Origin: Stigmatella erecta | GTDB lineage: Bacteria > Myxococcota > Myxococcia > Myxococcales > Myxococcaceae | Assembly (NCBI RefSeq): GCF_900111745.1 | Contig: NZ_FOIJ01000022.1 | Coordinates: forward strand, 62,001-126,000 | Length of the DNA stretch: 64,000 nucleotides | Direction: 5' to 3' | Part shown: in pieces, positions 1 to 64,000 of the stretch | Position numbering within the stretch: position 1 is the first letter of the stretch | Layout: each line of letters starts with the position of its first letter | The notes under the pieces: generated by a model | Seen by the model: only the letters and a program-made list of their open reading frames with translations | The model's database searches: none | What the model was told of the DNA's origin: nothing | Translations under genes and position numbers: made by a program

Positions 1-204
1 CAGCACTTCCGGGGCCATGTGGACAGCCTGGCGGGCGCCAGCGGCGCGCGCTTCGCGCTGCTGCCCCCGGACAACGCCTCGGGCAACTTCGTGAAGGTGG
101 TGCAGCGCATCCCCGTGCTCGTGCGCTTCGATGGGAGCCTGAAGGACCTGCCGCTGAAGCCCGGCATGAGCGCCGTCGTCACGGTGGACACCCGGGGGAA
201 CTAG
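1..204 (+). CDS. EmrA/HlyD-type efflux membrane fusion protein, C-terminal end (partial)
   Basis: The gene enters from the left edge; the open frame runs from base 1 to a TAG at 202-204 and leaves 67 residues. The tail has the pattern of the C-terminal beta-barrel of EmrA/HlyD adaptors: a stretch ending NFVKVVQRIPVLVRF, then LKPGMSAVVTVDT just before the end. Such adaptors sit in the periplasm and link an inner-membrane transporter to a TolC channel. It lies 3 bases ahead of an EmrB-type transporter and is followed by a TolC-type gene, which supports the assignment. The N-terminal anchor and hairpin lie outside the window. Confidence 0.85.
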   Translation, partial: QHFRGHVDSLAGASGARFALLPPDNASGNFVKVVQRIPVLVRFDGSLKDLPLKPGMSAVVTVDTRGN

Positions 205-207
205 GCC

Positions 208-1749
208 ATGAAGAGCGATGCCATCACCGGCTCCAAGGCCGGTATCACCATCGCCGCCATGGCCGCGGCGCTGATGTCGGTGCTCGACATCTCCATCGTC
301 AACGTGGCGCTCAACGACATCCGGGCGAGCTTCGGCACGCCGATGGATCAGATCGCCTGGGTGTCCACCGGCTACATGATGGCCAACGTGGTCGTCATCC
401 CCATGACGGGGTGGCTGCAGCGGCGCTTCGGCTTCCGGCGCTACTTCACCTTCTCCATCCTCATGTTCACCGCGGCCAGCGTGCTGTGCGGGCTGGCGTG
501 GAACCTGCCCTCGCTCGTGGTCTTCCGCATCCTCCAGGGCGTGGGCGGCGGCGCCATCATCCCCACCTCCCAGGCCATCCTCTTTGCCCGCTACCCGCGC
601 GAGGAGCACGGCATGGCCGGGGCGCTGTTCGGCCTGGGCGCCGTGACGGGCCCCCTGCTGGGGCCCACCGTGGGCGGCCTGCTCATCGAGTCCTCGAGCT
701 GGCACTGGATCTTCCTCATCAACGTGCCCATCGGCCTGTTCGCCGCGTTCATGGCCTGGCGCAACATCGAGCAGAAGGGCTTCCAGCCCTCCGCCGAGCG
801 CGTGGACCGCTACGGCATCGCCCTGCTGGCGGTGGGCATGGCGGCGCTCCAGTACGTGCTGGAGGAGGGCAACCGCCATGACTGGTTCGACAGCCAGGAA
901 ATCACCGCGCTGGCGGTCATCGCCGGCGTGGCGCTCATCACCTTCGTCGTGCACGAACTGGAGACGCCCTCGCCCGTGGTGGACCTGCGCGTCTTCGCCA
1001 ACCGCTCGTACACGGCCGCCACGGGCATCAACCTCATGGTGGGCACGGCGCTCTTCTCGGGCACGTTCCTCTTCAGCCTCTTCCTGGGCTCGGTGGCGCA
1101 CTACTCCGCGCTGGACATCGGCCTGCTGTTCCTCAAGGGCAGCGCCATCCAGGTGCTCATCATGCCGCTGGTGGGCCGCTTCGGCGGCAAGCTCGACGGC
1201 CGCGTGATGGTGGCGCTGGGCATCATCGGGGTGAGCCTGTCGCTGTGGACCAATGGCCACCTGGCGACGAACGCGGACAACTCCGCGCTCATCACCCCCA
1301 TCTTCATCCGCGCCTGCTCCCTGGGGCTCGTCTTCGTTCCCCTGTCGGTCATCGCGCTCAGCGATTTGCGGCCGGAGCAGCGCGGCAACGCGGCGGGCCT
1401 CTACAACCTCACCCGCGAGCTGGGCGGCTCCATTGGCACCGCGTGGATGAGCAGCTCGCTCAGCCGCACCACCCAGCTCAACGTCACCACGCTCACCTCC
1501 AAGGTGGACGTCTACAGCCAAGCGACGGCCGAGCAGGTGGCGGCCCTCCAAGGCTCCCTGGCCGGCCGCGTCCCGGACCCCACCGGCGCCGCGTACGGCA
1601 TCCTCCAGATGAAGATCGCGGCCCAGGCCATGGTGCGGGCCTTCAACGCCAACTTCATGGTGTTGACCGCCCTGTTCGTCTGCACCCTGGTGTTCGTGCT
1701 GATGCTCAAGAAGCCCGCCCCGGGCGTGAAGGTCGAGGGCGCGCACTAG
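208..1749 (+). CDS. DHA2-family (EmrB/QacA type) drug:H+ antiporter
   Basis: Predicted 513-residue inner-membrane transporter of the 14-helix DHA2 branch of the major facilitator superfamily, exporting drugs or toxic metabolites with proton influx. The first helix carries the family motif as LDISIVNVALNDI (residues 26-38), and a glycine/proline-rich antiporter motif (GAVTGPLLGPTVGG) lies near residues 148-161. Hydrophobic segments recur along the whole length, and the size is normal for EmrB. The start is 3 bases after the adaptor stop, so the two are probably translationally linked. The substrate cannot be read from sequence. Confidence 0.9.
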   Translation: MKSDAITGSKAGITIAAMAAALMSVLDISIVNVALNDIRASFGTPMDQIAWVSTGYMMANVVVIPMTGWLQRRFGFRRYFTFSILMFTAASVLCGLAWNLPSLVVFRILQGVGGGAIIPTSQAILFARYPREEHGMAGALFGLGAVTGPLLGPTVGGLLIESSSWHWIFLINVPIGLFAAFMAWRNIEQKGFQPSAERVDRYGIALLAVGMAALQYVLEEGNRHDWFDSQEITALAVIAGVALITFVVHELETPSPVVDLRVFANRSYTAATGINLMVGTALFSGTFLFSLFLGSVAHYSALDIGLLFLKGSAIQVLIMPLVGRFGGKLDGRVMVALGIIGVSLSLWTNGHLATNADNSALITPIFIRACSLGLVFVPLSVIALSDLRPEQRGNAAGLYNLTRELGGSIGTAWMSSSLSRTTQLNVTTLTSKVDVYSQATAEQVAALQGSLAGRVPDPTGAAYGILQMKIAAQAMVRAFNANFMVLTALFVCTLVFVLMLKKPAPGVKVEGAH

Positions 1750-1803
1750 CCCGCCCCCACCTGCCGCCCCCCCTCCTTTCTTTTCCTTCCGAGGTCACCC
1801 CTC

Positions 1804-3309
1804 ATGCTCCCCGTCCGTCCGGGCCTCGCCCTGCTCGTGGCCCTCGCAACCCCCGCTTGGGCGCAGACGCCCCCCTCCCCTGAGCCTGCCGCCCCCGCGG
1901 CCCAGCCCCTGCCCGAAGGCCCCGAGCGGCCCGAGCTGCCGGCCACGGAGAGCTTCGATGCGAAGCTCTCCGCCCAACTCGGCCAGCCCGGCGGGCTCAC
2001 CGCGGACGAGACCGCCCGGCGCGCCACGGCCACCAGCCTGGAGGTGCGGGGGCGGGAGGCCGAGCTGGAGGCGGCCGAGGCGGGCGTGTCCCAGGCCCTG
2101 GCCTCCTTCCTGCCCCGGGTGAGCGTGACGGCAGGCTACACGCGCCAGTCCGCTATCGCGCCCCAGGCGTTCGGCACGCTCGTGGCGTCCCCGGGCAGCG
2201 CGGCCGGCCCCCTGCCGCCGGGCGCGCCCCTGGAGAACGTAGCCCTGGCCATTCCCACCCTGCAGAACCAGACAACGGTGCGCGCCGCGCTGACCGTGCC
2301 CGTGTCGGACTACCTGCTGCGCCTGTCGCGCAACTACGCCTCGGCGAACGCCTCCGAGGCGGCGGCCCGGCACACCACCCAGGCCACGCAGCTCAAGGTC
2401 GCCGCGGACGCGCGCATCCTCTATTACAGCTGGATTCGCGCGGCGCTCCAGTCCACGGTGGCCGAGGCCTCGCTCGCGCAGGCCCGGGACCACCTCGCGG
2501 ATGCCCACCGCGCCTTCGCCGTGGGCGGCGCCTCCCGGGCGGACGTGCTGCGGGTGGAGGCCCAGGTGGCGAGCGCGGAGCTGCTGGTGGCGCGCACCGC
2601 CAACCTGCGCAACCTCCAGGCGGAGCGGCTGCGCACGGCGCTCCACGAGCCCAGGGCGGCGGACTTCGCCATCGGCGAGGACGTGCGGGAGGCGCTGCCG
2701 CCCCTGGACGGCCTGAGCAGCCCGGCCGAGCTGGTGGAGGAAGCGCGCGGCCACCGGCTGGAGCTGCGCGCCGTGCAGGAGGCCACCTCGGCGGCCCGGA
2801 GCCAGGCCCAGGGCACGCGCGCCGGCTACCTGCCCCGGCTGGACGCGGTGGGGGATGTCATCTACGCCAACCCCAACCCGCGCTACTTCCCGCCCACCCC
2901 CGAGTTCAACACCACCTGGAGCGCGGGGGTGCAGCTGTCCTGGACGCCCACGGACATCCTCACGACGCGGGGCGCCTCGCGCGCCGCGAATGCCCGGGTC
3001 GCCCAGCTGGAGGCCCAGCGCGCCGCCCTGGAGGATGGCCTGCAGGTGGAAGTCGTCCAGGCGCTGAACGACTTGCGCGAGGCGGAGCTGGCGAGCCAGA
3101 CCACCCAGCGCGGGCTCTCCTCCTCGGAGGAGGCCTACCGCGTGCGCCGGCTGCTCTTCCAGAACGGCCGGGCCACCTCCACCGAGCTGACGGACGCCGA
3201 GGCGGACCTGACGCGCGCGCGCTTCGATGCGGTGAACGCCCGCATCGACCTGCGGCTGGCGCGCGTCAAGCTGCTCCACGCACTCGGCCGCGACGTCCAG
3301 CCCTCCTGA
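1804..3309 (+). CDS. TolC-family outer-membrane efflux channel
   Basis: 501-residue protein with a Sec signal peptide (cleavage likely after AWA at residue 20), then a Pro/Ala-rich stretch and two repeated long alpha-helical regions typical of outer-membrane efflux proteins. The trimeric family forms a barrel plus periplasmic tunnel. Alanine-, glutamate- and arginine-rich helices such as the AEAGVSQALASFLPRV segment are characteristic. It lies 54 bases downstream of the DHA2 transporter, so adaptor, pump and channel make one operon and probably one tripartite exporter. Confidence 0.88.
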   Translation: MLPVRPGLALLVALATPAWAQTPPSPEPAAPAAQPLPEGPERPELPATESFDAKLSAQLGQPGGLTADETARRATATSLEVRGREAELEAAEAGVSQALASFLPRVSVTAGYTRQSAIAPQAFGTLVASPGSAAGPLPPGAPLENVALAIPTLQNQTTVRAALTVPVSDYLLRLSRNYASANASEAAARHTTQATQLKVAADARILYYSWIRAALQSTVAEASLAQARDHLADAHRAFAVGGASRADVLRVEAQVASAELLVARTANLRNLQAERLRTALHEPRAADFAIGEDVREALPPLDGLSSPAELVEEARGHRLELRAVQEATSAARSQAQGTRAGYLPRLDAVGDVIYANPNPRYFPPTPEFNTTWSAGVQLSWTPTDILTTRGASRAANARVAQLEAQRAALEDGLQVEVVQALNDLREAELASQTTQRGLSSSEEAYRVRRLLFQNGRATSTELTDAEADLTRARFDAVNARIDLRLARVKLLHALGRDVQPS

Positions 3310-3438
3310 TCCGCGGGAAAAGGTGGGTAAATAACCACCCGCCCTCACGGGAAAGATTCGAGGACCGAGCAACTTTTTCTCGGCGCTTGCGAGAACCAGG
3401 GTGGCCTCTCCTCTCGCAAATCCTCCGGAGCTTTCCCC

Positions 3439-4569
3439 GTGAGCACCTACTCCGTTCGCAGCGGCGACACGCTGTCCGGCATCGCCCAGAAGTACAACAC
3501 CACGGTCAGCAAGCTCGCCCAGGACAACGGCATCCGCAACCCGAACCTCATCCAGACGGGCATGAAGCTGAACGTGTCCGGCAGCGCCAGCGCGGCCCGG
3601 CCCGCGGCGGCCTCCTCCCAGCAGTACACGGTGCGCTCGGGCGACACCCTGAGCGGCATTGCCCAGCGGTTCGGCACCACCACGGGCGCGCTGGCCAAGG
3701 CCAACAACATCAGCAACCCCAACCGCATCTACGCCGGGCAGAAGCTCACCATCCCGGGCGCGGGCGGGGCCAAGCCCACCCCGGCGCCGGCGCCCTCCTC
3801 TCAGCAGTACACGGTGCGCTCGGGCGACACCCTGAGCGGCATTGCCCAGCGCTACGGCACCACCGCGGGCGCGCTGGCCAAGGCCAACAACATCAGCAAC
3901 CCCAACCTCATCCAGGTCGGGCAGAAGCTCACCATCCCGGGGGGAGCCCGGCCCGGCCCCCAGGACGGTTTCGATCCGCCGGCCACCGGCGGCAAGCCCC
4001 CCACGGGGCCCGTCACCGGCCCCAGCAACGGCGGGGACGTCAAGGGCGGCGTGTCGCTCGCGCAGCTGCGCAAGATCATGCCCAACCTGTCGCAGGCCAA
4101 GGCGGAGCAGTACCTGCCGCACCTCAACCGCGCCATGGCCGAGGCGAACATCAACACCCCCAAGCGCCAGGCCGCCTTCCTCGCGCAGCTCGCCCACGAG
4201 AGCGGCGAGTTCCGCTACATGGAGGAGATCGCCTCCGGCGCCGCCTACGAGGGCCGCAAGGACCTGGGCAACACGCAGCCGGGTGACGGCGTGCGCTTCA
4301 AGGGCCGTGGCCCCATCCAGCTCACCGGCCGCTCCAACTACCGCGCCGCGGGCAAGGCGCTGGGCATCGACCTGGAGAACAACCCGAAGCGCGCCGCGGA
4401 CCCGGACGTGGGCTTCCGCACCGCCGCCTGGTTCTGGAACAGCCGCAACCTCAACAGCTACGCGGACGCGGGCAACTTCCGGGAAGTCACCCGCCGCATC
4501 AACGGCGGCTACAACGGGCTCGCCAGCCGCGAGGCCTACTACCAGCGCGCCCTCGGCGTGCTGGCCTGA
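3439..4569 (+). CDS. Triple-LysM protein with GH19 chitinase-like lytic domain
   Basis: 376 residues. Three LysM repeats (about residues 3-46, 62-106 and 123-167) bind peptidoglycan or chitin glycans. A Pro/Gly-rich linker leads to a GH19-type domain (205-376) with the acid in AHESGEF (E254) and the family signature FKGRGPIQLTGRSNY (287-301). The family cleaves beta-1,4-linked GlcNAc polymers, and bacterial forms of this size often act on peptidoglycan. The GTG start is preceded by CCGGAG. There is no signal peptide: the first LysM begins at residue 3, so export must use another route, or the protein acts after lysis. A role in prey or self cell-wall lysis is inferred. Confidence 0.82.
   Translation: MSTYSVRSGDTLSGIAQKYNTTVSKLAQDNGIRNPNLIQTGMKLNVSGSASAARPAAASSQQYTVRSGDTLSGIAQRFGTTTGALAKANNISNPNRIYAGQKLTIPGAGGAKPTPAPAPSSQQYTVRSGDTLSGIAQRYGTTAGALAKANNISNPNLIQVGQKLTIPGGARPGPQDGFDPPATGGKPPTGPVTGPSNGGDVKGGVSLAQLRKIMPNLSQAKAEQYLPHLNRAMAEANINTPKRQAAFLAQLAHESGEFRYMEEIASGAAYEGRKDLGNTQPGDGVRFKGRGPIQLTGRSNYRAAGKALGIDLENNPKRAADPDVGFRTAAWFWNSRNLNSYADAGNFREVTRRINGGYNGLASREAYYQRALGVLA
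3619..3941 (+). repeat. Direct repeat encoding LysM domains 2 and 3
   Basis: Two copies of about 140 bases (3619-3758 and 3802-3941) lie 183 bases (61 codons) apart. The first 50 bases of each copy are identical and the rest differ at only a few positions. The first LysM of the gene (from 3439) is clearly more diverged, so copies 2 and 3 look like a recent in-frame duplication or a gene-converted pair. Confidence 0.9.
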
Positions 4570-4575
4570 CGTCCG

Positions 4576-4659
4576 CCCCGGCGAAGCCGGGGCTCGTGGT
4601 CCCCCCCTCACCCCCGCACGGGCGCACACCGGGAACGGAAGGCCTTCGGCATGAAGGCC
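4576..4659 (+). terminator. Two hairpins downstream of the LysM/GH19 gene
   Basis: A perfect 7-bp stem with a GAA loop (4576-4582 / 4586-4592, CCCCGGC) begins 6 bases after the stop codon. A second perfect 7-bp stem with a 5-base loop (4641-4647 / 4653-4659, GGCCTTC) follows, then CTCTCAAGTTCTTG. Neither has a clean U-tract, so termination is inferred from position and stem strength only. Confidence 0.4.
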
Positions 4660-4708
4660 CTCTCAAGTTCTTGACCGCCGCCCGTGATGCGGGAATGAGG
4701 TGCGTCTC

Positions 4709-5476
4709 ATGAACAGCGCAGCGCGAATCCGGATCGCGGGGCTCCTGGGCCTCGCCTCCGCCCTGGCTTTGGTCTTCCTGCCCGTGCCCCCCGCGCACGC
4801 CACGGACAAGACCGCCCCCACGAAAGCCCCCTCCGAGACCGTCAAGCTCCGGAAGATCGGCATCATTGGCTCCGGGAAAGTCGGCGGCAGCCTGGCCCGG
4901 CTCTGGGTCAAGGCGGGCTACGAGGTGATGATCTCCTCGCGCCACCCGGAGGAGCTCAAGTCCCTGGCGCAGCAGCTCGGCCGCAAGGCCCGCACCGGCA
5001 CCCCACGGGAGGCCGCGATGTATGGCGACGCCGTGCTCATCGCGGTGCCCTATGGGGCGCTGCCGCAGATCGGCCGCGACTACGCCAAGGAGCTCTCGGG
5101 GAAGGTCGTCCTGGATGCCGGCAACCCCTACCCCCAGCGGGACGGGCCCATGGCCGAGGAAGCGCGCCGCAAGGGGACCGGCGAAACCTCGAAGGCCCTG
5201 CTGCCCGGGGTGAAGCTCGTGCGCGCCTTCAACGCCATGAGCGCCGTGGACCTCAACAGCCAGACGGGCCGGGAGGGCCCCCTGGCCGCCATTCCCCTGG
5301 CCAGCGATGACGCACATGCCCTGAAGGCCGCGGCCGAGCTGGTCAAGGCGGCCGGCTTCGAGCCGGTCGTCGTGGGCGGCCTGGACCGGGCAAAGGACTT
5401 CGACGTGGGGACGCCGGTCTACACGCGGGTGCTGACGGCCGAGGAACTTCGCAAGCAGTTGGGCCTCCCGGACTAA
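4709..5476 (+). CDS. NADPH-dependent F420 reductase-like Rossmann protein with signal peptide
   Basis: 255 residues from ATG 4709 (GAGGTG sits 6 bases upstream; a GTG at 4700 is less well placed). Residues 1-31 form a clear Sec signal peptide ending AHA. A dinucleotide-binding motif GIIGSGKVGGSLA follows at 51-63. The later part (AVPYGALPQI, DAGNPYPQRDG, VRAFNAM) matches the NADP oxidoreductase/F420-dependent reductase (NpdG-like, YfjZ/DinB-neighbour) family, usually a cytosolic enzyme that transfers hydride to or from NADP. The export signal is unusual for a nucleotide-dependent enzyme. The substrate is unknown. Confidence 0.78.
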   Translation: MNSAARIRIAGLLGLASALALVFLPVPPAHATDKTAPTKAPSETVKLRKIGIIGSGKVGGSLARLWVKAGYEVMISSRHPEELKSLAQQLGRKARTGTPREAAMYGDAVLIAVPYGALPQIGRDYAKELSGKVVLDAGNPYPQRDGPMAEEARRKGTGETSKALLPGVKLVRAFNAMSAVDLNSQTGREGPLAAIPLASDDAHALKAAAELVKAAGFEPVVVGGLDRAKDFDVGTPVYTRVLTAEELRKQLGLPD

Positions 5477-5488
5477 AAGGAAAACCCA

Positions 5489-6520
5489 ATGCCCCGCTTC
5501 GTCCGTGCTCCCTTCGTTGTCCTCCTCGTCCTGCTCGGCCTGACTCCCGAGGCGCAGGCCCGCGCGCGGTTCGAGCTGGACACGCCCTTCAACACCGGCC
5601 TGGACCGCTCGTACGTCTTCTCCTCGCCCAACCGCATCCGGCGGGAAGGGGAGCCGGAGCCCTCCGCGCTCGTCTTCGAGGCCCAGGTCGCCCCCAACCT
5701 CTTCTTTCCCCAGCTTCACTTCGGCCAGGTGCTCCCGGGGCTCGGGGAGTTCATCCTGAGCGCGGTCCTCACCCCGAACATCCGCCTGCGCATGCTGGCG
5801 CAGGAGTCGAGCCCCGTCATCCCACCGTCGTTCATGCCCAAGCTGACCCTGCAGCTGGCCCACCTGTGGCTGCCGGAGCTGGAACCGCAGACGCTCCCCA
5901 CCTCGGTGCGCATCGGCCTGGTCAACCTCGTGGTGGGCCACTACTCCAATGGCCAGGCGGGGTGCTTCTACGCCAACCAGTCCGCCGAGGAGGGCTGCGC
6001 CTCCACCGAGGGCCACCTGCCGCTCAATGAGCTCTCTGGAGACTTCTCCACGAACTTCGTGCGGCTGGAGGTCCACGGCCGGCTGCTCACCCACGTCGAC
6101 CTGCGGCGCAACTCCATGTGGAGCTTCGGGCTCAGTGCCTTCGTCGAGCACAACTCCTCGGCGGCCATCGGTGGCATCACCCCGGAGATGCGCGAGGTCT
6201 ACGGGGATGGGCACGCGGGCGCGGGGTTCCTGCTGGGGCGGATCTGGTTCGGCCACCGCTTCCGCCTGGAAGGCAACGTCAGCACCCCGTACGGGGAGAG
6301 CCCCCACCAGCCGTGGACGATGAGCCTGGAGGCCGCCGCGCTGCCGCGCTGGGGGGCGGGCTTCGGCGGATTCGTGCGCTACGTCCGGGGCCAGGACTAC
6401 TACAACATCCTCTTTCTCCAGCGGATCGAACTCGTCCAGGCGGGCCTCGTCTTCGAGCTGGGCCCGGGTCCCCGGACCCAGCCGGAGCTCTCCCCGAATG
6501 ACCTGAAGTCTCCTCAGTGA
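5489..6520 (+). CDS. Outer-membrane protein resembling phospholipase A1 (OMPLA/PldA)
   Basis: 343 residues, preceded by AAGGA 8 bases before the ATG, with a signal peptide ending near residue 25 (AQARA). The mature part alternates in the way of a beta-barrel. Residues 151-155 read HYSNG, the same arrangement as the HQSNG active site of OMPLA (catalytic His and Ser two residues apart), and STNFVRLE (187-194) can supply the third residue (N189), like the WNRL region of OMPLA. OMPLA hydrolyses outer-membrane phospholipids as a Ca-dependent dimer. The overall match is weak elsewhere, so a non-enzymatic barrel remains possible. It converges with the PBP2 gene and overlaps it by 7 bases. Confidence 0.6.
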   Translation: MPRFVRAPFVVLLVLLGLTPEAQARARFELDTPFNTGLDRSYVFSSPNRIRREGEPEPSALVFEAQVAPNLFFPQLHFGQVLPGLGEFILSAVLTPNIRLRMLAQESSPVIPPSFMPKLTLQLAHLWLPELEPQTLPTSVRIGLVNLVVGHYSNGQAGCFYANQSAEEGCASTEGHLPLNELSGDFSTNFVRLEVHGRLLTHVDLRRNSMWSFGLSAFVEHNSSAAIGGITPEMREVYGDGHAGAGFLLGRIWFGHRFRLEGNVSTPYGESPHQPWTMSLEAAALPRWGAGFGGFVRYVRGQDYYNILFLQRIELVQAGLVFELGPGPRTQPELSPNDLKSPQ

Positions 6521-8514
6521 ATCGCGGACGCCTCCCGTAGGTCCGGGGCCACCGGCGTCTGGGAGACGGGGGCACGCTCCTGGACCAGTGCGGGAGCCTG
6601 CCCCGGCGTGTAGGGCTGGTTGGCGCGCGGCGGCGGTGAGACGGCATCCTGTGCCTTCAGGTCGAAGTACTTCTGGATGACGGCCATGCCCGTGGGCGCC
6701 GCATCCAAGCCGCCGAGCCCGCCGTGCTCGTTGAGCACCACCACGGCGATCTCGGGGGCCTCCGCGGGCGCGAAGGACGCCAGCCAGGCGTGGTGCCGCG
6801 AGAAGAACTCCATCTGGTGCGTCTTGAGCCGCACCGCGCCCAGCGTGACGACCTGGGCGGTGCCCGTCTTGCCGGCCACCTTGATGTCCGGCAGGCGCTG
6901 GCGGTACGCGGTGCCGCCCGGCTCGTTCACCACCGCCATCAGCGCCTCGACGACCGCCTTGAGGTGCGCCGGGTTGATGTCCACCTTGCGCACCACCTGC
7001 GGCTGGAAGGCCTCGATGACGCGGCCATCCAGATCCTCGATGCGCTGCACCAGCTGCGGCTTGTACAGCGTGCCGCCGTTGGCCAGGGAGGCGTACACGA
7101 GCGCCAGCTGCAGCGGCGTCACGTTGTCATCGCCCTGGCCGACCGAGCTGTTGAGCGCCATGCCCTTGGAGTAGCCGCCCGGCGAGAGCCGGTCATGGTA
7201 GGCCGTGCTGGGCATGATGCCCGGCACCTCGGCCAAAACCCCAATCCCGGTGGGGCTGCCCAGGCCCAGGGCCTTGCCCATGTCCGCGATGGGGTCCAGG
7301 CCCAGGGTGTCGGCGACCTTGTAGAACCAGGTGTTGCACGAGTACTGCATCGCCAGCAGGCCATTCACCGGGCCGTGGCCGCTGTCCTTGTGGCAGCGCC
7401 AGGTATGGCCTCCGAGGGTGTAGCCGCCGGGACAGTTCACCACCGTCTCCGGCCGGAAGAGGCCCGACTTGTAGGCGGCCAGCGCCGAGACGACCTTGAA
7501 GGTGGAACCGGGGCTGTAGTGGTTGGCCGCCACGCGGTTGATCATCGGCTGGAGCGGATCCTTGGCCAGCGCCGCCATCTGCGCCGGGGTGATGCGGCCG
7601 GTGAGCAGGTTGGGATCAAAGCCCGGCCGGGACACCAGCGCGCGGATGAAGCCGGTGTTCACGTCGATGGCCACCACCGCGCCCGCCACGCCCGGGAAGG
7701 CCTGCTCGGCCGCCTCCTGCAGCCGCATGTCGAGCGAGAGCACGACGTTGCCGCCGGCCTGCGGTGGCAACACCGAGTTCTCCCCGAGCATGTCGTTCAG
7801 CTCCTCGATGGTCTGGCCGCGCGCGTTCACCACCTGCTTGCGCACCCCGTCCACGCCGCGCAGCCGCGACTCGAAGTAGCGCTCCAGGCCGCGGCGGCCG
7901 ATGTAGTCGCCCAGCGCGTACCGGGCGCCGTCGGCGTTGAGCCGCTCCAGCTCGTCCTGGTTGATCTCGTTCATGTAGCCGAGCACGTGCGAGAGCACCG
8001 TGCCGGCGCGGTAGTTGCGGTGCGGCACTGGCACCACCTCCACACCATCCAGGATGTCGAGCCGGGCATTGAGCCGGTCCAGCTCGTCGCGCGTCAGGTC
8101 CACACGGATGGAGAGCGGCTGGAACGGCGCGCTGCGGCGGGCGGCGCGGACCTGGTCCTCCACCTTCTGGCGCTGCTCGGCCTCCAGCGCGAGCAGCCCG
8201 GCCAGCCGGGGGATGACCTGCTCGAAGCAGTTCGTACAGAAGGCCGGGGTGAGGAACACATCGAACGAGGGCCGGCTGTCCACCAGGATGGTGCCCCGCA
8301 CGTCCTTGATGACGCCACGGTCGGCGCGGAGGCGGACCTCCTTGACGAAGTTGGCCACGCTCTTGGCGGCGTACTCCTCGCCACGGATGAGCTGGAGCCG
8401 GTAGAGCTGCATGGCCAGCAGCACCATGCCGCCCACCATCGCCAACCCCAGGAACAGGAAGCGCCGTTTGAGTTCTCTGCCCGGAGGCGTGTTTCCCAGG
8501 GTCGGGGGTGCCAT
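6514..8514 (-). CDS. mrdA: Penicillin-binding protein 2 (peptidoglycan DD-transpeptidase)
   Basis: 666 residues. A short cytoplasmic end and one membrane helix (about 18-38) precede the PBP dimerisation region and the transpeptidase domain. The three active-site motifs are present: STFK (337-340, catalytic Ser337), SCN (392-394) and KTG (548-550). This is the class B elongation enzyme that cross-links peptidoglycan with RodA. The length is normal. Neighbours are not other elongasome genes, so it stands alone here. The start is divergent from the zinc-ribbon/SDR gene. Confidence 0.93.
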   Translation of the reverse strand: MAPPTLGNTPPGRELKRRFLFLGLAMVGGMVLLAMQLYRLQLIRGEEYAAKSVANFVKEVRLRADRGVIKDVRGTILVDSRPSFDVFLTPAFCTNCFEQVIPRLAGLLALEAEQRQKVEDQVRAARRSAPFQPLSIRVDLTRDELDRLNARLDILDGVEVVPVPHRNYRAGTVLSHVLGYMNEINQDELERLNADGARYALGDYIGRRGLERYFESRLRGVDGVRKQVVNARGQTIEELNDMLGENSVLPPQAGGNVVLSLDMRLQEAAEQAFPGVAGAVVAIDVNTGFIRALVSRPGFDPNLLTGRITPAQMAALAKDPLQPMINRVAANHYSPGSTFKVVSALAAYKSGLFRPETVVNCPGGYTLGGHTWRCHKDSGHGPVNGLLAMQYSCNTWFYKVADTLGLDPIADMGKALGLGSPTGIGVLAEVPGIMPSTAYHDRLSPGGYSKGMALNSSVGQGDDNVTPLQLALVYASLANGGTLYKPQLVQRIEDLDGRVIEAFQPQVVRKVDINPAHLKAVVEALMAVVNEPGGTAYRQRLPDIKVAGKTGTAQVVTLGAVRLKTHQMEFFSRHHAWLASFAPAEAPEIAVVVLNEHGGLGGLDAAPTGMAVIQKYFDLKAQDAVSPPPRANQPYTPGQAPALVQERAPVSQTPVAPDLREASAIH

Positions 8515-8609
8515 CGTCAGTCCCCCTCCAGCCTACCACCGTGAGGGGGCGAGGCCAGCCCCCCCACCGTGCAGCCAAGCCGGCTTTCCAGAGGAGCCAG
8601 CCTCGGGCT

Positions 8610-10196
8610 ATGCACGGAACCGCGATGAGCACCTTCGATACTCTCCCTGTCCCTGCCCCTGTCTCTGATTCTCCGCCGCCCCCCGCCCTCGAGCTGGAAG
8701 AGGTGCGCCGCTGCGCACAGCTCCTGGAGGCCATCGTGGCGGACCGCCGGCTCCTGCTCCGGCTTCCCGAGCCGGACCGGATTGCCCTGCTCAGCGCCGC
8801 GGGCAAGGTCGTCCTTCCCGAGCGCGACGTCCGGGCACGCCTCGTCAAGTCGCTGCGCAAGGAGGAGAAGCAGGTCAAACGCAAGAAGGACCAGCTCGTC
8901 CGGGCCTCGACCAGAATCCGCACCCTGCGCCAGGCACCGGTCTTCCAGGCCCCCCCGCCGCTGCTTCCCAGCGAGAACCCGGGACCGGAGCAACTGCTGG
9001 AGAACCCCCGCCACTGCTACGTGTGCAAGGAGGAGTTCCGGCGCGTTCACTTCTTCTACGACGCGATGTGCCCGCCGTGCGCCGACTTCAACTACGCCAA
9101 GCGCTTCCAGACGGCCCCGCTGGACGGCCAGGTGGCGCTCATCACCGGGGCACGGGTGAAGATTGGCTTTCAGGCCTCGCTGATGCTGCTGCGCGCCGGG
9201 GCCCGGGTCATCGCCACCACGCGCTTTCCGAACGACGCCGCCGAGCGCTATGCCCGGGAGCCGGACTTCTCCGATTGGGGCCACCGCCTGCACGTCCACG
9301 GGCTGGACCTGCGGCACGCGCCCAGCGTCGAGCTGTTCGCGCGCTACATGGACCAGACGTATGACCGCCTGGACATCCTGATCAACAACGCGGCCCAGAC
9401 CGTCCGCCGGCCGCCGGGCTTCTATGCCCACCTGCTCGCCAAGGAGCTGCTGCCCGTGAGCGCCCTGCCCCAGGGGTGCGCCCCGCTGCTCGCGGAGCAC
9501 CTGCAATGCCTGGCGAGGGTTCAGCCCGCCCTGGAAGCCGGGAACCCGGGCACCGCCATCACCTGGAGCAGCGCGGACCCGGCGCTCGGCCTGCACTCCT
9601 CGGCGGCCCTGTCGCTGGTGCCCTATGCCCTCGAGCAGGAGGGGGACACGCAGCGGCTCTTCCCCGAGGGCCGGCTGGATGCGGACCTGCAACAGGTCGA
9701 CCTGCGCGAGGTGAACTCGTGGCGGCTGCGGCTGGCGGAGGTGGCGACCGCCGAGATGCTGGAGGTGCACCTGGTGAACGCGGTGGCCCCCTTCATCCTC
9801 TGCGGCAAGCTCAAGCCGCTGATGCTGCGCAACCGCTCCCGCATGGGCCACATCGTGAACGTGTCGGCGATGGAGGGCAGCTTCTCGCGGGGAAAGAAGA
9901 CGGACAAGCACCCCCACACCAACATGGCCAAGGCGGCGCTGAACATGATGACGCTCACCTCCGCGGGCGACTACGCGCGGGACGGCATCTTCATGAACGC
10001 CGTGGACACCGGCTGGGTCACGGACGAGGACCCCATCCTCCACGCCCAGCGCAAGCAGGAGGAGTTCGACTTCCACCCGCCGCTGGACATCGTGGACGGG
10101 GCCGCCCGCGTGGTGGACCCCGTCTTCATGGCCGTCAACTCGGGCCACGGCGCCTGGGGCAACTTCTTCAAGGACTACCGCCACACCGCGTGGTGA
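8610..10196 (+). CDS. Zinc-ribbon protein with short-chain dehydrogenase/reductase domain lacking the catalytic Tyr
   Basis: 528 residues from ATG 8610 (GAGGAG 14 bases upstream); ATG 8625 is an alternative. Residues 60-108 are highly charged and helical. A CxxC-x14-CxxC element (C136, C139, C154, C157) looks like a zinc ribbon. The SDR domain starts at about 172: TGARVKIG (179-186) is the nucleotide loop, NNAAQ (259-263) the NNAG motif, and NVSA (417-420) carries the catalytic Ser. The usual YxxxK is TNMAK (437-441), so Tyr is replaced by Thr. About 110 residues (268-380) are inserted relative to classical SDRs. NAD(P) binding is likely; classical dehydrogenase chemistry is doubtful. Confidence 0.75.
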   Translation: MHGTAMSTFDTLPVPAPVSDSPPPPALELEEVRRCAQLLEAIVADRRLLLRLPEPDRIALLSAAGKVVLPERDVRARLVKSLRKEEKQVKRKKDQLVRASTRIRTLRQAPVFQAPPPLLPSENPGPEQLLENPRHCYVCKEEFRRVHFFYDAMCPPCADFNYAKRFQTAPLDGQVALITGARVKIGFQASLMLLRAGARVIATTRFPNDAAERYAREPDFSDWGHRLHVHGLDLRHAPSVELFARYMDQTYDRLDILINNAAQTVRRPPGFYAHLLAKELLPVSALPQGCAPLLAEHLQCLARVQPALEAGNPGTAITWSSADPALGLHSSAALSLVPYALEQEGDTQRLFPEGRLDADLQQVDLREVNSWRLRLAEVATAEMLEVHLVNAVAPFILCGKLKPLMLRNRSRMGHIVNVSAMEGSFSRGKKTDKHPHTNMAKAALNMMTLTSAGDYARDGIFMNAVDTGWVTDEDPILHAQRKQEEFDFHPPLDIVDGAARVVDPVFMAVNSGHGAWGNFFKDYRHTAW

Positions 10197-10217
10197 GCGC
10201 CCGGCCCGGCCTACCGC

Positions 10218-11519
10218 TCAGAAGACGGTATCGGCCTGGTCAGGAATGAGGAGGCCCATCCCGTCCGTGCAGGGCACGGACGTCCCGTCCGCGGCCTTGC
10301 ACGCCGCCGTCGCACACGCGTAGGGCGCGGCCTGCTGTGGCCGCGGCTGGAGGAACATGGGGTTGATGAGCCACCGCCCATCATCGTTGCGGTAGGCGTT
10401 GCACATCAGCTCCTTCTTGTTCCGGTTGATGGCCAGGCGGAGCGCGGTGGCATCCCGCATGAAGGTCAGATCCGTGTCGGAGTCCCCCGCGGCGAACAGG
10501 GGGCGCTTGCTCAGGTCGGGGTTGGGCTGGAGCGCCTCGGCGCCCGTGACGCCGAAGAGCACCTTGTTGATCCAGCACCGCTTGCCATCGATGTAGGTGA
10601 TGAGGCTGTTGCCCGTGACCTTGCCCTGGCCGTCGTTGGTGCCATCCGGCACCTCGCCGCAGCCCTCCAGGTTGTAGCCAAGCGTGCCTCCCGCCTCGAG
10701 CGTGCGGATGCCAATCACGTGGCTGGCATCGATGCCCACCGACTGGGCCCAGGGCTCGACGACCGCCTGGGGAGAAGCCGACACGACCCAGACGTCGAAG
10801 CCGTTGGCCTGCATGCTCGCCAGCAGGTCCTTCATCTGGTCCGGCACCCGGACCCAATGCGTCACCGAGGCGGTACCCACCGTCTGCTTCGCGTCGATGG
10901 GATTGCGCAGGTTCTCGGCCATGGCGGCCTCGGCCAGGGCCCTCACCTCGGCCCGGGTATGGCCCGCGAGTAGCTGGGCGAACCAGGCATAGGAGGGCTC
11001 CATGCGGCGGTAGTTCCAACCCGCCCACGCGGCCTGGCCCGTGGTGGTCTTCGCCTCGGAGTAGAGGCTCAGCAGCTCCTGGGCACAGGCCGGATTCGAG
11101 GAGGTCGGCAGGCGCGTGCCCGCCTCGGCCAGCGCGCCACAGGCGGCATCGAGCGCCGCGACGGCCTCCCCCGTCAGCAGGTGGCTCGTCAGGCGCCAGT
11201 TCTTCCCCGGGGGCTGAAACACCTCATCGTGCGCCAGCAGGTAGAAGAAGGTGGCGTCCCCGACATCGTTCTTGATGACCGTGTTGTCCCAGTCGAACGC
11301 GGCGATGGGCTTCTTCGCCTCATCGTAGGCTCCCGCGCAGTGGCCGTACGTCTTCATCAGCCCGTCGAGCTGGGTCCGGTTGGTGCCGTACCAGGGCAGC
11401 TCCGGATCCAGCAATTGGCAGGAGACCGCCGCCTTGCCTCCCCCACACCCGGCAAGGCCCAGGGCCAGTGCCAGGGTGCCCACCGCCGTCCGCACCCACT
11501 CTTGCTTCGCAGCCATCAT
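10218..11519 (-). CDS. HAD-superfamily phosphatase lipoprotein, phosphorylcholine phosphatase-like
   Basis: About 433 residues. The start is placed at the double ATG 11519/11516, which has GGGAG just upstream; ATG 11549 would add 10 residues. The N-terminus is a lipoprotein signal with lipobox LAGC (Cys25). HAD motif I is DWDNT (76-80, nucleophile D76, acid D78), motif II is the serine in VVSASPQ, and motif IV is GDSDTD near the C-terminal third. This DxDNT form with a large cap is known from phosphorylcholine/phosphoserine phosphatases. The predicted role is removal of phosphate from a small organic phosphate in the periplasm. Substrate is inferred from family resemblance only. Confidence 0.78.
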   Translation of the reverse strand: MMAAKQEWVRTAVGTLALALGLAGCGGGKAAVSCQLLDPELPWYGTNRTQLDGLMKTYGHCAGAYDEAKKPIAAFDWDNTVIKNDVGDATFFYLLAHDEVFQPPGKNWRLTSHLLTGEAVAALDAACGALAEAGTRLPTSSNPACAQELLSLYSEAKTTTGQAAWAGWNYRRMEPSYAWFAQLLAGHTRAEVRALAEAAMAENLRNPIDAKQTVGTASVTHWVRVPDQMKDLLASMQANGFDVWVVSASPQAVVEPWAQSVGIDASHVIGIRTLEAGGTLGYNLEGCGEVPDGTNDGQGKVTGNSLITYIDGKRCWINKVLFGVTGAEALQPNPDLSKRPLFAAGDSDTDLTFMRDATALRLAINRNKKELMCNAYRNDDGRWLINPMFLQPRPQQAAPYACATAACKAADGTSVPCTDGMGLLIPDQADTVF

Positions 11520-11635
11520 CCGCTCCCGGAACCCCGCGTTTGGAGTCATCGTTCCAGGTCCCCGCAAGGCGGTCCAGCCGGCCCCGGGACGGGTGTCAGG
11601 CGCCGGGGGGCCCGCCACATCGGATACGATGAGGC

Positions 11636-12745
11636 ATGAGCGCTGGCCGTTCCTCTCTCCCGCGACGCATTCCCTACACGGGCATCTGGCTCGACAATTA
11701 CAGCCTGACGGCCGTCCCCGGTGGCGCCCTGCTGGCCGGTGGCGTCGCGTGGCATCCCGACGGCATCGGCTCCAGAAGCCAGACCACCGGGGGCGCGGCG
11801 TTCTGGGAGGCCTCGGCCGAGGCATGGCATCCCCTGGCCCCCTTGCCCAGTCCCAGGCATGACCATGCGGCGGTGACGCTGCCAGACGGGCGGGTCCTCC
11901 TCATCGGAGGGCGTGCCGACCAGATCATGGAGATGAACAGCACCCTGCTCTGGGACCCCAGAACCCAGGCCTTCCAGGAGGGCCCTCCGCTGCGCGAGGC
12001 CCGGGCCCGCCCCGTCGCGGTGACGCTGCCGGATGGCGCGGTGCTCGTCCTGGGCTCCGAGTACGACGATGACCTGGAGCGCGGCACGCGGGCCGAGCTG
12101 CTGCGTCCGGGCGCCAGCGCCTGGGAGGCCGCCGGCCAGACGGCCCGCATCTTCCACACCGGCCCGGTCTGTGTGAGCGGCCGCCAGGTGGTCATCGCGG
12201 GCGGCCGGGACAATGGCTTCGGCTTCGCCATCATCGAGGGCACCCACTATGCGCCGCCCCTGTCGCGCGCCACCGAGCTGTGGGACTCCGAGCGCCGGCT
12301 GTGGCGGACGAGTGGCCCCCTGATGGAGTCCCGCGATGACGCCCAGGGGGTCACCCTCTCGGATGGACGCATCCTCGTCGTGGGTGGCTGGGACCACGGC
12401 CAACTCCTCGCCTCCGCGGAGGTGTGGGACCCGGGCACCGGAAGCTGGAGCGCCGCCGGGACGCTGGCCTCGGCGCGCTCCTCCTTCGCCCTGACGGCGC
12501 TCCCGGATGGACGGGCGGTGGTGTCCGGGGGGCTCGTGACAGGCACCTCCGAGCCCACGGCGGTGGCGGAGCTCTGGAACCCCGAAGCCCGCACCTGGTC
12601 TCTCGGAAAGCCGCTGGCGGTGCCCCGGGCGGGCCACCAGCTGGCGGCCATGGGGGCAGGCACGTTCCTCGTCGTGGGAAATCACTCCCCTTCTCCCGAG
12701 GAGCCTCCGGAGACGAGCTGGGAGCTGTGGCGGCCGGGCGGCTGA
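11636..12745 (+). CDS. Kelch-type beta-propeller protein
   Basis: 369 residues made of repeated blades with the Kelch pattern of hydrophobic strand plus Gly-Gly (LLAGG, LLIGGR, VIAGGR, LVVGGW, VVSGGL), each followed by a conserved Trp (ELWDS, EVWDP, ELWNP). About six blades fit. Such propellers are binding scaffolds. No signal peptide is visible, and no catalytic domain is attached. Myxobacterial genomes carry many such genes. It sits divergent from the HAD lipoprotein gene with only about 116 bases between starts. Confidence 0.8.
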   Translation: MSAGRSSLPRRIPYTGIWLDNYSLTAVPGGALLAGGVAWHPDGIGSRSQTTGGAAFWEASAEAWHPLAPLPSPRHDHAAVTLPDGRVLLIGGRADQIMEMNSTLLWDPRTQAFQEGPPLREARARPVAVTLPDGAVLVLGSEYDDDLERGTRAELLRPGASAWEAAGQTARIFHTGPVCVSGRQVVIAGGRDNGFGFAIIEGTHYAPPLSRATELWDSERRLWRTSGPLMESRDDAQGVTLSDGRILVVGGWDHGQLLASAEVWDPGTGSWSAAGTLASARSSFALTALPDGRAVVSGGLVTGTSEPTAVAELWNPEARTWSLGKPLAVPRAGHQLAAMGAGTFLVVGNHSPSPEEPPETSWELWRPGG

Positions 12746-12754
12746 GGCCGGGGC

Positions 12755-14542
12755 TCACCGCAGCGGCGAGTCCAGGAAGCCGGGCCGGTAGTCGGTGATC
12801 TGCCCGCCGCTGAACGTGAAGCGCTGTCCCACCGAGGGCATCGTGTCGTTGAGCACGTACCCGAAGTCCACGCGGAACGGGTACAGGTTGAACTGCGGGA
12901 ACAGGAAGCGGATCCCCAGGCCCACCGAGTGCACCACCTTCGGCCGCCGGTCGAAGGCGGAGCCCGCGTCGTAGAAGAGCACCCCGCCCAGGTGCAGCGT
13001 CTGGAAGACGACGGGCACGGTGCGGTACTCCAGGTTCACCAGGAGCATCCGCTTGCCCGAGTAGGCATCCGGACGCGCCCCGCGCAGCCCATTGCCGCCC
13101 CCCAGCAGGACGACCCGGTCGAACAGATCATCGATGTTCACGTCCAGCACGCCGCGCGCCACGAAGCGGCCCCCCAGCACGCGCGGGGAGACCTGCTGCA
13201 CCTCGGTGGCCCAGCGCCGGTTGGTCCACCCGCCCCCATCCCCGAGCGCGCGGCGGATGGCCGCCGCCGCCGCCACCGTGGTGAGCGCATCCCCCCACAG
13301 CCACCGGTAGCGCGCCGCCACGCCCAGCTCCGCGTAGTGCGCCGCGGAGGAGAAGACCGGGGGCGCGTACCGGACGCTGGCGAAGACCGAGTGCCCCAGC
13401 TGGTAGTCCTCCGAGAGCGCATACGAGTCCACATCCCGCATCACCTGGTAGCGCGCCTCGAAGGCGGACAGGCTCAGCAGCGCATAGGCGGCGTCCTCGC
13501 TGCGCGGCAGCAGGGTGTCCCGGAGCCAGGCGCGCTGCCCCTCATCCAGCGGCGCCTCCGCGGGGGCGCCATAGTCGCGGTGGTAGGCGGCCACCCCGCC
13601 GCTCACGTTCATCTTGTGGAGCCCGCCATAGGAGCGCGTGTACTGCGCGTCCCCGGACACCTCGCGCGTCTTGTAGATGTAGGGGACCGGATCGCCGTCT
13701 GGGTAGTCCAGCTGCCACACCTGCGTGCCCCGGTACACCCGCGTCGTCGCCACGTTCCAGGACGCGGACGTGGTGATGCCCCACGGCGTGGACAGGGAGT
13801 ACAGCGGGCGCTGGATGGCCACCGAGCCCCGCGAGCCCTCGGGCTTACCGCTCTCGCGCCCCAGGATGAGGGCGGCGCTCTCGCCGAAGTACCACCGGCT
13901 GCCGCCCACCCGCCGGTTGATGTAGCTCTGGCCGAAGCTGAAGGTGTCCGGGCGCAGGATGAAGTCCGCCGCCAGGCGCTGGTTGAGCCCCAGGAAGTTG
14001 GCCTCGGTGCCCTGGAGCTTCAGGTAGCTCACGAACGAGCCCACCACCTCGAAGGTCTGGTTGAGCCGCAGCGACCAGATGTCCTTGGTGATGATGAGCA
14101 GGGCCACCCCGCCGGGGGACTCGCCCTGCACGGCCACCACACGCACCACGGCGAAGATGCCGAGCTTGCGCAGGTTGCGCGTCGTCTCCTGCACGAGCGC
14201 GGCGGAGTACGGCTGGCCGGGCTCCAGCAGCACCTCGCGGCGGATGACGGACTCGCGCGTGCGCGCGTGGAAGAGGTTCAGGAAGTTGGGGTATGGATCA
14301 CTCTCGGCCACCACATCCTCGGCCGCGATGAGGATGGCCTCCAGCCGCTTGCCCTCGGGCGCGGGCTCCAGCGCGCGCCCGTGCTGGGCCAGCCCCCAGG
14401 AGACGAGCGTCTCCTCATACCCAGCTTGCCCCCCGGGCGGAGCCTCGGGCGCCGCCGTCACCAGGGCGGGAATCAGCAGGGCAAGGAGCGCGAACGGCAC
14501 CCGTCCATCTTGGCATGCACGGGGCCGTGAACGAGGCGACAT
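12755..14542 (-). CDS. Omp85/BamA-superfamily outer-membrane protein
   Basis: 595 residues. A positively charged N-terminus and hydrophobic segment ending VTAA form the signal peptide, which favours the upstream ATG 14542 over GTG 14500. A single POTRA-like region (about 60-155) is followed by a long beta-barrel. Near the C-terminus, GGGNGLRGARPDAYSGKR corresponds to the conserved (V/L)RGY/F loop motif of the Omp85 family, followed by typical last strands. It is smaller than BamA (one POTRA rather than five), so it is more like a TamA/accessory member. Role in outer-membrane protein or lipid insertion is inferred. Confidence 0.78.
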   Translation of the reverse strand: MSPRSRPRACQDGRVPFALLALLIPALVTAAPEAPPGGQAGYEETLVSWGLAQHGRALEPAPEGKRLEAILIAAEDVVAESDPYPNFLNLFHARTRESVIRREVLLEPGQPYSAALVQETTRNLRKLGIFAVVRVVAVQGESPGGVALLIITKDIWSLRLNQTFEVVGSFVSYLKLQGTEANFLGLNQRLAADFILRPDTFSFGQSYINRRVGGSRWYFGESAALILGRESGKPEGSRGSVAIQRPLYSLSTPWGITTSASWNVATTRVYRGTQVWQLDYPDGDPVPYIYKTREVSGDAQYTRSYGGLHKMNVSGGVAAYHRDYGAPAEAPLDEGQRAWLRDTLLPRSEDAAYALLSLSAFEARYQVMRDVDSYALSEDYQLGHSVFASVRYAPPVFSSAAHYAELGVAARYRWLWGDALTTVAAAAAIRRALGDGGGWTNRRWATEVQQVSPRVLGGRFVARGVLDVNIDDLFDRVVLLGGGNGLRGARPDAYSGKRMLLVNLEYRTVPVVFQTLHLGGVLFYDAGSAFDRRPKVVHSVGLGIRFLFPQFNLYPFRVDFGYVLNDTMPSVGQRFTFSGGQITDYRPGFLDSPLR

Positions 14543-14685
14543 TTCCAGGGTTGAAATGCACCCAGTTCGCCGTGGAACTGCGTTCTGGTAGACACTCCCC
14601 CCCTCCTGCCGGGGGACTTTTCATTCCGGCGGAACGTTTCACACGCAAGACTACGGGCCAGACCGCATCTCGGGAGCGTATCATC

Positions 14686-15066
14686 GTGGACCCTATTCGT
14701 GGACCCAGGGTCCTCCTGGTGGAAGACAACGAAGACATCCGCGAGGGCCTGAGCACCCTGCTGGAAGCCGAAGGCTACGGCGTCATTCCCGTGGGCACGG
14801 CGGAGGAAGGGCTCGCCCAGCTCCAGCGCCAGCACGTCCACCTGCTCATCACCGACTACATGCTGCCCGGGGAGAGCGGGGGCTGGCTGGTGGAGCAGGC
14901 CATGAAAGAGGGCTGTGTCCGCCAGACGCGGGTGGTGATGATCACCGCGCACCCCCGGGTCGTGCCGCCCTCGGGCGTGCGCATGCTCCACAAGCCGTTG
15001 GACATCAACGAGTTCCTCGGCATCGTGGAGGAAGAGCTCGCCGCCCTGGCCCAGCACGCGGCCTGA
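14686..15066 (+). CDS. Single-domain response regulator (receiver)
   Basis: 126 residues from GTG 14686, which has GGGAG 10 bases upstream; the open frame extends further 5' but overlaps the divergent Omp85 gene and lacks domain similarity. Acidic pocket E13/D14, phosphoacceptor D57 in LLITDYMLP, the switch Thr in MITAH and the Lys in LHKPLD are all present. There is no output domain, so it acts like CheY or a phosphorelay intermediate. No partner histidine kinase lies in the window. Confidence 0.88.
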   Translation: MDPIRGPRVLLVEDNEDIREGLSTLLEAEGYGVIPVGTAEEGLAQLQRQHVHLLITDYMLPGESGGWLVEQAMKEGCVRQTRVVMITAHPRVVPPSGVRMLHKPLDINEFLGIVEEELAALAQHAA

Positions 15067-15079
15067 ACGCGCGTCCCGG

Positions 15080-15943
15080 TCACGCCGTGCGCAAGTCCTC
15101 CGGGCGGGGCGAGGGCAACGTGCGCCCCTGGGCCACGGCCGCCACGATGCGCGCGAGCTGATCCACCCCATCCGAGAGCGCCGCCGGGCCCGGCTGGAGG
15201 ATGAAGGAGCTCTTCACCTCGTAGAGCTGGTCGTCCACCACGGCGCGGACCTCCTTCCAGCCCGGGCGGGAGACCATCTTCTCCCGCTTGGCCTTGCGCC
15301 CACACCAGCTGGCGATGACCGCCTCGGGGTCGCGCCGCGCCACCTCCTCGGGGGTGAAGATGCGGCCCTTGGCCTCCGGGTGGGCGCGGGACTCGGCGCA
15401 CACGTCCTCGCCGCCCACCAGCTCCACCAGCTCCGAGCACCAGCGGATGCCGGAGATGAGGGGCTCGTGCCACTCCTCGAAGAAGATGCGCGGCCGCCGG
15501 GGCAGGGCCTCCGCGGCGTGCGCGTGGCGCTCCAGGTTGGCCCTCAGCGTGTCCGCCAGCTGCTCCGCCGCCTCCGCCCGCCCCACCAGCGCACCCACCA
15601 CGCGGATCGTCTGGAGGATCTCCGCCACCGAGCGCTGGTTGAACAGGTACACGGGCACGCCGCGCTTGCACAGCTCGCGCCCCAGGTCCGCCTGCAGGTC
15701 CGAGAAGCCGAGCACCAGGTCGGGCTTCAGCTCCAGGATGCGCTCGAAGTTCGCGTCCAGGAACGAGCTGACGCGCGGCTTCTTGCGCGCCTCGGGGGGG
15801 CGCACCGTGAAGCCCGAGACGCCCACCACCAGGTCTCCGGCGCCGATGCGGTAGAGCGTCTCCGTCGTCTCCTCCGTCATGCAGACGATGCGCTGGGGGT
15901 ACCGGGGCGCGGCGGCGAGCAGCCGGTCGAGGGAGCCGTTCAT
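15080..15943 (-). CDS. Cobalamin-type ABC substrate-binding (BtuF-like) protein
   Basis: 287 residues from ATG 15943. The fold is that of periplasmic binding family PF01497: QRIVCMTEETTETLYRIGAGDLVVGV at the N-terminal lobe, LKPDLVLGFSDLQ, and ASWCGRK in the C-terminal lobe. These resemble B12/metal-chelate binding proteins. No signal peptide is apparent in this start, and there are no permease or ATPase genes beside it; many annotated cobalamin-binding proteins of this subtype are likewise signal-less. It ends 13 bases from the receiver gene (convergent). Confidence 0.75.
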   Translation of the reverse strand: MNGSLDRLLAAAPRYPQRIVCMTEETTETLYRIGAGDLVVGVSGFTVRPPEARKKPRVSSFLDANFERILELKPDLVLGFSDLQADLGRELCKRGVPVYLFNQRSVAEILQTIRVVGALVGRAEAAEQLADTLRANLERHAHAAEALPRRPRIFFEEWHEPLISGIRWCSELVELVGGEDVCAESRAHPEAKGRIFTPEEVARRDPEAVIASWCGRKAKREKMVSRPGWKEVRAVVDDQLYEVKSSFILQPGPAALSDGVDQLARIVAAVAQGRTLPSPRPEDLRTA

Positions 15944-16280
15944 GCCGGGCACTCTATGCCCGGGAAGACCCCACCGGGCACCTGCCGGCGCCCCGCTCCC
16001 TCCCCCGGCCCGCGCGTGTCCCAGGGCCTGCTGGAGGCTTTGGCGCAGCGCGCCGAACACCGGGCCCCTGGCGGAGGGCCAGAGGGGAACCCAAGCGATG
16101 GCCGGCCACACTGCGCGTGAGAGGGGGCAGGGGTTGATCCCACGGGGGGCGGCCCTCGCCCGGGGCCGGATTTCCGGGCCTGGAGGCCTTCTCCGAGGCC
16201 CGGTCTCTTGGGCGGTGGAACATCCGGTGCTAGCATCCCTGCCCTACTGGCTTTGAAGCCGCCTTGCGGCGGGGGAGCAC
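15944..16280. other. Intergenic region upstream of the kinase operon
   Basis: 337 bases between divergent genes. No convincing coding frame is present: open frames here are rich in Arg/Pro/Gly and have no ribosome binding sites. The right end holds a candidate promoter for the kinase (16209-16236) and the SD GGGGGAG. The rest is GC-rich without repeats that I could recognise. Confidence 0.5.
16209..16236 (+). promoter_or_regulatory. Candidate sigma-70-type promoter of the kinase operon
   Basis: TTGGGC (16209-16214), a 16-base spacer, and TAGCAT (16231-16236) with an extended TGn just upstream. Transcription would start about 38 bases before the kinase ATG. The match is partial. Confidence 0.35.
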
Positions 16281-17930
16281 ATGATTGAAAGCGACGCCTC
16301 TGCGGGGGGCGCGCCACCCCCCATCGAGGACCCCCTGTTGGGCAGGGTTCTCAACGAGCGTTTCAAGATCGTCGAAGCGCTCGGCGCCGGCGGAATGGGA
16401 CGCGTGTACAAGGCCATCCAGTCCCCGCTCGACCGCATGGTCGCGCTGAAGATCCTCAACCCCCAGTACGGCCAGGACAAGGATCCCGGGTTCCAGCGCC
16501 GCTTCTTCCTGGAAGCCAACGTCACCGCGAAGCTGCGCCACCCCAACACCATCACCATCATCGACTACGGGAAGACCGACGACGGCATCTACTACATCGC
16601 GATGGAGTACATCGAGGGGCTGACCCTCTCGCAGATGCTCACCCAGACGGGCCCCCTGCCCTGGCCCCGCGCGCTCAGCATCGCCCAGCAGATTGCCCGC
16701 TCCCTGCGCGAGGCGCACAAGGTCGGCCTCATCCACCGCGACCTGAAGCCCGCCAACGTCATGATTCTCAACCAGGAGAAGGACCACGACCTGGTGAAGG
16801 TGCTGGACTTCGGGCTGGTGAAGTCCTTCATGCCCGACGGGGGCAACTTCCCTGCGGACGTGTCGCTCACCCAGGCGGGCGTCATCCTCGGCTCGCCGCA
16901 GTACATGGCGCCCGAGCAGGCGCGCAACATCTCCGACCCGCGCAGCGACGTGTACTCGCTGGGCGTGGTGCTCTACCAGATGCTGCTGGGGCGCCCGCCG
17001 TTCCTGGCCGAGCAGAGCATCGACATCATCGTCAAGCACCTCAACGAGCCGCCCCCCACCTTCGCGGCCATCTGGCCCAACCACACCATCCCTCCCGAGG
17101 TGGAGGCGCTGGTGATGAAGTGCCTGGCCAAGAGCCCCGCGGAGCGGTTCGACTCGATGGACCGGGTGCTCGACAGCATCCGCCGCACCACCGCCGCGGC
17201 CGGCCTCAGCAGCGGCTTCTACTCGGGCCCCCGCTCCTTCATCACCCCCGGCAGCGGCCCCCACTCGGGCCCCATCAGCCCGCCGCCCTCGCCCTCCAAC
17301 GCCTCCACCATGGCGCTCGACATCTCCGTGGAGGAGGAGGAGCCACGGACGAAGGGGCGCCGCAACTCGCTGGCCATCGCCCTGCTCGGTGGCTCGGTGC
17401 TGGCCGGTGTGGCCGTGTCCCTGGTGTTCGCCCTGAGCACGCCCGCCTCCAAGCCGCCCCCGGCCCCGCTCGTGGCGGCCCCGGCCACGGCGCCTCCCCC
17501 GGCCCCGCCCCCCACGCAAGCCCCCGCCGGCACGGAGCCGGCATCCGATGAGCTCGCCGTGAACCTCACCGGCGAGCCGGAGGCTCCCGCGGCTCCCTCC
17601 GAGGAGGTTCCTTCCGAGCCCGCCGTGCCGGAGCCCGCGGCCCAGGCCTCCCTGGTGCGCTTCCTCATCGCCAGCGAGCCCAGCGGCGCCCGGGTGAAGC
17701 ACCGGGGCAAGGACCTGGGCCAGACGCCCGTGGAGCTGAAGCTCCCGGCGAACGCGGCGGGCCGGGCCAGCGCCGAGCTGACGTTCGAGCTCAGCGGCTA
17801 CCCCCGCGCCACCGTCAAGGCGGAGGGCGAGGGGCCTGAAGTGCGCTTCACCCACAAGCTCAAGAAGAAGAAGGGCCCCTCGCGGCAGCGGCCGGGCTCG
17901 ACCGGTTACAAGGACGATCCCTACCAGTGA
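16281..17930 (+). CDS. Membrane-anchored Ser/Thr protein kinase with C-terminal PEGA domain
   Basis: 549 residues. The kinase domain (30-305) is intact: glycine loop GAGGMG (35-40), ATP-binding Lys57, catalytic HRDLKPAN (152-159), DFG (176-178) and APEQ (210-213). A linker rich in Ser/Gly/Pro, one membrane helix (363-386) and a Pro/Ala-rich region follow. A PEGA-type beta-domain (about 458-527, with SEPSGARVKHRGKDLGQTP) ends the protein on the far side of the membrane. Myxobacteria have many such Hanks-type kinases. The stop overlaps the TonB-receptor GTG (GTGA), so the two are translationally coupled. Confidence 0.93.
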   Translation: MIESDASAGGAPPPIEDPLLGRVLNERFKIVEALGAGGMGRVYKAIQSPLDRMVALKILNPQYGQDKDPGFQRRFFLEANVTAKLRHPNTITIIDYGKTDDGIYYIAMEYIEGLTLSQMLTQTGPLPWPRALSIAQQIARSLREAHKVGLIHRDLKPANVMILNQEKDHDLVKVLDFGLVKSFMPDGGNFPADVSLTQAGVILGSPQYMAPEQARNISDPRSDVYSLGVVLYQMLLGRPPFLAEQSIDIIVKHLNEPPPTFAAIWPNHTIPPEVEALVMKCLAKSPAERFDSMDRVLDSIRRTTAAAGLSSGFYSGPRSFITPGSGPHSGPISPPPSPSNASTMALDISVEEEEPRTKGRRNSLAIALLGGSVLAGVAVSLVFALSTPASKPPPAPLVAAPATAPPPAPPPTQAPAGTEPASDELAVNLTGEPEAPAAPSEEVPSEPAVPEPAAQASLVRFLIASEPSGARVKHRGKDLGQTPVELKLPANAAGRASAELTFELSGYPRATVKAEGEGPEVRFTHKLKKKKGPSRQRPGSTGYKDDPYQ

Positions 17931-20467
17931 AACTCACCGAAGTGTTCAAGCGAGCGGGCCTTCTCGCGCTGTCCCTGTACGCGGGAAATGCCCTGGCCGA
18001 CGAGCGCTTGGAGGCGCGCCGCCACTTCCGCAACGGCATGAGCCTCATCGCCCAGGGGGCGTTCGACCCGGGCATCGCCGAGTTGCAGGAAGCGTACGCC
18101 ATCAAGCCGCACCCCAGCGTGCTCTACAACATCGCGCGCGCGTACCTCGACGCCGGCCGCTCCCCGGAGGCGCTGGAGTGGTACCAGCGCTACCTGGAGA
18201 CCCACCCCGCGGACGCGGCCTCCGTGCGCGCCACCATCGCCCGCCTGGAAGAGGCGGTGAAGGCCCCCGGCGCCGAGCCCTCCAGCCTGGCCCAGAAGCT
18301 CCCCATGCCGCCGCCACCGGGCACCCGGCCCGCCCCGGCGGCCCCCACGGCCGCGCCGGATGCGCAGGCCCTGGCGCAGCTGCTGGAGCGGCTGGAGAAG
18401 GCCATCGCCCGCGCGGAGTCCCTGCCCACCGCCTCCGCCACGCCCGCGCCCTCGGCCCCGGGCCCCACCGCCTCCACCCGCGCCGCGCTGCCGCAGGCCC
18501 CGGAGGACGCGGGCGCGGTGCCCTATGAAGAACGCGTGGTGACGGCCAGCCGCCGGGCCCAGTCCGCGCTGGAGGCGCCCAACGCCACCACCGTCATCAC
18601 CGCCGAGGACATCCGCCTGTCGGGGGCCACCAGCCTGGTGGAGCTGCTGCGACGGGTGCCGGGCGCGGACGTGATGGAGATGGGCGTCACGAGCGCCAAC
18701 CTCTCCTTCCGCGGCTTCAACCAGCGCATGGCCAACAAGGTGCTCGTGCTGGTGGACGGCCGCACCGAGTACCAGGACTTCCTGGGCATGACGCTGTGGG
18801 CCAACTTCCCCATCGGGCTGGAGGAGATCGAACGCATCGAGGTCATCCGCGGCCCGGGCAGCGCCCTGTACGGCGCCAACGCCATGCTGGGCGTGGTCAA
18901 CATCATCACCCAGGCGCCCGGCTCCGGAGACCGGCAGTTCATCGCCCGGGCGGGCGGCGGCAACACCGCGGCCGGCTCCTTCCTGAGCCATGGGGCCGCG
19001 GGCGGCCTGCGCTACCGCCTGTCCGTGGGCTACGGGCAGGAGGACAAGTGGAGCCGGGACTTCGGGGAGAACCGGCCCGACATCGCCCAGACGACGCCCC
19101 TGAAGGACCTGGGCTACCGCGGCGCGCGGGCCAACCTGGCCACCGAGTACAGGTTCGATTCGGGGGTGGACCTGGGCGTGTCCTCCGGCGTCCACCGGTA
19201 CTACACCGAGGTGTACCCCATCGGGGTGCTGCGCAACTTCTACCTGGACGGGCTGAGCGCCTACGCCAAGACCGACCTGGGCCTGGGCCCCGTGAAGGTG
19301 AAGGCCTTCTGGAACCACACCGGCTCGGAGGCCGCGCCGCAGTACCAGAGCATCGGCCAGCGCTCGCTGAGCAGCCGCGTCGACTTCCACGTCTTCAACG
19401 GCGAGGCGCTCTTCAGCAAGGGCTTCGAGCTCGGAGGCGAGCACCTGCTCAACGTGGGCGTGGAGGGCCGCTTCAAGCGCGTCATCTGGGACTACCTGGG
19501 GCCGGGGGCCAAGGAGGAGTTCCACACCGCCGCCTTCGTGCAGGATGAGTGGCGGCCCGTGGACCCCTTCCGGCTGATCGCCTCCTACCGCATGGACCGG
19601 CACCCGCTGCTGTCCCAGGGCGAGCCCGGGCTGGCGCACTCGCCGCGCGTCTCCGCCATCTTCATGCCCTTCGAGGGCCATGCCTTCCGCGCCACCGGGG
19701 CCTCCGCCTTCCGGGAGCCCGCCTTCCTGGAGAGCTACACCGCGCTGCGCGTGCCCGTGCCGGGCGTGCCGGGCGCCAGCGCGCTCACCCAGGGCAACCG
19801 GACGCTGCGCCCCGAGCGGCTGGTGGCCTACGAGCTGGGCTACCGCGGCGAGGCGCCCACCCTGGGCATCGACTGGGACGTGGCGCTCTACCAGAACACG
19901 GTGAAGAACCTCATCGCCCTGTCCCCGCTGCAGCGGATGCCCGCGGGCGAGTCCTTCGACTCCGTCACCGGCTCGTACCTGGCCGGCCGCTCCTTCTTCC
20001 AGAACGAGCAGGCCACCTACACCTCGCGCGGCGCCGAGGTGGGCGTGTCGCTGGCCCCGGTGGACGGCCTGGGCGTCAAGGTCAGCGCCGCGCTGCAGAA
20101 GGTGACGGCGGAGGGCGAGGAGGAGTCCCTGTGCGCCCCGTGCAACCAGGCGCCCCAGGTGCGGCTGTTCGGCGGCCTCACCTACCGCACGCGCGCCGAC
20201 CTGGAGTTTGGCGTGGACGCGGCCTTCACCTCGGACACCACCTGGATCGAACGCGAGCCCGATCTGGGGGACCCGACCCGCATCGACTTCATCGCCAACC
20301 AGCTGCCCGCCTACACCGTGCTCAACGCCCGGGTGGGCTACTCGCTGCTCCAGGACAAGCTCACGGTGGCCGTGGTGGGCTCCAACCTGGGCAGCTCCCA
20401 CTTCCAGCACCCCTTCGGCAACCGCGTCGAGCGCCGCGTCTACGCGACCGTGACGGTGACCCCATGA
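17927..20467 (+). CDS. TonB-dependent outer-membrane receptor with N-terminal TPR domain
   Basis: 846 residues. Signal peptide 1-24 (NALA). Residues 26-112 form TPR helices (RRHFRNGMSLIAQGAFDPGI, then HPSVLYNIARAYLDAGR and ALEWYQRYL). A Pro/Ala linker with one helix (115-198) follows. At 202-208, ERVVTAS resembles the TonB box of BtuB-like receptors, then the plug (about 210-330, with IRGPGSALYGANAMLGVVNIIT) and the barrel to the end. Active uptake of a metal chelate, vitamin or glycan across the outer membrane is the family role. The TPR extension is not usual. The last residues are TVTVTP rather than an aromatic terminus. The start overlaps the kinase stop and the stop overlaps the lipoprotein start, both by 4 bases. 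Confidence 0.88.
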   Translation: MKLTEVFKRAGLLALSLYAGNALADERLEARRHFRNGMSLIAQGAFDPGIAELQEAYAIKPHPSVLYNIARAYLDAGRSPEALEWYQRYLETHPADAASVRATIARLEEAVKAPGAEPSSLAQKLPMPPPPGTRPAPAAPTAAPDAQALAQLLERLEKAIARAESLPTASATPAPSAPGPTASTRAALPQAPEDAGAVPYEERVVTASRRAQSALEAPNATTVITAEDIRLSGATSLVELLRRVPGADVMEMGVTSANLSFRGFNQRMANKVLVLVDGRTEYQDFLGMTLWANFPIGLEEIERIEVIRGPGSALYGANAMLGVVNIITQAPGSGDRQFIARAGGGNTAAGSFLSHGAAGGLRYRLSVGYGQEDKWSRDFGENRPDIAQTTPLKDLGYRGARANLATEYRFDSGVDLGVSSGVHRYYTEVYPIGVLRNFYLDGLSAYAKTDLGLGPVKVKAFWNHTGSEAAPQYQSIGQRSLSSRVDFHVFNGEALFSKGFELGGEHLLNVGVEGRFKRVIWDYLGPGAKEEFHTAAFVQDEWRPVDPFRLIASYRMDRHPLLSQGEPGLAHSPRVSAIFMPFEGHAFRATGASAFREPAFLESYTALRVPVPGVPGASALTQGNRTLRPERLVAYELGYRGEAPTLGIDWDVALYQNTVKNLIALSPLQRMPAGESFDSVTGSYLAGRSFFQNEQATYTSRGAEVGVSLAPVDGLGVKVSAALQKVTAEGEEESLCAPCNQAPQVRLFGGLTYRTRADLEFGVDAAFTSDTTWIEREPDLGDPTRIDFIANQLPAYTVLNARVGYSLLQDKLTVAVVGSNLGSSHFQHPFGNRVERRVYATVTVTP

Positions 20468-21705
20468 GCCCGCTCCGCCCGCGTCAGAAGGCCCTCGTGG
20501 GCCTGGCCCTCGCCACCCTGCTCACGGCCGGCTGCGAGCCGCCGCCCGTGGTGCCCACCCAGGACCGGCAGCAGAACCGCCACGCCGCGCGCATCGAGGG
20601 CAACGTGGTGATGCAGGGCCCGGCGCGGGGCAACGCCGTGGTGCTGCTCTATGACGCCACGCGCCCCCCGCCCCCGCTGGGCACCGGGCGCCCCGTGTCC
20701 TTCACCGTGATTCCCCAGGCCACGCTGTTCGGCGAGGGGCCGCCCGGCCCCGCCAACGAGGGCCCCTTCACCGCGCCCTTCACCTTCAGCAACCTGGCCC
20801 CGGGCCGCTACCTGCTGCGCGGCTTCATCGACGTGGACACCTGCCTCATGGGCCTGCAGCCCTGCCATGGGCCGGACTTCAGCCCCTGGTACACCGTCAC
20901 CGGCGAGCCCAACGTGCACGACGTGGGCGGGGCCGCCGTGGACCCCACCACCTTCGCGCCCCGCGTGGTGGAGGTGGGCGTCGATGGGGACGGCAAGCCC
21001 GTGCCCGCCCTGGGCGTCGCGGTGAGCTTCGGCAAGCAGGCCATCGTGCAGAACGAGCGCCCCGTCTTCGAGGTGGCGGGCACCCCGCGCCTCGAGCCGG
21101 GCACCGGGCCCAAGGTGCTCCAGCTGCGCGCCCGCGCCATTCGCGAGGGCGTGATGGACCTGCAAGCGCCCGTGTTCCGCGTCCACCTCGCGGACGAGAA
21201 CCGCGACGGCGTGCCCGATGACACCAATGGCGACGGGCAGCCGGACCTCTGGCCGCGCGTGGTGGTGCGCAAGCTGGCGGACACCGAGGCCGGTCTGCTC
21301 GACGAGAACGACCTGGACAACAACGGCGTGCTGGATGCCGAGGGCGTCCACTACACGCGCGCGGATGGCCAGCCGGAGGAGTCTCCCCAGCTCGTGGTGC
21401 TCGCCGCGGGGCTGGCGCTAGATGTGTACCGCTCCCAACTCTTCGACGCCTCGGGCCATCCGCTCCTGAACAAGACGCTGGAGGTCTCCGAGCTGACCGT
21501 GGGCATCCAGCCCGTGGCCTTCGACGCCCGGAACCCGGCGGCCCCCGTCCGGCTGAAGGACCTGCCCTCCGGGCGCTACGCCCTCGTCGTCATGCAGTCT
21601 TCCGGACAGGTCTGGCGCGTGCCCAACGAGCTGTCCCCCCCGCTCGCCCCCGCGCTGGGCCTGCCCTCGGTGGACAGCCAGGCCTTCGCCGTGGAGGTTC
21701 CCTAG
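20464..21705 (+). CDS. Lipoprotein with calcium-type Asp-rich repeats, third gene of the kinase/receptor operon
   Basis: 413 residues; ATG overlaps the receptor stop by ATGA. Lipobox LTAGC (lipidated Cys24). A beta-sandwich, carboxypeptidase-regulatory-like region (about 43-125, ending SNLAPGRYLLRGFID) is followed by two Asp/Asn-rich loops, DENRDGVPDDTNGDGQPD (244-261) and DENDLDNNGVLD (280-291), as in thrombospondin type-3 or dockerin calcium sites. A second SGRYALVV beta-element lies near the end. No known family was recognised. The coupling suggests a surface or periplasmic partner of the TonB receptor. Confidence 0.75.
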   Translation: MSPLRPRQKALVGLALATLLTAGCEPPPVVPTQDRQQNRHAARIEGNVVMQGPARGNAVVLLYDATRPPPPLGTGRPVSFTVIPQATLFGEGPPGPANEGPFTAPFTFSNLAPGRYLLRGFIDVDTCLMGLQPCHGPDFSPWYTVTGEPNVHDVGGAAVDPTTFAPRVVEVGVDGDGKPVPALGVAVSFGKQAIVQNERPVFEVAGTPRLEPGTGPKVLQLRARAIREGVMDLQAPVFRVHLADENRDGVPDDTNGDGQPDLWPRVVVRKLADTEAGLLDENDLDNNGVLDAEGVHYTRADGQPEESPQLVVLAAGLALDVYRSQLFDASGHPLLNKTLEVSELTVGIQPVAFDARNPAAPVRLKDLPSGRYALVVMQSSGQVWRVPNELSPPLAPALGLPSVDSQAFAVEVP

Positions 21706-21734
21706 ATTCCCTGTTTTACGAAGCTGGCGTTAAT

Positions 21735-21763
21735 TTGACAGCCCACGGGTTTTCCGGCACTGT
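21735..21763 (+). promoter_or_regulatory. Possible promoter of the second receiver gene
   Basis: A perfect TTGACA (21735-21740) lies in a comparatively AT-rich patch 67 bases ahead of the ATG. The -10 position (17 bases on) is only a weak match, so this is a -35 candidate and no more. Confidence 0.25.
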
Positions 21764-21807
21764 GCGAATACTGCAGTTCAGGGTGACACCTGAACGAGGG
21801 ACGGCCC

Positions 21808-22284
21808 ATGACAGCTGCTACATTCACCTCTATCGCAGTTGTCCCAGGTTCCCGCCCTGCCGCTGAGTCCGCTCGTCCCGGGCTGAAGGTTGCCCCGGGG
21901 GCTCCCCAGCGGGTCCTGCTGGTCGATGACAGCCGCTCCATCCGGACGCTGCTGAAGATCTACCTGATGGCGCGCAGCTTCGAGTACGTGGAGGCCGAGT
22001 CCGGCGAGGAGGCCCTGCAGCTGCTGGAGCAGGGCGCGGTGGACCTGGTGCTGACGGACTACCGCATGGATGGGATGAGCGGCGCGGAGCTGGCGGAGGC
22101 CATGCGCGCCCACCCCGATACGCGCATCGCGCGCACGCCCATCCTGATGATGACGGGTGATCCGAACGTGTCGGAAGTGCGCGCGCTGGGCCAGCGCGCG
22201 GGCATCAACGCCTTCGTGCGCAAGCCGGTGAGCTGCGCGCAGCTGATGACGCTGGTGGACACCATCCTGCCGCGCAACCTGTAG
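21808..22284 (+). CDS. Single-domain response regulator (CheY-like)
   Basis: 158 residues. Residues 1-33 are low-complexity and probably disordered; the receiver runs 35-156 with acidic D40/D41, phosphoacceptor D84 in LTDYRMDG, the Thr in MMTGD and the Lys in VRKPVS. No output domain. It lies about 100 bases after the lipoprotein with its own candidate -35 box, so membership of the kinase operon is uncertain. Ser/Thr kinases do not usually phosphorylate receiver Asp, so the partner is unknown. Confidence 0.87.
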   Translation: MTAATFTSIAVVPGSRPAAESARPGLKVAPGAPQRVLLVDDSRSIRTLLKIYLMARSFEYVEAESGEEALQLLEQGAVDLVLTDYRMDGMSGAELAEAMRAHPDTRIARTPILMMTGDPNVSEVRALGQRAGINAFVRKPVSCAQLMTLVDTILPRNL

Positions 22285-22302
22285 CCGCGGCGGCCCGTCC
22301 CC

Positions 22303-23103
22303 TCAAGGCGCGTCCTCGCCGTCCCCGTCTCCGGAGGCGGCCGTCCCCTCGAGCAGCTGGGCCAGTTCCGTCCGGGCCGCCTGGGCCTGCGCGGAGGAGA
22401 TGCGCTGGAAGGCCTCCATCTGATCGACGATCCAGAAGGCCCGCTTGCGCAGCGCCTTCGAGCCGGAGGACACCGAGCGCTTCCGGGGCGAGGGCAACAT
22501 CGCCGCCAGCACGGCGCCCTGGGCCACCGAGAGCCGCGAGGCGGAGAGGCCGAAGTGCTCGCGGGCGCCGGCCTCGATGCCGTACACGCCGTTGCCCCAC
22601 TCCACCACGTTCAGGTACAGCGCCAGGATGCGGTTCTTGGTCAGCGCCTTCTCCAGGCGCCGCGCCAGCACCACCTCCTTCAGCTTGCGCAGCAGACTCC
22701 GGTCCGTGGACAGCCACAGGTTCTTCGCCAGCTGCTGCGTGAGCGTCGAGGCGCCGCGCCCCAGCTCCCCCTCCTCCCACGCCTCCGTCATCGCCCGCTT
22801 CAGCTCCACGGTGTCCACGCCCTCGTGGACATAGAAGCCCGCGTCCTCCGAGAGCAGCACCGCGTCGATCGCGGGCTTGGACACGCTCGACAGGCTCACC
22901 CAGTGCTGGCGCTGCCGAGGCTTGCGCCCGGCCTCGCGCGCCTCGGCCGCCCGCTGCTCCATGAGCGCCGTCGTCTTCGGGTTTTGATCCGCCAGGTCCC
23001 CGGCCTCCGGCAGCCGCAGGTATTCGACGGTGGCGAAGGCCAGGAGCCCCAGCACCCCCACCGCCAGCACCTTGCCCACGTTCCGGCGCATCCACGTCCT
23101 CAT
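22303..23103 (-). CDS. mtgA: Monofunctional peptidoglycan glycosyltransferase (GT51)
   Basis: 266 residues. One membrane helix (about 8-27), a short linker, then the GT51 domain (68-250). The catalytic-region motif [10 protein letters not shown] starts with Glu86, and [28 protein letters not shown] and [13 protein letters not shown] are the other conserved boxes. It polymerises lipid II into glycan strands without a transpeptidase domain. The start (23103) overlaps the pirin stop by ATGA, so the two genes form an operon. The C-terminus ends in an acidic tail. Confidence 0.92.
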
Positions 23104-24023
23104 GGATAACGGACGGGCGTGGGCTCGTCGGGCAGGGGGATGAACTCCGTCTCCTGGGGCACCGGGGCGAAGCGGCCCTCGCGCCAGTCCGCCTTGGCCA
23201 CCTCCAGCCGCTCCTTCGAGCTGGAGACGAAGTTCCAATAGATGTAGCGCGGCCCATCCATGGGCTCGCCCCCCAGCAGCACCATGCGCGCGGCCTGGGG
23301 CGCCTTGAGGACGAGCTCCGCGCCAGGCCGGAAGACGAGCAGCTCGCCGGGACCGAACACCATGCCGTCCGCCTCCAGCGTGCCCTCGAAGAGGTAGAGG
23401 GCCCGCTCCTCGTGCTCGGCCGGCAGCGTGAGGCGCGCGCCCGCCCGCAGCGCCACGTCCGCGTAGAACATCTCCGAGAACGTCTTCACCGGGGAGCGCT
23501 TCCCGTGGAGCGAGCCCGCGATGAGGTGCATCCGCACGCCCTCGCCCTCCAGGAAGGGAATCGTGTGGGCCTCGTGGTGGACGAAGGACGGGGCGGTTTC
23601 CTCGAACTGCTTGGGCAGCGCCACCCAGGCCTGCAGGCCGAACAGCGGCCCGCCCGAGGCGCGGGACTCCGACCCGGTGCGCTCGGAGTGGGCGATGCCG
23701 CGGCCCGCGGTCATCCAGTTCACCTCGCCGGGCCGGATGGCCTGCACGGTGCCCAGCCCATCGCGGTGCAGGACTTCCCCCTGGAGCAGGTAGGTGACGG
23801 TGGCCAGGCCAATGTGCGGGTGGGGCCGGACATCCAGCCCCTTGCCGCCCTGGAACACCGCGGGCCCCATCTGGTCCAGGAAGATGAAGGGGCCCACCAT
23901 CCGCCGGTGCACCGAGGGCAGGGCCCGCCGCACGTCGAACCCATCGGAGATCTCCCGCGTCCGGGTGACGATCAGGGTCTCCAGCGCGGGGTGCCGCCGT
24001 GTCTCTTCCGCGTCCCAGCTCAT
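23100..24023 (-). CDS. Pirin-family cupin protein
   Basis: 307 residues of a two-cupin fold. The N-terminal cupin has the four pirin metal ligands: HPH (H68, H70), then H112 and E114 in [16 protein letters not shown] and [10 protein letters not shown] are conserved pirin segments. Pirins bind iron or another metal; some are quercetin dioxygenases, others bind transcription factors, so the function here is open. It is upstream of mtgA and coupled to it. Confidence 0.88.
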
Positions 24024-24185
24024 GTGTCGCTCCTCGCGGGCCCCGGAAGCGGGCCCTCATGCCGGCATGATGGCGGCAGCCCCCGCCGGGGACCAGCCAC
24101 CGAGGGTGGGACACATTGTTCCATGGGACAGCCCAATGCCGCGGGACTCGCCCGCCCGGACGGAATCCGCGAGGATGCGCGGACC

Positions 24186-24641
24186 ATGAAGATCTGGGTC
24201 GATGCCGATGCCTGTCCAGGACCCGTGCGGGACATCATCGTCCGGGCCGCCCAGCGGCTCCAGGTGCCCACGGTCTTCGTGGCCAACAAGCGCCTGAACC
24301 TGCCCCGCTCGGAGTTCGTCTCCTCGGTGCAGGTGGGCGCCGGGCTCGATGTGGCGGATGGCCACATCGCCGCGGCGGCCCAGGCCGGAGACCTCGCCAT
24401 CACGCAGGACATTCCCCTGGCCGCGCTGCTCGTCCCCAAAGGCGTGGTGGCGATTGATCCGCGGGGCGAGCTCTTCAGCGAGGAGAACATCGCCGAGCGC
24501 CTCTCGGTGCGGAACTTCATGCAGGAGCTGCGCGAGAGCGGGGTGATGACGGGCGGCCCGGGAGGCTTCTCCGCCCAGGACCGCCAGCAGTTCGCCGCCG
24601 CCCTGGACCGGGAGCTCACCCGGCTGCGCAAGAAGCCCTGA
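24186..24641 (+). CDS. UPF0178 (YaiI/YqxD) protein
   Basis: 151 residues. The N-terminus KIWVDADACPGPVRDII (2-18) and the internal ITQDIPLAALLVPKG are diagnostic for the YaiI/YqxD family, which has a PIN-like nuclease fold with Asp residues at the metal site (D6, D8). The biological role of the family is not established. The start is ATG 24186. It lies convergent to the HxlR regulator. Confidence 0.9.
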   Translation: MKIWVDADACPGPVRDIIVRAAQRLQVPTVFVANKRLNLPRSEFVSSVQVGAGLDVADGHIAAAAQAGDLAITQDIPLAALLVPKGVVAIDPRGELFSEENIAERLSVRNFMQELRESGVMTGGPGGFSAQDRQQFAAALDRELTRLRKKP

Positions 24642-24644
24642 GGC

Positions 24645-25046
24645 TCACCCCGCCTTGCGCTGGGAGCGGGCCCGCTTGGGCAGGCTCGCCGGGGCCGGCT
24701 TGGGCTCCGCCGGGGCCGCGCGGCCGGACTCGCCGCCGAACTGCTGGCCCCAGTCGTGGATGGCCTCCATCACGGCCCGGAACGCGGTGCCCTTGGGGGT
24801 GAGCGCGTACTCCACGCGGATGGGCGGCTCCGGGAGCACCCGGCGCGAGATGAACCCCTTGGCCTCCAGCTCCTTCAGCCGGGCAGACAACGTCTTGTCG
24901 CCCAGCCCCGGCAACCGGGCCGCCAGCTCGCTGTAGCGCAAGGGCCCATTCTGGAGGCTGACCAGCACGAACCCCGTCCAGGGGCGTCCCAGGATGTCGA
25001 GCGCAGCCTGAATGCTGGGGCACAGAGGGTGGGCGGGATCCTGCAT
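24645..25046 (-). CDS. HxlR-family winged-helix transcriptional regulator
   Basis: 133 residues from ATG 25046, with GGAG 6 bases upstream. The domain (about 6-100) has the family pattern CPSIQAALDILGRPWTGFVLVSLQNGPLRYSELAARLPG and later ISRRVLPEPPIRVEYALTPKG. A basic tail (ASLPKRARSQRKAG) follows. These dimeric regulators often control a divergent gene in response to aldehydes, quinones or redox stress. The DoxX gene is divergent 162 bases away. Confidence 0.9.
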   Translation of the reverse strand: MQDPAHPLCPSIQAALDILGRPWTGFVLVSLQNGPLRYSELAARLPGLGDKTLSARLKELEAKGFISRRVLPEPPIRVEYALTPKGTAFRAVMEAIHDWGQQFGGESGRAAPAEPKPAPASLPKRARSQRKAG

Positions 25047-25104
25047 GGTGCTCCAATCATGGGGCGGCGGCCTGCCCCGCGCCACCCTCTTTCTCCAGGG
25101 TCAT

Positions 25105-25143
25105 GGGCTTTCCAAAAGAAAGTTCATTGCCATTCGAAAGCCC
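25105..25143. promoter_or_regulatory. Dyad operator candidate between HxlR and DoxX genes
   Basis: A perfect 8-base inverted repeat, GGGCTTTC (25105-25112) and GAAAGCCC (25136-25143), with a further GAAAG inside (25117-25121). The right arm falls between the -35 and -10 candidates of the DoxX promoter. HxlR regulators bind such dyads. The assignment is inferred from position. Confidence 0.5.
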
Positions 25144-25153
25144 ACGGTTATAG
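25127..25153 (+). promoter_or_regulatory. Candidate promoter of the DoxX gene
   Basis: TTGCCA (25127-25132) and TTATAG (25148-25153), 15 bases apart, in an unusually AT-rich patch 56 bases before the GTG start. The spacing is a little short. Confidence 0.4.
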
Positions 25154-25208
25154 ATGGGCTATCTCAAAAATAGTCGCTTCCCTCAGGAAAGCGTCAGGAG
25201 CGGGTCCC

Positions 25209-25658
25209 GTGAACAACGTGAATTCGAAGTGGGTGTCCCTGGCCGGCCGGGTGCTGCTCGGCTCGCTGTTCGTCATCAGTGGGCTGGGCAAGCTGGGCAA
25301 CTGGGAGCAGACGGCCGGGCACATGGCGAGCCAGGGCCTGCCGCTGGCGAACCTGCTGCTGGCGGGTGCCGCGGCAGCGGAGCTGGCCGGGGGGCTGTCG
25401 CTGCTGCTGGGGTACCGGACCCCGTGGGGCGCGCTGCTGCTGGTGGCCTTCCTGGTCCCCGTCTCCCTCACCATGCACGCCTTCTGGGCGCACACCGGCG
25501 AGGCCCGCCAGCTGCACCTCATCCACTTCTTGAAGAACCTGAGCCTCATCGGCGGCCTGCTCGCGCAGGCGACCGCGGGCGCGGGCGCGCTGAGCCTGGA
25601 CGCGCGGCGCGCAACCCTGCACTCGGGGACAGCTTCGCGCGTGCCCCAGCACGCCTGA
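25209..25658 (+). CDS. DoxX-family membrane protein
   Basis: 149 residues from GTG 25209, with AGGAGCGGG upstream. Four hydrophobic helices are visible; the first holds RVLLGSLFVISGLGKLGNW, the DoxX signature, and the last carries FLKNLSLIGGLL. DoxX/DoxD-like proteins are small inner-membrane proteins often linked to redox or thiol stress. Divergent arrangement with an HxlR regulator is common and suggests control by it. Confidence 0.85.
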   Translation: MNNVNSKWVSLAGRVLLGSLFVISGLGKLGNWEQTAGHMASQGLPLANLLLAGAAAAELAGGLSLLLGYRTPWGALLLVAFLVPVSLTMHAFWAHTGEARQLHLIHFLKNLSLIGGLLAQATAGAGALSLDARRATLHSGTASRVPQHA

Positions 25659-25865
25659 TCGCCTGCTCCCGGAGCGCCCCACGGACCGCTTCATCCACTG
25701 CTGAGCAGAGCCGCCAAGCCTCTGTTCTCCAGGCGAAGGGCCCCCCCCTCCCCCGGTGGCCCCACCGGGGGGGCAATACCTACATCTGAGAGCGGTTCTT
25801 TGGCCGCTTTCCTGCTCGCGGCGTCTGGAGCGTGGCGGCGTGGCGGCGTGGGCTGGGGAGGCGGC

Positions 25866-27113
25866 ATGCAGCGGGTGAGTCGTATCAACGGGCAGCGGGC
25901 ACTCTGGGCCCTGGCGTCCCTTCGCGGCACGGTCGCCTGGACGGCCCTGACGATGGTGGCCCTCTCGGGCTGCAGCAAGGACGAGAAGGCCGCCAGCGGC
26001 GGGCAAGACGGTGGCAGCGGCCAGGGCAAGCCTGCCGCCGTGGAGGTGGTGGCGCTGAAGCCCGGCCCCGTCCGGGAGACGCAGGACTACCTGGGCACGC
26101 TCATCTCCCGCACCAGCATCACCGTGTACCCCCAGGCGACCGGCTACGTGCAGAGCATCGAGGTGAGGCCCGGCCAGAAGGTCGAGGCCGGCCAGGTGCT
26201 CCTCCAGGTGGATCCCCGCGAGGGGCGGGCGCTGCTCGAGGGCGTCCAGGCCCAGCGGGCCTCGGCCCAGGCCAACCTGGAGCTGGCCCAGCGCAGCCTC
26301 CAGCGCAGCGAGCAGCTCGTGCGCGAGGGGCTCATGAGCCGGCAGGAGTATGACCAGGCGGTGGCGCAGTCCCGGGCGGCCGCAGCCAATGCCCGCGCCG
26401 TCTCGGCCCAGCTCGCCGCCCAGGCGGTGCAGCTGGGCTTCACTCACGTGAAGGCCCCCTTCGCCGGCATCGTGGGCGACATCCCCGTGAAGGTGGGCGA
26501 CTTCATCTCGCCCCAGACGGCCATCACCCGCGTGGACCAGAGCCAGGCGCTGGAGATCTCCGTGGCGCTGCCCGCCGAGCGCGCCGCGCAGGTGAAGCCG
26601 GGTGAGACGGAGGTGGAGGTGCTGGGCGAGAAGAGCGAGCCCGTGGCGGCCTCCACCGTGTTCTTCGTCTCGCCCACGCCCGATCCGCAGACGCAGCTGG
26701 TGGAGATCAAGGCCACCTTCCAGAACGAGGCGGGCCTGCTCGCGGGCCAGCGCGTCCCCGTCCGGGTGGTGTTCGACGTGCACGAGGCCCTGCGGATGCC
26801 GACCTACGCGGTGGCGCGGCAGAGCGGCCAGAGCTTCGCCTGGGTGGTCGTCGAGGGCGATGGCGGCGGGCCCGCGGCGCAGCGGCGCCCGGTGACGCTG
26901 GGGGACATCTCCGACAACGCCTATGAGGTCCGCGAGGGGCTCCAGGCGGGCGACCAGGTGGTGGTGAGCGGCCTGCAGATGCTCCAGAACGGCCAGCCCA
27001 TCGAGCCCAAGCCGCACCCGGAGCGGCGGGAGGGCGTGGGCGGCGGCGGTGACGCAGGGGTCGGCGGCGGCGGTGATGCGGGCGTGGGCAGCGGCACCGA
27101 TGCAGGACAGTGA
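25866..27113 (+). CDS. RND efflux membrane fusion lipoprotein (AcrA/MexE type)
   Basis: 415 residues from ATG 25866, with GGGGAGG 5 bases upstream. Lipobox LSGC near residue 36. Barrel-sandwich and hairpin segments (GYVQSIEVRPGQKVEAGQVLLQVD, LEGVQAQRASAQANLELAQR) and a beta-barrel region match the HlyD/AcrA family. The last 26 residues are a Gly/Asp low-complexity tail of GVGGGGDAG repeats that is not part of the fold. It lies 9 bases before the RND pump, so the pair is one operon; no TolC gene follows. Confidence 0.9.
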   Translation: MQRVSRINGQRALWALASLRGTVAWTALTMVALSGCSKDEKAASGGQDGGSGQGKPAAVEVVALKPGPVRETQDYLGTLISRTSITVYPQATGYVQSIEVRPGQKVEAGQVLLQVDPREGRALLEGVQAQRASAQANLELAQRSLQRSEQLVREGLMSRQEYDQAVAQSRAAAANARAVSAQLAAQAVQLGFTHVKAPFAGIVGDIPVKVGDFISPQTAITRVDQSQALEISVALPAERAAQVKPGETEVEVLGEKSEPVAASTVFFVSPTPDPQTQLVEIKATFQNEAGLLAGQRVPVRVVFDVHEALRMPTYAVARQSGQSFAWVVVEGDGGGPAAQRRPVTLGDISDNAYEVREGLQAGDQVVVSGLQMLQNGQPIEPKPHPERREGVGGGGDAGVGGGGDAGVGSGTDAGQ

Positions 27114-27122
27114 GGGCTTTGC

Positions 27123-30100
27123 ATGTTCACGGACTTCTTCATCCGCAGGCCCGTCTTCGCCACCGTTCTGTCCATCATCATCGTCCTGGTCGGCGCCATC
27201 TCCATTCCCTCGCTGCCGGTGGCCCAGTACCCGAACCTGGCCCTGCCGCAGGTGACCGTGCAGGCCACCTACCTGGGCGCCTCCGCCGAGGTGGTGGAGA
27301 GCGCGGTGACGACGGTGCTGGAGCGCGAGCTCAACGGCCTGGAGGGCATGCGCTACATCTCCTCCAGCAGCACCAATGACGGCACCAGCCAGATCACGCT
27401 CACCTTCGAGCCCAGCCGCGACGTGGACCTGGCGGCGGTGGACGTGCAGAACCGCGTGTCCACGGCCTCGGCGCGCCTGCCGGCCGAGGTGAACGCCGTG
27501 GGCATCACCATCAACAAGGCCCAGACCCAGCTGTTGATCACCTTCGGCCTGTTCGACCCGGAGGGGCGCTACGAGCGCGAGTTCCTGAGCAACTACGCGG
27601 ACGTCTACATCCGCGACTCGCTGCGCCGGGTGCCCGGCGTAGGAGATGTCCGCATCTTCGGCGAGCGGCGCTTCGCCATGCGGCTGTGGTTGGACCCCTC
27701 GAAGCTGGCGGCCCGGGGGCTCACGACGCAGGACGTGGTGGCGGCGCTGCGCGAGCAGAACTTCCAGGTGGCCGCGGGCCAGGTGGGCCAGCCCCCTTCC
27801 CCCCCGGACCAGTCGTACCAGCTGAGCGTGCGGGTCCAGGGACGGCTGAACGAGCCCGCGGAGTTCGGCAACCTCATCATCCAGCGGGGCGCCAGCGGCG
27901 AGCTCGTCCGGCTCAAGGACGTGGGCAACGCGGAGCTGGGGGCGGAGAACTACGGGCAGCTCCTGCGCTTCAACGGGCGGGACGCGGTAGGCCTGGGCAT
28001 CTTCCAGCTCCCCGACGCCAACGCCCTGGACGTGCGGGAGTCGGTGGTGAAGGAGCTGGAGCGGCTCAAGGACCGCTTCCCTCCGGGGATGAAGTACGAG
28101 GTGGCCACGGACACGACGCTCGCGGTGGAGGCCTCCATCGAGGAGGTGCTACACACGCTGGTGGAGGCCATCGCGCTGGTGGTGCTCGTGGTCTTCATTT
28201 TCCTGCATGGCTGGCGCAGCGTGCTCATCGTCGCGCTGACGCTGCCGGTGTCCCTGGTGGGCGCCTTCGCGTTCGTGTCCCTGTTTGGCTTCTCGCTCAA
28301 CACGCTCACGCTGTTCGGCCTGACGCTGGCCACGGGACTGGTGGTGGACGACGCCATCGTCGTCATCGAGAACGTCGAGCGCGTCATGGAACAGGAGCGC
28401 CTGAACGCGCGCGAGGCCACGGCCAAGGGCATGCGCCAGGTGGCCAGCGCCGTGGTGGCCATCGCGCTGGTGCTCTCGGCGGTGTTCGTGCCGGTGGCCT
28501 TCTTCCCGGGCACCACGGGCGCCATCTACCGGCAGTTCGCGCTCACGCTCGCCTTCTCCATCGCCCTGTCGGCGCTGTGCGCGCTCACCCTCTCGCCGGC
28601 CATGTGCGCCCGGCTGCTGCGCCCCACCCATGGCACCAAGTGGCGGGTGTTCCGCTGGGTGGATGATGGGGTGAACGCCATGCGCCGGGGCTACGACTGG
28701 CTGCTGCGGAAGCTGCTCGGCCGGTTGCGCTGGGTGGTCGCCGGGGTGTTCGTCCTGCTCGTGGGGCTCACGGCCCTGGTGTACAAGGTCACGCCCACCG
28801 GCTTCATCCCCGAGGAGGACCAGGGCTACTTCATCGTCTCCGTGCAGGGCCCCGAGGGCACCTCGCTGGAGTACACGCGGGACATTCTCCTGCAGACCGA
28901 GGAGGTGCTGCGGAAGCAGCCCGAGGTGGGGGCCCTCTTCACCATCGGCGGCTACTCGTTCCAGGGCAACGGGCCCAACTACGGCACGTTCTACGTCAGC
29001 CTCAAGCCCTGGTCCGAGCGCGAGAAGGACGAGAGCAGCGTGGCGGGCCTGGTGGAGCGGCTGCGCGGCCCGCTGGGCGCCATCAGCGGCGCGCGCGTGC
29101 TGCCCTTCCAGCCGCCGGCCATCCGCGGCGTGGGCAGCGTGGGCGGCTTCCAGTTCATCCTGGAGGACCAGCAGGGCGAGCGCTCCCTGGAGGAGCTGGC
29201 CCAGGTCACCAAGCAGCTGTCGGGGGCGGCCAACCAGTCGGAGGCGCTGCGCGGCGTGTTCTCCACGTTCACGGCGGACACGCCGCTCCTGGACGTGAAG
29301 GTGGACCGCGAGAAGGCCAAGTCCCTGGGCATCTCGCTGGACAGCCTGTTCTCCACGCTCCAGGTGTACCTGGGCAGCCAGTACGTGAATGACTTCTCCT
29401 TCGCCAACCGGGTGTACCGCGTCTACGTGCAGGCGGCGGTGCCCTTCCGGGACGAGCCCAAGGACATCGGCTCCTTCTACGTGCGCGCCGGCGACGGCAG
29501 CATGGTGCCGCTGGACAGCCTGGTGACCATCAACCCCGTCACCAGCGCGCAGACCATCCGCCACTACAACCTGTTCCGGTCCGCCGAGGTCAACGGCCAG
29601 CAGGCGCCGGGCGTCAGCACGGGCGAGGCCCTGAACGCGATGGAGGAGGTTTCCAAGAAGACGCTGCCGCCCGGCTACACCTACGAGTGGACGGGCATCT
29701 CGCTGGAGCAGAAGCAGGCCGGTGGCCAGGTGCTGCTCATCTTCGCCTTGGGCATCGTGTTCGTGTTCCTGGTGCTGGCGGCGCAGTTCGAGAGCTACGC
29801 GCTGCCGATGGTCGTCATCCTCTCGGTGCCGGTGGCCATCCTGGGGGCGCTGGGGCTGCAGAACCTGCGCGGGCTGCCCAACGACGTGTTCTGCCAGGTG
29901 GGCCTGGTGATGCTGGTGGGCCTTGCCAGCAAGAACGCCATCCTCATCGTGGAGTTCGCCGAGCAGCTGCGCGGCGAGGGCAAGTCCGTCGTGGACGCGG
30001 CGGTGCAGGCCGCGGAGACGCGGCTGCGCCCCATCCTGATGACCTCCATCGCGTTCCTGCTGGGCGTGCTGCCGCTGGTGCTGGCCTCGGGCGCGGGCGC

Positions 30101-30278
30101 CGCGGCCCGCAAGTCCCTGGGCACGGCGGTGTTCGGCGGCATGTTCCTGTCCACCTTCATCAACCTCATCTTCATTCCCGTGCTGTACGTGCTGGTGGAA
30201 GCCGGGCGCGAGCGGGTCCTGAAGCGCCGCAAGAAGGAGCAGCCCACGGGCCCCGCGCCCACCCCGCAGGAGGCCTGA
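27123..30278 (+). CDS. RND-family multidrug efflux pump (AcrB/MexF type)
   Basis: 1051 residues, the normal size for a hydrophobe/amphiphile RND pump. Conserved features include FFIRRPVFATVLSI at the N-terminus, the proton-relay Asp pair in GLVVDDAIVVIENVER, the periplasmic segment with GTNDGTSQITLTFE-like sequence, and the helix end KNAILIVEFAEQLR. It forms the trimeric inner-membrane part of a tripartite exporter with the adjacent adaptor. The outer-membrane channel must come from elsewhere, perhaps the TolC gene at 1.8 kb. Confidence 0.95.
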   Translation: MFTDFFIRRPVFATVLSIIIVLVGAISIPSLPVAQYPNLALPQVTVQATYLGASAEVVESAVTTVLERELNGLEGMRYISSSSTNDGTSQITLTFEPSRDVDLAAVDVQNRVSTASARLPAEVNAVGITINKAQTQLLITFGLFDPEGRYEREFLSNYADVYIRDSLRRVPGVGDVRIFGERRFAMRLWLDPSKLAARGLTTQDVVAALREQNFQVAAGQVGQPPSPPDQSYQLSVRVQGRLNEPAEFGNLIIQRGASGELVRLKDVGNAELGAENYGQLLRFNGRDAVGLGIFQLPDANALDVRESVVKELERLKDRFPPGMKYEVATDTTLAVEASIEEVLHTLVEAIALVVLVVFIFLHGWRSVLIVALTLPVSLVGAFAFVSLFGFSLNTLTLFGLTLATGLVVDDAIVVIENVERVMEQERLNAREATAKGMRQVASAVVAIALVLSAVFVPVAFFPGTTGAIYRQFALTLAFSIALSALCALTLSPAMCARLLRPTHGTKWRVFRWVDDGVNAMRRGYDWLLRKLLGRLRWVVAGVFVLLVGLTALVYKVTPTGFIPEEDQGYFIVSVQGPEGTSLEYTRDILLQTEEVLRKQPEVGALFTIGGYSFQGNGPNYGTFYVSLKPWSEREKDESSVAGLVERLRGPLGAISGARVLPFQPPAIRGVGSVGGFQFILEDQQGERSLEELAQVTKQLSGAANQSEALRGVFSTFTADTPLLDVKVDREKAKSLGISLDSLFSTLQVYLGSQYVNDFSFANRVYRVYVQAAVPFRDEPKDIGSFYVRAGDGSMVPLDSLVTINPVTSAQTIRHYNLFRSAEVNGQQAPGVSTGEALNAMEEVSKKTLPPGYTYEWTGISLEQKQAGGQVLLIFALGIVFVFLVLAAQFESYALPMVVILSVPVAILGALGLQNLRGLPNDVFCQVGLVMLVGLASKNAILIVEFAEQLRGEGKSVVDAAVQAAETRLRPILMTSIAFLLGVLPLVLASGAGAAARKSLGTAVFGGMFLSTFINLIFIPVLYVLVEAGRERVLKRRKKEQPTGPAPTPQEA

Positions 30279-30307
30279 GCCGGGCCCCCCTCCAGGTGAA
30301 AAAGGAC

Positions 30308-30351
30308 GAGGCCGCGGGGCACCCGGAGATACCGGATGCGTCCGCGGCCTC
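30308..30351 (-). terminator. Intrinsic terminator of the DUF4142 gene
   Basis: A perfect 10-bp stem (GAGGCCGCGG, 30308-30317 with 30342-30351) and, on the minus strand, a CTTTTT tract right after it (reverse complement of 30298-30303). It lies 15 bases beyond the DUF4142 stop, between convergent genes, so it may also stop the RND operon. Confidence 0.75.
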
Positions 30352-30365
30352 GGCCATTCAGGCAC

Positions 30366-31034
30366 TCACTTCATGCTGTCCTTGAGACGCTTGCCCTCGG
30401 TGATGTGGCCCATCACGAGGGAGTCCGTCTTGGCGATGAGGCTGGCGAAGGCGGGATCCGTCTCGAACTTCTTCTCCCCCTTGCCCAGCATCTTCTTGCC
30501 CTTCTCCTGGTCATCGATGACGCGCGAGAGGAACTCCTTGTCGAAGGCCATGCCCTCCTTCTCGCCGAGCTTGTCCAGCTCCTTCTGGGCGTCCAGGGTC
30601 CGCTTGTCCATGTGCTTGCCGGCCTTCTTCATCTCCTCGCCGTACGCCATGTCCTCCCTGCCGGACATGCCCGAGCCGCCCGTGCCCATCATCGGCATGG
30701 CCAGCTCCGCCGTCATCATCTCGATGTCCTGACTGCCCGCCCAGGCCATCCAGTCATCGGTGTTTTGCCGGTGGTCTTGCACCAGGTGCTGGGCGAACTC
30801 GCGGACTTCCGGGCTCTGCGCGCGTTGCATCGCCAGCTCGCCCATGGCCACTTGCTTGGCATTGAAGAGGGCCAGTTGATCCAGGTAGGCGTCACGCTTC
30901 GCCTCCGCCTTGCCCATGCGCTGCGCTTCCTTCTTGGCCCCGTCGTTCGCGAACGCGGTGGTTCCCAGCGACAGCGCAGCCATCCCCCCCACCACCCACA
31001 CCTTCCAGCCCATTCCACGCTTGCAGCCCATCAT
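30366..31034 (-). CDS. DUF4142 secreted protein
   Basis: 222 residues; AGGAGGGGG precedes the ATG at 31034 (ATG 31031 is an alternative). Signal peptide ends near FANDGAKK (about residue 30). The mature part is charged and helical, with the DUF4142 pattern QLALFNAKQVAMGELAMQRA and SPEVREFAQHLVQDHRQN. Such four-helix, ferritin-like periplasmic proteins have no known activity. The central TGGSGMSGRED stretch is an unconserved loop. Confidence 0.82.
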   Translation of the reverse strand: MMGCKRGMGWKVWVVGGMAALSLGTTAFANDGAKKEAQRMGKAEAKRDAYLDQLALFNAKQVAMGELAMQRAQSPEVREFAQHLVQDHRQNTDDWMAWAGSQDIEMMTAELAMPMMGTGGSGMSGREDMAYGEEMKKAGKHMDKRTLDAQKELDKLGEKEGMAFDKEFLSRVIDDQEKGKKMLGKGEKKFETDPAFASLIAKTDSLVMGHITEGKRLKDSMK

Positions 31035-31141
31035 GACCCCCTCCTGCGAAGTACTGCGTGAATGTGGGGGGAGGCCAGCGCCCGCGACAACACCGGGGGA
31101 AGGGCTCGCCCCTCCCTGCGGGGAGGGGCAAGGAGACGTCT

Positions 31142-32296
31142 TTAGTTCGCGCTCACCACGAGCGACGTGGCCCGGTCGTTCCAGCTGTCATCGACCAGCG
31201 TGGCATCATCCGCCGTCTTGGTGAGGGTGGCGCCGGTGAAGTTGTCGTCCGCGTAGAACACCACCTTGTAGCCGCTGGAGACCTTCACGGACGTGATGTC
31301 GTCATTGCGGATGCCCCAGGCGCTCAGGGCCGAGAGCGTGTAGCGGCCCACGGGCAGGCTCGTGCCATACCCGCCGTAGTTCATGTCCTGGAACAGCGTC
31401 ACCACCGAGGGGCCGGGGTTCGCGTAGGTGAAGGGGAAGCTCTTCTGCGCCTGGACGAACTGGTTCTCCCACTCGACGGGCCAGCCGAAGGCGGAGGTGG
31501 CCAGGGTCTTCAGGTTGACGCCCGCGGCGCCGCTCCAGAAGTGGACGAACTCGCCCCAGTTCAAGTCACGCGCATAGGCGCTGCCGTTCTTCGGCAGGTA
31601 CTGGGCCAGCAGCACGAAGTAGCGGTTGAGCACCGTGGCGCCGCCGTAGTTCTTGTAGATGGGGTGGAACCAGTCGCGGAACCAGTGCGTGTTGGCGCGG
31701 GGGAAGTTGTCCGTCGCGTTCTGCATCAGGTTGAACCACCGGTTGGCATCGGCGGTGCGGCCCAGCGCCAGGTACACGTCGTAGTTGAAGATCTCCGCCC
31801 ACTTGCTGTCGCCCCAGATGCCGAAGGCGGGCGAGCGCTGGATGCCCTTCGAGGCGCCCTCCACGATGTGGGCCACTTCGTGGGTGACGAGATCCAGGTC
31901 ATTGCCCGCGCCGGAGATCCACGCGTTGGTGGCGTTGGAGCCCACGTCGATGACGTTCCGGGAGTCGTGGCTGGTGTCGAAGTACGTGGAGGGGTGCCCG
32001 CCGCTGTACTTGGCCGTGTGGAAGATGGCGTAGAGGTGGGGGGAGGCGCCGAAGTGCCCGTAGGTCTTCTTCGTGTAGCGCCACACCGCGCCGACGTACG
32101 CGTTCGGCCAGGTGATGGACCGGTCCACGGCGCTGTCGAAATAGATGGCCACGTCATTGTCCTGGTAGACGCGGGTCACCACCTGGTTGTGCTCGAACCA
32201 GTGCTCCTGCCAGGTGGCGGGGGGAACTTGCGCCCAGGCCGTGGCGGACGCGAGCAAGGGCACGGCGAAGGCGGCAGCGGGGATGAGGCTTCTCAT
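31142..32296 (-). CDS. Secreted basic-secretory-protein-type peptidase with beta/gamma-crystallin tail
   Basis: 384 residues. Signal peptide 1-22 (AWA). Residues 24-290 match the plant basic secretory protein family (PF04450-like), with the zinc site HEVAH (139-143) in LDLVTHEVAHIVEGA. The C-terminal 90 residues (about 295-384) hold two crystallin-type calcium motifs, NDDITS and NDRATS, with the Greek-key aromatic pattern. A secreted, calcium-stabilised zinc peptidase is predicted. Activity has not been shown for this exact combination, to my knowledge. It lies between DUF4142 and MsrQ. Confidence 0.72.
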   Translation of the reverse strand: MRSLIPAAAFAVPLLASATAWAQVPPATWQEHWFEHNQVVTRVYQDNDVAIYFDSAVDRSITWPNAYVGAVWRYTKKTYGHFGASPHLYAIFHTAKYSGGHPSTYFDTSHDSRNVIDVGSNATNAWISGAGNDLDLVTHEVAHIVEGASKGIQRSPAFGIWGDSKWAEIFNYDVYLALGRTADANRWFNLMQNATDNFPRANTHWFRDWFHPIYKNYGGATVLNRYFVLLAQYLPKNGSAYARDLNWGEFVHFWSGAAGVNLKTLATSAFGWPVEWENQFVQAQKSFPFTYANPGPSVVTLFQDMNYGGYGTSLPVGRYTLSALSAWGIRNDDITSVKVSSGYKVVFYADDNFTGATLTKTADDATLVDDSWNDRATSLVVSAN

Positions 32297-32370
32297 GGAT
32301 CAGACTCCGGCGCTTTCTTGAGACGAGACGGGGTGTGGGCCGGACACCCGTCCGCCCACGGGCGACGGCC

Positions 32371-32395
32371 TAATCTCGATTTAACTTAATTTCAA
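32371..32395 (-). promoter_or_regulatory. AT-rich promoter-like island upstream of the secreted peptidase gene
   Basis: About 25 bases are nearly pure A/T in a 70% GC region, with TTGAAA (32390-32395, minus) and several weak -10 candidates such as TTAAAT and GATTAG. It lies just past the msrQ stop and 75 bases ahead of the peptidase ATG. Confidence 0.35.
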
Positions 32396-32400
32396 GGAAG

Positions 32401-33021
32401 TCAGGCGTGGCGCGGTGTGGACCGGACGCGGCGGCGCTTGCGTACGGCCTCCACGGCCCGGATGCCCAGCAGCAGGGCCAGAATCCCACCGAAGATGAGC
32501 GGCTCGGTGAGATCCTTCTTCACCCGCCACACGAAGTGCACCACGCCCAGCACCGCCGCCACGTAGACGAGCCGGTGCAGGCGCTGCCAGGTGGGAAAGC
32601 CCAGGCGCCGCACGGAGGCGTTCGTGGACGTCACCGCCAGGGGCACCAGCAGCATCAGCGCGAGGAAGCCCACGGCGATGAAGCCCCGCTCGGTGACGTC
32701 CTGGAAGATGCGGCCCAGCGCCAGCCCCTGGTCCACCACCGCATACGTGAGGAAGTGCAGCACCGCGTAGGCGAAGGCCATCAGCCCCAGCAGCTTTCGC
32801 AGCCGCATCGGCCACGTCCACGCGAAGAGCAGCTTGAGCGGCGTACAGGCCAGCGACACCAGCAGGAACACCAGCGCCAGCAGGCCGGTCTGGTTGAGCA
32901 CCACCTCGATGACGTTGGCGCCCAGCTCGCCTTGCAGCCCCTGCACGAGCAGGAGCGCCAGGGGGCTCAGCCCCCCCACCAGCACGGCGGGCTTGAGCCA
33001 GGGCAACGGAGCAGAGGCCAT
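32401..33021 (-). CDS. msrQ: MsrQ-like heme-containing membrane subunit of methionine sulfoxide reductase
   Basis: 206 residues with about six membrane helices (ferric reductase-like fold). Histidines in VLHFLTYAV and LHRLVYVAAVLGVVHFVW fit heme ligation. MsrQ passes electrons from the quinone pool to periplasmic MsrP, which repairs oxidised methionine in envelope proteins. The start lies 3 bases after the MsrP stop, so the pair is an operon. Confidence 0.88.
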   Translation of the reverse strand: MASAPLPWLKPAVLVGGLSPLALLLVQGLQGELGANVIEVVLNQTGLLALVFLLVSLACTPLKLLFAWTWPMRLRKLLGLMAFAYAVLHFLTYAVVDQGLALGRIFQDVTERGFIAVGFLALMLLVPLAVTSTNASVRRLGFPTWQRLHRLVYVAAVLGVVHFVWRVKKDLTEPLIFGGILALLLGIRAVEAVRKRRRVRSTPRHA

Positions 33022-33024
33022 GGC

Positions 33025-34044
33025 TCAGTAGTTCTCGCGCAGGTCCATGCCCGCGTAGAGGGAGGCGACCTGCTCCGCGTAGCCGTTGAACGGCAGCGTG
33101 GGCCGGCGGCGGAACTCACCGATGCGCCGCTCGGTGGCCTGGCTCCAGCGCGGGTGGTCCACCTTGGGGTTCACGTTCGCGTAGAAGCCGTACTCGTTGG
33201 AGGCGGCGAGGTTCCACGTGGTGGGCGGCTGCTGCTCGGTGAGCGTGATGCGGACAATGGACTTGATGCCCTTGAAGCCATACTTCCAGGGCACTACCAG
33301 GCGCAGGGGCGCGCCGTTCTGCGGCGGCAGCTCGCGGCCGTAGAGCCCCGTGGCCAGCAACGTCAGCGGGTGGAGCGCCTCGTCCAGGCGCAGTCCTTCC
33401 ACATAGGGCCAGTCGAGCACCTGGCGCTTCTGGCCGGGCATCTGCTCCGGGTTCACCAGGGTGGTGAAGGCCACGTACTTCGCGCGGCTCGTGGGCTCCA
33501 CGCGCTTGAGCACCTCGCCCAGCGGAATGCCCAGCCAGGGGATGACCATGGACCAGGCCTCCACACAGCGCATCCGGTAGATGCGCTGCTCCGGCGTGAA
33601 CCACGCCTTGAGCTGATCGATGTCCACCGTCTGGGGCTTGTGCACCTCGCCGTCCACCACGACCGACCAGGGCCGCGTCTGGAGCGTGTGGGCGTTGCGG
33701 GCCGGATCGCTCTTGTCGAGCCCGAACTCATAGAAGTTGTTGTAGGAGGTGACGTCCTCGAAGGGCGTCTGCTCCTCGGTGGTGTCGTACGGCCCCGAGG
33801 GCTTCTGGGCGGCGCTGGCCTGGGCCGCGGGGGGCTCGGCGGGCCCTGCCTGGCCGGCGGCCTCGGGCGGAGGCGGCTCCGGGGACTTGCCGCGCTTGGG
33901 TGCGAGCAAGTAGAGGCCCCCTCCCACGGCGGCGGCCGTCCCGGCGAAGAGGCCCACGTTCTTGATGAACTCGCGCCGCCGCCGGTAGAGCGGCTCGGGG
34001 GTGACTTCAGACTCGGGGGGCTCGGGAGCCTTCTGGTCGGACAT
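33025..34044 (-). CDS. msrP: MsrP-like molybdopterin methionine sulfoxide reductase
   Basis: 339 residues from ATG 34044. Twin-arginine signal [11 protein letters not shown] (21-31) with a hydrophobic stretch, then a Pro/Ala-rich linker. The catalytic domain has the molybdenum-ligating Cys160 in YRMRCVEAW, and later [12 protein letters not shown] and [12 protein letters not shown], all typical of YedY/MsrP. Exported folded with its cofactor to the periplasm. The upstream ribosome binding site is weak. Length agrees with the family plus the linker. Confidence 0.93.
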
Positions 34045-34055
34045 GGGTCTTGAGC

Positions 34056-34793
34056 TTACGCCGCAGGCCGCGCATCGGTTACCGAGGCCCGCGCGTCCTT
34101 CATGCGCCAGAGCGCCCACCAGGGGGTGGAGGGCGATTCATGGTGCTCCCAGTGGTAGCCAAAGAAGTAGCACGAGAGCATGGCCCGCAGGTGGTTGCGC
34201 GGCAGGGTGCGGGCGTGGTGGGGCGCCATCTCCGGCGTCTCCGGGCGGCGGTGGGGCACGTACGTGCCGAAGTAGAAGAGCTGGAGCGTGCCCAGCACGG
34301 CGGGCACCACCCAGAACATCCAGATGCGCCACTGCTCCACGCCCAGCCACCAGAGGATGTTGAACTTCACCGCCATCACGGAGAACTGAATCAGCGTGAC
34401 GTAGCGGACCATGAAGGTGCCCAGCCACGGCAGGAAGGACTGGAAGCGGGTGGAGAAGTCCGGGTCCCTCTCGCTGGTGGGGTCCGCATGGTGGGCGCGG
34501 TGGTTCACCACCAGCCGGTGATACGAGAGCCCCGCGAAGAGGAAGCACGCCCCCGTGCCCACCGCGTTGTTCAGCCACCGGCGGCGGCTCACCGTGCCGT
34601 GCATCGCGTCATGGCCGGTGATGAAGAGGCCCGTGCACAGGTAGCCCTGCACCAGGACATGAAGCCAGGCGAGCGGCGAGGTGGCCGAGAGCCCGTCCGC
34701 CGTGAGCAGCCAGACGAGGTGGCCGCCCCACGCGCCAAGGATGAACAGCGCGATGGGGACCCCCCAGGGGCCATGGTCGACGCGAGCGCTCAT
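34056..34793 (-). CDS. Membrane fatty-acid-desaturase fold protein, beta-carotene ketolase (CrtW)-like
   Basis: 245 residues. Three histidine boxes in the order of CrtW: HDAMHG (61-66), NHRAHH (97-102) and HWEHHESP (214-221), the last followed by [12 protein letters not shown] (175-182) is also CrtW-like. Four membrane helices are visible. CrtW adds a 4-keto group to carotenoid rings, using diiron. A general desaturase cannot be excluded. ATG 34793 is chosen; ATG 34847 would add 18 residues. It lies 11 bases upstream of msrP on the same strand, and no other carotenoid gene is near. Confidence 0.68.
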
Positions 34794-34882
34794 GCAGGGG
34801 AGGTTCTGGCCCTGTGCCCACCGCCATGCACGGGAAAAGAGGGGCATGGCGGGCGGGGGAACAGACGGGCGAGCGCCTGTGC

Positions 34883-36604
34883 TTATTTCTGAACGGCCGT
34901 GGCGCCGGACTCCTGGAGGAGCTGGTCGGCGGTGACGAAGCGCGGGGCGATGTCCACCGGCACGTTCTGGAGCTTGTCGAGCACGCGCTTCACCTCGGGG
35001 CGCACCACGCCCTGCTTGGCCAGCAGCGCCTCGGCCTGGGCCCGGTCGCCGCGGCCCTGAAGCTCCATGAGCTGCTTGGTGAGGCTCTCCACCGAGGCCT
35101 GCATCTTCTCGGGCACCACGGAGAACGTCCCGTCCGCGTTCACCTTCACCGCGCCGGTGTCCAGGAAGTGGTTGAGCTGGAGCGCCACGCCCTTGCCGTG
35201 CGCCTCGTCGATGCCGAAGCGGATGGAGCGGAACGCGGAGGCCAGGAACGTGGTGTACATGGTGCGCTCCAGGGACTTGTCCAGCACGCCCTTGTTCACC
35301 AGCTGCTGCAGTGCCCAGAGCCCCGAGATGTCGGCCTTGGCCTCCTCGGTGGCGCTGGAGGAGACCTGGAGCGCCTGGCGCACCGTGGTCTGCTTGCCAT
35401 TGACGGTGATGGTGTGCGGCCCCAGGCCGTGCATCAGCTCGTGCATGAGGATGTGCGTGAAGAAGGCATCGAAGGAGACGTCCTTGCGGTCCTTGGCGGG
35501 CAGCGCCACCTGGGCGATGGGCTTGAGCACCTGCTGGAACTTGGCCTCCTGCACGTTCTTGAGCATCACGCGCTTGCTGCCCTTCTCCGCCGTCACCCGC
35601 TCGTCGTTGGGCAGGTTGAAGGCCGCGGTCTGCACGCCCCGGTTCGCATCGCCCGAGGAGAAGACGCTGTTGACGACGCTGATGGGGGCCAGGGCGCCGA
35701 GCTTCGGGTTGCGCATCTTCGGATCGATGGGCAGGCGGTCCTCCAGCCACTGGAGCTCGCCGCTGAAGCGCGACAGCTTCTGCGTCTCCACCTCATCCTT
35801 CAGCGTGATGAAGGCCTCGAAGGCGGCCTTGTAGTTGAACCAGTTGTCCTCGTAGACCTCGTAGGGCCCGATGGTGGGCTCGATGCTGGCGTCCAGCTCC
35901 ATCCACGCCACCTCGCTGGCGTAGTAGTCGTTGGACAGGAACGCGTCCGCGCGCGCCGTGAGGAACGCCTGGAGCGTGGGCTGCTTCGTGAGCGCAGCCG
36001 CCTCGCGCAAGAGCTGCGCGGCCTGCGACAGCTCGCCCTGGTACTCCACGCTGTAGGGCACGGTGATGAACTTGCCATCCGGCGCGCGGCGCAGCGTGGT
36101 GTAGAAGCCCGTCGCCTCGCGCTGCTGCGGCTCGCTCAGCGTCTTCACCCAGCGCTCCACGTCCTCCTTGGTGGCGCCCGCCGGGTAGAAGTTGCCCTGC
36201 GCGGGGGGCTCCGCCGGAACGCCCGGCAGGAGAGGCTGCCCCTCGTCCAGCCGGGACCAGGGCCCCTTGTTGAGCAGGAAGGCTTGCAGCCGCGCGCGGC
36301 CCAGCGGCGAGGTGTCCTTCAGCAGGTCCAGCAGCAGGGCCTCGTTGCCCACCCAGGACTGGCGCAGGAACAGCACGTCCATCAGCCGGGCGGCCTGGAT
36401 CGTCTTCGCCAGCGCCCGCTTCTCGTTCTCCGGGAGCTTCGACAGGTCGGCCTTGAGGTCCACCGGGGCAAAGCGCGCCGTCATCCGCTGGAGCTGGGCG
36501 GCGGTGGGCAGCGCCGGGGCGGCGGGTTCCGCGGCCTGGGCGGCCCCCGCAAGGAACACCGCCGGGAGGAGGGACAGGAGGGTGCGTGTCATGGGCGGAG
36601 TCAT
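34883..36604 (-). CDS. M49-like zinc peptidase (dipeptidyl peptidase III-related), secreted
   Basis: 573 residues from ATG 36604, which has GGGAGGGGGG just upstream. Signal peptide ends near residue 25 (AQAAE). The active site is HELMH (388-392) with a downstream EEAKAD (420-425) that gives the third zinc ligand, as in the short, bacterial DPP III-related proteins; the canonical HEXXGH insertion is absent. Long helical N-terminal half resembles this family. Periplasmic peptide cleavage is predicted. It is divergent from htpG. Confidence 0.78.
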   Translation of the reverse strand: MTPPMTRTLLSLLPAVFLAGAAQAAEPAAPALPTAAQLQRMTARFAPVDLKADLSKLPENEKRALAKTIQAARLMDVLFLRQSWVGNEALLLDLLKDTSPLGRARLQAFLLNKGPWSRLDEGQPLLPGVPAEPPAQGNFYPAGATKEDVERWVKTLSEPQQREATGFYTTLRRAPDGKFITVPYSVEYQGELSQAAQLLREAAALTKQPTLQAFLTARADAFLSNDYYASEVAWMELDASIEPTIGPYEVYEDNWFNYKAAFEAFITLKDEVETQKLSRFSGELQWLEDRLPIDPKMRNPKLGALAPISVVNSVFSSGDANRGVQTAAFNLPNDERVTAEKGSKRVMLKNVQEAKFQQVLKPIAQVALPAKDRKDVSFDAFFTHILMHELMHGLGPHTITVNGKQTTVRQALQVSSSATEEAKADISGLWALQQLVNKGVLDKSLERTMYTTFLASAFRSIRFGIDEAHGKGVALQLNHFLDTGAVKVNADGTFSVVPEKMQASVESLTKQLMELQGRGDRAQAEALLAKQGVVRPEVKRVLDKLQNVPVDIAPRFVTADQLLQESGATAVQK

Positions 36605-36629
36605 ACCCCCCTCCCCCCTGGCGTCAACC

Positions 36630-36644
36630 GGGGAAAAATTCCCC
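36630..36644. repeat. Palindrome between the M49-like gene and htpG
   Basis: GGGGAA and TTCCCC arms of 6 bases separated by AAA form a near-perfect inverted repeat. It lies in the 124-base divergent gap where promoters of both genes must be, so an operator is possible. No binding protein can be named. Confidence 0.45.
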
Positions 36645-36728
36645 ACCCTTTCCGGACTCGACAAGCCGTCTGGGATGGTTATGGGGAACGCGACAGGCAG
36701 CCCCCCGCCGGGGGCGCCCGGAGGCCCC

Positions 36729-38648
36729 ATGTCCGTCGAAACCCCACGGGAAACCCACTCTTTTCAGGCTGAAATCAATCAGCTGCTGCACCTCGTCATC
36801 AACTCCTTGTACAGCCACAAGGAGATCTTCCTCCGGGAGCTGGTGTCCAACGCCTCCGACGCGCTGGACAAGCTGCGCTTCCGCTCCATCACCGAGCCGG
36901 AGCTGCTGGGAGACCAGGGGGCCCTGGAAATCCACATCCTCCCGGATGCGGAGAAGGGCACGCTCACCATCGAGGACACCGGCGTCGGCATGACGCACGA
37001 CGAGCTGGTGAAGAACCTGGGCACCATCGCCCACTCGGGCTCGCGCGAGTTCCTGGAGCTGCTCTCCCAGCGCGGCCAGAAGGACGTGAGCCTCATTGGC
37101 CAGTTCGGCGTGGGCTTCTACAGCGCCTACCTCGTCGCCGACCGGGTGGAGGTGGTCAGCCGCGCGGCCGGCCCGGACAGCCAGGCCTGGCGGTGGACCT
37201 CCGAGGCCAAGGGCACCTTCACCGTGGAGCCCGCCCCGCGCACCACCCGGGGCACCGCCGTCACCCTCCACCTGAAGGAGGACCAGAAGGAGTTCCTGGA
37301 CGAGTGGCGTCTGCGCCAGCTCATCACCCAGTACTCCGACTATGTCGGCCACCCCATCCAGCTCCAGGTGAAGAAGACCACCGACGTCATCGACGCGCAG
37401 ACGGGCCAGAAGACCGTCACCACGGCGCTGGAGACCGTCAACAAGGCGAGCGCCCTGTGGCAGCGCCCCAAGTCGGAGCTCACCGACGAGAAGTACCAGG
37501 AGTTCTACAAGCAGCTCACCCACGACTTCGAGCCGCCGCTCACGTGGACGCACTTCAAGACGGACGGCAACCAGCAGTTCACCGGCCTGCTCTTCGTGCC
37601 CAAGCGCAAGCCGTTTGACATGGACTCCTCCGGCAAGCGCCGTGGCGTGCGGCTGTTCGTCAAGCGCGTCTTCATCATGGACGACTGCGAGGAGATCCTC
37701 CCGCCCTGGCTGCGCTTCGTGCGCGGCGTGGTGGACTCGGATGACCTGCCGCTCAACGTCTCGCGCGAGCTGCTCCAGGACTCCGCCGTGGTGCGCTCCA
37801 TCCGCAAGCACGTCGTCAAGAAGACGCTGGACCAGTTGGAGAAGCTCGCCAAGGACAAGCCCGAGGACTACCAGACGTTCTGGAAGAACTTCGGCGTCAC
37901 CCTCAAGGAGGGGCTCGCCGCCGACAGCGAGCAGCGCGAGAAGCTGGGCTCGCTGGTGCGCTACGAGAGCAGCAGCCAGGAGGGGCTCACCTCGCTCGCC
38001 GACTACGTCTCGCGCATGAAGGAAGGCCAGCAGGCCATCTATTACGCCTACGGCGAGTCGCGCAAAACGCTGGAGGGCTCCCCTCACATGGAGACGCTCA
38101 CCAAGCGCGGCTACGAAGTGCTCTTCATGACCGACCCGGTGGACGAGTGGGCCGCCCAGGGGCTGAACGAGTTCTCGGGCAAGCCGCTGGTGTCCGCGCT
38201 CCAGGCGGACCTGAAGATCCAGGCCACCGAGGAGGAGAAGAAGCAGCAGGAGGAGCACGCCAAGGGCCTGGGGCCCCTCACCGAGCGGATGAAGGAGGTG
38301 CTCAAGGAGTCCGTGCGCGAGGTGCGCGTGTCAGACCGGCTCACCGACTCGCCCGTGTGCCTCGTGCTCCCGGAAGGGGGCTCGCCTGCCTTCCTGGAGC
38401 GGCTCCTGCGCGAGAACGGCCGCGCCGCCCCGCGCGCCAAGCGCATCCTCGAGGTGAACCCCACGCACCCCGTGGTGGAGCACCTGCGCAAGCTGCAGGA
38501 GAAGGATGCGACGTCCGAGCGGCTCACCGAGTGGATTGAGCTGCTGCACGACCAGGCCCTGCTCACCGAGGGCAGCGGGCTGGAGGACCCCAACCGCTTC
38601 GCCCGGCGGATGACGGCCCTGCTCACCCAGGTGGCCGCGCAGGCCTGA
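36729..38648 (+). CDS. htpG: Hsp90-family molecular chaperone HtpG
   Basis: 639 residues from ATG 36729, with GGAGG 5 bases upstream. The N-terminal ATPase domain has [21 protein letters not shown], and [14 protein letters not shown]; the middle domain has [16 protein letters not shown]. Length and order are normal. HtpG is an ATP-dependent dimeric chaperone. A longer upstream reading frame exists, but homology begins here. It converges on the CPBP gene with a strong hairpin between. Confidence 0.97.
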
Positions 38649-38655
38649 GCCCCCT

Positions 38656-38680
38656 CGCCCTCCTCTACCCGAGGAGGGCG
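38656..38680. terminator. Hairpin between htpG and the CPBP gene
   Basis: A perfect 10-bp stem (CGCCCTCCTC, 38656-38665 with 38671-38680) and a 5-base loop begin 7 bases after the htpG stop. It overlaps the last codons of the convergent CPBP gene. There is no T-tract, so it is a probable rather than a certain terminator. Confidence 0.6.
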
Positions 38681-39284
38681 ATCATCAGCACCGTCCAGAG
38701 GCCGTGGCTCACCAGCGGGGCCACGAGCCTCCGGCGCCACTCCGCCATCCATCCCCAGACGAGGAACGTCGGGAGCGCCGCCAGGGCCAGCTCCCACGCG
38801 CCCACCAGCAGGTAGGACAGGGCCAGCAGTCCCGTGGACAGCCCCACGCGCGCAAGCAGGCCCACCCTCGGCCGCAGCGCCGTCTGCACCACGCCGTGCC
38901 AGAACACCTCCTCCGCGGGCACGACGAGCAGCCCCACGCCGAGCAGCGCCGTGGCGCTCACCCCTTTGGCCTGCTGCGTCAGCGTCTCCACCGGCTGGCA
39001 GACGGGCCAGGCAGCGCCCGCGCAGAGCCCCCAGGCCACCGCCAGCGACACGCCCACCATCCCCGCGCCCACCGCGCGCCCAGCAGCACCTCCTGCCCGA
39101 AGGAGCGCGGGGGCCACACGCGCGGGGCCCCCAGCGCTTTCCACGAGAGCCCCAGCCACCCCAGGCAGTAGAGCGGCGCGACGAGGTAGAAGCCCGGGAA
39201 GCGACGCTGGACGAGCACGGCCCAGACGAGCGCCGTCACGCTCGCGGCCACCGTCCATTCCCGGTGCGTAGACGCTTCTCCCAC
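38665..39284 (-). pseudogene. CPBP-family intramembrane protease with a frameshift
   Basis: The N-terminal half is read from GTG 39284 (GGGGAGGAA upstream) in one frame, with hydrophobic segments TVAASVTALVWAVLV and FYLVAPLYCLGWL. The C-terminal half, in another frame, carries GVSLAVAWGLCAG, the catalytic EEVFWHG and the later SHGLWTVLM motif. The two halves join if one base is restored near 39071-39086. The summed length (about 206 residues) is normal for CPBP (Abi) proteases, membrane enzymes for CAAX-like processing or bacteriocin immunity. A sequencing error or a true mutation are both possible. Confidence 0.7.
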
Positions 39285-39397
39285 ACTTCCTCCCCTGTTC
39301 TGACCACAGGCGGCCAACCGTCGAGAGTGAAAGCCTTCAACGTCACTTGATTTGCTTCTGTGCGGCAAGGGACACTCGCACCCCCGTGAGCACTCCG

Positions 39398-39469
39398 CCA
39401 GGAGGCGCCCTCCCTGGTTCCCGTGCCACGCGGCCCATGAGTCCTCCCGCCGGAACTTCCGCGCGGGAG
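39398..39469 (+). promoter_or_regulatory. Two hairpins in the leader of the aroF-trp operon
   Basis: CCAGGAGG (39398-39405) pairs with CCTCCCTGG (39409-39417, one bulge). CTCCCGC (39444-39450) pairs with GCGGGAG (39463-39469), extended inward by CGGAA / TTCCG. Both lie in the 204-base gap ahead of the DAHP synthase start. An attenuation or translational control role is inferred; no Trp-rich leader peptide was found. Confidence 0.3.
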
Positions 39470-39488
39470 CAGCGGAGACAAGCGCCCC

Positions 39489-40514
39489 ATGTTGATCGTG
39501 ATGCGACCGGATGCGACACCCCAGGACATCGAACAGGTCAATGCGGAGATCCGCCGCCGGGGCTGGCAACCCCACGCCATTCCCGGAGGTACCCGCACGG
39601 CCATCGGCATCACCGGCAACCGGGGCGTGGTCGAGCCCGAGCCCTTCCGCGTGCTGCCGGGCGTGGCGGACGCGGTGCTCATCTCCCAGCCCTTCAAGCT
39701 CGTCAGCCGCGAGGTGAAGCCCGAGGACAGCAAGTTCCAGGCGGGCCCCCTCACCCTGGGCGGCAAGACGATTCACGTCATCGCGGGCCCCAGCTCCGTG
39801 GAGACGCGCGACCAGATTGTGGGCACCGCGAACGGGGTGAAGAAGGCGGGCGCCACGCTGCTGCGCGGCGGTGCGTTCAAGCCGCACCTGAGCCCCTATG
39901 AGTTCCAGGGGCTGAAGCACGACGGGCTGGCGCTGCTCGCCGAGGCGCGCCGGGAGACGGGCATGCCCATCGTCACCGAGGTGAAGGACACGGCGACGCT
40001 GCTCCAGGTGGCCGAGGTGGCCGACGTGCTCCTGCTGGGCTCGCGCAACATGCAGAACTACGCGCTGCTGGAGGCCGTCGGCGAGGTGCGCAAGCCGGTG
40101 ATTCTCAAGCGCGGCATCAGCGCCACCCTCAAGGAGGTGCTGATGGCGGCCGAGTACATCGTCGCCCGGGGCAACACCCGCGTCATCCTCTGCGAGCGCG
40201 GCATCCGCACCTTCGAGACGATGACGCCCAACACGCTCGACCTGAACGCGGTGCCGATGCTCAAGTCCCTGAGCCACCTGCCCGTCTTCGTGGATCCGTC
40301 GCACGGCATCGGCATGCGCAAGGCGGTGCCGGCGCTGATGCGCGCCGCGGTGGCGGCCGGCGCCGACGGCCTGCTCGTGCAGGTCCACCCGGACCCGCCG
40401 CGGGCCATCTCGGATGGCCACCAAACCCTGGACTTCCCCGAGTTCGAAAAGGCCATGGACGAGGTGCGGGCCATTGCCGGAGCCATTGGGCGCGATGTTG
40501 CAAGGCTAGGATAG
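39489..40514 (+). CDS. aroF: 3-deoxy-D-arabino-heptulosonate-7-phosphate synthase (type I-beta, FL-ACT domain)
   Basis: 341 residues. The first ~65 residues form a ferredoxin-like regulatory domain (MLIVMRPDATPQDIEQV), as in the Thermotoga-type enzyme. The catalytic barrel carries AGPSSVETRDQI, LRGGAFKPHLSPYEFQG, LKRG, and VDPSHGIG. It condenses PEP and erythrose-4-phosphate, the first step of the shikimate pathway; the regulatory domain suggests feedback by an aromatic amino acid. It is the first gene before trpDCFBA, 6 bases ahead of trpD. Confidence 0.93.
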   Translation: MLIVMRPDATPQDIEQVNAEIRRRGWQPHAIPGGTRTAIGITGNRGVVEPEPFRVLPGVADAVLISQPFKLVSREVKPEDSKFQAGPLTLGGKTIHVIAGPSSVETRDQIVGTANGVKKAGATLLRGGAFKPHLSPYEFQGLKHDGLALLAEARRETGMPIVTEVKDTATLLQVAEVADVLLLGSRNMQNYALLEAVGEVRKPVILKRGISATLKEVLMAAEYIVARGNTRVILCERGIRTFETMTPNTLDLNAVPMLKSLSHLPVFVDPSHGIGMRKAVPALMRAAVAAGADGLLVQVHPDPPRAISDGHQTLDFPEFEKAMDEVRAIAGAIGRDVARLG

Positions 40515-40520
40515 GCCCCC

Positions 40521-41549
40521 ATGACACTCAAAGAGGCGCTGGGCATCGTACTGAGCCGGCGCGACCTGACCCGGGAGGAGATGACCGCCGTCATGGGCGT
40601 CATGCTGGCCGGCGAGGCCACGTCCGCCCAGGTGGGCGCGCTGGCCGCCGCGCTCCGGATGAAGGGCGAGACCGAGGATGAGATTCTCGGGGCCGCCGAG
40701 GCCATGCGCGAGCGCGCGGCCAAGCTGCCCGTCAAGGCCGAGGTGGTGCTGGACACGTGCGGCACCGGCGGCGACGGCGCCCACACCTTCAACATCTCCA
40801 CCGCGGTGGCCTTCGTGGCCGCGGGGGCCGGGGTGACGGTGGCCAAGCACGGCAACCGCGCCATCTCCAGCCGCTGCGGCAGCGCGGACGTGCTGGAGGC
40901 CCTGGGGCTGCCCATGAGCCGGCCCCATGCGTCCATCGCCCGCGACATCGAGGAGCACGGGCTGGGCTTCCTCTTCGCCCCCGCGCACCACAGCACCATG
41001 CGCCACGTGGCCCAGGCCCGCCGGGAGATGGGGTTCCACAACCTCTTCAACCTGCTGGGGCCGCTGACGAACCCCGCCGGGGCGCGCTACCAGCTCTTGG
41101 GCACCTTCGCCGGCGAGCGCCTGTCGCAGACGGCGCGCGTGCTCAAGCGCCTGGGCAGCCAGCGCGCGTGGGTGGTCCACGGCCAGGACGGGCTGGATGA
41201 AATCTCGCCCTGCTGCCCGTCCGACATCGCGGACCTCCGCGAGGACGGCACGGTGCGCCTGTTCACCGTCGTTCCCGAGGACGTGGGGCTGGAGCGGGTG
41301 CCGCCCTCGGCCATCGCCGGCGGGGACGCGCCAGAGAACGCGCGCATGCTCCGGGCGCTGCTGGACGGAGAGCACTCCGGGGTGCGCACCGCGGTGCTGC
41401 TCAACGCCGGGGCCGCGCTGGTCGTCGTGGGAAAAGCAGCCGATTTGCGCGAGGGTGTCCAGCGGGCCGCGGAGTCCATCGACTCCGGGGCCGCGGCGCG
41501 CAAGCTCGCGGCACTCATTCAGGGAGCCGTCTCGGAGAAACAGGAATGA
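40521..41549 (+). CDS. trpD: Anthranilate phosphoribosyltransferase
   Basis: 342 residues. The phosphoribosyl site is in the CGTGGDGAHTFNIST segment, with KHGNR and SGSADVLEAL-like sequence (RCGSADVLEALG) following, and NLLGPLTNPA further on. It transfers ribose-5-phosphate from PRPP to anthranilate. The ATG of trpC overlaps its stop (ATGA). Confidence 0.96.
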   Translation: MTLKEALGIVLSRRDLTREEMTAVMGVMLAGEATSAQVGALAAALRMKGETEDEILGAAEAMRERAAKLPVKAEVVLDTCGTGGDGAHTFNISTAVAFVAAGAGVTVAKHGNRAISSRCGSADVLEALGLPMSRPHASIARDIEEHGLGFLFAPAHHSTMRHVAQARREMGFHNLFNLLGPLTNPAGARYQLLGTFAGERLSQTARVLKRLGSQRAWVVHGQDGLDEISPCCPSDIADLREDGTVRLFTVVPEDVGLERVPPSAIAGGDAPENARMLRALLDGEHSGVRTAVLLNAGAALVVVGKAADLREGVQRAAESIDSGAAARKLAALIQGAVSEKQE

Positions 41550-42325
41550 ATCTGCTCGCGGACATCTTCGCACGCAAGCGCCGGGAGCTCGCCGCGCGCG
41601 CCCCGCTGGGCGCCCGGGTGCGCCCTCCGGGCCGGGACTTCACGGCGGCCCTGCTCCAGCGCCGCCCGGAGGCCGTCATCAACGTCATCGCCGAGGTGAA
41701 GCGCCGCAGCCCCTCGGGCGGCCCCTTCCCCCATCAGGATCTCGTCCAGGTGGCCCGGGGCTACGAGGCCGGGGGCGCCAGCGCCATCAGCGTGCTCACC
41801 GATGACGTGGACTTCGGCGGCAGCGTGGAGGACCTGGATCAGGTGCGCGCCGCCATCCGCCTGCCCGTGCTGCGCAAGGACTTCCTCGTGGCCTCGCAAG
41901 AGGTGGAGGAGAGCGCGGCGATGGGCGCCGACGCGGTGCTGCTCATCGCGGACGCGCTGGAGGACGGGCTCCTGCGGGAGATGCTCTCCACCGCGAAGGC
42001 GTGCCGGGTGGCGGCCCTGGTGGAGGCGCACACGGCGGCGCATGCCGAGCGGGCGCTGGCGGCGGGCGCGGAGCTGGTGGGCATCAACAACCGGGACCTG
42101 TCCACGCTGCGCACGGACACGGCCACGGCACTCCGGGTGATGCCCCGGCTGCGCTCGCGCGCCCGGGTGCTGGTGGCCGAGAGCGGGCTGAAGACGGCGG
42201 CGGACTTCGCCGCGGCGCAGGCGGCCGGCGCGGACGCGGTGCTCGTGGGCGAGTCGCTCCTGCGGGACGCGGACCCGGGCCGGGCCCTGGCGCGGCTGCT
42301 GGCCGCCGGGGACGGCACGAAGTGA
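41546..42325 (+). CDS. trpC: Indole-3-glycerol phosphate synthase
   Basis: 259 residues of the TIM-barrel family: EVKRRSPSGGP at the N-terminal strand (Lys and Ser of the phosphate and catalytic site), VLRKDFLVASQEVEESA, GINNRDLSTL, and VAESGLKTAADFA. It closes the ring of CdRP to indole-glycerol phosphate. The stop overlaps the GTG of trpF. Confidence 0.96.
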   Translation: MNLLADIFARKRRELAARAPLGARVRPPGRDFTAALLQRRPEAVINVIAEVKRRSPSGGPFPHQDLVQVARGYEAGGASAISVLTDDVDFGGSVEDLDQVRAAIRLPVLRKDFLVASQEVEESAAMGADAVLLIADALEDGLLREMLSTAKACRVAALVEAHTAAHAERALAAGAELVGINNRDLSTLRTDTATALRVMPRLRSRARVLVAESGLKTAADFAAAQAAGADAVLVGESLLRDADPGRALARLLAAGDGTK

Positions 42326-42948
42326 GCGTCCGGGTGAAGATCTGCGGGGTGACGCGGCCGGAGGATGCCCGCGCGGCGTGGGATGCGGGCGCGGACGCGC
42401 TGGGGCTGAACTTCTACCCCCGCTCGCCCCGCTACGTGGAGCCCGCCCCGGCAGCGGCCCTGGCGAAGACCCGGCCCGCGCTGGGCGCGGTGGTGGGTGT
42501 CTTCGTCAACGAGACGCCGGTCACCATCCTCGCGCGGGTGCGCGAGTGCGGCCTCACCGCGGTGCAGCTCCACGGGGATGAGCCGCCCGAGGCCTGTACC
42601 GGCTACGGGGTGCCCATCATCAAGGCCCTGCGGGTGCGCGGCGAAGAGGACGTGGAGCGGGCGCGGACGTACGTGGGCGTGGGGGATGTGGCGGCGCTGC
42701 TCCTGGATGGCGCGGCGCCCGGCTACGGGGGCGGCGGCGTGACGTTCGACTGGAGCCTGGTGGCGCGGCTGACGGATGCGGGCGTGTCCGTGCTGGTGGC
42801 GGGCGGGCTGACACCGGGCAATGTGGCCGAGGCGGTCCGCGCCACGCGCCCCTACGGGGTGGACGTGGCGAGTGGGGTGGAGTCCCGCCCGGGTATCAAG
42901 GATGTGGACGCGGTGCGGACGTTCATTCGCGCCGCCAAGGCACTGTGA
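42322..42948 (+). CDS. trpF: Phosphoribosylanthranilate isomerase
   Basis: 208 residues from GTG 42322 (GTGA overlap with trpC). Catalytic Cys in VKICGVTRPEDA, LNFYPRSPRYV, and the catalytic Asp in LLLDGAAPGYGGGG are conserved, with GLTPGNVAEA and GVDVASGVES at the end. It performs the Amadori rearrangement between the TrpD and TrpC steps. Confidence 0.95.
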   Translation: MSVRVKICGVTRPEDARAAWDAGADALGLNFYPRSPRYVEPAPAAALAKTRPALGAVVGVFVNETPVTILARVRECGLTAVQLHGDEPPEACTGYGVPIIKALRVRGEEDVERARTYVGVGDVAALLLDGAAPGYGGGGVTFDWSLVARLTDAGVSVLVAGGLTPGNVAEAVRATRPYGVDVASGVESRPGIKDVDAVRTFIRAAKAL

Positions 42949-42966
42949 GCTTCAGGGAGTGACACC

Positions 42967-44181
42967 ATGAGCATCGAGACTTCCGCAACCGTTGGCCGCT
43001 TTGGTCCCTTCGGAGGGCGCTATGTGCCGGAGACGCTCGTCCCGGCCCTGCTGGAGCTGGAGGCGGCCTACGCGGCGGCCCAGGCCGACCCGTCCTTTGG
43101 CAAGCAGGTGGCCCAGGTCCTCAAGGAGTTCGTGGGCCGGGAGACGCCGCTGACGCCCGCGCACCGGCTCACCGCGGCCTGGGGCGGCGCCCAGGTGTGG
43201 CTCAAGCGCGAGGACCTGGCGCACACGGGCGCGCATAAAATCAACAACACCATCGGCCAGGTGCTGCTGGCGCGGCGGATGGGCAAGAAGCGCATCATCG
43301 CGGAGACGGGCGCGGGCCAGCACGGCGTGGCCACGGCGACGGCGTGCGCGCTCTTCGGCCTGCCGTGCGAGGTGTACATGGGCGCGCTGGACGTGGAGCG
43401 CCAGTCGCTCAACGTCTTCCGCATGCGCGCGCTGGGCGCCACGGTGCGCCCGGTGGAGCTGGGCTCGAAGACGCTGAAGGACGCGATGAACGAGGCGATG
43501 CGCACCTGGGTCTCCCAGGTGCAGGACACGCACTACGTCATCGGCAGCGCGGCGGGGCCTCACCCCTACCCCACCATCGTCCGGGACTTCCAATCCATCA
43601 TCGGCCACGAGGTGCGCAAGCAGTCCCACGCGCTCTTCGGCCAGCTGCCGGATGCCATCATCGCGTGCGTGGGGGGCGGCTCGAACGCCATCGGCGTGCT
43701 CCAGCCGTTCGTCGGCGACAAGCAGGTGCGGCTGGTGGGTGTCGAGGCGGGCGGCCATGGCCTGAACACCAAGCAGCACGGCGCGTCTCTCACGCTGGGC
43801 ACCGAAGGCGTGCTCCACGGCTCGCGGTCGTTGGTGTTGCAGGACGAGAACGGACAGATTCAAGAGGCCCACTCCATCTCCGCCGGTCTGGACTACCCGG
43901 GCGTGGGCCCGGAGCTGGCCTACCTGGTGAAGACGGGGCGCATGGAGATCCGCACGGCGACGGACGACGAGGCGCTGCAGGCCTTCTACGAGGTGTCGCG
44001 CTCCGAGGGCATCCTGCCGGCGCTGGAGACCTCGCACGCGTTCGCGCGGGGCGCGGAGCTGGCGCGGGAGCTGGGCAAGGGCAAGCACCTGGTCATCAAC
44101 TGCTCGGGCCGCGGCGACAAGGACGTGGCCACCATCGCGGCCCGGGGCATCCCCGCGGCCATCACGGGGAACAAGTCATGA
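42967..44181 (+). CDS. trpB: Tryptophan synthase beta chain
   Basis: 404 residues. PLP-binding Lys91 in [10 protein letters not shown]-type sequence ([13 protein letters not shown]), AETGAGQHG, and the phosphate loop GGGSNAIG are present. It joins indole and serine. Its ATG is 18 bases after trpF, and its stop overlaps the trpA start. Length is normal. Confidence 0.97.
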
Positions 44182-44969
44182 GTGGAGAGATCGCGGCGGC
44201 CTTCGCGAAGGCGAAGGCCCGGGGCGAAGGCGCGCTGGTGGCGTACGCCATGGCGGGAGATCCGGACCTGGCCCGCTCGGTGGACGTCTTCGCGGCGATG
44301 GTGGAAGGCGGCGCGGACATCCTGGAGATCGGCGTGGCGTTCAGTGACCCGATCGCGGACGGGCCCGTCATCCAGGCGGCCTCGGAGCGGGCGCTGAAGG
44401 CCGGGGCCTCGCTCAAGCGCGTGCTGGACGAGGTGGTACCCGAGGTGCGCAAGCGCTGCCCCGAGACGCCGCTCGTGGTGATGACGTACATCAACGTGGT
44501 GATGGCGATGGGCCAGGAGAAGTACGCGAAGCTGGCCCGGGAGAAGGGCATCTCCGGGACCATCCTCCCGGACCTGCCCCCGGAGGAGAGCACGGGCATT
44601 CGCGCGGCCTTCGACGCGGCGGGGATGGACCTCATCCCCCTGTGCGCGCCCACCACGCCCCCGGCACGCGCCGAGGCGATTGCCAAGGACGCCCGGGGCT
44701 TCGTCTACTGCGTGTCCGTGGCGGGCGTGACGGGCATGCGCGCCGAGCTGCCCGCAGACCTCTCCTCGCGGCTCGAGTTGGTGAAGCGGGCGTCGCCAGT
44801 GCCCATCACGGCCGGCTTCGGCATCTCCACCGCGGAGCAGGCGCGCGCGATTGGCGCGCATGCGGATGGCGTGGTGGTGGGCAGTGCCCTCGTGCGTGCG
44901 GCGCACGCGGACGGTCCGTCCGCGGCGCGTCAGCTCTGCGCGGAGATCAAGCGCGGCCTGAAGCGGTAA
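44178..44969 (+). CDS. trpA: Tryptophan synthase alpha chain
   Basis: 263 residues from ATG 44178 (ATGA overlap with trpB). Catalytic Glu50 in [17 protein letters not shown] and Asp61 are present; usual P of the VPFSDP segment is A here. Later [13 protein letters not shown] and [10 protein letters not shown] are conserved. It splits indole-glycerol phosphate and channels indole to TrpB. Confidence 0.95.
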
Positions 44970-44990
44970 CGGGCTTCAGCGCCGGGCCGC

Positions 44991-45012
44991 GGGCGCTCCC
45001 ACGGGAGCGCCC
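44991..45012. terminator. Bidirectional hairpin between trpA and trpG
   Basis: A perfect GC-rich stem of 9 bp with a 4-base CACG loop (GGGCGCTCC / GGAGCGCCC). It sits 21 bases after the trpA stop and 10 bases past the trpG stop, where two convergent operons meet. No U-tract follows on either strand. Confidence 0.6.
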
Positions 45013-45022
45013 GTCAGCCTCT

Positions 45023-45586
45023 TCAGTAACGGCCTTCCAGGAAGTTCTTCACCAGGGTCGGCCCATCCGGCGTGAGCACGCTCTCCGGATGGAACTGCAC
45101 GCCCACCACCGGCCGCGTCTTGTGCCGCAGGCCCATGATGAGCCCGTCCGGCGTCCACGCCGTGGCTTGGAGCTCCCCGGGCAGCGACGAGGCCTCCACC
45201 ACCAGCGAGTGGTAGCGCCCCGCCTGGAAGCCCTGCTTCATCCCCGTGAACAGGCCCGTGCCCTCGTGCTTCACCGGCGACGTCTTTCCGTGGATGGGCT
45301 CCGGGGCCCGGATCACCTTGCCCCCGAACACCGCGCCGATGGACTGGTGCCCCAGGCAGACACCGAACACGGGCACCTTCGCGTCGCGGATGGCCGCCAT
45401 GCTCACCCCCGCCTCGTACGGCGTGCAGGGGCCCGGCGACACCACCACGTGCGAGGCGCCCGAGGCCGCCACGCCCGCGGCGTCGATCTCGTCGTTGCGC
45501 TCCACCTTCACCTCGGCGCCCAGCGTGTACAAGAGCTGCACGAGGTTGAAGGTAAACGAGTCGTAGTTGTCGATGACGAGGATCAC
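45023..45586 (-). CDS. trpG: Anthranilate synthase component II (glutamine amidotransferase)
   Basis: 187 residues from GTG 45586. Catalytic Cys77 in FGVCLGHQ, the oxyanion region SPGPCTP, and the His/Glu of VQFHPES near the C-terminus are intact. It supplies ammonia to TrpE. Its GTG overlaps the trpE stop (GTGA). Confidence 0.95.
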   Translation of the reverse strand: MILVIDNYDSFTFNLVQLLYTLGAEVKVERNDEIDAAGVAASGASHVVVSPGPCTPYEAGVSMAAIRDAKVPVFGVCLGHQSIGAVFGGKVIRAPEPIHGKTSPVKHEGTGLFTGMKQGFQAGRYHSLVVEASSLPGELQATAWTPDGLIMGLRHKTRPVVGVQFHPESVLTPDGPTLVKNFLEGRY

Positions 45587-47088
45587 CGTCCACCTCCCTC
45601 ACGGGCCAGCTTCAGCGCCGCACCGAGCGCGCGTGCCTTGGCCTCCGTCTCATCCGCCTCCAGCCGGGGCACCGAGTCCGCCACCAGGCCCGCGCCCGCG
45701 GTCCAGAACGTGCGGTCTCCGTCCACGAAGAACGTCCGCAGCGCGATGGCCACATCCAGCGTGCCGCAGAAGCTCAGGTAGCCCACCGCGCCCGAGTACG
45801 GCCCGCGGCGCATCGGCTCCAGCTCGTCGATGATCTGCATCGCGCGGATCTTCGGAGCCCCCGACACCGTGCCCGCCGGGAACGTGCACGCCAGCGCATC
45901 CAGGGCGTCGAAGCCCTTGCCCAGCTTGCCGCGCACCTGCGAGACGATGTGCATCACGTGGCTGTAGCGCTCGATGATCATCAGATCCTCGACCTTCACG
46001 GAGCCCGGAGCCGCCACGCGGCCCACGTCATTGCGCCCCAGGTCCACGAGCATGGTGTGCTCGGCCCGCTCCTTCTCGTCGGCGAGCAGCTCCTTCTCCA
46101 GCGCCTGGTCCTCCGCCTCGCTGTTGCCCCGGCGCCGCGTGCCCGCGATGGGGCGCACCACCACGTCCCCATCCCGCACCTGCACCAGCAGCTCGGGGGA
46201 GGCACCGACCAGCGCGCGCGCCTCGCCCAGCTCCACCAGGAACAGGTACGGCGAGGGGTTCACCCGCCGCAGCGCCCGGTAGAGGCTCAACGGCGGCGGC
46301 GCGCCCGGCGACTCGAACCGCCGCGCCAGCACCACCTGCATGCAGTCGCCCGCGCGGATGTACTCCTTCACGCGCTCCACGGCGGCCTCGTACCCGGCGC
46401 GGTCCCAGTGGACCACCATCTCGGGCTCGCCGCGCATCTTCGGGGCCGGAGTATAGGCCTCCGGCGGCAGCGGCCGGCGCAGGCGCTCGGCCAGGGCCTC
46501 CGCGCGCTCCTCCGCGTCCTTCAGCGCCAGGGCCACGCTGCCGAACATCGACGGCCGCGCAATCACCGTGGGCCGCAGCGACTGGCTGCGCGAGTCGTGG
46601 GTGACGAACTCCTCGCACAGGAGCCACTCGGAGTCCGGGAAGGACAAGTCGTTCGGGTGCCGGTCCGGGATGTGGCGCTCGAACCAGGACATGCAGTTGT
46701 AGCCCATGTAGCCCACGAGCCCGCCGAGGAACGGCGCCTCGCCGGGCAACGACGCCACCGCCAGCTCCTTCCAGAGCGTGCGGAGCACGTCCAGCGGCTT
46801 GCCGTCGCGGCGTTCCTGCCGGTCCCCGCGCCACACCGTGGCCCCGCCCCGGTCGAGCCGGACGCGGCCCGCGGGCGCGGTGCCCACGTGGCTGTAGCGG
46901 CCAAAGCTCTCTCCGCCGTGGCACGACTCGAGCACGAAGCCCCGCTGTCCTGCCCCCAACCCCAGCTTCAGATAGACCGACAGCGGCGTGTCGAGATCCG
47001 CAGGAATCTCCACCGAGACGGGGACCGCCTCGCCCTTCTCCGCGCGCTGGCGGTACGCCGCCTTCCGCTCTTCTGCGTTCATCGTCAT
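45583..47088 (-). CDS. trpE: Anthranilate synthase component I
   Basis: 501 residues from ATG 47088, with GGGGGA 4 bases upstream; the open frame reaches 47178 but that stretch shows no conservation. Chorismate-binding features are YRQR-like N-terminal helix, PSPYLFLVEL, RPIAGTRRRG, EKERAEHTMLVDLGRNDVGRV, and FPAGTVSGAPKIRAM. Feedback by Trp is typical of the family; the Ser/Pro-rich site was not examined. It leads the minus-strand trpEG operon. Confidence 0.96.
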   Translation of the reverse strand: MTMNAEERKAAYRQRAEKGEAVPVSVEIPADLDTPLSVYLKLGLGAGQRGFVLESCHGGESFGRYSHVGTAPAGRVRLDRGGATVWRGDRQERRDGKPLDVLRTLWKELAVASLPGEAPFLGGLVGYMGYNCMSWFERHIPDRHPNDLSFPDSEWLLCEEFVTHDSRSQSLRPTVIARPSMFGSVALALKDAEERAEALAERLRRPLPPEAYTPAPKMRGEPEMVVHWDRAGYEAAVERVKEYIRAGDCMQVVLARRFESPGAPPPLSLYRALRRVNPSPYLFLVELGEARALVGASPELLVQVRDGDVVVRPIAGTRRRGNSEAEDQALEKELLADEKERAEHTMLVDLGRNDVGRVAAPGSVKVEDLMIIERYSHVMHIVSQVRGKLGKGFDALDALACTFPAGTVSGAPKIRAMQIIDELEPMRRGPYSGAVGYLSFCGTLDVAIALRTFFVDGDRTFWTAGAGLVADSVPRLEADETEAKARALGAALKLAREGGGR

Positions 47089-47348
47089 CGTTTCCCCCCT
47101 GGCTGTGAGCATCCTGGCAGGGTCCGCCCCAGTGTCCCCCGAGCGCTGCGCGGTGCCAAGGGCCAGGTCCGTTTTCATCGAAAATATCCATCCCCACCAC
47201 CACCCTGTTTCTCCTACCCCCTTGGATTGACTGGGAGTGCAAGGCGCGGGGAGAGGGGTTGTCTGCCTGGCCGGGACTGGAGGCGGCGGGCACCGCGGCC
47301 CCGTCCCTTCCCGCCGCCGGTCCGGGCGGCCGTTACCAAATTGGACGC

Positions 47349-48371
47349 GTGGGCACCTACCCGTTCCAGGACAGACCGCCGCTGGTCTCGGTGACGCCTC
47401 AGGGCTTGTTCTGCCCCCCGGGCAACTTCCACATCGATCCCTGGCGGCCCGTGGAGAGGGCCCTCATCACCCATGCGCACGGAGACCACGCGCGCGGCGG
47501 CAGCCAGCGCTACCTGGCGGCCCGGGCGGGCCAGGGGCTCCTGCACAAGCGGCTGGGGGCGAACACGGACCTGGCCACGCTGGAGTACGGCGAGCGGCTC
47601 ACCGTGGGGGAGACCACCGTGAGCTTCCACCCGGCGGGGCACGTGCTGGGCAGCGCGCAGATCCGCATCGAGCACCGGGGCGAGGTGTGGATCGTCTCCG
47701 GGGACTACAAGCGCACGCCGGACCCGACGTGCACCCCGTTCGAGGTGGTGCGCTGCGACACCTTCATCACCGAGGCGACGTTCGGCCTGCCCATCTACCG
47801 CTGGGATGACCCGCGGCTGGTGGCCGAGGACATCCTGCGCTGGTGGGATGGCAACCGCGAGGCGGGGCGCGCCTCGGTGCTGTTCTGCTACGCGCTGGGC
47901 AAGGCGCAGCGCATCCTCGGGGAGCTCTCCCGGCTGACGGACCGGCCCGTGCTGGTGCATGGCGCCGTGAACGGGCTCGTGGCGTGCTACCGCGAGGCGG
48001 GCGTGAAGATGGTGCCCACGCAGCTCGTCTCCGAGACGGAGAAGGGCGCCTCGTTCACGGGCACGCTCGTGCTCGCCCCGCCCAGCGCGGGGGGCTCGAC
48101 GTGGATGCGGCGCTTCGGGGACTACGCCACGGCGTTCGCCTCGGGGTGGATGCGCGTGCGCGGCAACCGGCGGCGGCGCGGGTTCGACCGGGGCTTCGTG
48201 CTCTCGGACCATGCGGACTGGCCCGAGCTGTTGCGGACGGTGAAGGACACCCAGGCCGCGCGGGTGCTCGCTACCCACGGATTCAGCGATCAGCTCGCGC
48301 GCTACCTGCGCGAGCAGGGGCTGGATGCGGCGCCCCTGGCCACCCCCTTCGAGGGTGAGGCGGAGGACTGA
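47349..48371 (+). CDS. Ligase-associated DNA damage response exonuclease (metallo-beta-lactamase/CPSF fold)
   Basis: 340 residues from GTG 47349; an upstream TTG 47259 is possible but lies before homology. Start region TPQGLFCPPGNFHIDPW and metal site THAHGDHA (41-48), then FHPAGHVLGSAQI and LSDHADWPEL match the beta-CASP/ligase-associated exonuclease family. Such enzymes are Mn-dependent DNA nucleases. First gene of a five-gene repair operon; the ligase starts 2 bases later. Confidence 0.88.
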   Translation: MGTYPFQDRPPLVSVTPQGLFCPPGNFHIDPWRPVERALITHAHGDHARGGSQRYLAARAGQGLLHKRLGANTDLATLEYGERLTVGETTVSFHPAGHVLGSAQIRIEHRGEVWIVSGDYKRTPDPTCTPFEVVRCDTFITEATFGLPIYRWDDPRLVAEDILRWWDGNREAGRASVLFCYALGKAQRILGELSRLTDRPVLVHGAVNGLVACYREAGVKMVPTQLVSETEKGASFTGTLVLAPPSAGGSTWMRRFGDYATAFASGWMRVRGNRRRRGFDRGFVLSDHADWPELLRTVKDTQAARVLATHGFSDQLARYLREQGLDAAPLATPFEGEAED

Positions 48372-48372
48372 C

Positions 48373-49968
48373 GTGCGACGGCTCGCGGACCTGTACGAGG
48401 CGCTGGACGCCACCACCTCCACCAACGCCAAGGTGGAGGCCATGGTGCACTACTTCCGGGAGGCACCGCCTCAGGACGCGGCCTGGGGGCTGTACTTCCT
48501 CACGGGCCGGCGCCTGAAGCGGCTGCTGACCTCCAAGCTCCTGGCCCAGTGGACGCAGGAGCTGACGGGCACGCCCGATTGGCTCTTCGACGAGGTGTAC
48601 GCCTCCGTGGGCGACCTGGCGGAGGTCATCGCGCTGCTGCTCGACCAGTACGAGCGCCCCCCCGCCCCCGAGGAGATGCCCCTGTCGTGGTGGCTGGAGG
48701 AGCGGCTGCTGCCCTTGAAGGAGCTGGAGGTGCCCGAGCAGCGCGAGCAGGTGCTCTCGTGGTGGCACACGCTGCCCCGGCGGGAGCTGTTCCTGCTCAA
48801 CAAGCTGCTCACGGGCGAGCTGCGGGTGGGCGTATCGGACACGCTGGTGGTGCGCGCCGTGGCCCAGGTGGCGGGGCTGCCCCCGGCCACCGTGTCGCAC
48901 CGGCTGATGGGCACGTGGTCCCCCACGCGCACCTTCTTCGAGCAGCTGCTCTCGCCCGATGTCTCGGACGGCGATGTGTCCCGCCCGTATCCTTTCTATC
49001 TCGCCTCCCCGCTGGAGCAGCCCGTGGAGGCGCTGGGGGAGCCCGCGGACTGGCTCATCGAGTGGAAGTGGGATGGCATCCGCGGCCAGCTCATCCGGCG
49101 CCACGGGCAGGTGTACCTGTGGAGCCGGGGCGAGGAGCTCATCACCGAGCGCTTCCCGGAAATCACCGGGGCCGCGGCGGCCCTGCCGGACGGGGTGGTG
49201 CTGGACGGAGAGGTGCTGGCCTACGAGGACGGCAAGCCCCTGCCCTTCAGCCGGCTCCAGCGGCGCATCGGCCGGCAGAAGCTGACCGCCAAGGTGCTGG
49301 CCGAGGCCCCCGCGGCCTTCATCGCCTATGACTTGCTGGAGGAGGGCGGCGAGGACCTGCGCGGCAAGCCCCTGCGGGAGCGTCGTGCGCGGCTGGTGGC
49401 CCTCTTGAAGGACAAGCCGCGCTTCACCGTGTCGCCCGCGGTGTCGCCGGACTCCTGGGAAGCCCTGGCGGAGCTGCGGCACGAGTCCCGCGAGCGCAAC
49501 GTCGAGGGCTTCATGCTCAAGCGCATGGAGTCCACCTACCAGCACGGGCGCAAGCGCGGGGACTGGTGGAAGTGGAAGATCGATCCGTTCACCGTGGACG
49601 CGGTGCTCCTGTACGCGCACCCGGGGCACGGCCGGCGGGCCTCGCTCTACACGGACTACACCTTCGCGGTGTGGAACGGCGAGGACCTGCTGCCGGTGGC
49701 CAAGGCGTACTCGGGGCTCTCGGACCAGGAGATCTCCAAGCTGGACCGGTGGATCCGCGCCCACACCCAGGAGAAGTTCGGCCCAGTGCGCTCCGTGACG
49801 CCCGAGCAGGTGTTCGAGCTGCACTTCGAGGGCATCGCCGCCTCGCCCCGGCACAAGTCGGGCGTGGCCCTGCGCTTCCCGCGCATCGCCCGGTGGCGCC
49901 TGGACAAGAAGCCCCAGGACGCGGACTCCCTGGCCCGGCTCAAGGACCTGCTGCATGCCCAGCACTAA
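48373..49968 (+). CDS. ATP-dependent DNA ligase (ligase-associated repair cluster)
   Basis: 531 residues from GTG 48373. An N-terminal helical domain precedes the nucleotidyltransferase core, with the adenylated Lys232 in EWKWDGIRGQ. LDGEVLA, FIAYDLLE, VEGFMLKR and WWKWKIDP are the further ligase motifs. An OB domain closes the protein. Size and N-domain agree with the LigB/PP_1105-type ligase found beside an exonuclease, Lhr-like helicase and PdeM. It seals nicks, probably in damage repair. Confidence 0.93.
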   Translation: MRRLADLYEALDATTSTNAKVEAMVHYFREAPPQDAAWGLYFLTGRRLKRLLTSKLLAQWTQELTGTPDWLFDEVYASVGDLAEVIALLLDQYERPPAPEEMPLSWWLEERLLPLKELEVPEQREQVLSWWHTLPRRELFLLNKLLTGELRVGVSDTLVVRAVAQVAGLPPATVSHRLMGTWSPTRTFFEQLLSPDVSDGDVSRPYPFYLASPLEQPVEALGEPADWLIEWKWDGIRGQLIRRHGQVYLWSRGEELITERFPEITGAAAALPDGVVLDGEVLAYEDGKPLPFSRLQRRIGRQKLTAKVLAEAPAAFIAYDLLEEGGEDLRGKPLRERRARLVALLKDKPRFTVSPAVSPDSWEALAELRHESRERNVEGFMLKRMESTYQHGRKRGDWWKWKIDPFTVDAVLLYAHPGHGRRASLYTDYTFAVWNGEDLLPVAKAYSGLSDQEISKLDRWIRAHTQEKFGPVRSVTPEQVFELHFEGIAASPRHKSGVALRFPRIARWRLDKKPQDADSLARLKDLLHAQH

Positions 49969-52450
49969 GCGGCGAAGCGTCCGGCCCCCGCCGCCCAAGC
50001 CCCCGCCGGAGAAGGCGGGGCCCCCGCTCGGCCAGCTCCGTGCCTGGTTCCGGGAGCGCGGGTGGGCCCCGTACCCCTTCCAGGAGCAGGCCTGGGCGGC
50101 CTACGCCCGGGGCGAGAGCGGCCTCATCCATGTGCCCACGGGCGCCGGGAAGACCTACGCCGCCTATATCGGCCCCCTGGCCGACGTCGCGGAGCGGGGC
50201 CAGAAGGGGCTCCAGATTCTCTACGTTACCCCGCTGCGGGCCGTGTCCCGGGACGTGGAGCTGGCGCTGCGGGCGCCGCTGATGGCCCTGAGCGCGGACA
50301 TCGACGTGGAGAGCCGCACGGGAGACACCTCCTCCTCGGTGCGCCAGCGCCAGCGCCAGCGGCTGCCCGAGGTGCTCATCACCACGCCAGAGTCGCTCTC
50401 GGTGCTGCTGTCCAACGAGCGCGCCGCGGAGCTGTTCGCCTCCCTGCGCGCCGTCATCGCCGACGAGTGGCACGAGCTGCTGAGCAGCAAGCGCGGCACG
50501 CAGATGGAGCTGGCCCTGGCGCGCCTGCGCCGCTTCGCCCCGGGCGTGCGCACCTGGGCGCTCTCCGCCACGCTCGCCAACCTGGAGCAGGCCGCCCGCG
50601 CCGTGGTGGGCACGCGGACGGTGCCCACCTTATTAAGCGCCGACCTGGAGCGCCCCATCGAGGTGAGCACCCTGCTGCCGGACCAGGTGGACGGCTTTCC
50701 GTGGGCGGGCCACCTGGGCTTCTCCATGCTGGAGAAGGTGGCGGCGTGGCTGGACCCGGCCCGCTCCACGCTGCTCTTCACCAACACGCGCTCCCAGGCG
50801 GAGCGCTGGTTCGAGGGCCTGCGCTTCGCCCGGCCCGAGTTCGAGCCCGTGCTCGCCCTGCACCATGGCTCCATCGACCGGGAGGAGCGCGAGCGGGTGG
50901 AGGGCGGCCTCAAGGACGGCTCGGTGCGCCTCGTGGTGTGTACCTCCTCGCTGGACCTGGGGGTGGACTTCGGCCCCGTGGAGCGCGTGGTGCAGGTGGG
51001 CAGCCCCAAGGGCATCGCCCGCTCGCTCCAGCGCGCGGGCCGCAGCGGCCACCGGCCCGGGGAGACGTGCCGGCTTCTCTTCGTCCCCACGCACGCGCTG
51101 GAGCTGGTGGAGATGGCCGCCGCGCGCCAGGCGCTCGAGCAGGGGGAGGTGGAAGCCCGCGTGCCGCTGAGCAAGCCCCTGGACGTGCTGGCCCAGCACC
51201 TCGTCACCTGTGCTCTGGGCGGCGGCTTCACCCGGGAAGCGATGCGGGCCGAGGTCCGCGAGGCAGCCAGCTATGCCCACCTCACGGACGAGGAGTTCGA
51301 GTGGACGCTGGCGCTCGTGCGCGAGGGCGGCCCGACGTTGAAGGCCTACCCGGAGTTCCGCCGGGTGGTGGAGCACGAGGGGCGCTTCGGGGTGGCGGAC
51401 GCGCGCATCGCCCGGCTGCACCGGCTCAACATCGGCACCATCACCTCGGACGCCACGGTGCAGCTGAGCTACTGGAGCGGGGGGCGGCTGGGCAGCGTGG
51501 AGGAGTCCTACATCAGCCGCCTGCGCCCGGGGGATGTCTTCCTCTTCGCGGGCAAGCGCCTGGAGTTCAGCCGCTTCAAGGACATGACGGCCTACGTGAA
51601 GCCCGCGAAGGCCAAGGCCACGCAGACGCCGCGCTGGGGCGGCAGCCGCCTGCCCCTCTCGGGCTCGCTGGCCGCGGCGGTGCGCCGCACGCTGAACGCC
51701 GCCCGTTACGGGGATGTCACGGCCGAGGAGCTGGCGGCGGCCTGGCCGGTGCTGGAGGCCCAGGCCCGGCTCTCGCGCATCCCCGGCGAGGGCACCTGCC
51801 TGGCGGAGACGTGCCAGACGCGCGATGGGCACCACCTCTTCCTCTATCCATTTGAAGGGAGGCTGGTGCACGAGGGGTTGGCGGCCCTCCTGGCGCTGCG
51901 CTTCACCCGGATGCGGAAGGCCACCTTCAGCCTCTCGGTGAACGACTACGGCATCGAGTTCCTCACGCCGGAGGACTTCCCCTTCGAGGAGGCGCTGCGC
52001 CCGGCCCTCTTCACCCGCGAGCGGCTGGTGGAAGACATCCTGGAGAGCGTCAACCTGAGCGAGCTCGCCCGGCGGCAGTTCCGGGACGTGGCGCGCGTGG
52101 CGGGGCTCGTCCTGCCGGGGCTGCCCGGGGCGCGCAAGTCCACGCGCCAGGTCCAGGCCAGCGCCTCGCTCTTATATGATGTCTTCGCCAAGTACGACCC
52201 GGACAACCTGCTCCTGGTGCAGGCCCGGCGCGAGGTGCTGGAGCAGCAGTTCGAGCAGAACCGGCTCACCGCCACGCTGGAGCGCCTGGAGCGCTCCACC
52301 CTGGAGTTCGTGCCCGTGCGGCGGCCCACGCCGCTGGGCTTCCCGCTCGTGGTGGAGCGCATCAGCGCGAGCCTCTCCAGCGAATCCCTGCTGGAGCGGG
52401 TGACGCGCCTCAAGGAGCGATGGCAACGCGACGATGCCAGGTCCGCGTGA
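49955..52450 (+). CDS. Lhr-Core-type DEXH-box DNA helicase
   Basis: 831 residues; ATG overlaps the ligase end by 14 bases. Motif I GAGKT (63-67), DEWH (170-173), SATL, and the C-terminal RecA motifs SLDLGVDFGPVERV and GRSGHR are present. The C-terminal half is the Lhr winged-helix and core domain. The family (ligase-associated DEXH helicase) unwinds 3'-tailed duplex DNA. PdeM overlaps the end by 31 bases. Confidence 0.93.
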   Translation: MPSTKRRSVRPPPPKPPPEKAGPPLGQLRAWFRERGWAPYPFQEQAWAAYARGESGLIHVPTGAGKTYAAYIGPLADVAERGQKGLQILYVTPLRAVSRDVELALRAPLMALSADIDVESRTGDTSSSVRQRQRQRLPEVLITTPESLSVLLSNERAAELFASLRAVIADEWHELLSSKRGTQMELALARLRRFAPGVRTWALSATLANLEQAARAVVGTRTVPTLLSADLERPIEVSTLLPDQVDGFPWAGHLGFSMLEKVAAWLDPARSTLLFTNTRSQAERWFEGLRFARPEFEPVLALHHGSIDREERERVEGGLKDGSVRLVVCTSSLDLGVDFGPVERVVQVGSPKGIARSLQRAGRSGHRPGETCRLLFVPTHALELVEMAAARQALEQGEVEARVPLSKPLDVLAQHLVTCALGGGFTREAMRAEVREAASYAHLTDEEFEWTLALVREGGPTLKAYPEFRRVVEHEGRFGVADARIARLHRLNIGTITSDATVQLSYWSGGRLGSVEESYISRLRPGDVFLFAGKRLEFSRFKDMTAYVKPAKAKATQTPRWGGSRLPLSGSLAAAVRRTLNAARYGDVTAEELAAAWPVLEAQARLSRIPGEGTCLAETCQTRDGHHLFLYPFEGRLVHEGLAALLALRFTRMRKATFSLSVNDYGIEFLTPEDFPFEEALRPALFTRERLVEDILESVNLSELARRQFRDVARVAGLVLPGLPGARKSTRQVQASASLLYDVFAKYDPDNLLLVQARREVLEQQFEQNRLTATLERLERSTLEFVPVRRPTPLGFPLVVERISASLSSESLLERVTRLKERWQRDDARSA

Positions 52451-53070
52451 GCGGCACCCCGGTGGAGCTGCTCCCCGAGCGGGGCCTGTACTGGCCCGAG
52501 GGGGGCGTGCTGGCCGTGGCGGACCTGCACTGGGGCAAGCCGGAGAGCTTCCAGCAGTTCGGAATTCCCCTGCCCCTGGGGGTGCTGGAGGATGACCTGG
52601 CGCGCCTGTCCCAGGCCCTGCGGACCACGGGGGCGCGCCGGCTGCTGCTCGTGGGAGACCTCATCCACTCCAAGGGAGGGGTGACGCCGGCCGTGGTGGA
52701 GCGCATCGCCCAGTGGCGCGCCCTCCACGACGTGGAGATGGTGCTCGTCCGGGGCAACCACGACCGGCACCTCGCCACGCTCCCGGCCTCCTGGCGCCTG
52801 GAGGTCCGCGAGGAGCACCTGGACGAGGGCCCCTTCCGCTTCGCCCACCACCCGGAGCCCGTCGCCGGGCGCTACCTCTGGGCGGGGCACCTGCACCCGG
52901 TGGTCCGGCTGTCCTCGGGGGCGGACCGGCTGCGCCTGCCGTGCTTCCACGTGGGCCCCACCCTGGGCATACTTCCTGCTTTCAGCGCCTTCACCGGCGG
53001 GCTGAACGTGTCCCGCCGGGCCGGTGAGCGCATCTTCGCCATCGCAGAAGAAACGGTGGTGGAGGTTTGA
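52420..53070 (+). CDS. pdeM: Ligase-associated endonuclease PdeM (metallophosphoesterase)
   Basis: 216 residues from ATG 52420, with AAGGAG 3 bases upstream; GTG 52447 is an alternative. Calcineurin-type metal motifs: DLHWGK (35-40), GDLIHS (79-84), GNHDRH (112-117) and WAGHLHP. This small DNA-cleaving phosphoesterase is the fourth member of the four-gene cluster. Confidence 0.9.
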   Translation: MATRRCQVRVSGTPVELLPERGLYWPEGGVLAVADLHWGKPESFQQFGIPLPLGVLEDDLARLSQALRTTGARRLLLVGDLIHSKGGVTPAVVERIAQWRALHDVEMVLVRGNHDRHLATLPASWRLEVREEHLDEGPFRFAHHPEPVAGRYLWAGHLHPVVRLSSGADRLRLPCFHVGPTLGILPAFSAFTGGLNVSRRAGERIFAIAEETVVEV

Positions 53071-53074
53071 GGCC

Positions 53075-53431
53075 ATGAGCGCCGCCAAGCGCCGCCGCGT
53101 CCTGGGCATCATCGCCACCGACGCCACCTTCGAGCGCACCCAGTTCCGGGACCACGAGGTGTGGCTGGGCAAGTGCTTGCACTGCAATGCCCACCTGATG
53201 GTGAGCCTCCAGGGCGAGCCCATCAGCCGGGCCACCATCGAGCACATCATCCCCCGGACCCATGGCGGCACCGACGCGCTGGAGAACCTGGGCCTGGCGT
53301 GCGCCCGGTGCAATCAGGGCAAGGGCAGCCGCCACGACCCGCGCTACCTCAAGGACGCCCGCGCCCAGGAGCTGGTGGCCCGGCTCCAGGCCCGGCGCCG
53401 CGAGCGCTGGCGCACCCCGGACGTGGACTGA
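53075..53431 (+). CDS. HNH endonuclease family protein
   Basis: 118 residues from ATG 53075, with GGAGG 11 bases upstream. Zinc-finger pairs CLHC (34-37) and CARC (76-79) bracket the HNH core: EHIIPRTHGG (57-66) with N71 and the trailing NQGKG. It follows PdeM by 4 bases, so it is the fifth gene of the repair operon. HNH nucleases nick or cut DNA; this one is not a named member of the ligase-associated cluster. It has no obvious phage or homing context. Confidence 0.85.
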   Translation: MSAAKRRRVLGIIATDATFERTQFRDHEVWLGKCLHCNAHLMVSLQGEPISRATIEHIIPRTHGGTDALENLGLACARCNQGKGSRHDPRYLKDARAQELVARLQARRRERWRTPDVD

Positions 53432-53849
53432 GCCACCGGTTGTAACAGGCCTGATCCAGTCCTCATTCAACCCCCCTTCCGATTGCCAGAAGAGAACGTC
53501 ATCGGCTGAGGCCGGATTGGCGCACCTTGCGGGCGGCGCCGTGGTATCCCGGCGCGCCAGGTCATGGCCTTAACGAAAGAAGATTGACAGTCAGGAGTTG
53601 TTGGTCGATGGTCGCGCGCCGCGTTGGAACGGGAAATGAAAGAGGGTCCCCGCCCGCGGCATCTCTTGGGATTTCAGTCGTCGACTTTGATCGTGTTCTC
53701 CATGCCCGTGCACGCCTCGCGCGTCGCCCTGACTGCCTCGACGAGATGAGACACATGAGCCTCCCGCACCGTGCAGAACCCCGCTGGCAAGGCGCCTCTT
53801 CCCTTCCGTTGTGTTCCACCGCAGTCCACAGCTTTCCCCAGGTCCTGGT
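53432..53849. other. Intergenic region between repair and respiratory operons
   Basis: 418 bases. One TTGACA (53584-53589) is a -35 candidate, but no good -10 follows at 17 bases. Less GC-rich than flanking genes. Open frames across 53527-53853 have no coding signature. The actA promoter is probably here, but I cannot place it. Confidence 0.4.
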
Positions 53850-54508
53850 ATGAGCGGCCCTCTTTTCCCTCGCTGGACGAACACGGTATCGCGGCTGTCC
53901 GTCGCGGGCCTGTTCGCAGTCCCCGCCCTCTCCATCGGCGGACTCTTGGCCTACGCGCGCTCCCCGCACGTCACCAACCAGAATCAGCCGATCGAACAGC
54001 CGATCGAGTTCGACCACCGCCACCACGCGGGTGACGAGCAGATCGACTGCCGGTACTGCCACTGGACGGTGGAGAGCGCCCCGTCGGCGGGCATCCCGTC
54101 CACCACCGTGTGCATGTCCTGCCACGCGCAGATCTGGAACAAGAGCCCGTACCTCACCGAGGTGCGCAAGGCCTACTTCGCCGACCAGCCCATCCCCTGG
54201 GTGCGCGTGCACAACCTGCCGGACTTCGTCTACTTCAACCACGCCATCCACGTGAACAAGGGCGTGGGCTGCGCCACCTGCCACGGCCGCGTGGACCAGA
54301 TGGCCGCCATCCACCAGGCCTCCACCCTCACCATGGCCTGGTGTCTGGACTGTCACCGGGACCCGAAGCCGCACCTGCGGCCGGCCGAGTACATCACCAG
54401 CATGACCTGGACCCCGCCCGCGGACCCGAAAGAGGCTGCCGCCCTCGGTGAGACGCTGGCGAAGGAATACGAAGTTCACTCGCGGACGAGCTGCTCCACA
54501 TGCCACCG

Positions 54509-54512
<4 letters not shown>
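53850..54512 (+). CDS. actA: Alternative Complex III subunit A, pentaheme cytochrome c
   Basis: 220 residues from ATG 53850. One N-terminal membrane helix (about 14-37) is followed by five CxxCH heme sites: CRYCH (67-71), CMSCH (88-92), CATCH (141-145), CLDCH (165-169) and CSTCH (215-219). This is the heme-carrying electron outlet of ACIII. It starts the operon and overlaps actB by 4 bases (or 13 if actB uses the upstream ATG). Confidence 0.9.
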
Positions 54513-57787
<3,275 letters not shown>

Positions 57788-57789
57788 TC

Positions 57790-59235
57790 ATGGCCGAGAC
57801 CGCCGCTCATTCCGCGCTCGACCCCCTCGAGCCGCGGGAACTCGTCCCGCCGCACCACGACGACCGGAGCCTGAACGAGACCCTGCTCGACTATGTCTGG
57901 CAAAAGCCGGGCAAGGGTTGGTTCATGCTGTTCGGCATCTCCCTGTGCCTGCTGAGCTTGCTCGTCATCGGCCTCACCTACACGGTGGCCAAGGGCATCG
58001 GCACGTGGGGTAACAACCAGCCGGTCAGCTGGGCGCTCGAAATCGTCAACTTCGTGTGGTGGGTGGGTATCGGCCACGCCGGGACGCTCATCTCCGCCAT
58101 CCTCCTGCTCTTCCAGCAGAAGTGGCGCACGAGCATCAACCGCTTCGCCGAGGCGATGACGCTGTTCGCGGTCATGTGCGCGGGTCTCTTCCCGCTGTTC
58201 CACACCGGCCGCCCGTGGTTCGCCTTCTGGCTGTTCCCCTACCCCAGCACCCTGGGCGCGTGGCCGCAGTTCCGCTCCCCGCTGCTCTGGGACGTGTTCG
58301 CCATCTCCACCTACCTCACGGTGTCCGCGCTGTTCTGGTACGTGGGCCTCATCCCGGACCTGGCGGCGCTGCGCGACTCGTCGAAGACGAAGCTCCAGCG
58401 CATCCTCTACGGCATCTTCAGCCTCGGCTGGCGCGGCTCCGGGCGGCACTGGCACAACTACAAGATCGCCTACCTGCTGCTGGCCGGTATCTCCACGCCG
58501 CTCGTCGTCTCGGTGCACACCATCGTGTCCTTCGACTTCGCGGTGTCGCTGCTGCCCGGCTGGCACGCCACCATCTTCCCGCCCTACTTCGTGGCTGGCG
58601 CCGTGTTCTCCGGCTTCGCCATGGTGATCACGCTCATCGTCCCGGCGCGCAAGTACATGGGCCTGCGGGACGTGATTACCGACCGGCACCTGGAGAACAT
58701 GAACAAGGTCATCCTCGCGACGGGCCTGCTCGTGTCCTACGGGTACATGATGGAGCACTTCATCGCCTGGTACTCGCAGAGCCAGTTCGAGATCTGGACC
58801 TTCTACGTGAACCGCGCGCGGGGCCCCTACTGGCCCGTGTACTGGCTGATGATCGCCTGCAACGTCATCACCCCGAACATCTTCTGGTTCAAGAAGTGCC
58901 GCACGAGCATCCCCATCATGTGGGTGGCCTCCATCCTGGTGAACATCGGCATGTGGTGCGAGCGCTTCATCATCATCGTCACCTCGCTGCACCAGGACTT
59001 CCTGCCCTCCTCGTGGGACATGTACGCGCCCACCTGGGTGGACTGGTCCATCTACATCGGCACGCTGGGCCTGTTCGGCACGCTGTTCCTGCTGTTCCTC
59101 AAGTTCATCCCCGCGGTGGCCATCAGCGAGGTGAAGGAGATGCAGCTGGAGCTCAAGCACGCGGCTCACGCCGCCCACGCAGGCCACGCCAACGACACGG
59201 GCGCGGCGGGCACCCTTACCCACGGAGCGCACTAG
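57790..59235 (+). CDS. actC: Alternative Complex III subunit C (NrfD-like quinol site)
   Basis: 481 residues, about ten membrane helices of the NrfD/PsrC family; it carries the quinol-oxidising site. Segments such as [34 protein letters not shown] and [18 protein letters not shown] are typical. It starts 3 bases after actB. The C-terminus is His/Ala-rich. Confidence 0.9.
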
Positions 59236-59239
59236 AGCC

Positions 59240-59785
59240 ATGGAAGCCAAGGTCCTCGACAGCTGGGTGCTGGGCGAATTCGAGACGCCCGAAGCCCTGG
59301 TCGCCGCCACCAATGAAATGCGCCTGAAGGGTTTTCAGGGCATGGACACGTACTCCCCGTACCCGCTGCACGGCGGGTCCGAGGCGCTCGGCCTGCCCCC
59401 CTCCAAGGTGCCCGCCATCGCCCTGGGCGGCACGCTCACCGGCTGCATCACCGCGCTGACGATGCAGACGTTCATGAACTCGGTGGACTACCCGCTCAAC
59501 GTGGGTGGCCGCCCCATCCTGAGCCTGCCCTCGTGGGTGCCCGTCACCTTCGAGCTGTCGGTGCTCTTCACCGCCTTCGGCATCTTCTTCGGCCTCATGG
59601 CGCTCAGCCGTCTGCCCCAGCTCTACCACCCGGTGTTCGAGCACGAGGCGTTCCGCAGCGCCTCCACGCACGGCTTCTGGCTGAGCATTCCGAAGCGCGC
59701 GGGCGTGAACACGGATGATGTCATGAAGCAGCTGCAGGGCCTGGGCGCCACCCAGGTGACCGTCGTCACCGGAGAGAAGGAATGA
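59240..59785 (+). CDS. actD: Alternative Complex III subunit D (DUF3341)
   Basis: 181 residues with two membrane helices (about 52-75 and 100-122); DUF3341 pattern GEFETPEALVAATNEMRLKGFQGMDTYSPYPLHG at the N-terminus. It is a small structural subunit. Starts 5 bases after actC and overlaps actE by 4. Confidence 0.88.
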   Translation: MEAKVLDSWVLGEFETPEALVAATNEMRLKGFQGMDTYSPYPLHGGSEALGLPPSKVPAIALGGTLTGCITALTMQTFMNSVDYPLNVGGRPILSLPSWVPVTFELSVLFTAFGIFFGLMALSRLPQLYHPVFEHEAFRSASTHGFWLSIPKRAGVNTDDVMKQLQGLGATQVTVVTGEKE

Positions 59786-60345
59786 AGTCCCTCATCCCCG
59801 CCATGGGACTGGTGGCCCTCACCGGCTGCCACGTCTCCTCCGAAACCCTCCAGCGCATGGAGGACCAGGCCAAGTACGAGTACTACGAGACCTCCGAGTT
59901 CTGGGCCGACGGGCGCGCCATGCGCACCCCGCCCGAGGGCACCTTCGCGCGCGAGCAGCTCGTGGGCAACCCGGGGCTGACCACCGGCCGCGTGGGCACG
60001 CAGCTGGTGTCCGCCATCCCGGTGTCCGTGGACAAGAGCCTGCTGCTGCTCGGCCAGAAGAAGTACAACATCGTCTGCTCGCAGTGCCACGGCGTGCTCG
60101 GTGACGGAAACAGCATCGTCGCGGAGAACATGGGCCTGCGGCTGCCGCCGTCCCTGCTCGAGCTGTCCGAGCGCCCGGCGGGCCACTTCTACACCGCCAT
60201 CAACGAGGGCTACGGCGTGATGCCGTCCTTCAGCGGCGAGCTCAACACGCAGGAGCGCTGGGCCGTGGTCGCCTACGTGCGCGCGCTCCAGGCCGCCCGG
60301 TCCACCCGTCCGGGAGGCGAGCCCCTTCCCCAGGAGAACCGATGA
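59782..60345 (+). CDS. actE: Alternative Complex III subunit E, monoheme cytochrome c
   Basis: 187 residues; ATGA overlap with actD. Lipobox-like LTGC (residues 12-15) suggests membrane anchoring by a lipid. One CxxCH heme site (CSQCHG, about 99-104) with an axial Met candidate in GYGVMPSFS. It is the electron exit subunit of ACIII. Confidence 0.88.
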   Translation: MKSLIPAMGLVALTGCHVSSETLQRMEDQAKYEYYETSEFWADGRAMRTPPEGTFAREQLVGNPGLTTGRVGTQLVSAIPVSVDKSLLLLGQKKYNIVCSQCHGVLGDGNSIVAENMGLRLPPSLLELSERPAGHFYTAINEGYGVMPSFSGELNTQERWAVVAYVRALQAARSTRPGGEPLPQENR

Positions 60346-61538
60346 ATTCCGTGGAGCGTTACACCGCCACGCCCAAGCTCATGCCGCTGGCCGGCGGCAT
60401 CGGCGTGCTCGGCCTGCTGGCCACCGCCGCGGGGTACTTCGTGGACCCGCGCGCCACCGGCCACAGCTACCTGCTGGCGTTCGCGTACTGGGCCGGCATC
60501 TCCATCGCCTCGACCATCATGATCGCCATCTTCCACACGGCCAAGGCCACGTGGATGACGGTGCTGCGCCGGGTGATGGAGACGATGGCGGTGTCCATCC
60601 CCCTGTTCGCGGTGCTCTTCCTGGGCCTCATCCCGGCCTTCAAGCACATCTACCCGTGGTTCCCGGGCTCGGAGCTCGTCAACAGCCTGAGCGAGCTGGA
60701 GCGTGAGCACCTGGGCCACAAGCAGCACGGCTACCTGAACCCCACGTTCTTCGCCGTGCGCCAGGTCATCTACTTCGGCGTGTGGATCTTCGTGAGCCAC
60801 CGGCTGCACTCGCTCAGCACCCGCCAGGACGAGGACGGCCAGCTGGAGCGCACCGCGAGCCTGCGCAAGTGGTCCCCCGGCTCCCTGCCCTTCCTTGCGC
60901 TCACCATTACTTTTGCTGCGTTCGACTGGCTGATGAGCCTCACGCCGCTGTGGTTTTCCACCATCTTTGGCGTCTATTACTTCACGGGCAGCTTCCTGTC
61001 GGTCTTCTGCCTGTTGACCATCATCTCCGTGAACGCGCAGGGCCATAACCTGTACGGCAATCTGGTGAAGCCCTCGCACTTCCACAACCTGGGCAAGCTC
61101 ATGCTGGGCTTCACCGCCTTCTGGGCCTACATCGCCTTCTCCCAGTTCTTCCTCATCTGGATCGCCAACCTTCCGGAAGAGGCGCCCTGGTACCACACGC
61201 GCATCGCCACCGGCTGGCGCGGCCTGTCCATCTCGCTGTTCTTCCTGCACTTCCTGCTGCCCTTCGCCATCCTCCTGTCGCGCAACCTCAAGCTGCAGCC
61301 GCGCAAGCTGGCGGTGGTGGCCGTGTACCTGCTCGTCATCCACGCGGTGGACCTGTACTGGCTCATCTGGCCGGCCCTGAGCCCCGAGCACCCGTCCTTC
61401 CACTGGACGCTCATCACCGCCTTCCTGGGCGTGGGGGGTGTGTCCATCGCCTTCGCCCTGTTCCGCATCCGCGGCCGGTACACGCTGCCGGTGAAGGATC
61501 CGTACATCGCCGAGTCCCTGAGGTACGTGCAGCCATGA
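60342..61538 (+). CDS. actF: Alternative Complex III subunit F (NrfD-like)
   Basis: 398 residues, about ten membrane helices; paralogous to ActC. Overlaps actE by ATGA. Shorter than ActC, as usual. Its role is structural, with a possible second quinone or proton path. It overlaps the following small gene by ATGA. Confidence 0.9.
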   Translation: MNSVERYTATPKLMPLAGGIGVLGLLATAAGYFVDPRATGHSYLLAFAYWAGISIASTIMIAIFHTAKATWMTVLRRVMETMAVSIPLFAVLFLGLIPAFKHIYPWFPGSELVNSLSELEREHLGHKQHGYLNPTFFAVRQVIYFGVWIFVSHRLHSLSTRQDEDGQLERTASLRKWSPGSLPFLALTITFAAFDWLMSLTPLWFSTIFGVYYFTGSFLSVFCLLTIISVNAQGHNLYGNLVKPSHFHNLGKLMLGFTAFWAYIAFSQFFLIWIANLPEEAPWYHTRIATGWRGLSISLFFLHFLLPFAILLSRNLKLQPRKLAVVAVYLLVIHAVDLYWLIWPALSPEHPSFHWTLITAFLGVGGVSIAFALFRIRGRYTLPVKDPYIAESLRYVQP

Positions 61539-62008
61539 AGAAGACCCAGGTCGAGCAGGAGTCGCGCATCATCGTGGGCGCGCATGGCGTGGCGGCCGAG
61601 GAGGATCACCTCATCCTCGGCAAGTTGATCAGCGTGGGCGTCGTCTCGCTGATCATCTTCGCCGTGGGCGGCGTGTGGGCCTGGCGCATCCAGGTCGCCA
61701 CCATGAACGAGCAGCTGCCGGACGGCCCCGCCCCCCGCCCTGCCGCCATGGGCCAGTACGAGATCGGCATCGTCAACCAGCGCCTCTTCCAGCAGGACTT
61801 CCACGCCGAGCAGAAGATCGCCGGCCAGCAGCAGGCGCTGCGCAACGGCTGGGGCGACCAGCCGGGCACCGCGGCCCATCCGAACCTGGACCAGGCCATG
61901 GAGCGCGTCATCACCGAGGCCCGGCGCGCGCCCCCGCCGCCTCCGCCGGCCCCGGCCCCGGAGGCCGTCCCGGCCCCCGTCTCCCCTTCCCCCTCGCCCA
62001 AGCGCTAG
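61535..62008 (+). CDS. Unassigned single-helix membrane protein in the ACIII operon
   Basis: 157 residues. One membrane helix (about 29-50, KLISVGVVSLIIFAVGGVWAW), then a mostly polar region with a conserved-looking GQYEIGIVNQRLFQQDFHAEQKI, and a Pro/Ala-rich tail. No heme, Fe-S or known domain was recognised. The ATGA overlap with actF and position ahead of SCO1 suggest an assembly or supercomplex factor. Confidence 0.75.
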   Translation: MKKTQVEQESRIIVGAHGVAAEEDHLILGKLISVGVVSLIIFAVGGVWAWRIQVATMNEQLPDGPAPRPAAMGQYEIGIVNQRLFQQDFHAEQKIAGQQQALRNGWGDQPGTAAHPNLDQAMERVITEARRAPPPPPPAPAPEAVPAPVSPSPSPKR

Positions 62009-62017
62009 TCTCTGACG

Positions 62018-62899
62018 ATGTCCTCCCTCTCCTCTCACACGTCTGTCCGCGTCCCGCGGGCCCTCGGGCTCGCCGCGGCGGTGCTGCTCCTCGGGGCCTC
62101 GCTGCCCGCGGCGGCGCTGCCGGGCGGCGGCCGGACGCCCCGCGCCATCGTCGAGGCGCAATCGGATACCCCCCCGGCCATGCGCGGCGTGGACGTGGAG
62201 GAGCACCTGGGCGAGCTGGTGCCCACCGGGACGCGCTTCACGGACGCACAGGGCAACGAGGTGCGCCTGGGCGATGTGCTGCCCAAGGACAAGCCCACCC
62301 TGATGACGCTGGTGTACTACCAGTGCCCCATGCTCTGTAACCTCGTCATCAACGGCCAGGTGAGCGCCATGCGCGAGCTGGGGCTGGAGCTGGGCAAGGA
62401 CTACGAGTCGGTGACGGTCAGCATCGACCCCAAGGACACCTCCACCCAGAGCCTGGACCGGCGCCGGCGCCACCTCCAGGCCATGGGCAAGCCCGAGACG
62501 GCCCCCTGGCACTTTCTCACGGGCAGTGAGGAGAACATTCACAAGCTCGCGGAATCGTTGGGTTTCAAGTACACCTACGACGAGAGCACCCAGCAGTACG
62601 GCCATGCGGCGGTGGTGTTCGTTCTCACCCCCGAGGGGACCATCTCCCGGTACCTCTACGGCACCAGCTTTCCGGCCAGCGACATGAAGATGGCGCTGGT
62701 GGAGGCCTCGCACGGCAAGATAGGCACCAGCTTTGACCGTGTCCTGATGACCTGCTTCAAGTACGACACGGCCACGCGGCGGTATGGCTTCTACATCTTC
62801 GGTTTCATCCGGGTGGGCGCCCTCATGGTATTCGGCGCGCTCTCGACAATGCTGATCTACTTCTGGAGGCGCGAGCTGAAGAAAGGCGCGACGGCATGA
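62018..62899 (+). CDS. SCO1/SenC copper chaperone
   Basis: 293 residues. Signal or anchor (about 13-33), then the thioredoxin-like domain with copper-binding CPMLC (C103, C107) and His196. A C-terminal membrane helix (about 264-285) is present, which is less common for SCO1. It delivers copper to CuA of CoxB, the next gene. It overlaps coxB by 4 bases. Confidence 0.9.
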   Translation: MSSLSSHTSVRVPRALGLAAAVLLLGASLPAAALPGGGRTPRAIVEAQSDTPPAMRGVDVEEHLGELVPTGTRFTDAQGNEVRLGDVLPKDKPTLMTLVYYQCPMLCNLVINGQVSAMRELGLELGKDYESVTVSIDPKDTSTQSLDRRRRHLQAMGKPETAPWHFLTGSEENIHKLAESLGFKYTYDESTQQYGHAAVVFVLTPEGTISRYLYGTSFPASDMKMALVEASHGKIGTSFDRVLMTCFKYDTATRRYGFYIFGFIRVGALMVFGALSTMLIYFWRRELKKGATA

Positions 62900-63942
62900 G
62901 CGACATTGCCAACAAAATCCTCTTCCTTCCGGAGCGCGCGTCGACCTTCGCTGATCGAGTCGACGTCCTCCATTACTTCGTCGTCGGCACCACCATGGTG
63001 ATGTCGGCGGGCGTGGGCCTGGCGGCGCTGTTCTTCTTCTTCCGCTACCGCCGGCGCGTGCCCAACCAGACCACCGAGTACGTGACGCCAGACCTCAAGA
63101 CGGAGTTCCTCTTCGTCTCGGTGCCGCTGGTGTTCTTCCTGGCCTGGTTCGCCATTGGCTTCCGGGACTTCACCTGGGTCACCACGCCGCCCAAGGACGC
63201 GATGGACGTCTACGTCATGGGCAAGCAGTGGATGTGGAAGTTCGCCTACCCGGAGGGCCCCAACGGCGTGAACGTGCTGCACGTGCCGGCCAACCGCCCG
63301 GTGCGGCTGCTCATCACGTCCCGCGACGTGCTCCACTCCTTCTTCGTGCCGGCCTTCCGCATCAAGATGGATGCGCTGCCCGGCCGCTACACGCAAGTGT
63401 GGTTCGAGGCGACCAAGCCCGGCACGTACCAGGTGCTCTGCACCGAGTACTGCGGCCTGTCGCACTCGAAGATGCTCGCCGAGGTCGTCGTCCTGGCCCC
63501 GGAGGACTTCGAGGAGTGGCTCAAGGAGCAGCAGCGCGGCCGGCTCCAGGGCCGTCAGGACGCGCTGGCGGACACCTCGCTGGTGCCGCCGGTGGCCCGC
63601 ATGGCCGAGCAGGGCGAGAAGCTCGCCGGCTCCCAGGGCTGCCTCAAGTGCCACACGGTGGACGGCTCCCCCCACGTGGGCCCGACGTTCCTCGGCCTGT
63701 ATGACCGCGAGGAGAAGCTGGCCGACGGCCAGACGGTCCGTGTGGATGAAGCCTACATCACCCAGTCGATGATGGACCCCGGGGCGCACCTGGTGGTCGG
63801 ATACCAGAACGTGATGCCGACCTATCAGGGCAAGCTGCAGGGCCCCGAGACGGCCGCCATCGTCGAGTACCTCAAGACGTTGCGCACCGCGAACGTCCGC
63901 GAAGCCTCCCCGGAGGGACCCGCCTATGACCCCATCCAGTAG
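62896..63942 (+). CDS. coxB: Cytochrome c oxidase subunit II with fused cytochrome c domain
   Basis: 348 residues. Two membrane helices (about 27-50 and 72-90), then the CuA domain with H147, C182, E184, C186, H190 and M193. A C-terminal heme-binding domain has CLKCH (249-253), as in caa3-type oxidases. It takes electrons from ACIII, perhaps directly through its own heme. The next gene overlaps the end by 17 bases. Confidence 0.94.
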   Translation: MSDIANKILFLPERASTFADRVDVLHYFVVGTTMVMSAGVGLAALFFFFRYRRRVPNQTTEYVTPDLKTEFLFVSVPLVFFLAWFAIGFRDFTWVTTPPKDAMDVYVMGKQWMWKFAYPEGPNGVNVLHVPANRPVRLLITSRDVLHSFFVPAFRIKMDALPGRYTQVWFEATKPGTYQVLCTEYCGLSHSKMLAEVVVLAPEDFEEWLKEQQRGRLQGRQDALADTSLVPPVARMAEQGEKLAGSQGCLKCHTVDGSPHVGPTFLGLYDREEKLADGQTVRVDEAYITQSMMDPGAHLVVGYQNVMPTYQGKLQGPETAAIVEYLKTLRTANVREASPEGPAYDPIQ

Positions 63943-64000
63943 CCCTACCGCCGAGGGTGTCCTCCCCGGGCACGACGACGCCGGCGGGCATGCCGAGCAC
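63926..64000 (+). CDS. First codons of the next gene, probably cytochrome c oxidase subunit I (partial)
   Basis: 25 codons from ATG 63926 to the window edge, starting inside coxB by 17 bases. The visible part (ends GGHAEH) is a polar His-rich N-terminus with no diagnostic motif; CoxA is the expected next gene after CoxB in this operon, so the name is inferred from position. Confidence 0.5.
   Translation, partial: MTPSSSPTAEGVLPGHDDAGGHAEH

Follow-up and report, generated by a model that had tools for sequence, protein, structure and literature searches.

SDRs form a very large group of enzymes, and a gene on the forward strand of the window (the whole 64,000-nucleotide stretch of Stigmatella erecta DNA analyzed here) raises the question of what an SDR-like protein does once the catalytic Tyr and Ser have both been replaced. 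Annotation names such proteins SDR oxidoreductases despite the absence of the two residues; the records for the family members from Deinococcus and Tsukamurella are annotated 'SDR family NAD(P)-dependent oxidoreductase'. The alternative residue set is fixed in the family described below and provides a clean test of Tyr-free chemistry or sensing on the SDR fold. The answer would be widely applicable because the family is common: relatives were found in 103 of the 195 genomes searched in the host phylum at E 1e-50, with the own genome counted. The reading we prefer, at a probability of roughly 55%, is an NADP(H)-binding enzyme with a classical SDR fold and a rebuilt active site that is free of the Ser/Tyr pair.

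The gene and its family

The open reading frame spans positions 8508–10196 of the window (+ strand), and translation from the ATG at 8610 gives 528 residues; the ATG at 8625 is an alternative start codon. Above the Pfam cut-offs, adh_short (E 1.1e-19) and adh_short_C2 stood alone, each in two stretches, and no NmrA model was present among the three Pfam matches up to E 10. The best 25 of the 176 matched NCBIfam families were all below their curated cut-offs (best 68.8 bits vs. 303). The mapped parts are listed here.

8610–10196, +: whole gene, 528 residues; Pfam adh_short at E 1.1e-19 in two stretches, the best over residues 174–265
8676–8996, +: N-terminal helical region (residues 23–129) of the AlphaFold2 models; least conserved part
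8997–9113, +: putative zinc element (residues 130–168), C136-x2-C139-x14-C154-x2-C157
9144–9167, +: altered cofactor loop T179-GARVKI-G186; R182 and K184 in 148/148
9216–9236, +: end of strand beta2, TTRFPND (residues 203–209); R205 in 148/148
9384–9413, +: NNAAQTVRRP (residues 259–268), from sequence and alignment
9414–9749, +: insert region (residues 269–380) from beta4 to the Asn helix, with the conserved end DADLQQVDLRxxNSW
9777–9779, +: N390, the Asn of the SDR tetrad; 149/149, controls 34/40
9867–9869, +: A420 at the catalytic Ser position by the 9kd1 alignment; Ala 146, Ser 3 of 149
9873–9875, +: E422, family-specific; 149/149, controls 0/40
9909–9932, +: H434-P-H-T437-N-M-A-K441, Thr in place of the catalytic Tyr; H434, H436, T437, N438 and K441 in 149/149
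10005–10034, +: beta6 loop D466-TGWVTDED-P475; D466 and W469 in 149/149
10086–10109, +: D493-IVDGAA-R500; D493, D496 and R500 each in 149/149

The merged family set contains 149 distinct sequences, the window protein among them, with a minimum identity to the window protein of 39% and a median of 59%. It draws on three overlapping sources, namely whole-protein or profile searches (77 sequences), a pattern scan (78) and plasmids (four). The scan patterns included DKHPHTNM, and the pattern-scan loci are therefore biased towards T437; the 77 whole-protein/profile sequences were not picked by pattern, but they were selected at E 1e-50 or 1e-60. In the species-genome collection, 361 of 374 pattern-matched stretches encode a relative. 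Eighty loci (L039–L118) were kept out of these 361, and 60 of the 80 constitute alignment A1, from which L085 and 19 others, mostly near-duplicates, were left out. The control consists of 40 SDRs of the same genome, ranked 9–48 of 85 matches; the top eight (L001–L008) and 37 weaker rows, including the window protein's own two, lie outside it.

Judged by record titles, which serve as the phylum labels and in many cases belong to metagenome bins, the family occurs in Myxococcota, Elusimicrobiota, Bdellovibrionota, Planctomycetota, Sericytochromatia, Actinomycetota and Deinococcota. One carrier is a strain of M. xanthus (L045). Searches at E 1e-60, each counting the starting bin, found it in 10 of 292 genomes in the phylum of a Sericytochromatia-titled bin, 39 of 294 in that of a Planctomycetota-titled bin and 13 of 149 in that of an Elusimicrobiota-titled bin. 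Four of 72,556 plasmid records carry a member at E 1e-20 (two from Streptomyces, one each from Tsukamurella and Deinococcus), and no match was found at E 1e-10 in 50,697 phage records. When the threshold for the 292 genomes was loosened from 1e-60 to 1e-12, with at most five candidates scored per genome, a single genome was added to the 10, and the next match in the own genome after the protein itself had an E value of 1e-5. For these two reasons, the family looks sharply separated from ordinary SDRs in the genomes searched. A description of the family was not found in the open-licence library searched, including by a search with six family motifs.

A quick tree of 108 rows (midpoint rooting, quick support only) places the window protein within a supported group of 32 rows, most of them myxobacterial, and unites eight divergent myxobacterial paralogues in one supported branch. 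The six groups require 10 label changes where the minimum is five, and therefore some transfer, paralogy or mis-binning in the family history is likely. Eight Myxococcaceae genomes (L133–L140) carry a divergent member, 41–48% identical, in which HPHTNMAK is kept and the insert start FYxHL is changed; in G088, G100, G115, G122 and G132, a divergent member accompanies a main copy. A record titled Comamonas sp. KCTC 72670 (L041), whose copy lies deep within the Myxococcaceae clade, is probably a mislabelled or contaminated genome. On a 12.4-kb contig of a Sericytochromatia bin (L175), two family copies are encoded on one strand with a spacing of about 2.3 kb; the interval contains a frame that by eye resembles a HAD-type hydrolase and one further frame.

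The former Ser/Tyr site

The first-pass annotation had read the YxxxK motif as TNMAK with T437 in place of Tyr. The segment indeed reads HPHT437NMAK, and alignment gave Thr at this position in 149 of 149 distinct sequences, so that no family sequence examined retains the Tyr. One further distant member also has Thr, with HVHTNAAK instead of HPHTNMAK. By source, Thr and Lys are present in 77/77 of the whole-protein/profile set, where position 420 is Ala in 74 and Ser in three, and the pattern-scan (78/78) and plasmid (4/4) sequences all have Thr, Lys and Ala. All four Thr codons occur at T437 across the family; it is therefore the residue that is conserved, not the DNA. In the alignments with 9kd1, 4u8g and the controls, Tyr falls on T437, four residues before the kept Lys. 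In those with 3rkr, it is matched to H436 or to the position ahead of it, and the helix is broken by a gap; T437 was taken as the Tyr position because YxxxK sets the spacing to the Lys.

The catalytic Ser had been described as kept, but the residue in question, S419, precedes the catalytic position by one, and that position is A420. The column contains 146 Ala and three Ser among the 149 members, and the corresponding column in the 40 control SDRs contains 31 Ser and three Thr. In the 9kd1 profile alignment, the only Ser of the pair sits under A420 and not under S419, while the 3rkr alignment has Ser under both. The structure 4u8g has Ala at the catalytic Ser position, yet its Tyr is retained. 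Among the controls, Tyr is retained in 33 of 40 and absent in seven, and four of the 40 are without Tyr and also without Ser/Thr. As read from the aligned sequences, the double loss is sporadic in single genes elsewhere and is the rule across a whole family here. Ser at position 420 was observed in only three of the 149 members (L150/L218, L151/L219 and L158/L225).

An ordinary SDR whose acid/base function is taken over by another Tyr would also be compatible with Thr at 437, and two residues come into question: Y272 at the insert start (130/148) and Y523 (Tyr in 144/149, Phe in the other five). Neither is universal, and the Y272 region is altered in the second myxobacterial paralogues. A count over residues 130–528 gave ten Tyr, none of them universal in the SDR domain, and we consider a substitute Tyr very unlikely. 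Because no Tyr is kept at position 437 in the family sequences examined and no other Tyr is universal in the SDR domain, Ser/Tyr-dependent dehydrogenation is itself unlikely.

The loss of Ser and Tyr could alternatively mark a degenerate SDR whose function is being lost. This explanation has hardly any probability left in view of the region around the two positions, which is hyperconserved, and of T437, which is fixed down to 39% identity and encoded by four codons. In A1, 30 of the 56 columns of residues 420–475 are invariant, with 8/17 in the loop before T437, 11/20 in the T437 helix and 11/19 in the strand-6 segment; the values are 7/107 for the N-terminus and 9/97 for the insert. The most strongly conserved segments are those that, as placed by alignment, border the substrate site of classical SDRs. 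Specifically, E422, H434, H436, T437, N438, D466 and W469 are each present in 149/149, while E422, T437, N438 and D466 occur in 0/40 controls, H434 in 3/40 and H436 in 2/40. The residues present in at least 98% of the family and in at most five of the 40 controls include R182, K184, Q263, T264, N369, W371, E422, H434, H436, T437, N438, N445, D466, W469, D496 and R500. Because family-specific residues are unchanging in the same region, the Ser/Tyr region gives the impression of having been rebuilt and not of having decayed, and the fixed residue set is more in keeping with a different chemistry or a dedicated sensor than with enzyme decay.

Cofactor side and relation to known SDRs

The AlphaFold2 model from a 61-sequence alignment has a mean pLDDT of 80.5, and the loop of residues 425–431 before T437 falls below 50. 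The best 50 solved structures listed against it are SDR-type oxidoreductases by title, several of them NADP(H) complexes, and superpose on residues ~160–528 with Z scores of 21.4–23.2 over 218–242 residues at an rmsd of mostly 2.3–3.2. A classical SDR fold is thus predicted. The NNAAQ motif noted in the first-pass annotation was found at residues 259–263. The cofactor loop, also thought to be kept, is altered: TGxxxGxG reads TGARVKIG, and the middle Gly is K184 (148/148), a position with Gly in 37 of 40 controls. R182 in the same loop is invariant in the family and occurs in 0/40 controls. The tetrad residues N390 and K441 are each present in 149/149, N260 is invariant and D233 is found in 147/148. 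Residue 204 is Thr in 138 and Ser in 10 of 148 sequences and is never acidic. A residue of the R205 type without a preceding acid is the pattern of NADP(H) users, and R205 without an acidic residue at 204 therefore suggests NADP(H) as the cofactor.

The His and acidic residues that are invariant close to where the active site used to be, together with the altered GxxxGxG loop, would also suit a non-redox enzyme (for example, a lyase, dehydratase, isomerase or hydrolase) that is built on an SDR scaffold, binds NADP(H) or another nucleotide-like ligand and uses the E422/H434/H436/D466 group. This is rather improbable, with N260, N390 and K441 invariant, D233 at 147/148 and the sequence and structural matches listed mostly titled as oxidoreductases or uncharacterised proteins. 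As an NADP(H)-binding enzyme, the protein would accommodate the cofactor in the customary SDR cleft: K184 and R182 would lie at the pyrophosphate, R205 would sit close to the 2'-phosphate, and the nicotinamide ribose would be held by K441/N390. A polar substrate would accept or donate the hydride, and the candidates for proton handling are the invariant E422/H434/H436/T437/D466 group, water and the substrate. Such proton handling would fit reactions at a C=C or C=N bond, or at an activated carbonyl. The insert may serve as a lid or wall of the pocket, and the zinc element and helices may mediate assembly or partner binding. Several considerations count against the enzyme reading: Lys at the middle Gly could hinder cofactor binding, and a ligand-specific sensor could show identical conservation. 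The low pLDDT of loop 425–431, the deviating 3rkr register and the double loss in four of the 40 controls weigh in the same direction.

SDRs without the usual Tyr are known. The 2,4-dienoyl-CoA reductases keep the Lys and reduce C=C bonds; the window protein resembles them in the absent Tyr and the kept Lys. SimC7 is described as an SDR without the catalytic Tyr that is still an NAD(P)H-dependent ketoreductase and reduces its ketone using the substrate's own proton (PMC5812520). It differs from the window protein in its extended-type substrate domain, its retained Ser and a His at the position of the Lys; in the window protein, it is the Lys that is retained and the Ser that is lost. Eugenol synthase is described with no catalytic Tyr, a catalytic Lys and NADP(H) (PMC1991597). 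The likeness extends to the absent Tyr, the Lys in the same place and NADP(H), and the difference lies in the substrate, a plant phenolic ester.

The cofactor loop has a counterpart in the pteridine reductase PTR1, where a GlyX3ArgXGly change sets Arg on the pyrophosphate of NADP+ (PMC1618733). In both proteins, a basic residue replaces the middle Gly of GlyX3GlyXGly; the residue is Arg in PTR1 and Lys (GlyX3LysXGly) in the window protein, and the triad is Asp-Tyr-Lys in PTR1 and Ala-Thr-Lys here. By analogy, K184 would act on the NADP+ pyrophosphate in the manner of the PTR1 Arg.

The common features of SDRs are given as TGxxxGxG, YxxxK and a Rossmann fold in one account (PMC10288848). Classical members such as 4z0t, the tropinone reductases 1ae1/2ae2, 9kd1 and gluconate 5-dehydrogenase 3cxr share with the window protein the predicted fold over residues ~160–528, the NNA motif and the tetrad Asn and Lys. 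In contrast to them, the window protein has Ser replaced by Ala, Tyr by Thr and the middle Gly by Lys, and it adds an insert of ~105 residues, the four-Cys element and the N-terminal helices. With the predicted fold kept and both SDR motifs failed, it is a relative of the classical SDRs that is best not classified as catalytically classical. A bolder form of the preferred reading is tentative: the family may constitute phylum-spanning NADP(H) enzymes in which the Ser-Tyr pair is permanently replaced by E422/H434/H436/T437/N438/D466 together with the retained Lys and Asn. This would give the classical SDR fold a second way of catalysis, possibly for C=C, C=N or anionic substrates, with the zinc element and the insert around the site.

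Added parts, gene neighborhood and the sensor alternative

The CxxC-x14-CxxC element reported earlier is present as C136/C139/C154/C157 (bases 9015–9080), and each Cys of the two pairs is conserved in 148/148. It is a putative zinc element by its sequence pattern. The Cys-rich region of the window member had no Pfam match; in other members there were weak ones to the Rad50 zinc hook (6/61, best E 0.016) and to Zn_ribbon_8 (four members, 0.035). A profile of the region gave three matches among PDB sequences (best E 0.4). Residues 22–172 predicted alone had a pLDDT of 89.6; with this model, Foldseek returned a best E of 1.7, with rows including ribosomal zinc proteins and RING and C1 fingers, and VIA-align returned one row of 145 chains (Z 2.0). 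AlphaFold2 places helices at residues 29–44, 46–51, 54–68 and 70–99 of the N-terminal region. This helical region is absent from L218 and L219, two divergent members with Ser at 420, and is therefore dispensable for the family core.

An insert of 110 residues had been proposed; the insert is real, but its length is about 105. N260 and N390 are 130 residues apart, compared with 24–34 in 40 SDRs of the genome. The members from Deinococcus and actinobacteria have a shorter insert, and N369 and W371 in the insert region are conserved in 148/148.

The added four-Cys element with its 148/148 cysteines, the predicted N-terminal helices and the loss of Tyr in 149/149 and Ser in 146/149 could be the marks of a catalytically dead SDR that, with NADP(H) and a ligand bound, serves as a redox or metabolite sensor whose zinc element signals to a partner. 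Such a sensor would require an identical cofactor site. Against it, the tetrad Lys and Asn are invariant, and no other part of the protein is as conserved as the Ser/Tyr region.

A constant partner gene was not found in the 80 loci L039–L118, or in the 109 examined for the window's neighbors. The 80 loci, some with short flanks, contain 1844 open frames of at least 100 residues, many of them antisense shadows. The largest neighbor cluster, PAS/sensor-kinase-like by eye, reaches only 10 of the 80 loci with flanks partly incomplete, and the other 29 clusters listed cover three to seven loci each. The genes for PBP2 and a HAD hydrolase next to the window gene recur, among the 109 loci, only in L010–L012 of the same genus; the flanks of L010–L038 in this check were at most about 1.5 kb. 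A PADLOC search for defence systems gave no match. We rank the sensor second, and unlikely, because constraint is strongest on the side of the former active site and the loci compared share no recurrent partner gene. The lack of a constant partner among the loci also counts against the enzyme reading, as no gene points to a substrate or pathway. The preference for sensing or binding over dehydrogenation in the first-pass annotation is thus borne out in one half: Ser/Tyr dehydrogenation is unlikely, but Lys441, Asn390, Asp233, Asn260 and Arg205 are kept, and no constant neighbor in the loci compared suggests signalling.

Some local gene arrangements are recorded here for reference. On a Tsukamurella plasmid (L122), the family member is followed on the same strand by genes for a nucleoside hydrolase and a DUF664 protein. 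Within the window, positions 3439–4569 (+) encode a GH19 domain of the chitinase class fused to three LysM domains (Pfam), and positions 4700–5476 (+) encode an F420-dependent NADP oxidoreductase-like protein (Pfam) with an N-terminus that resembles a signal peptide by eye.
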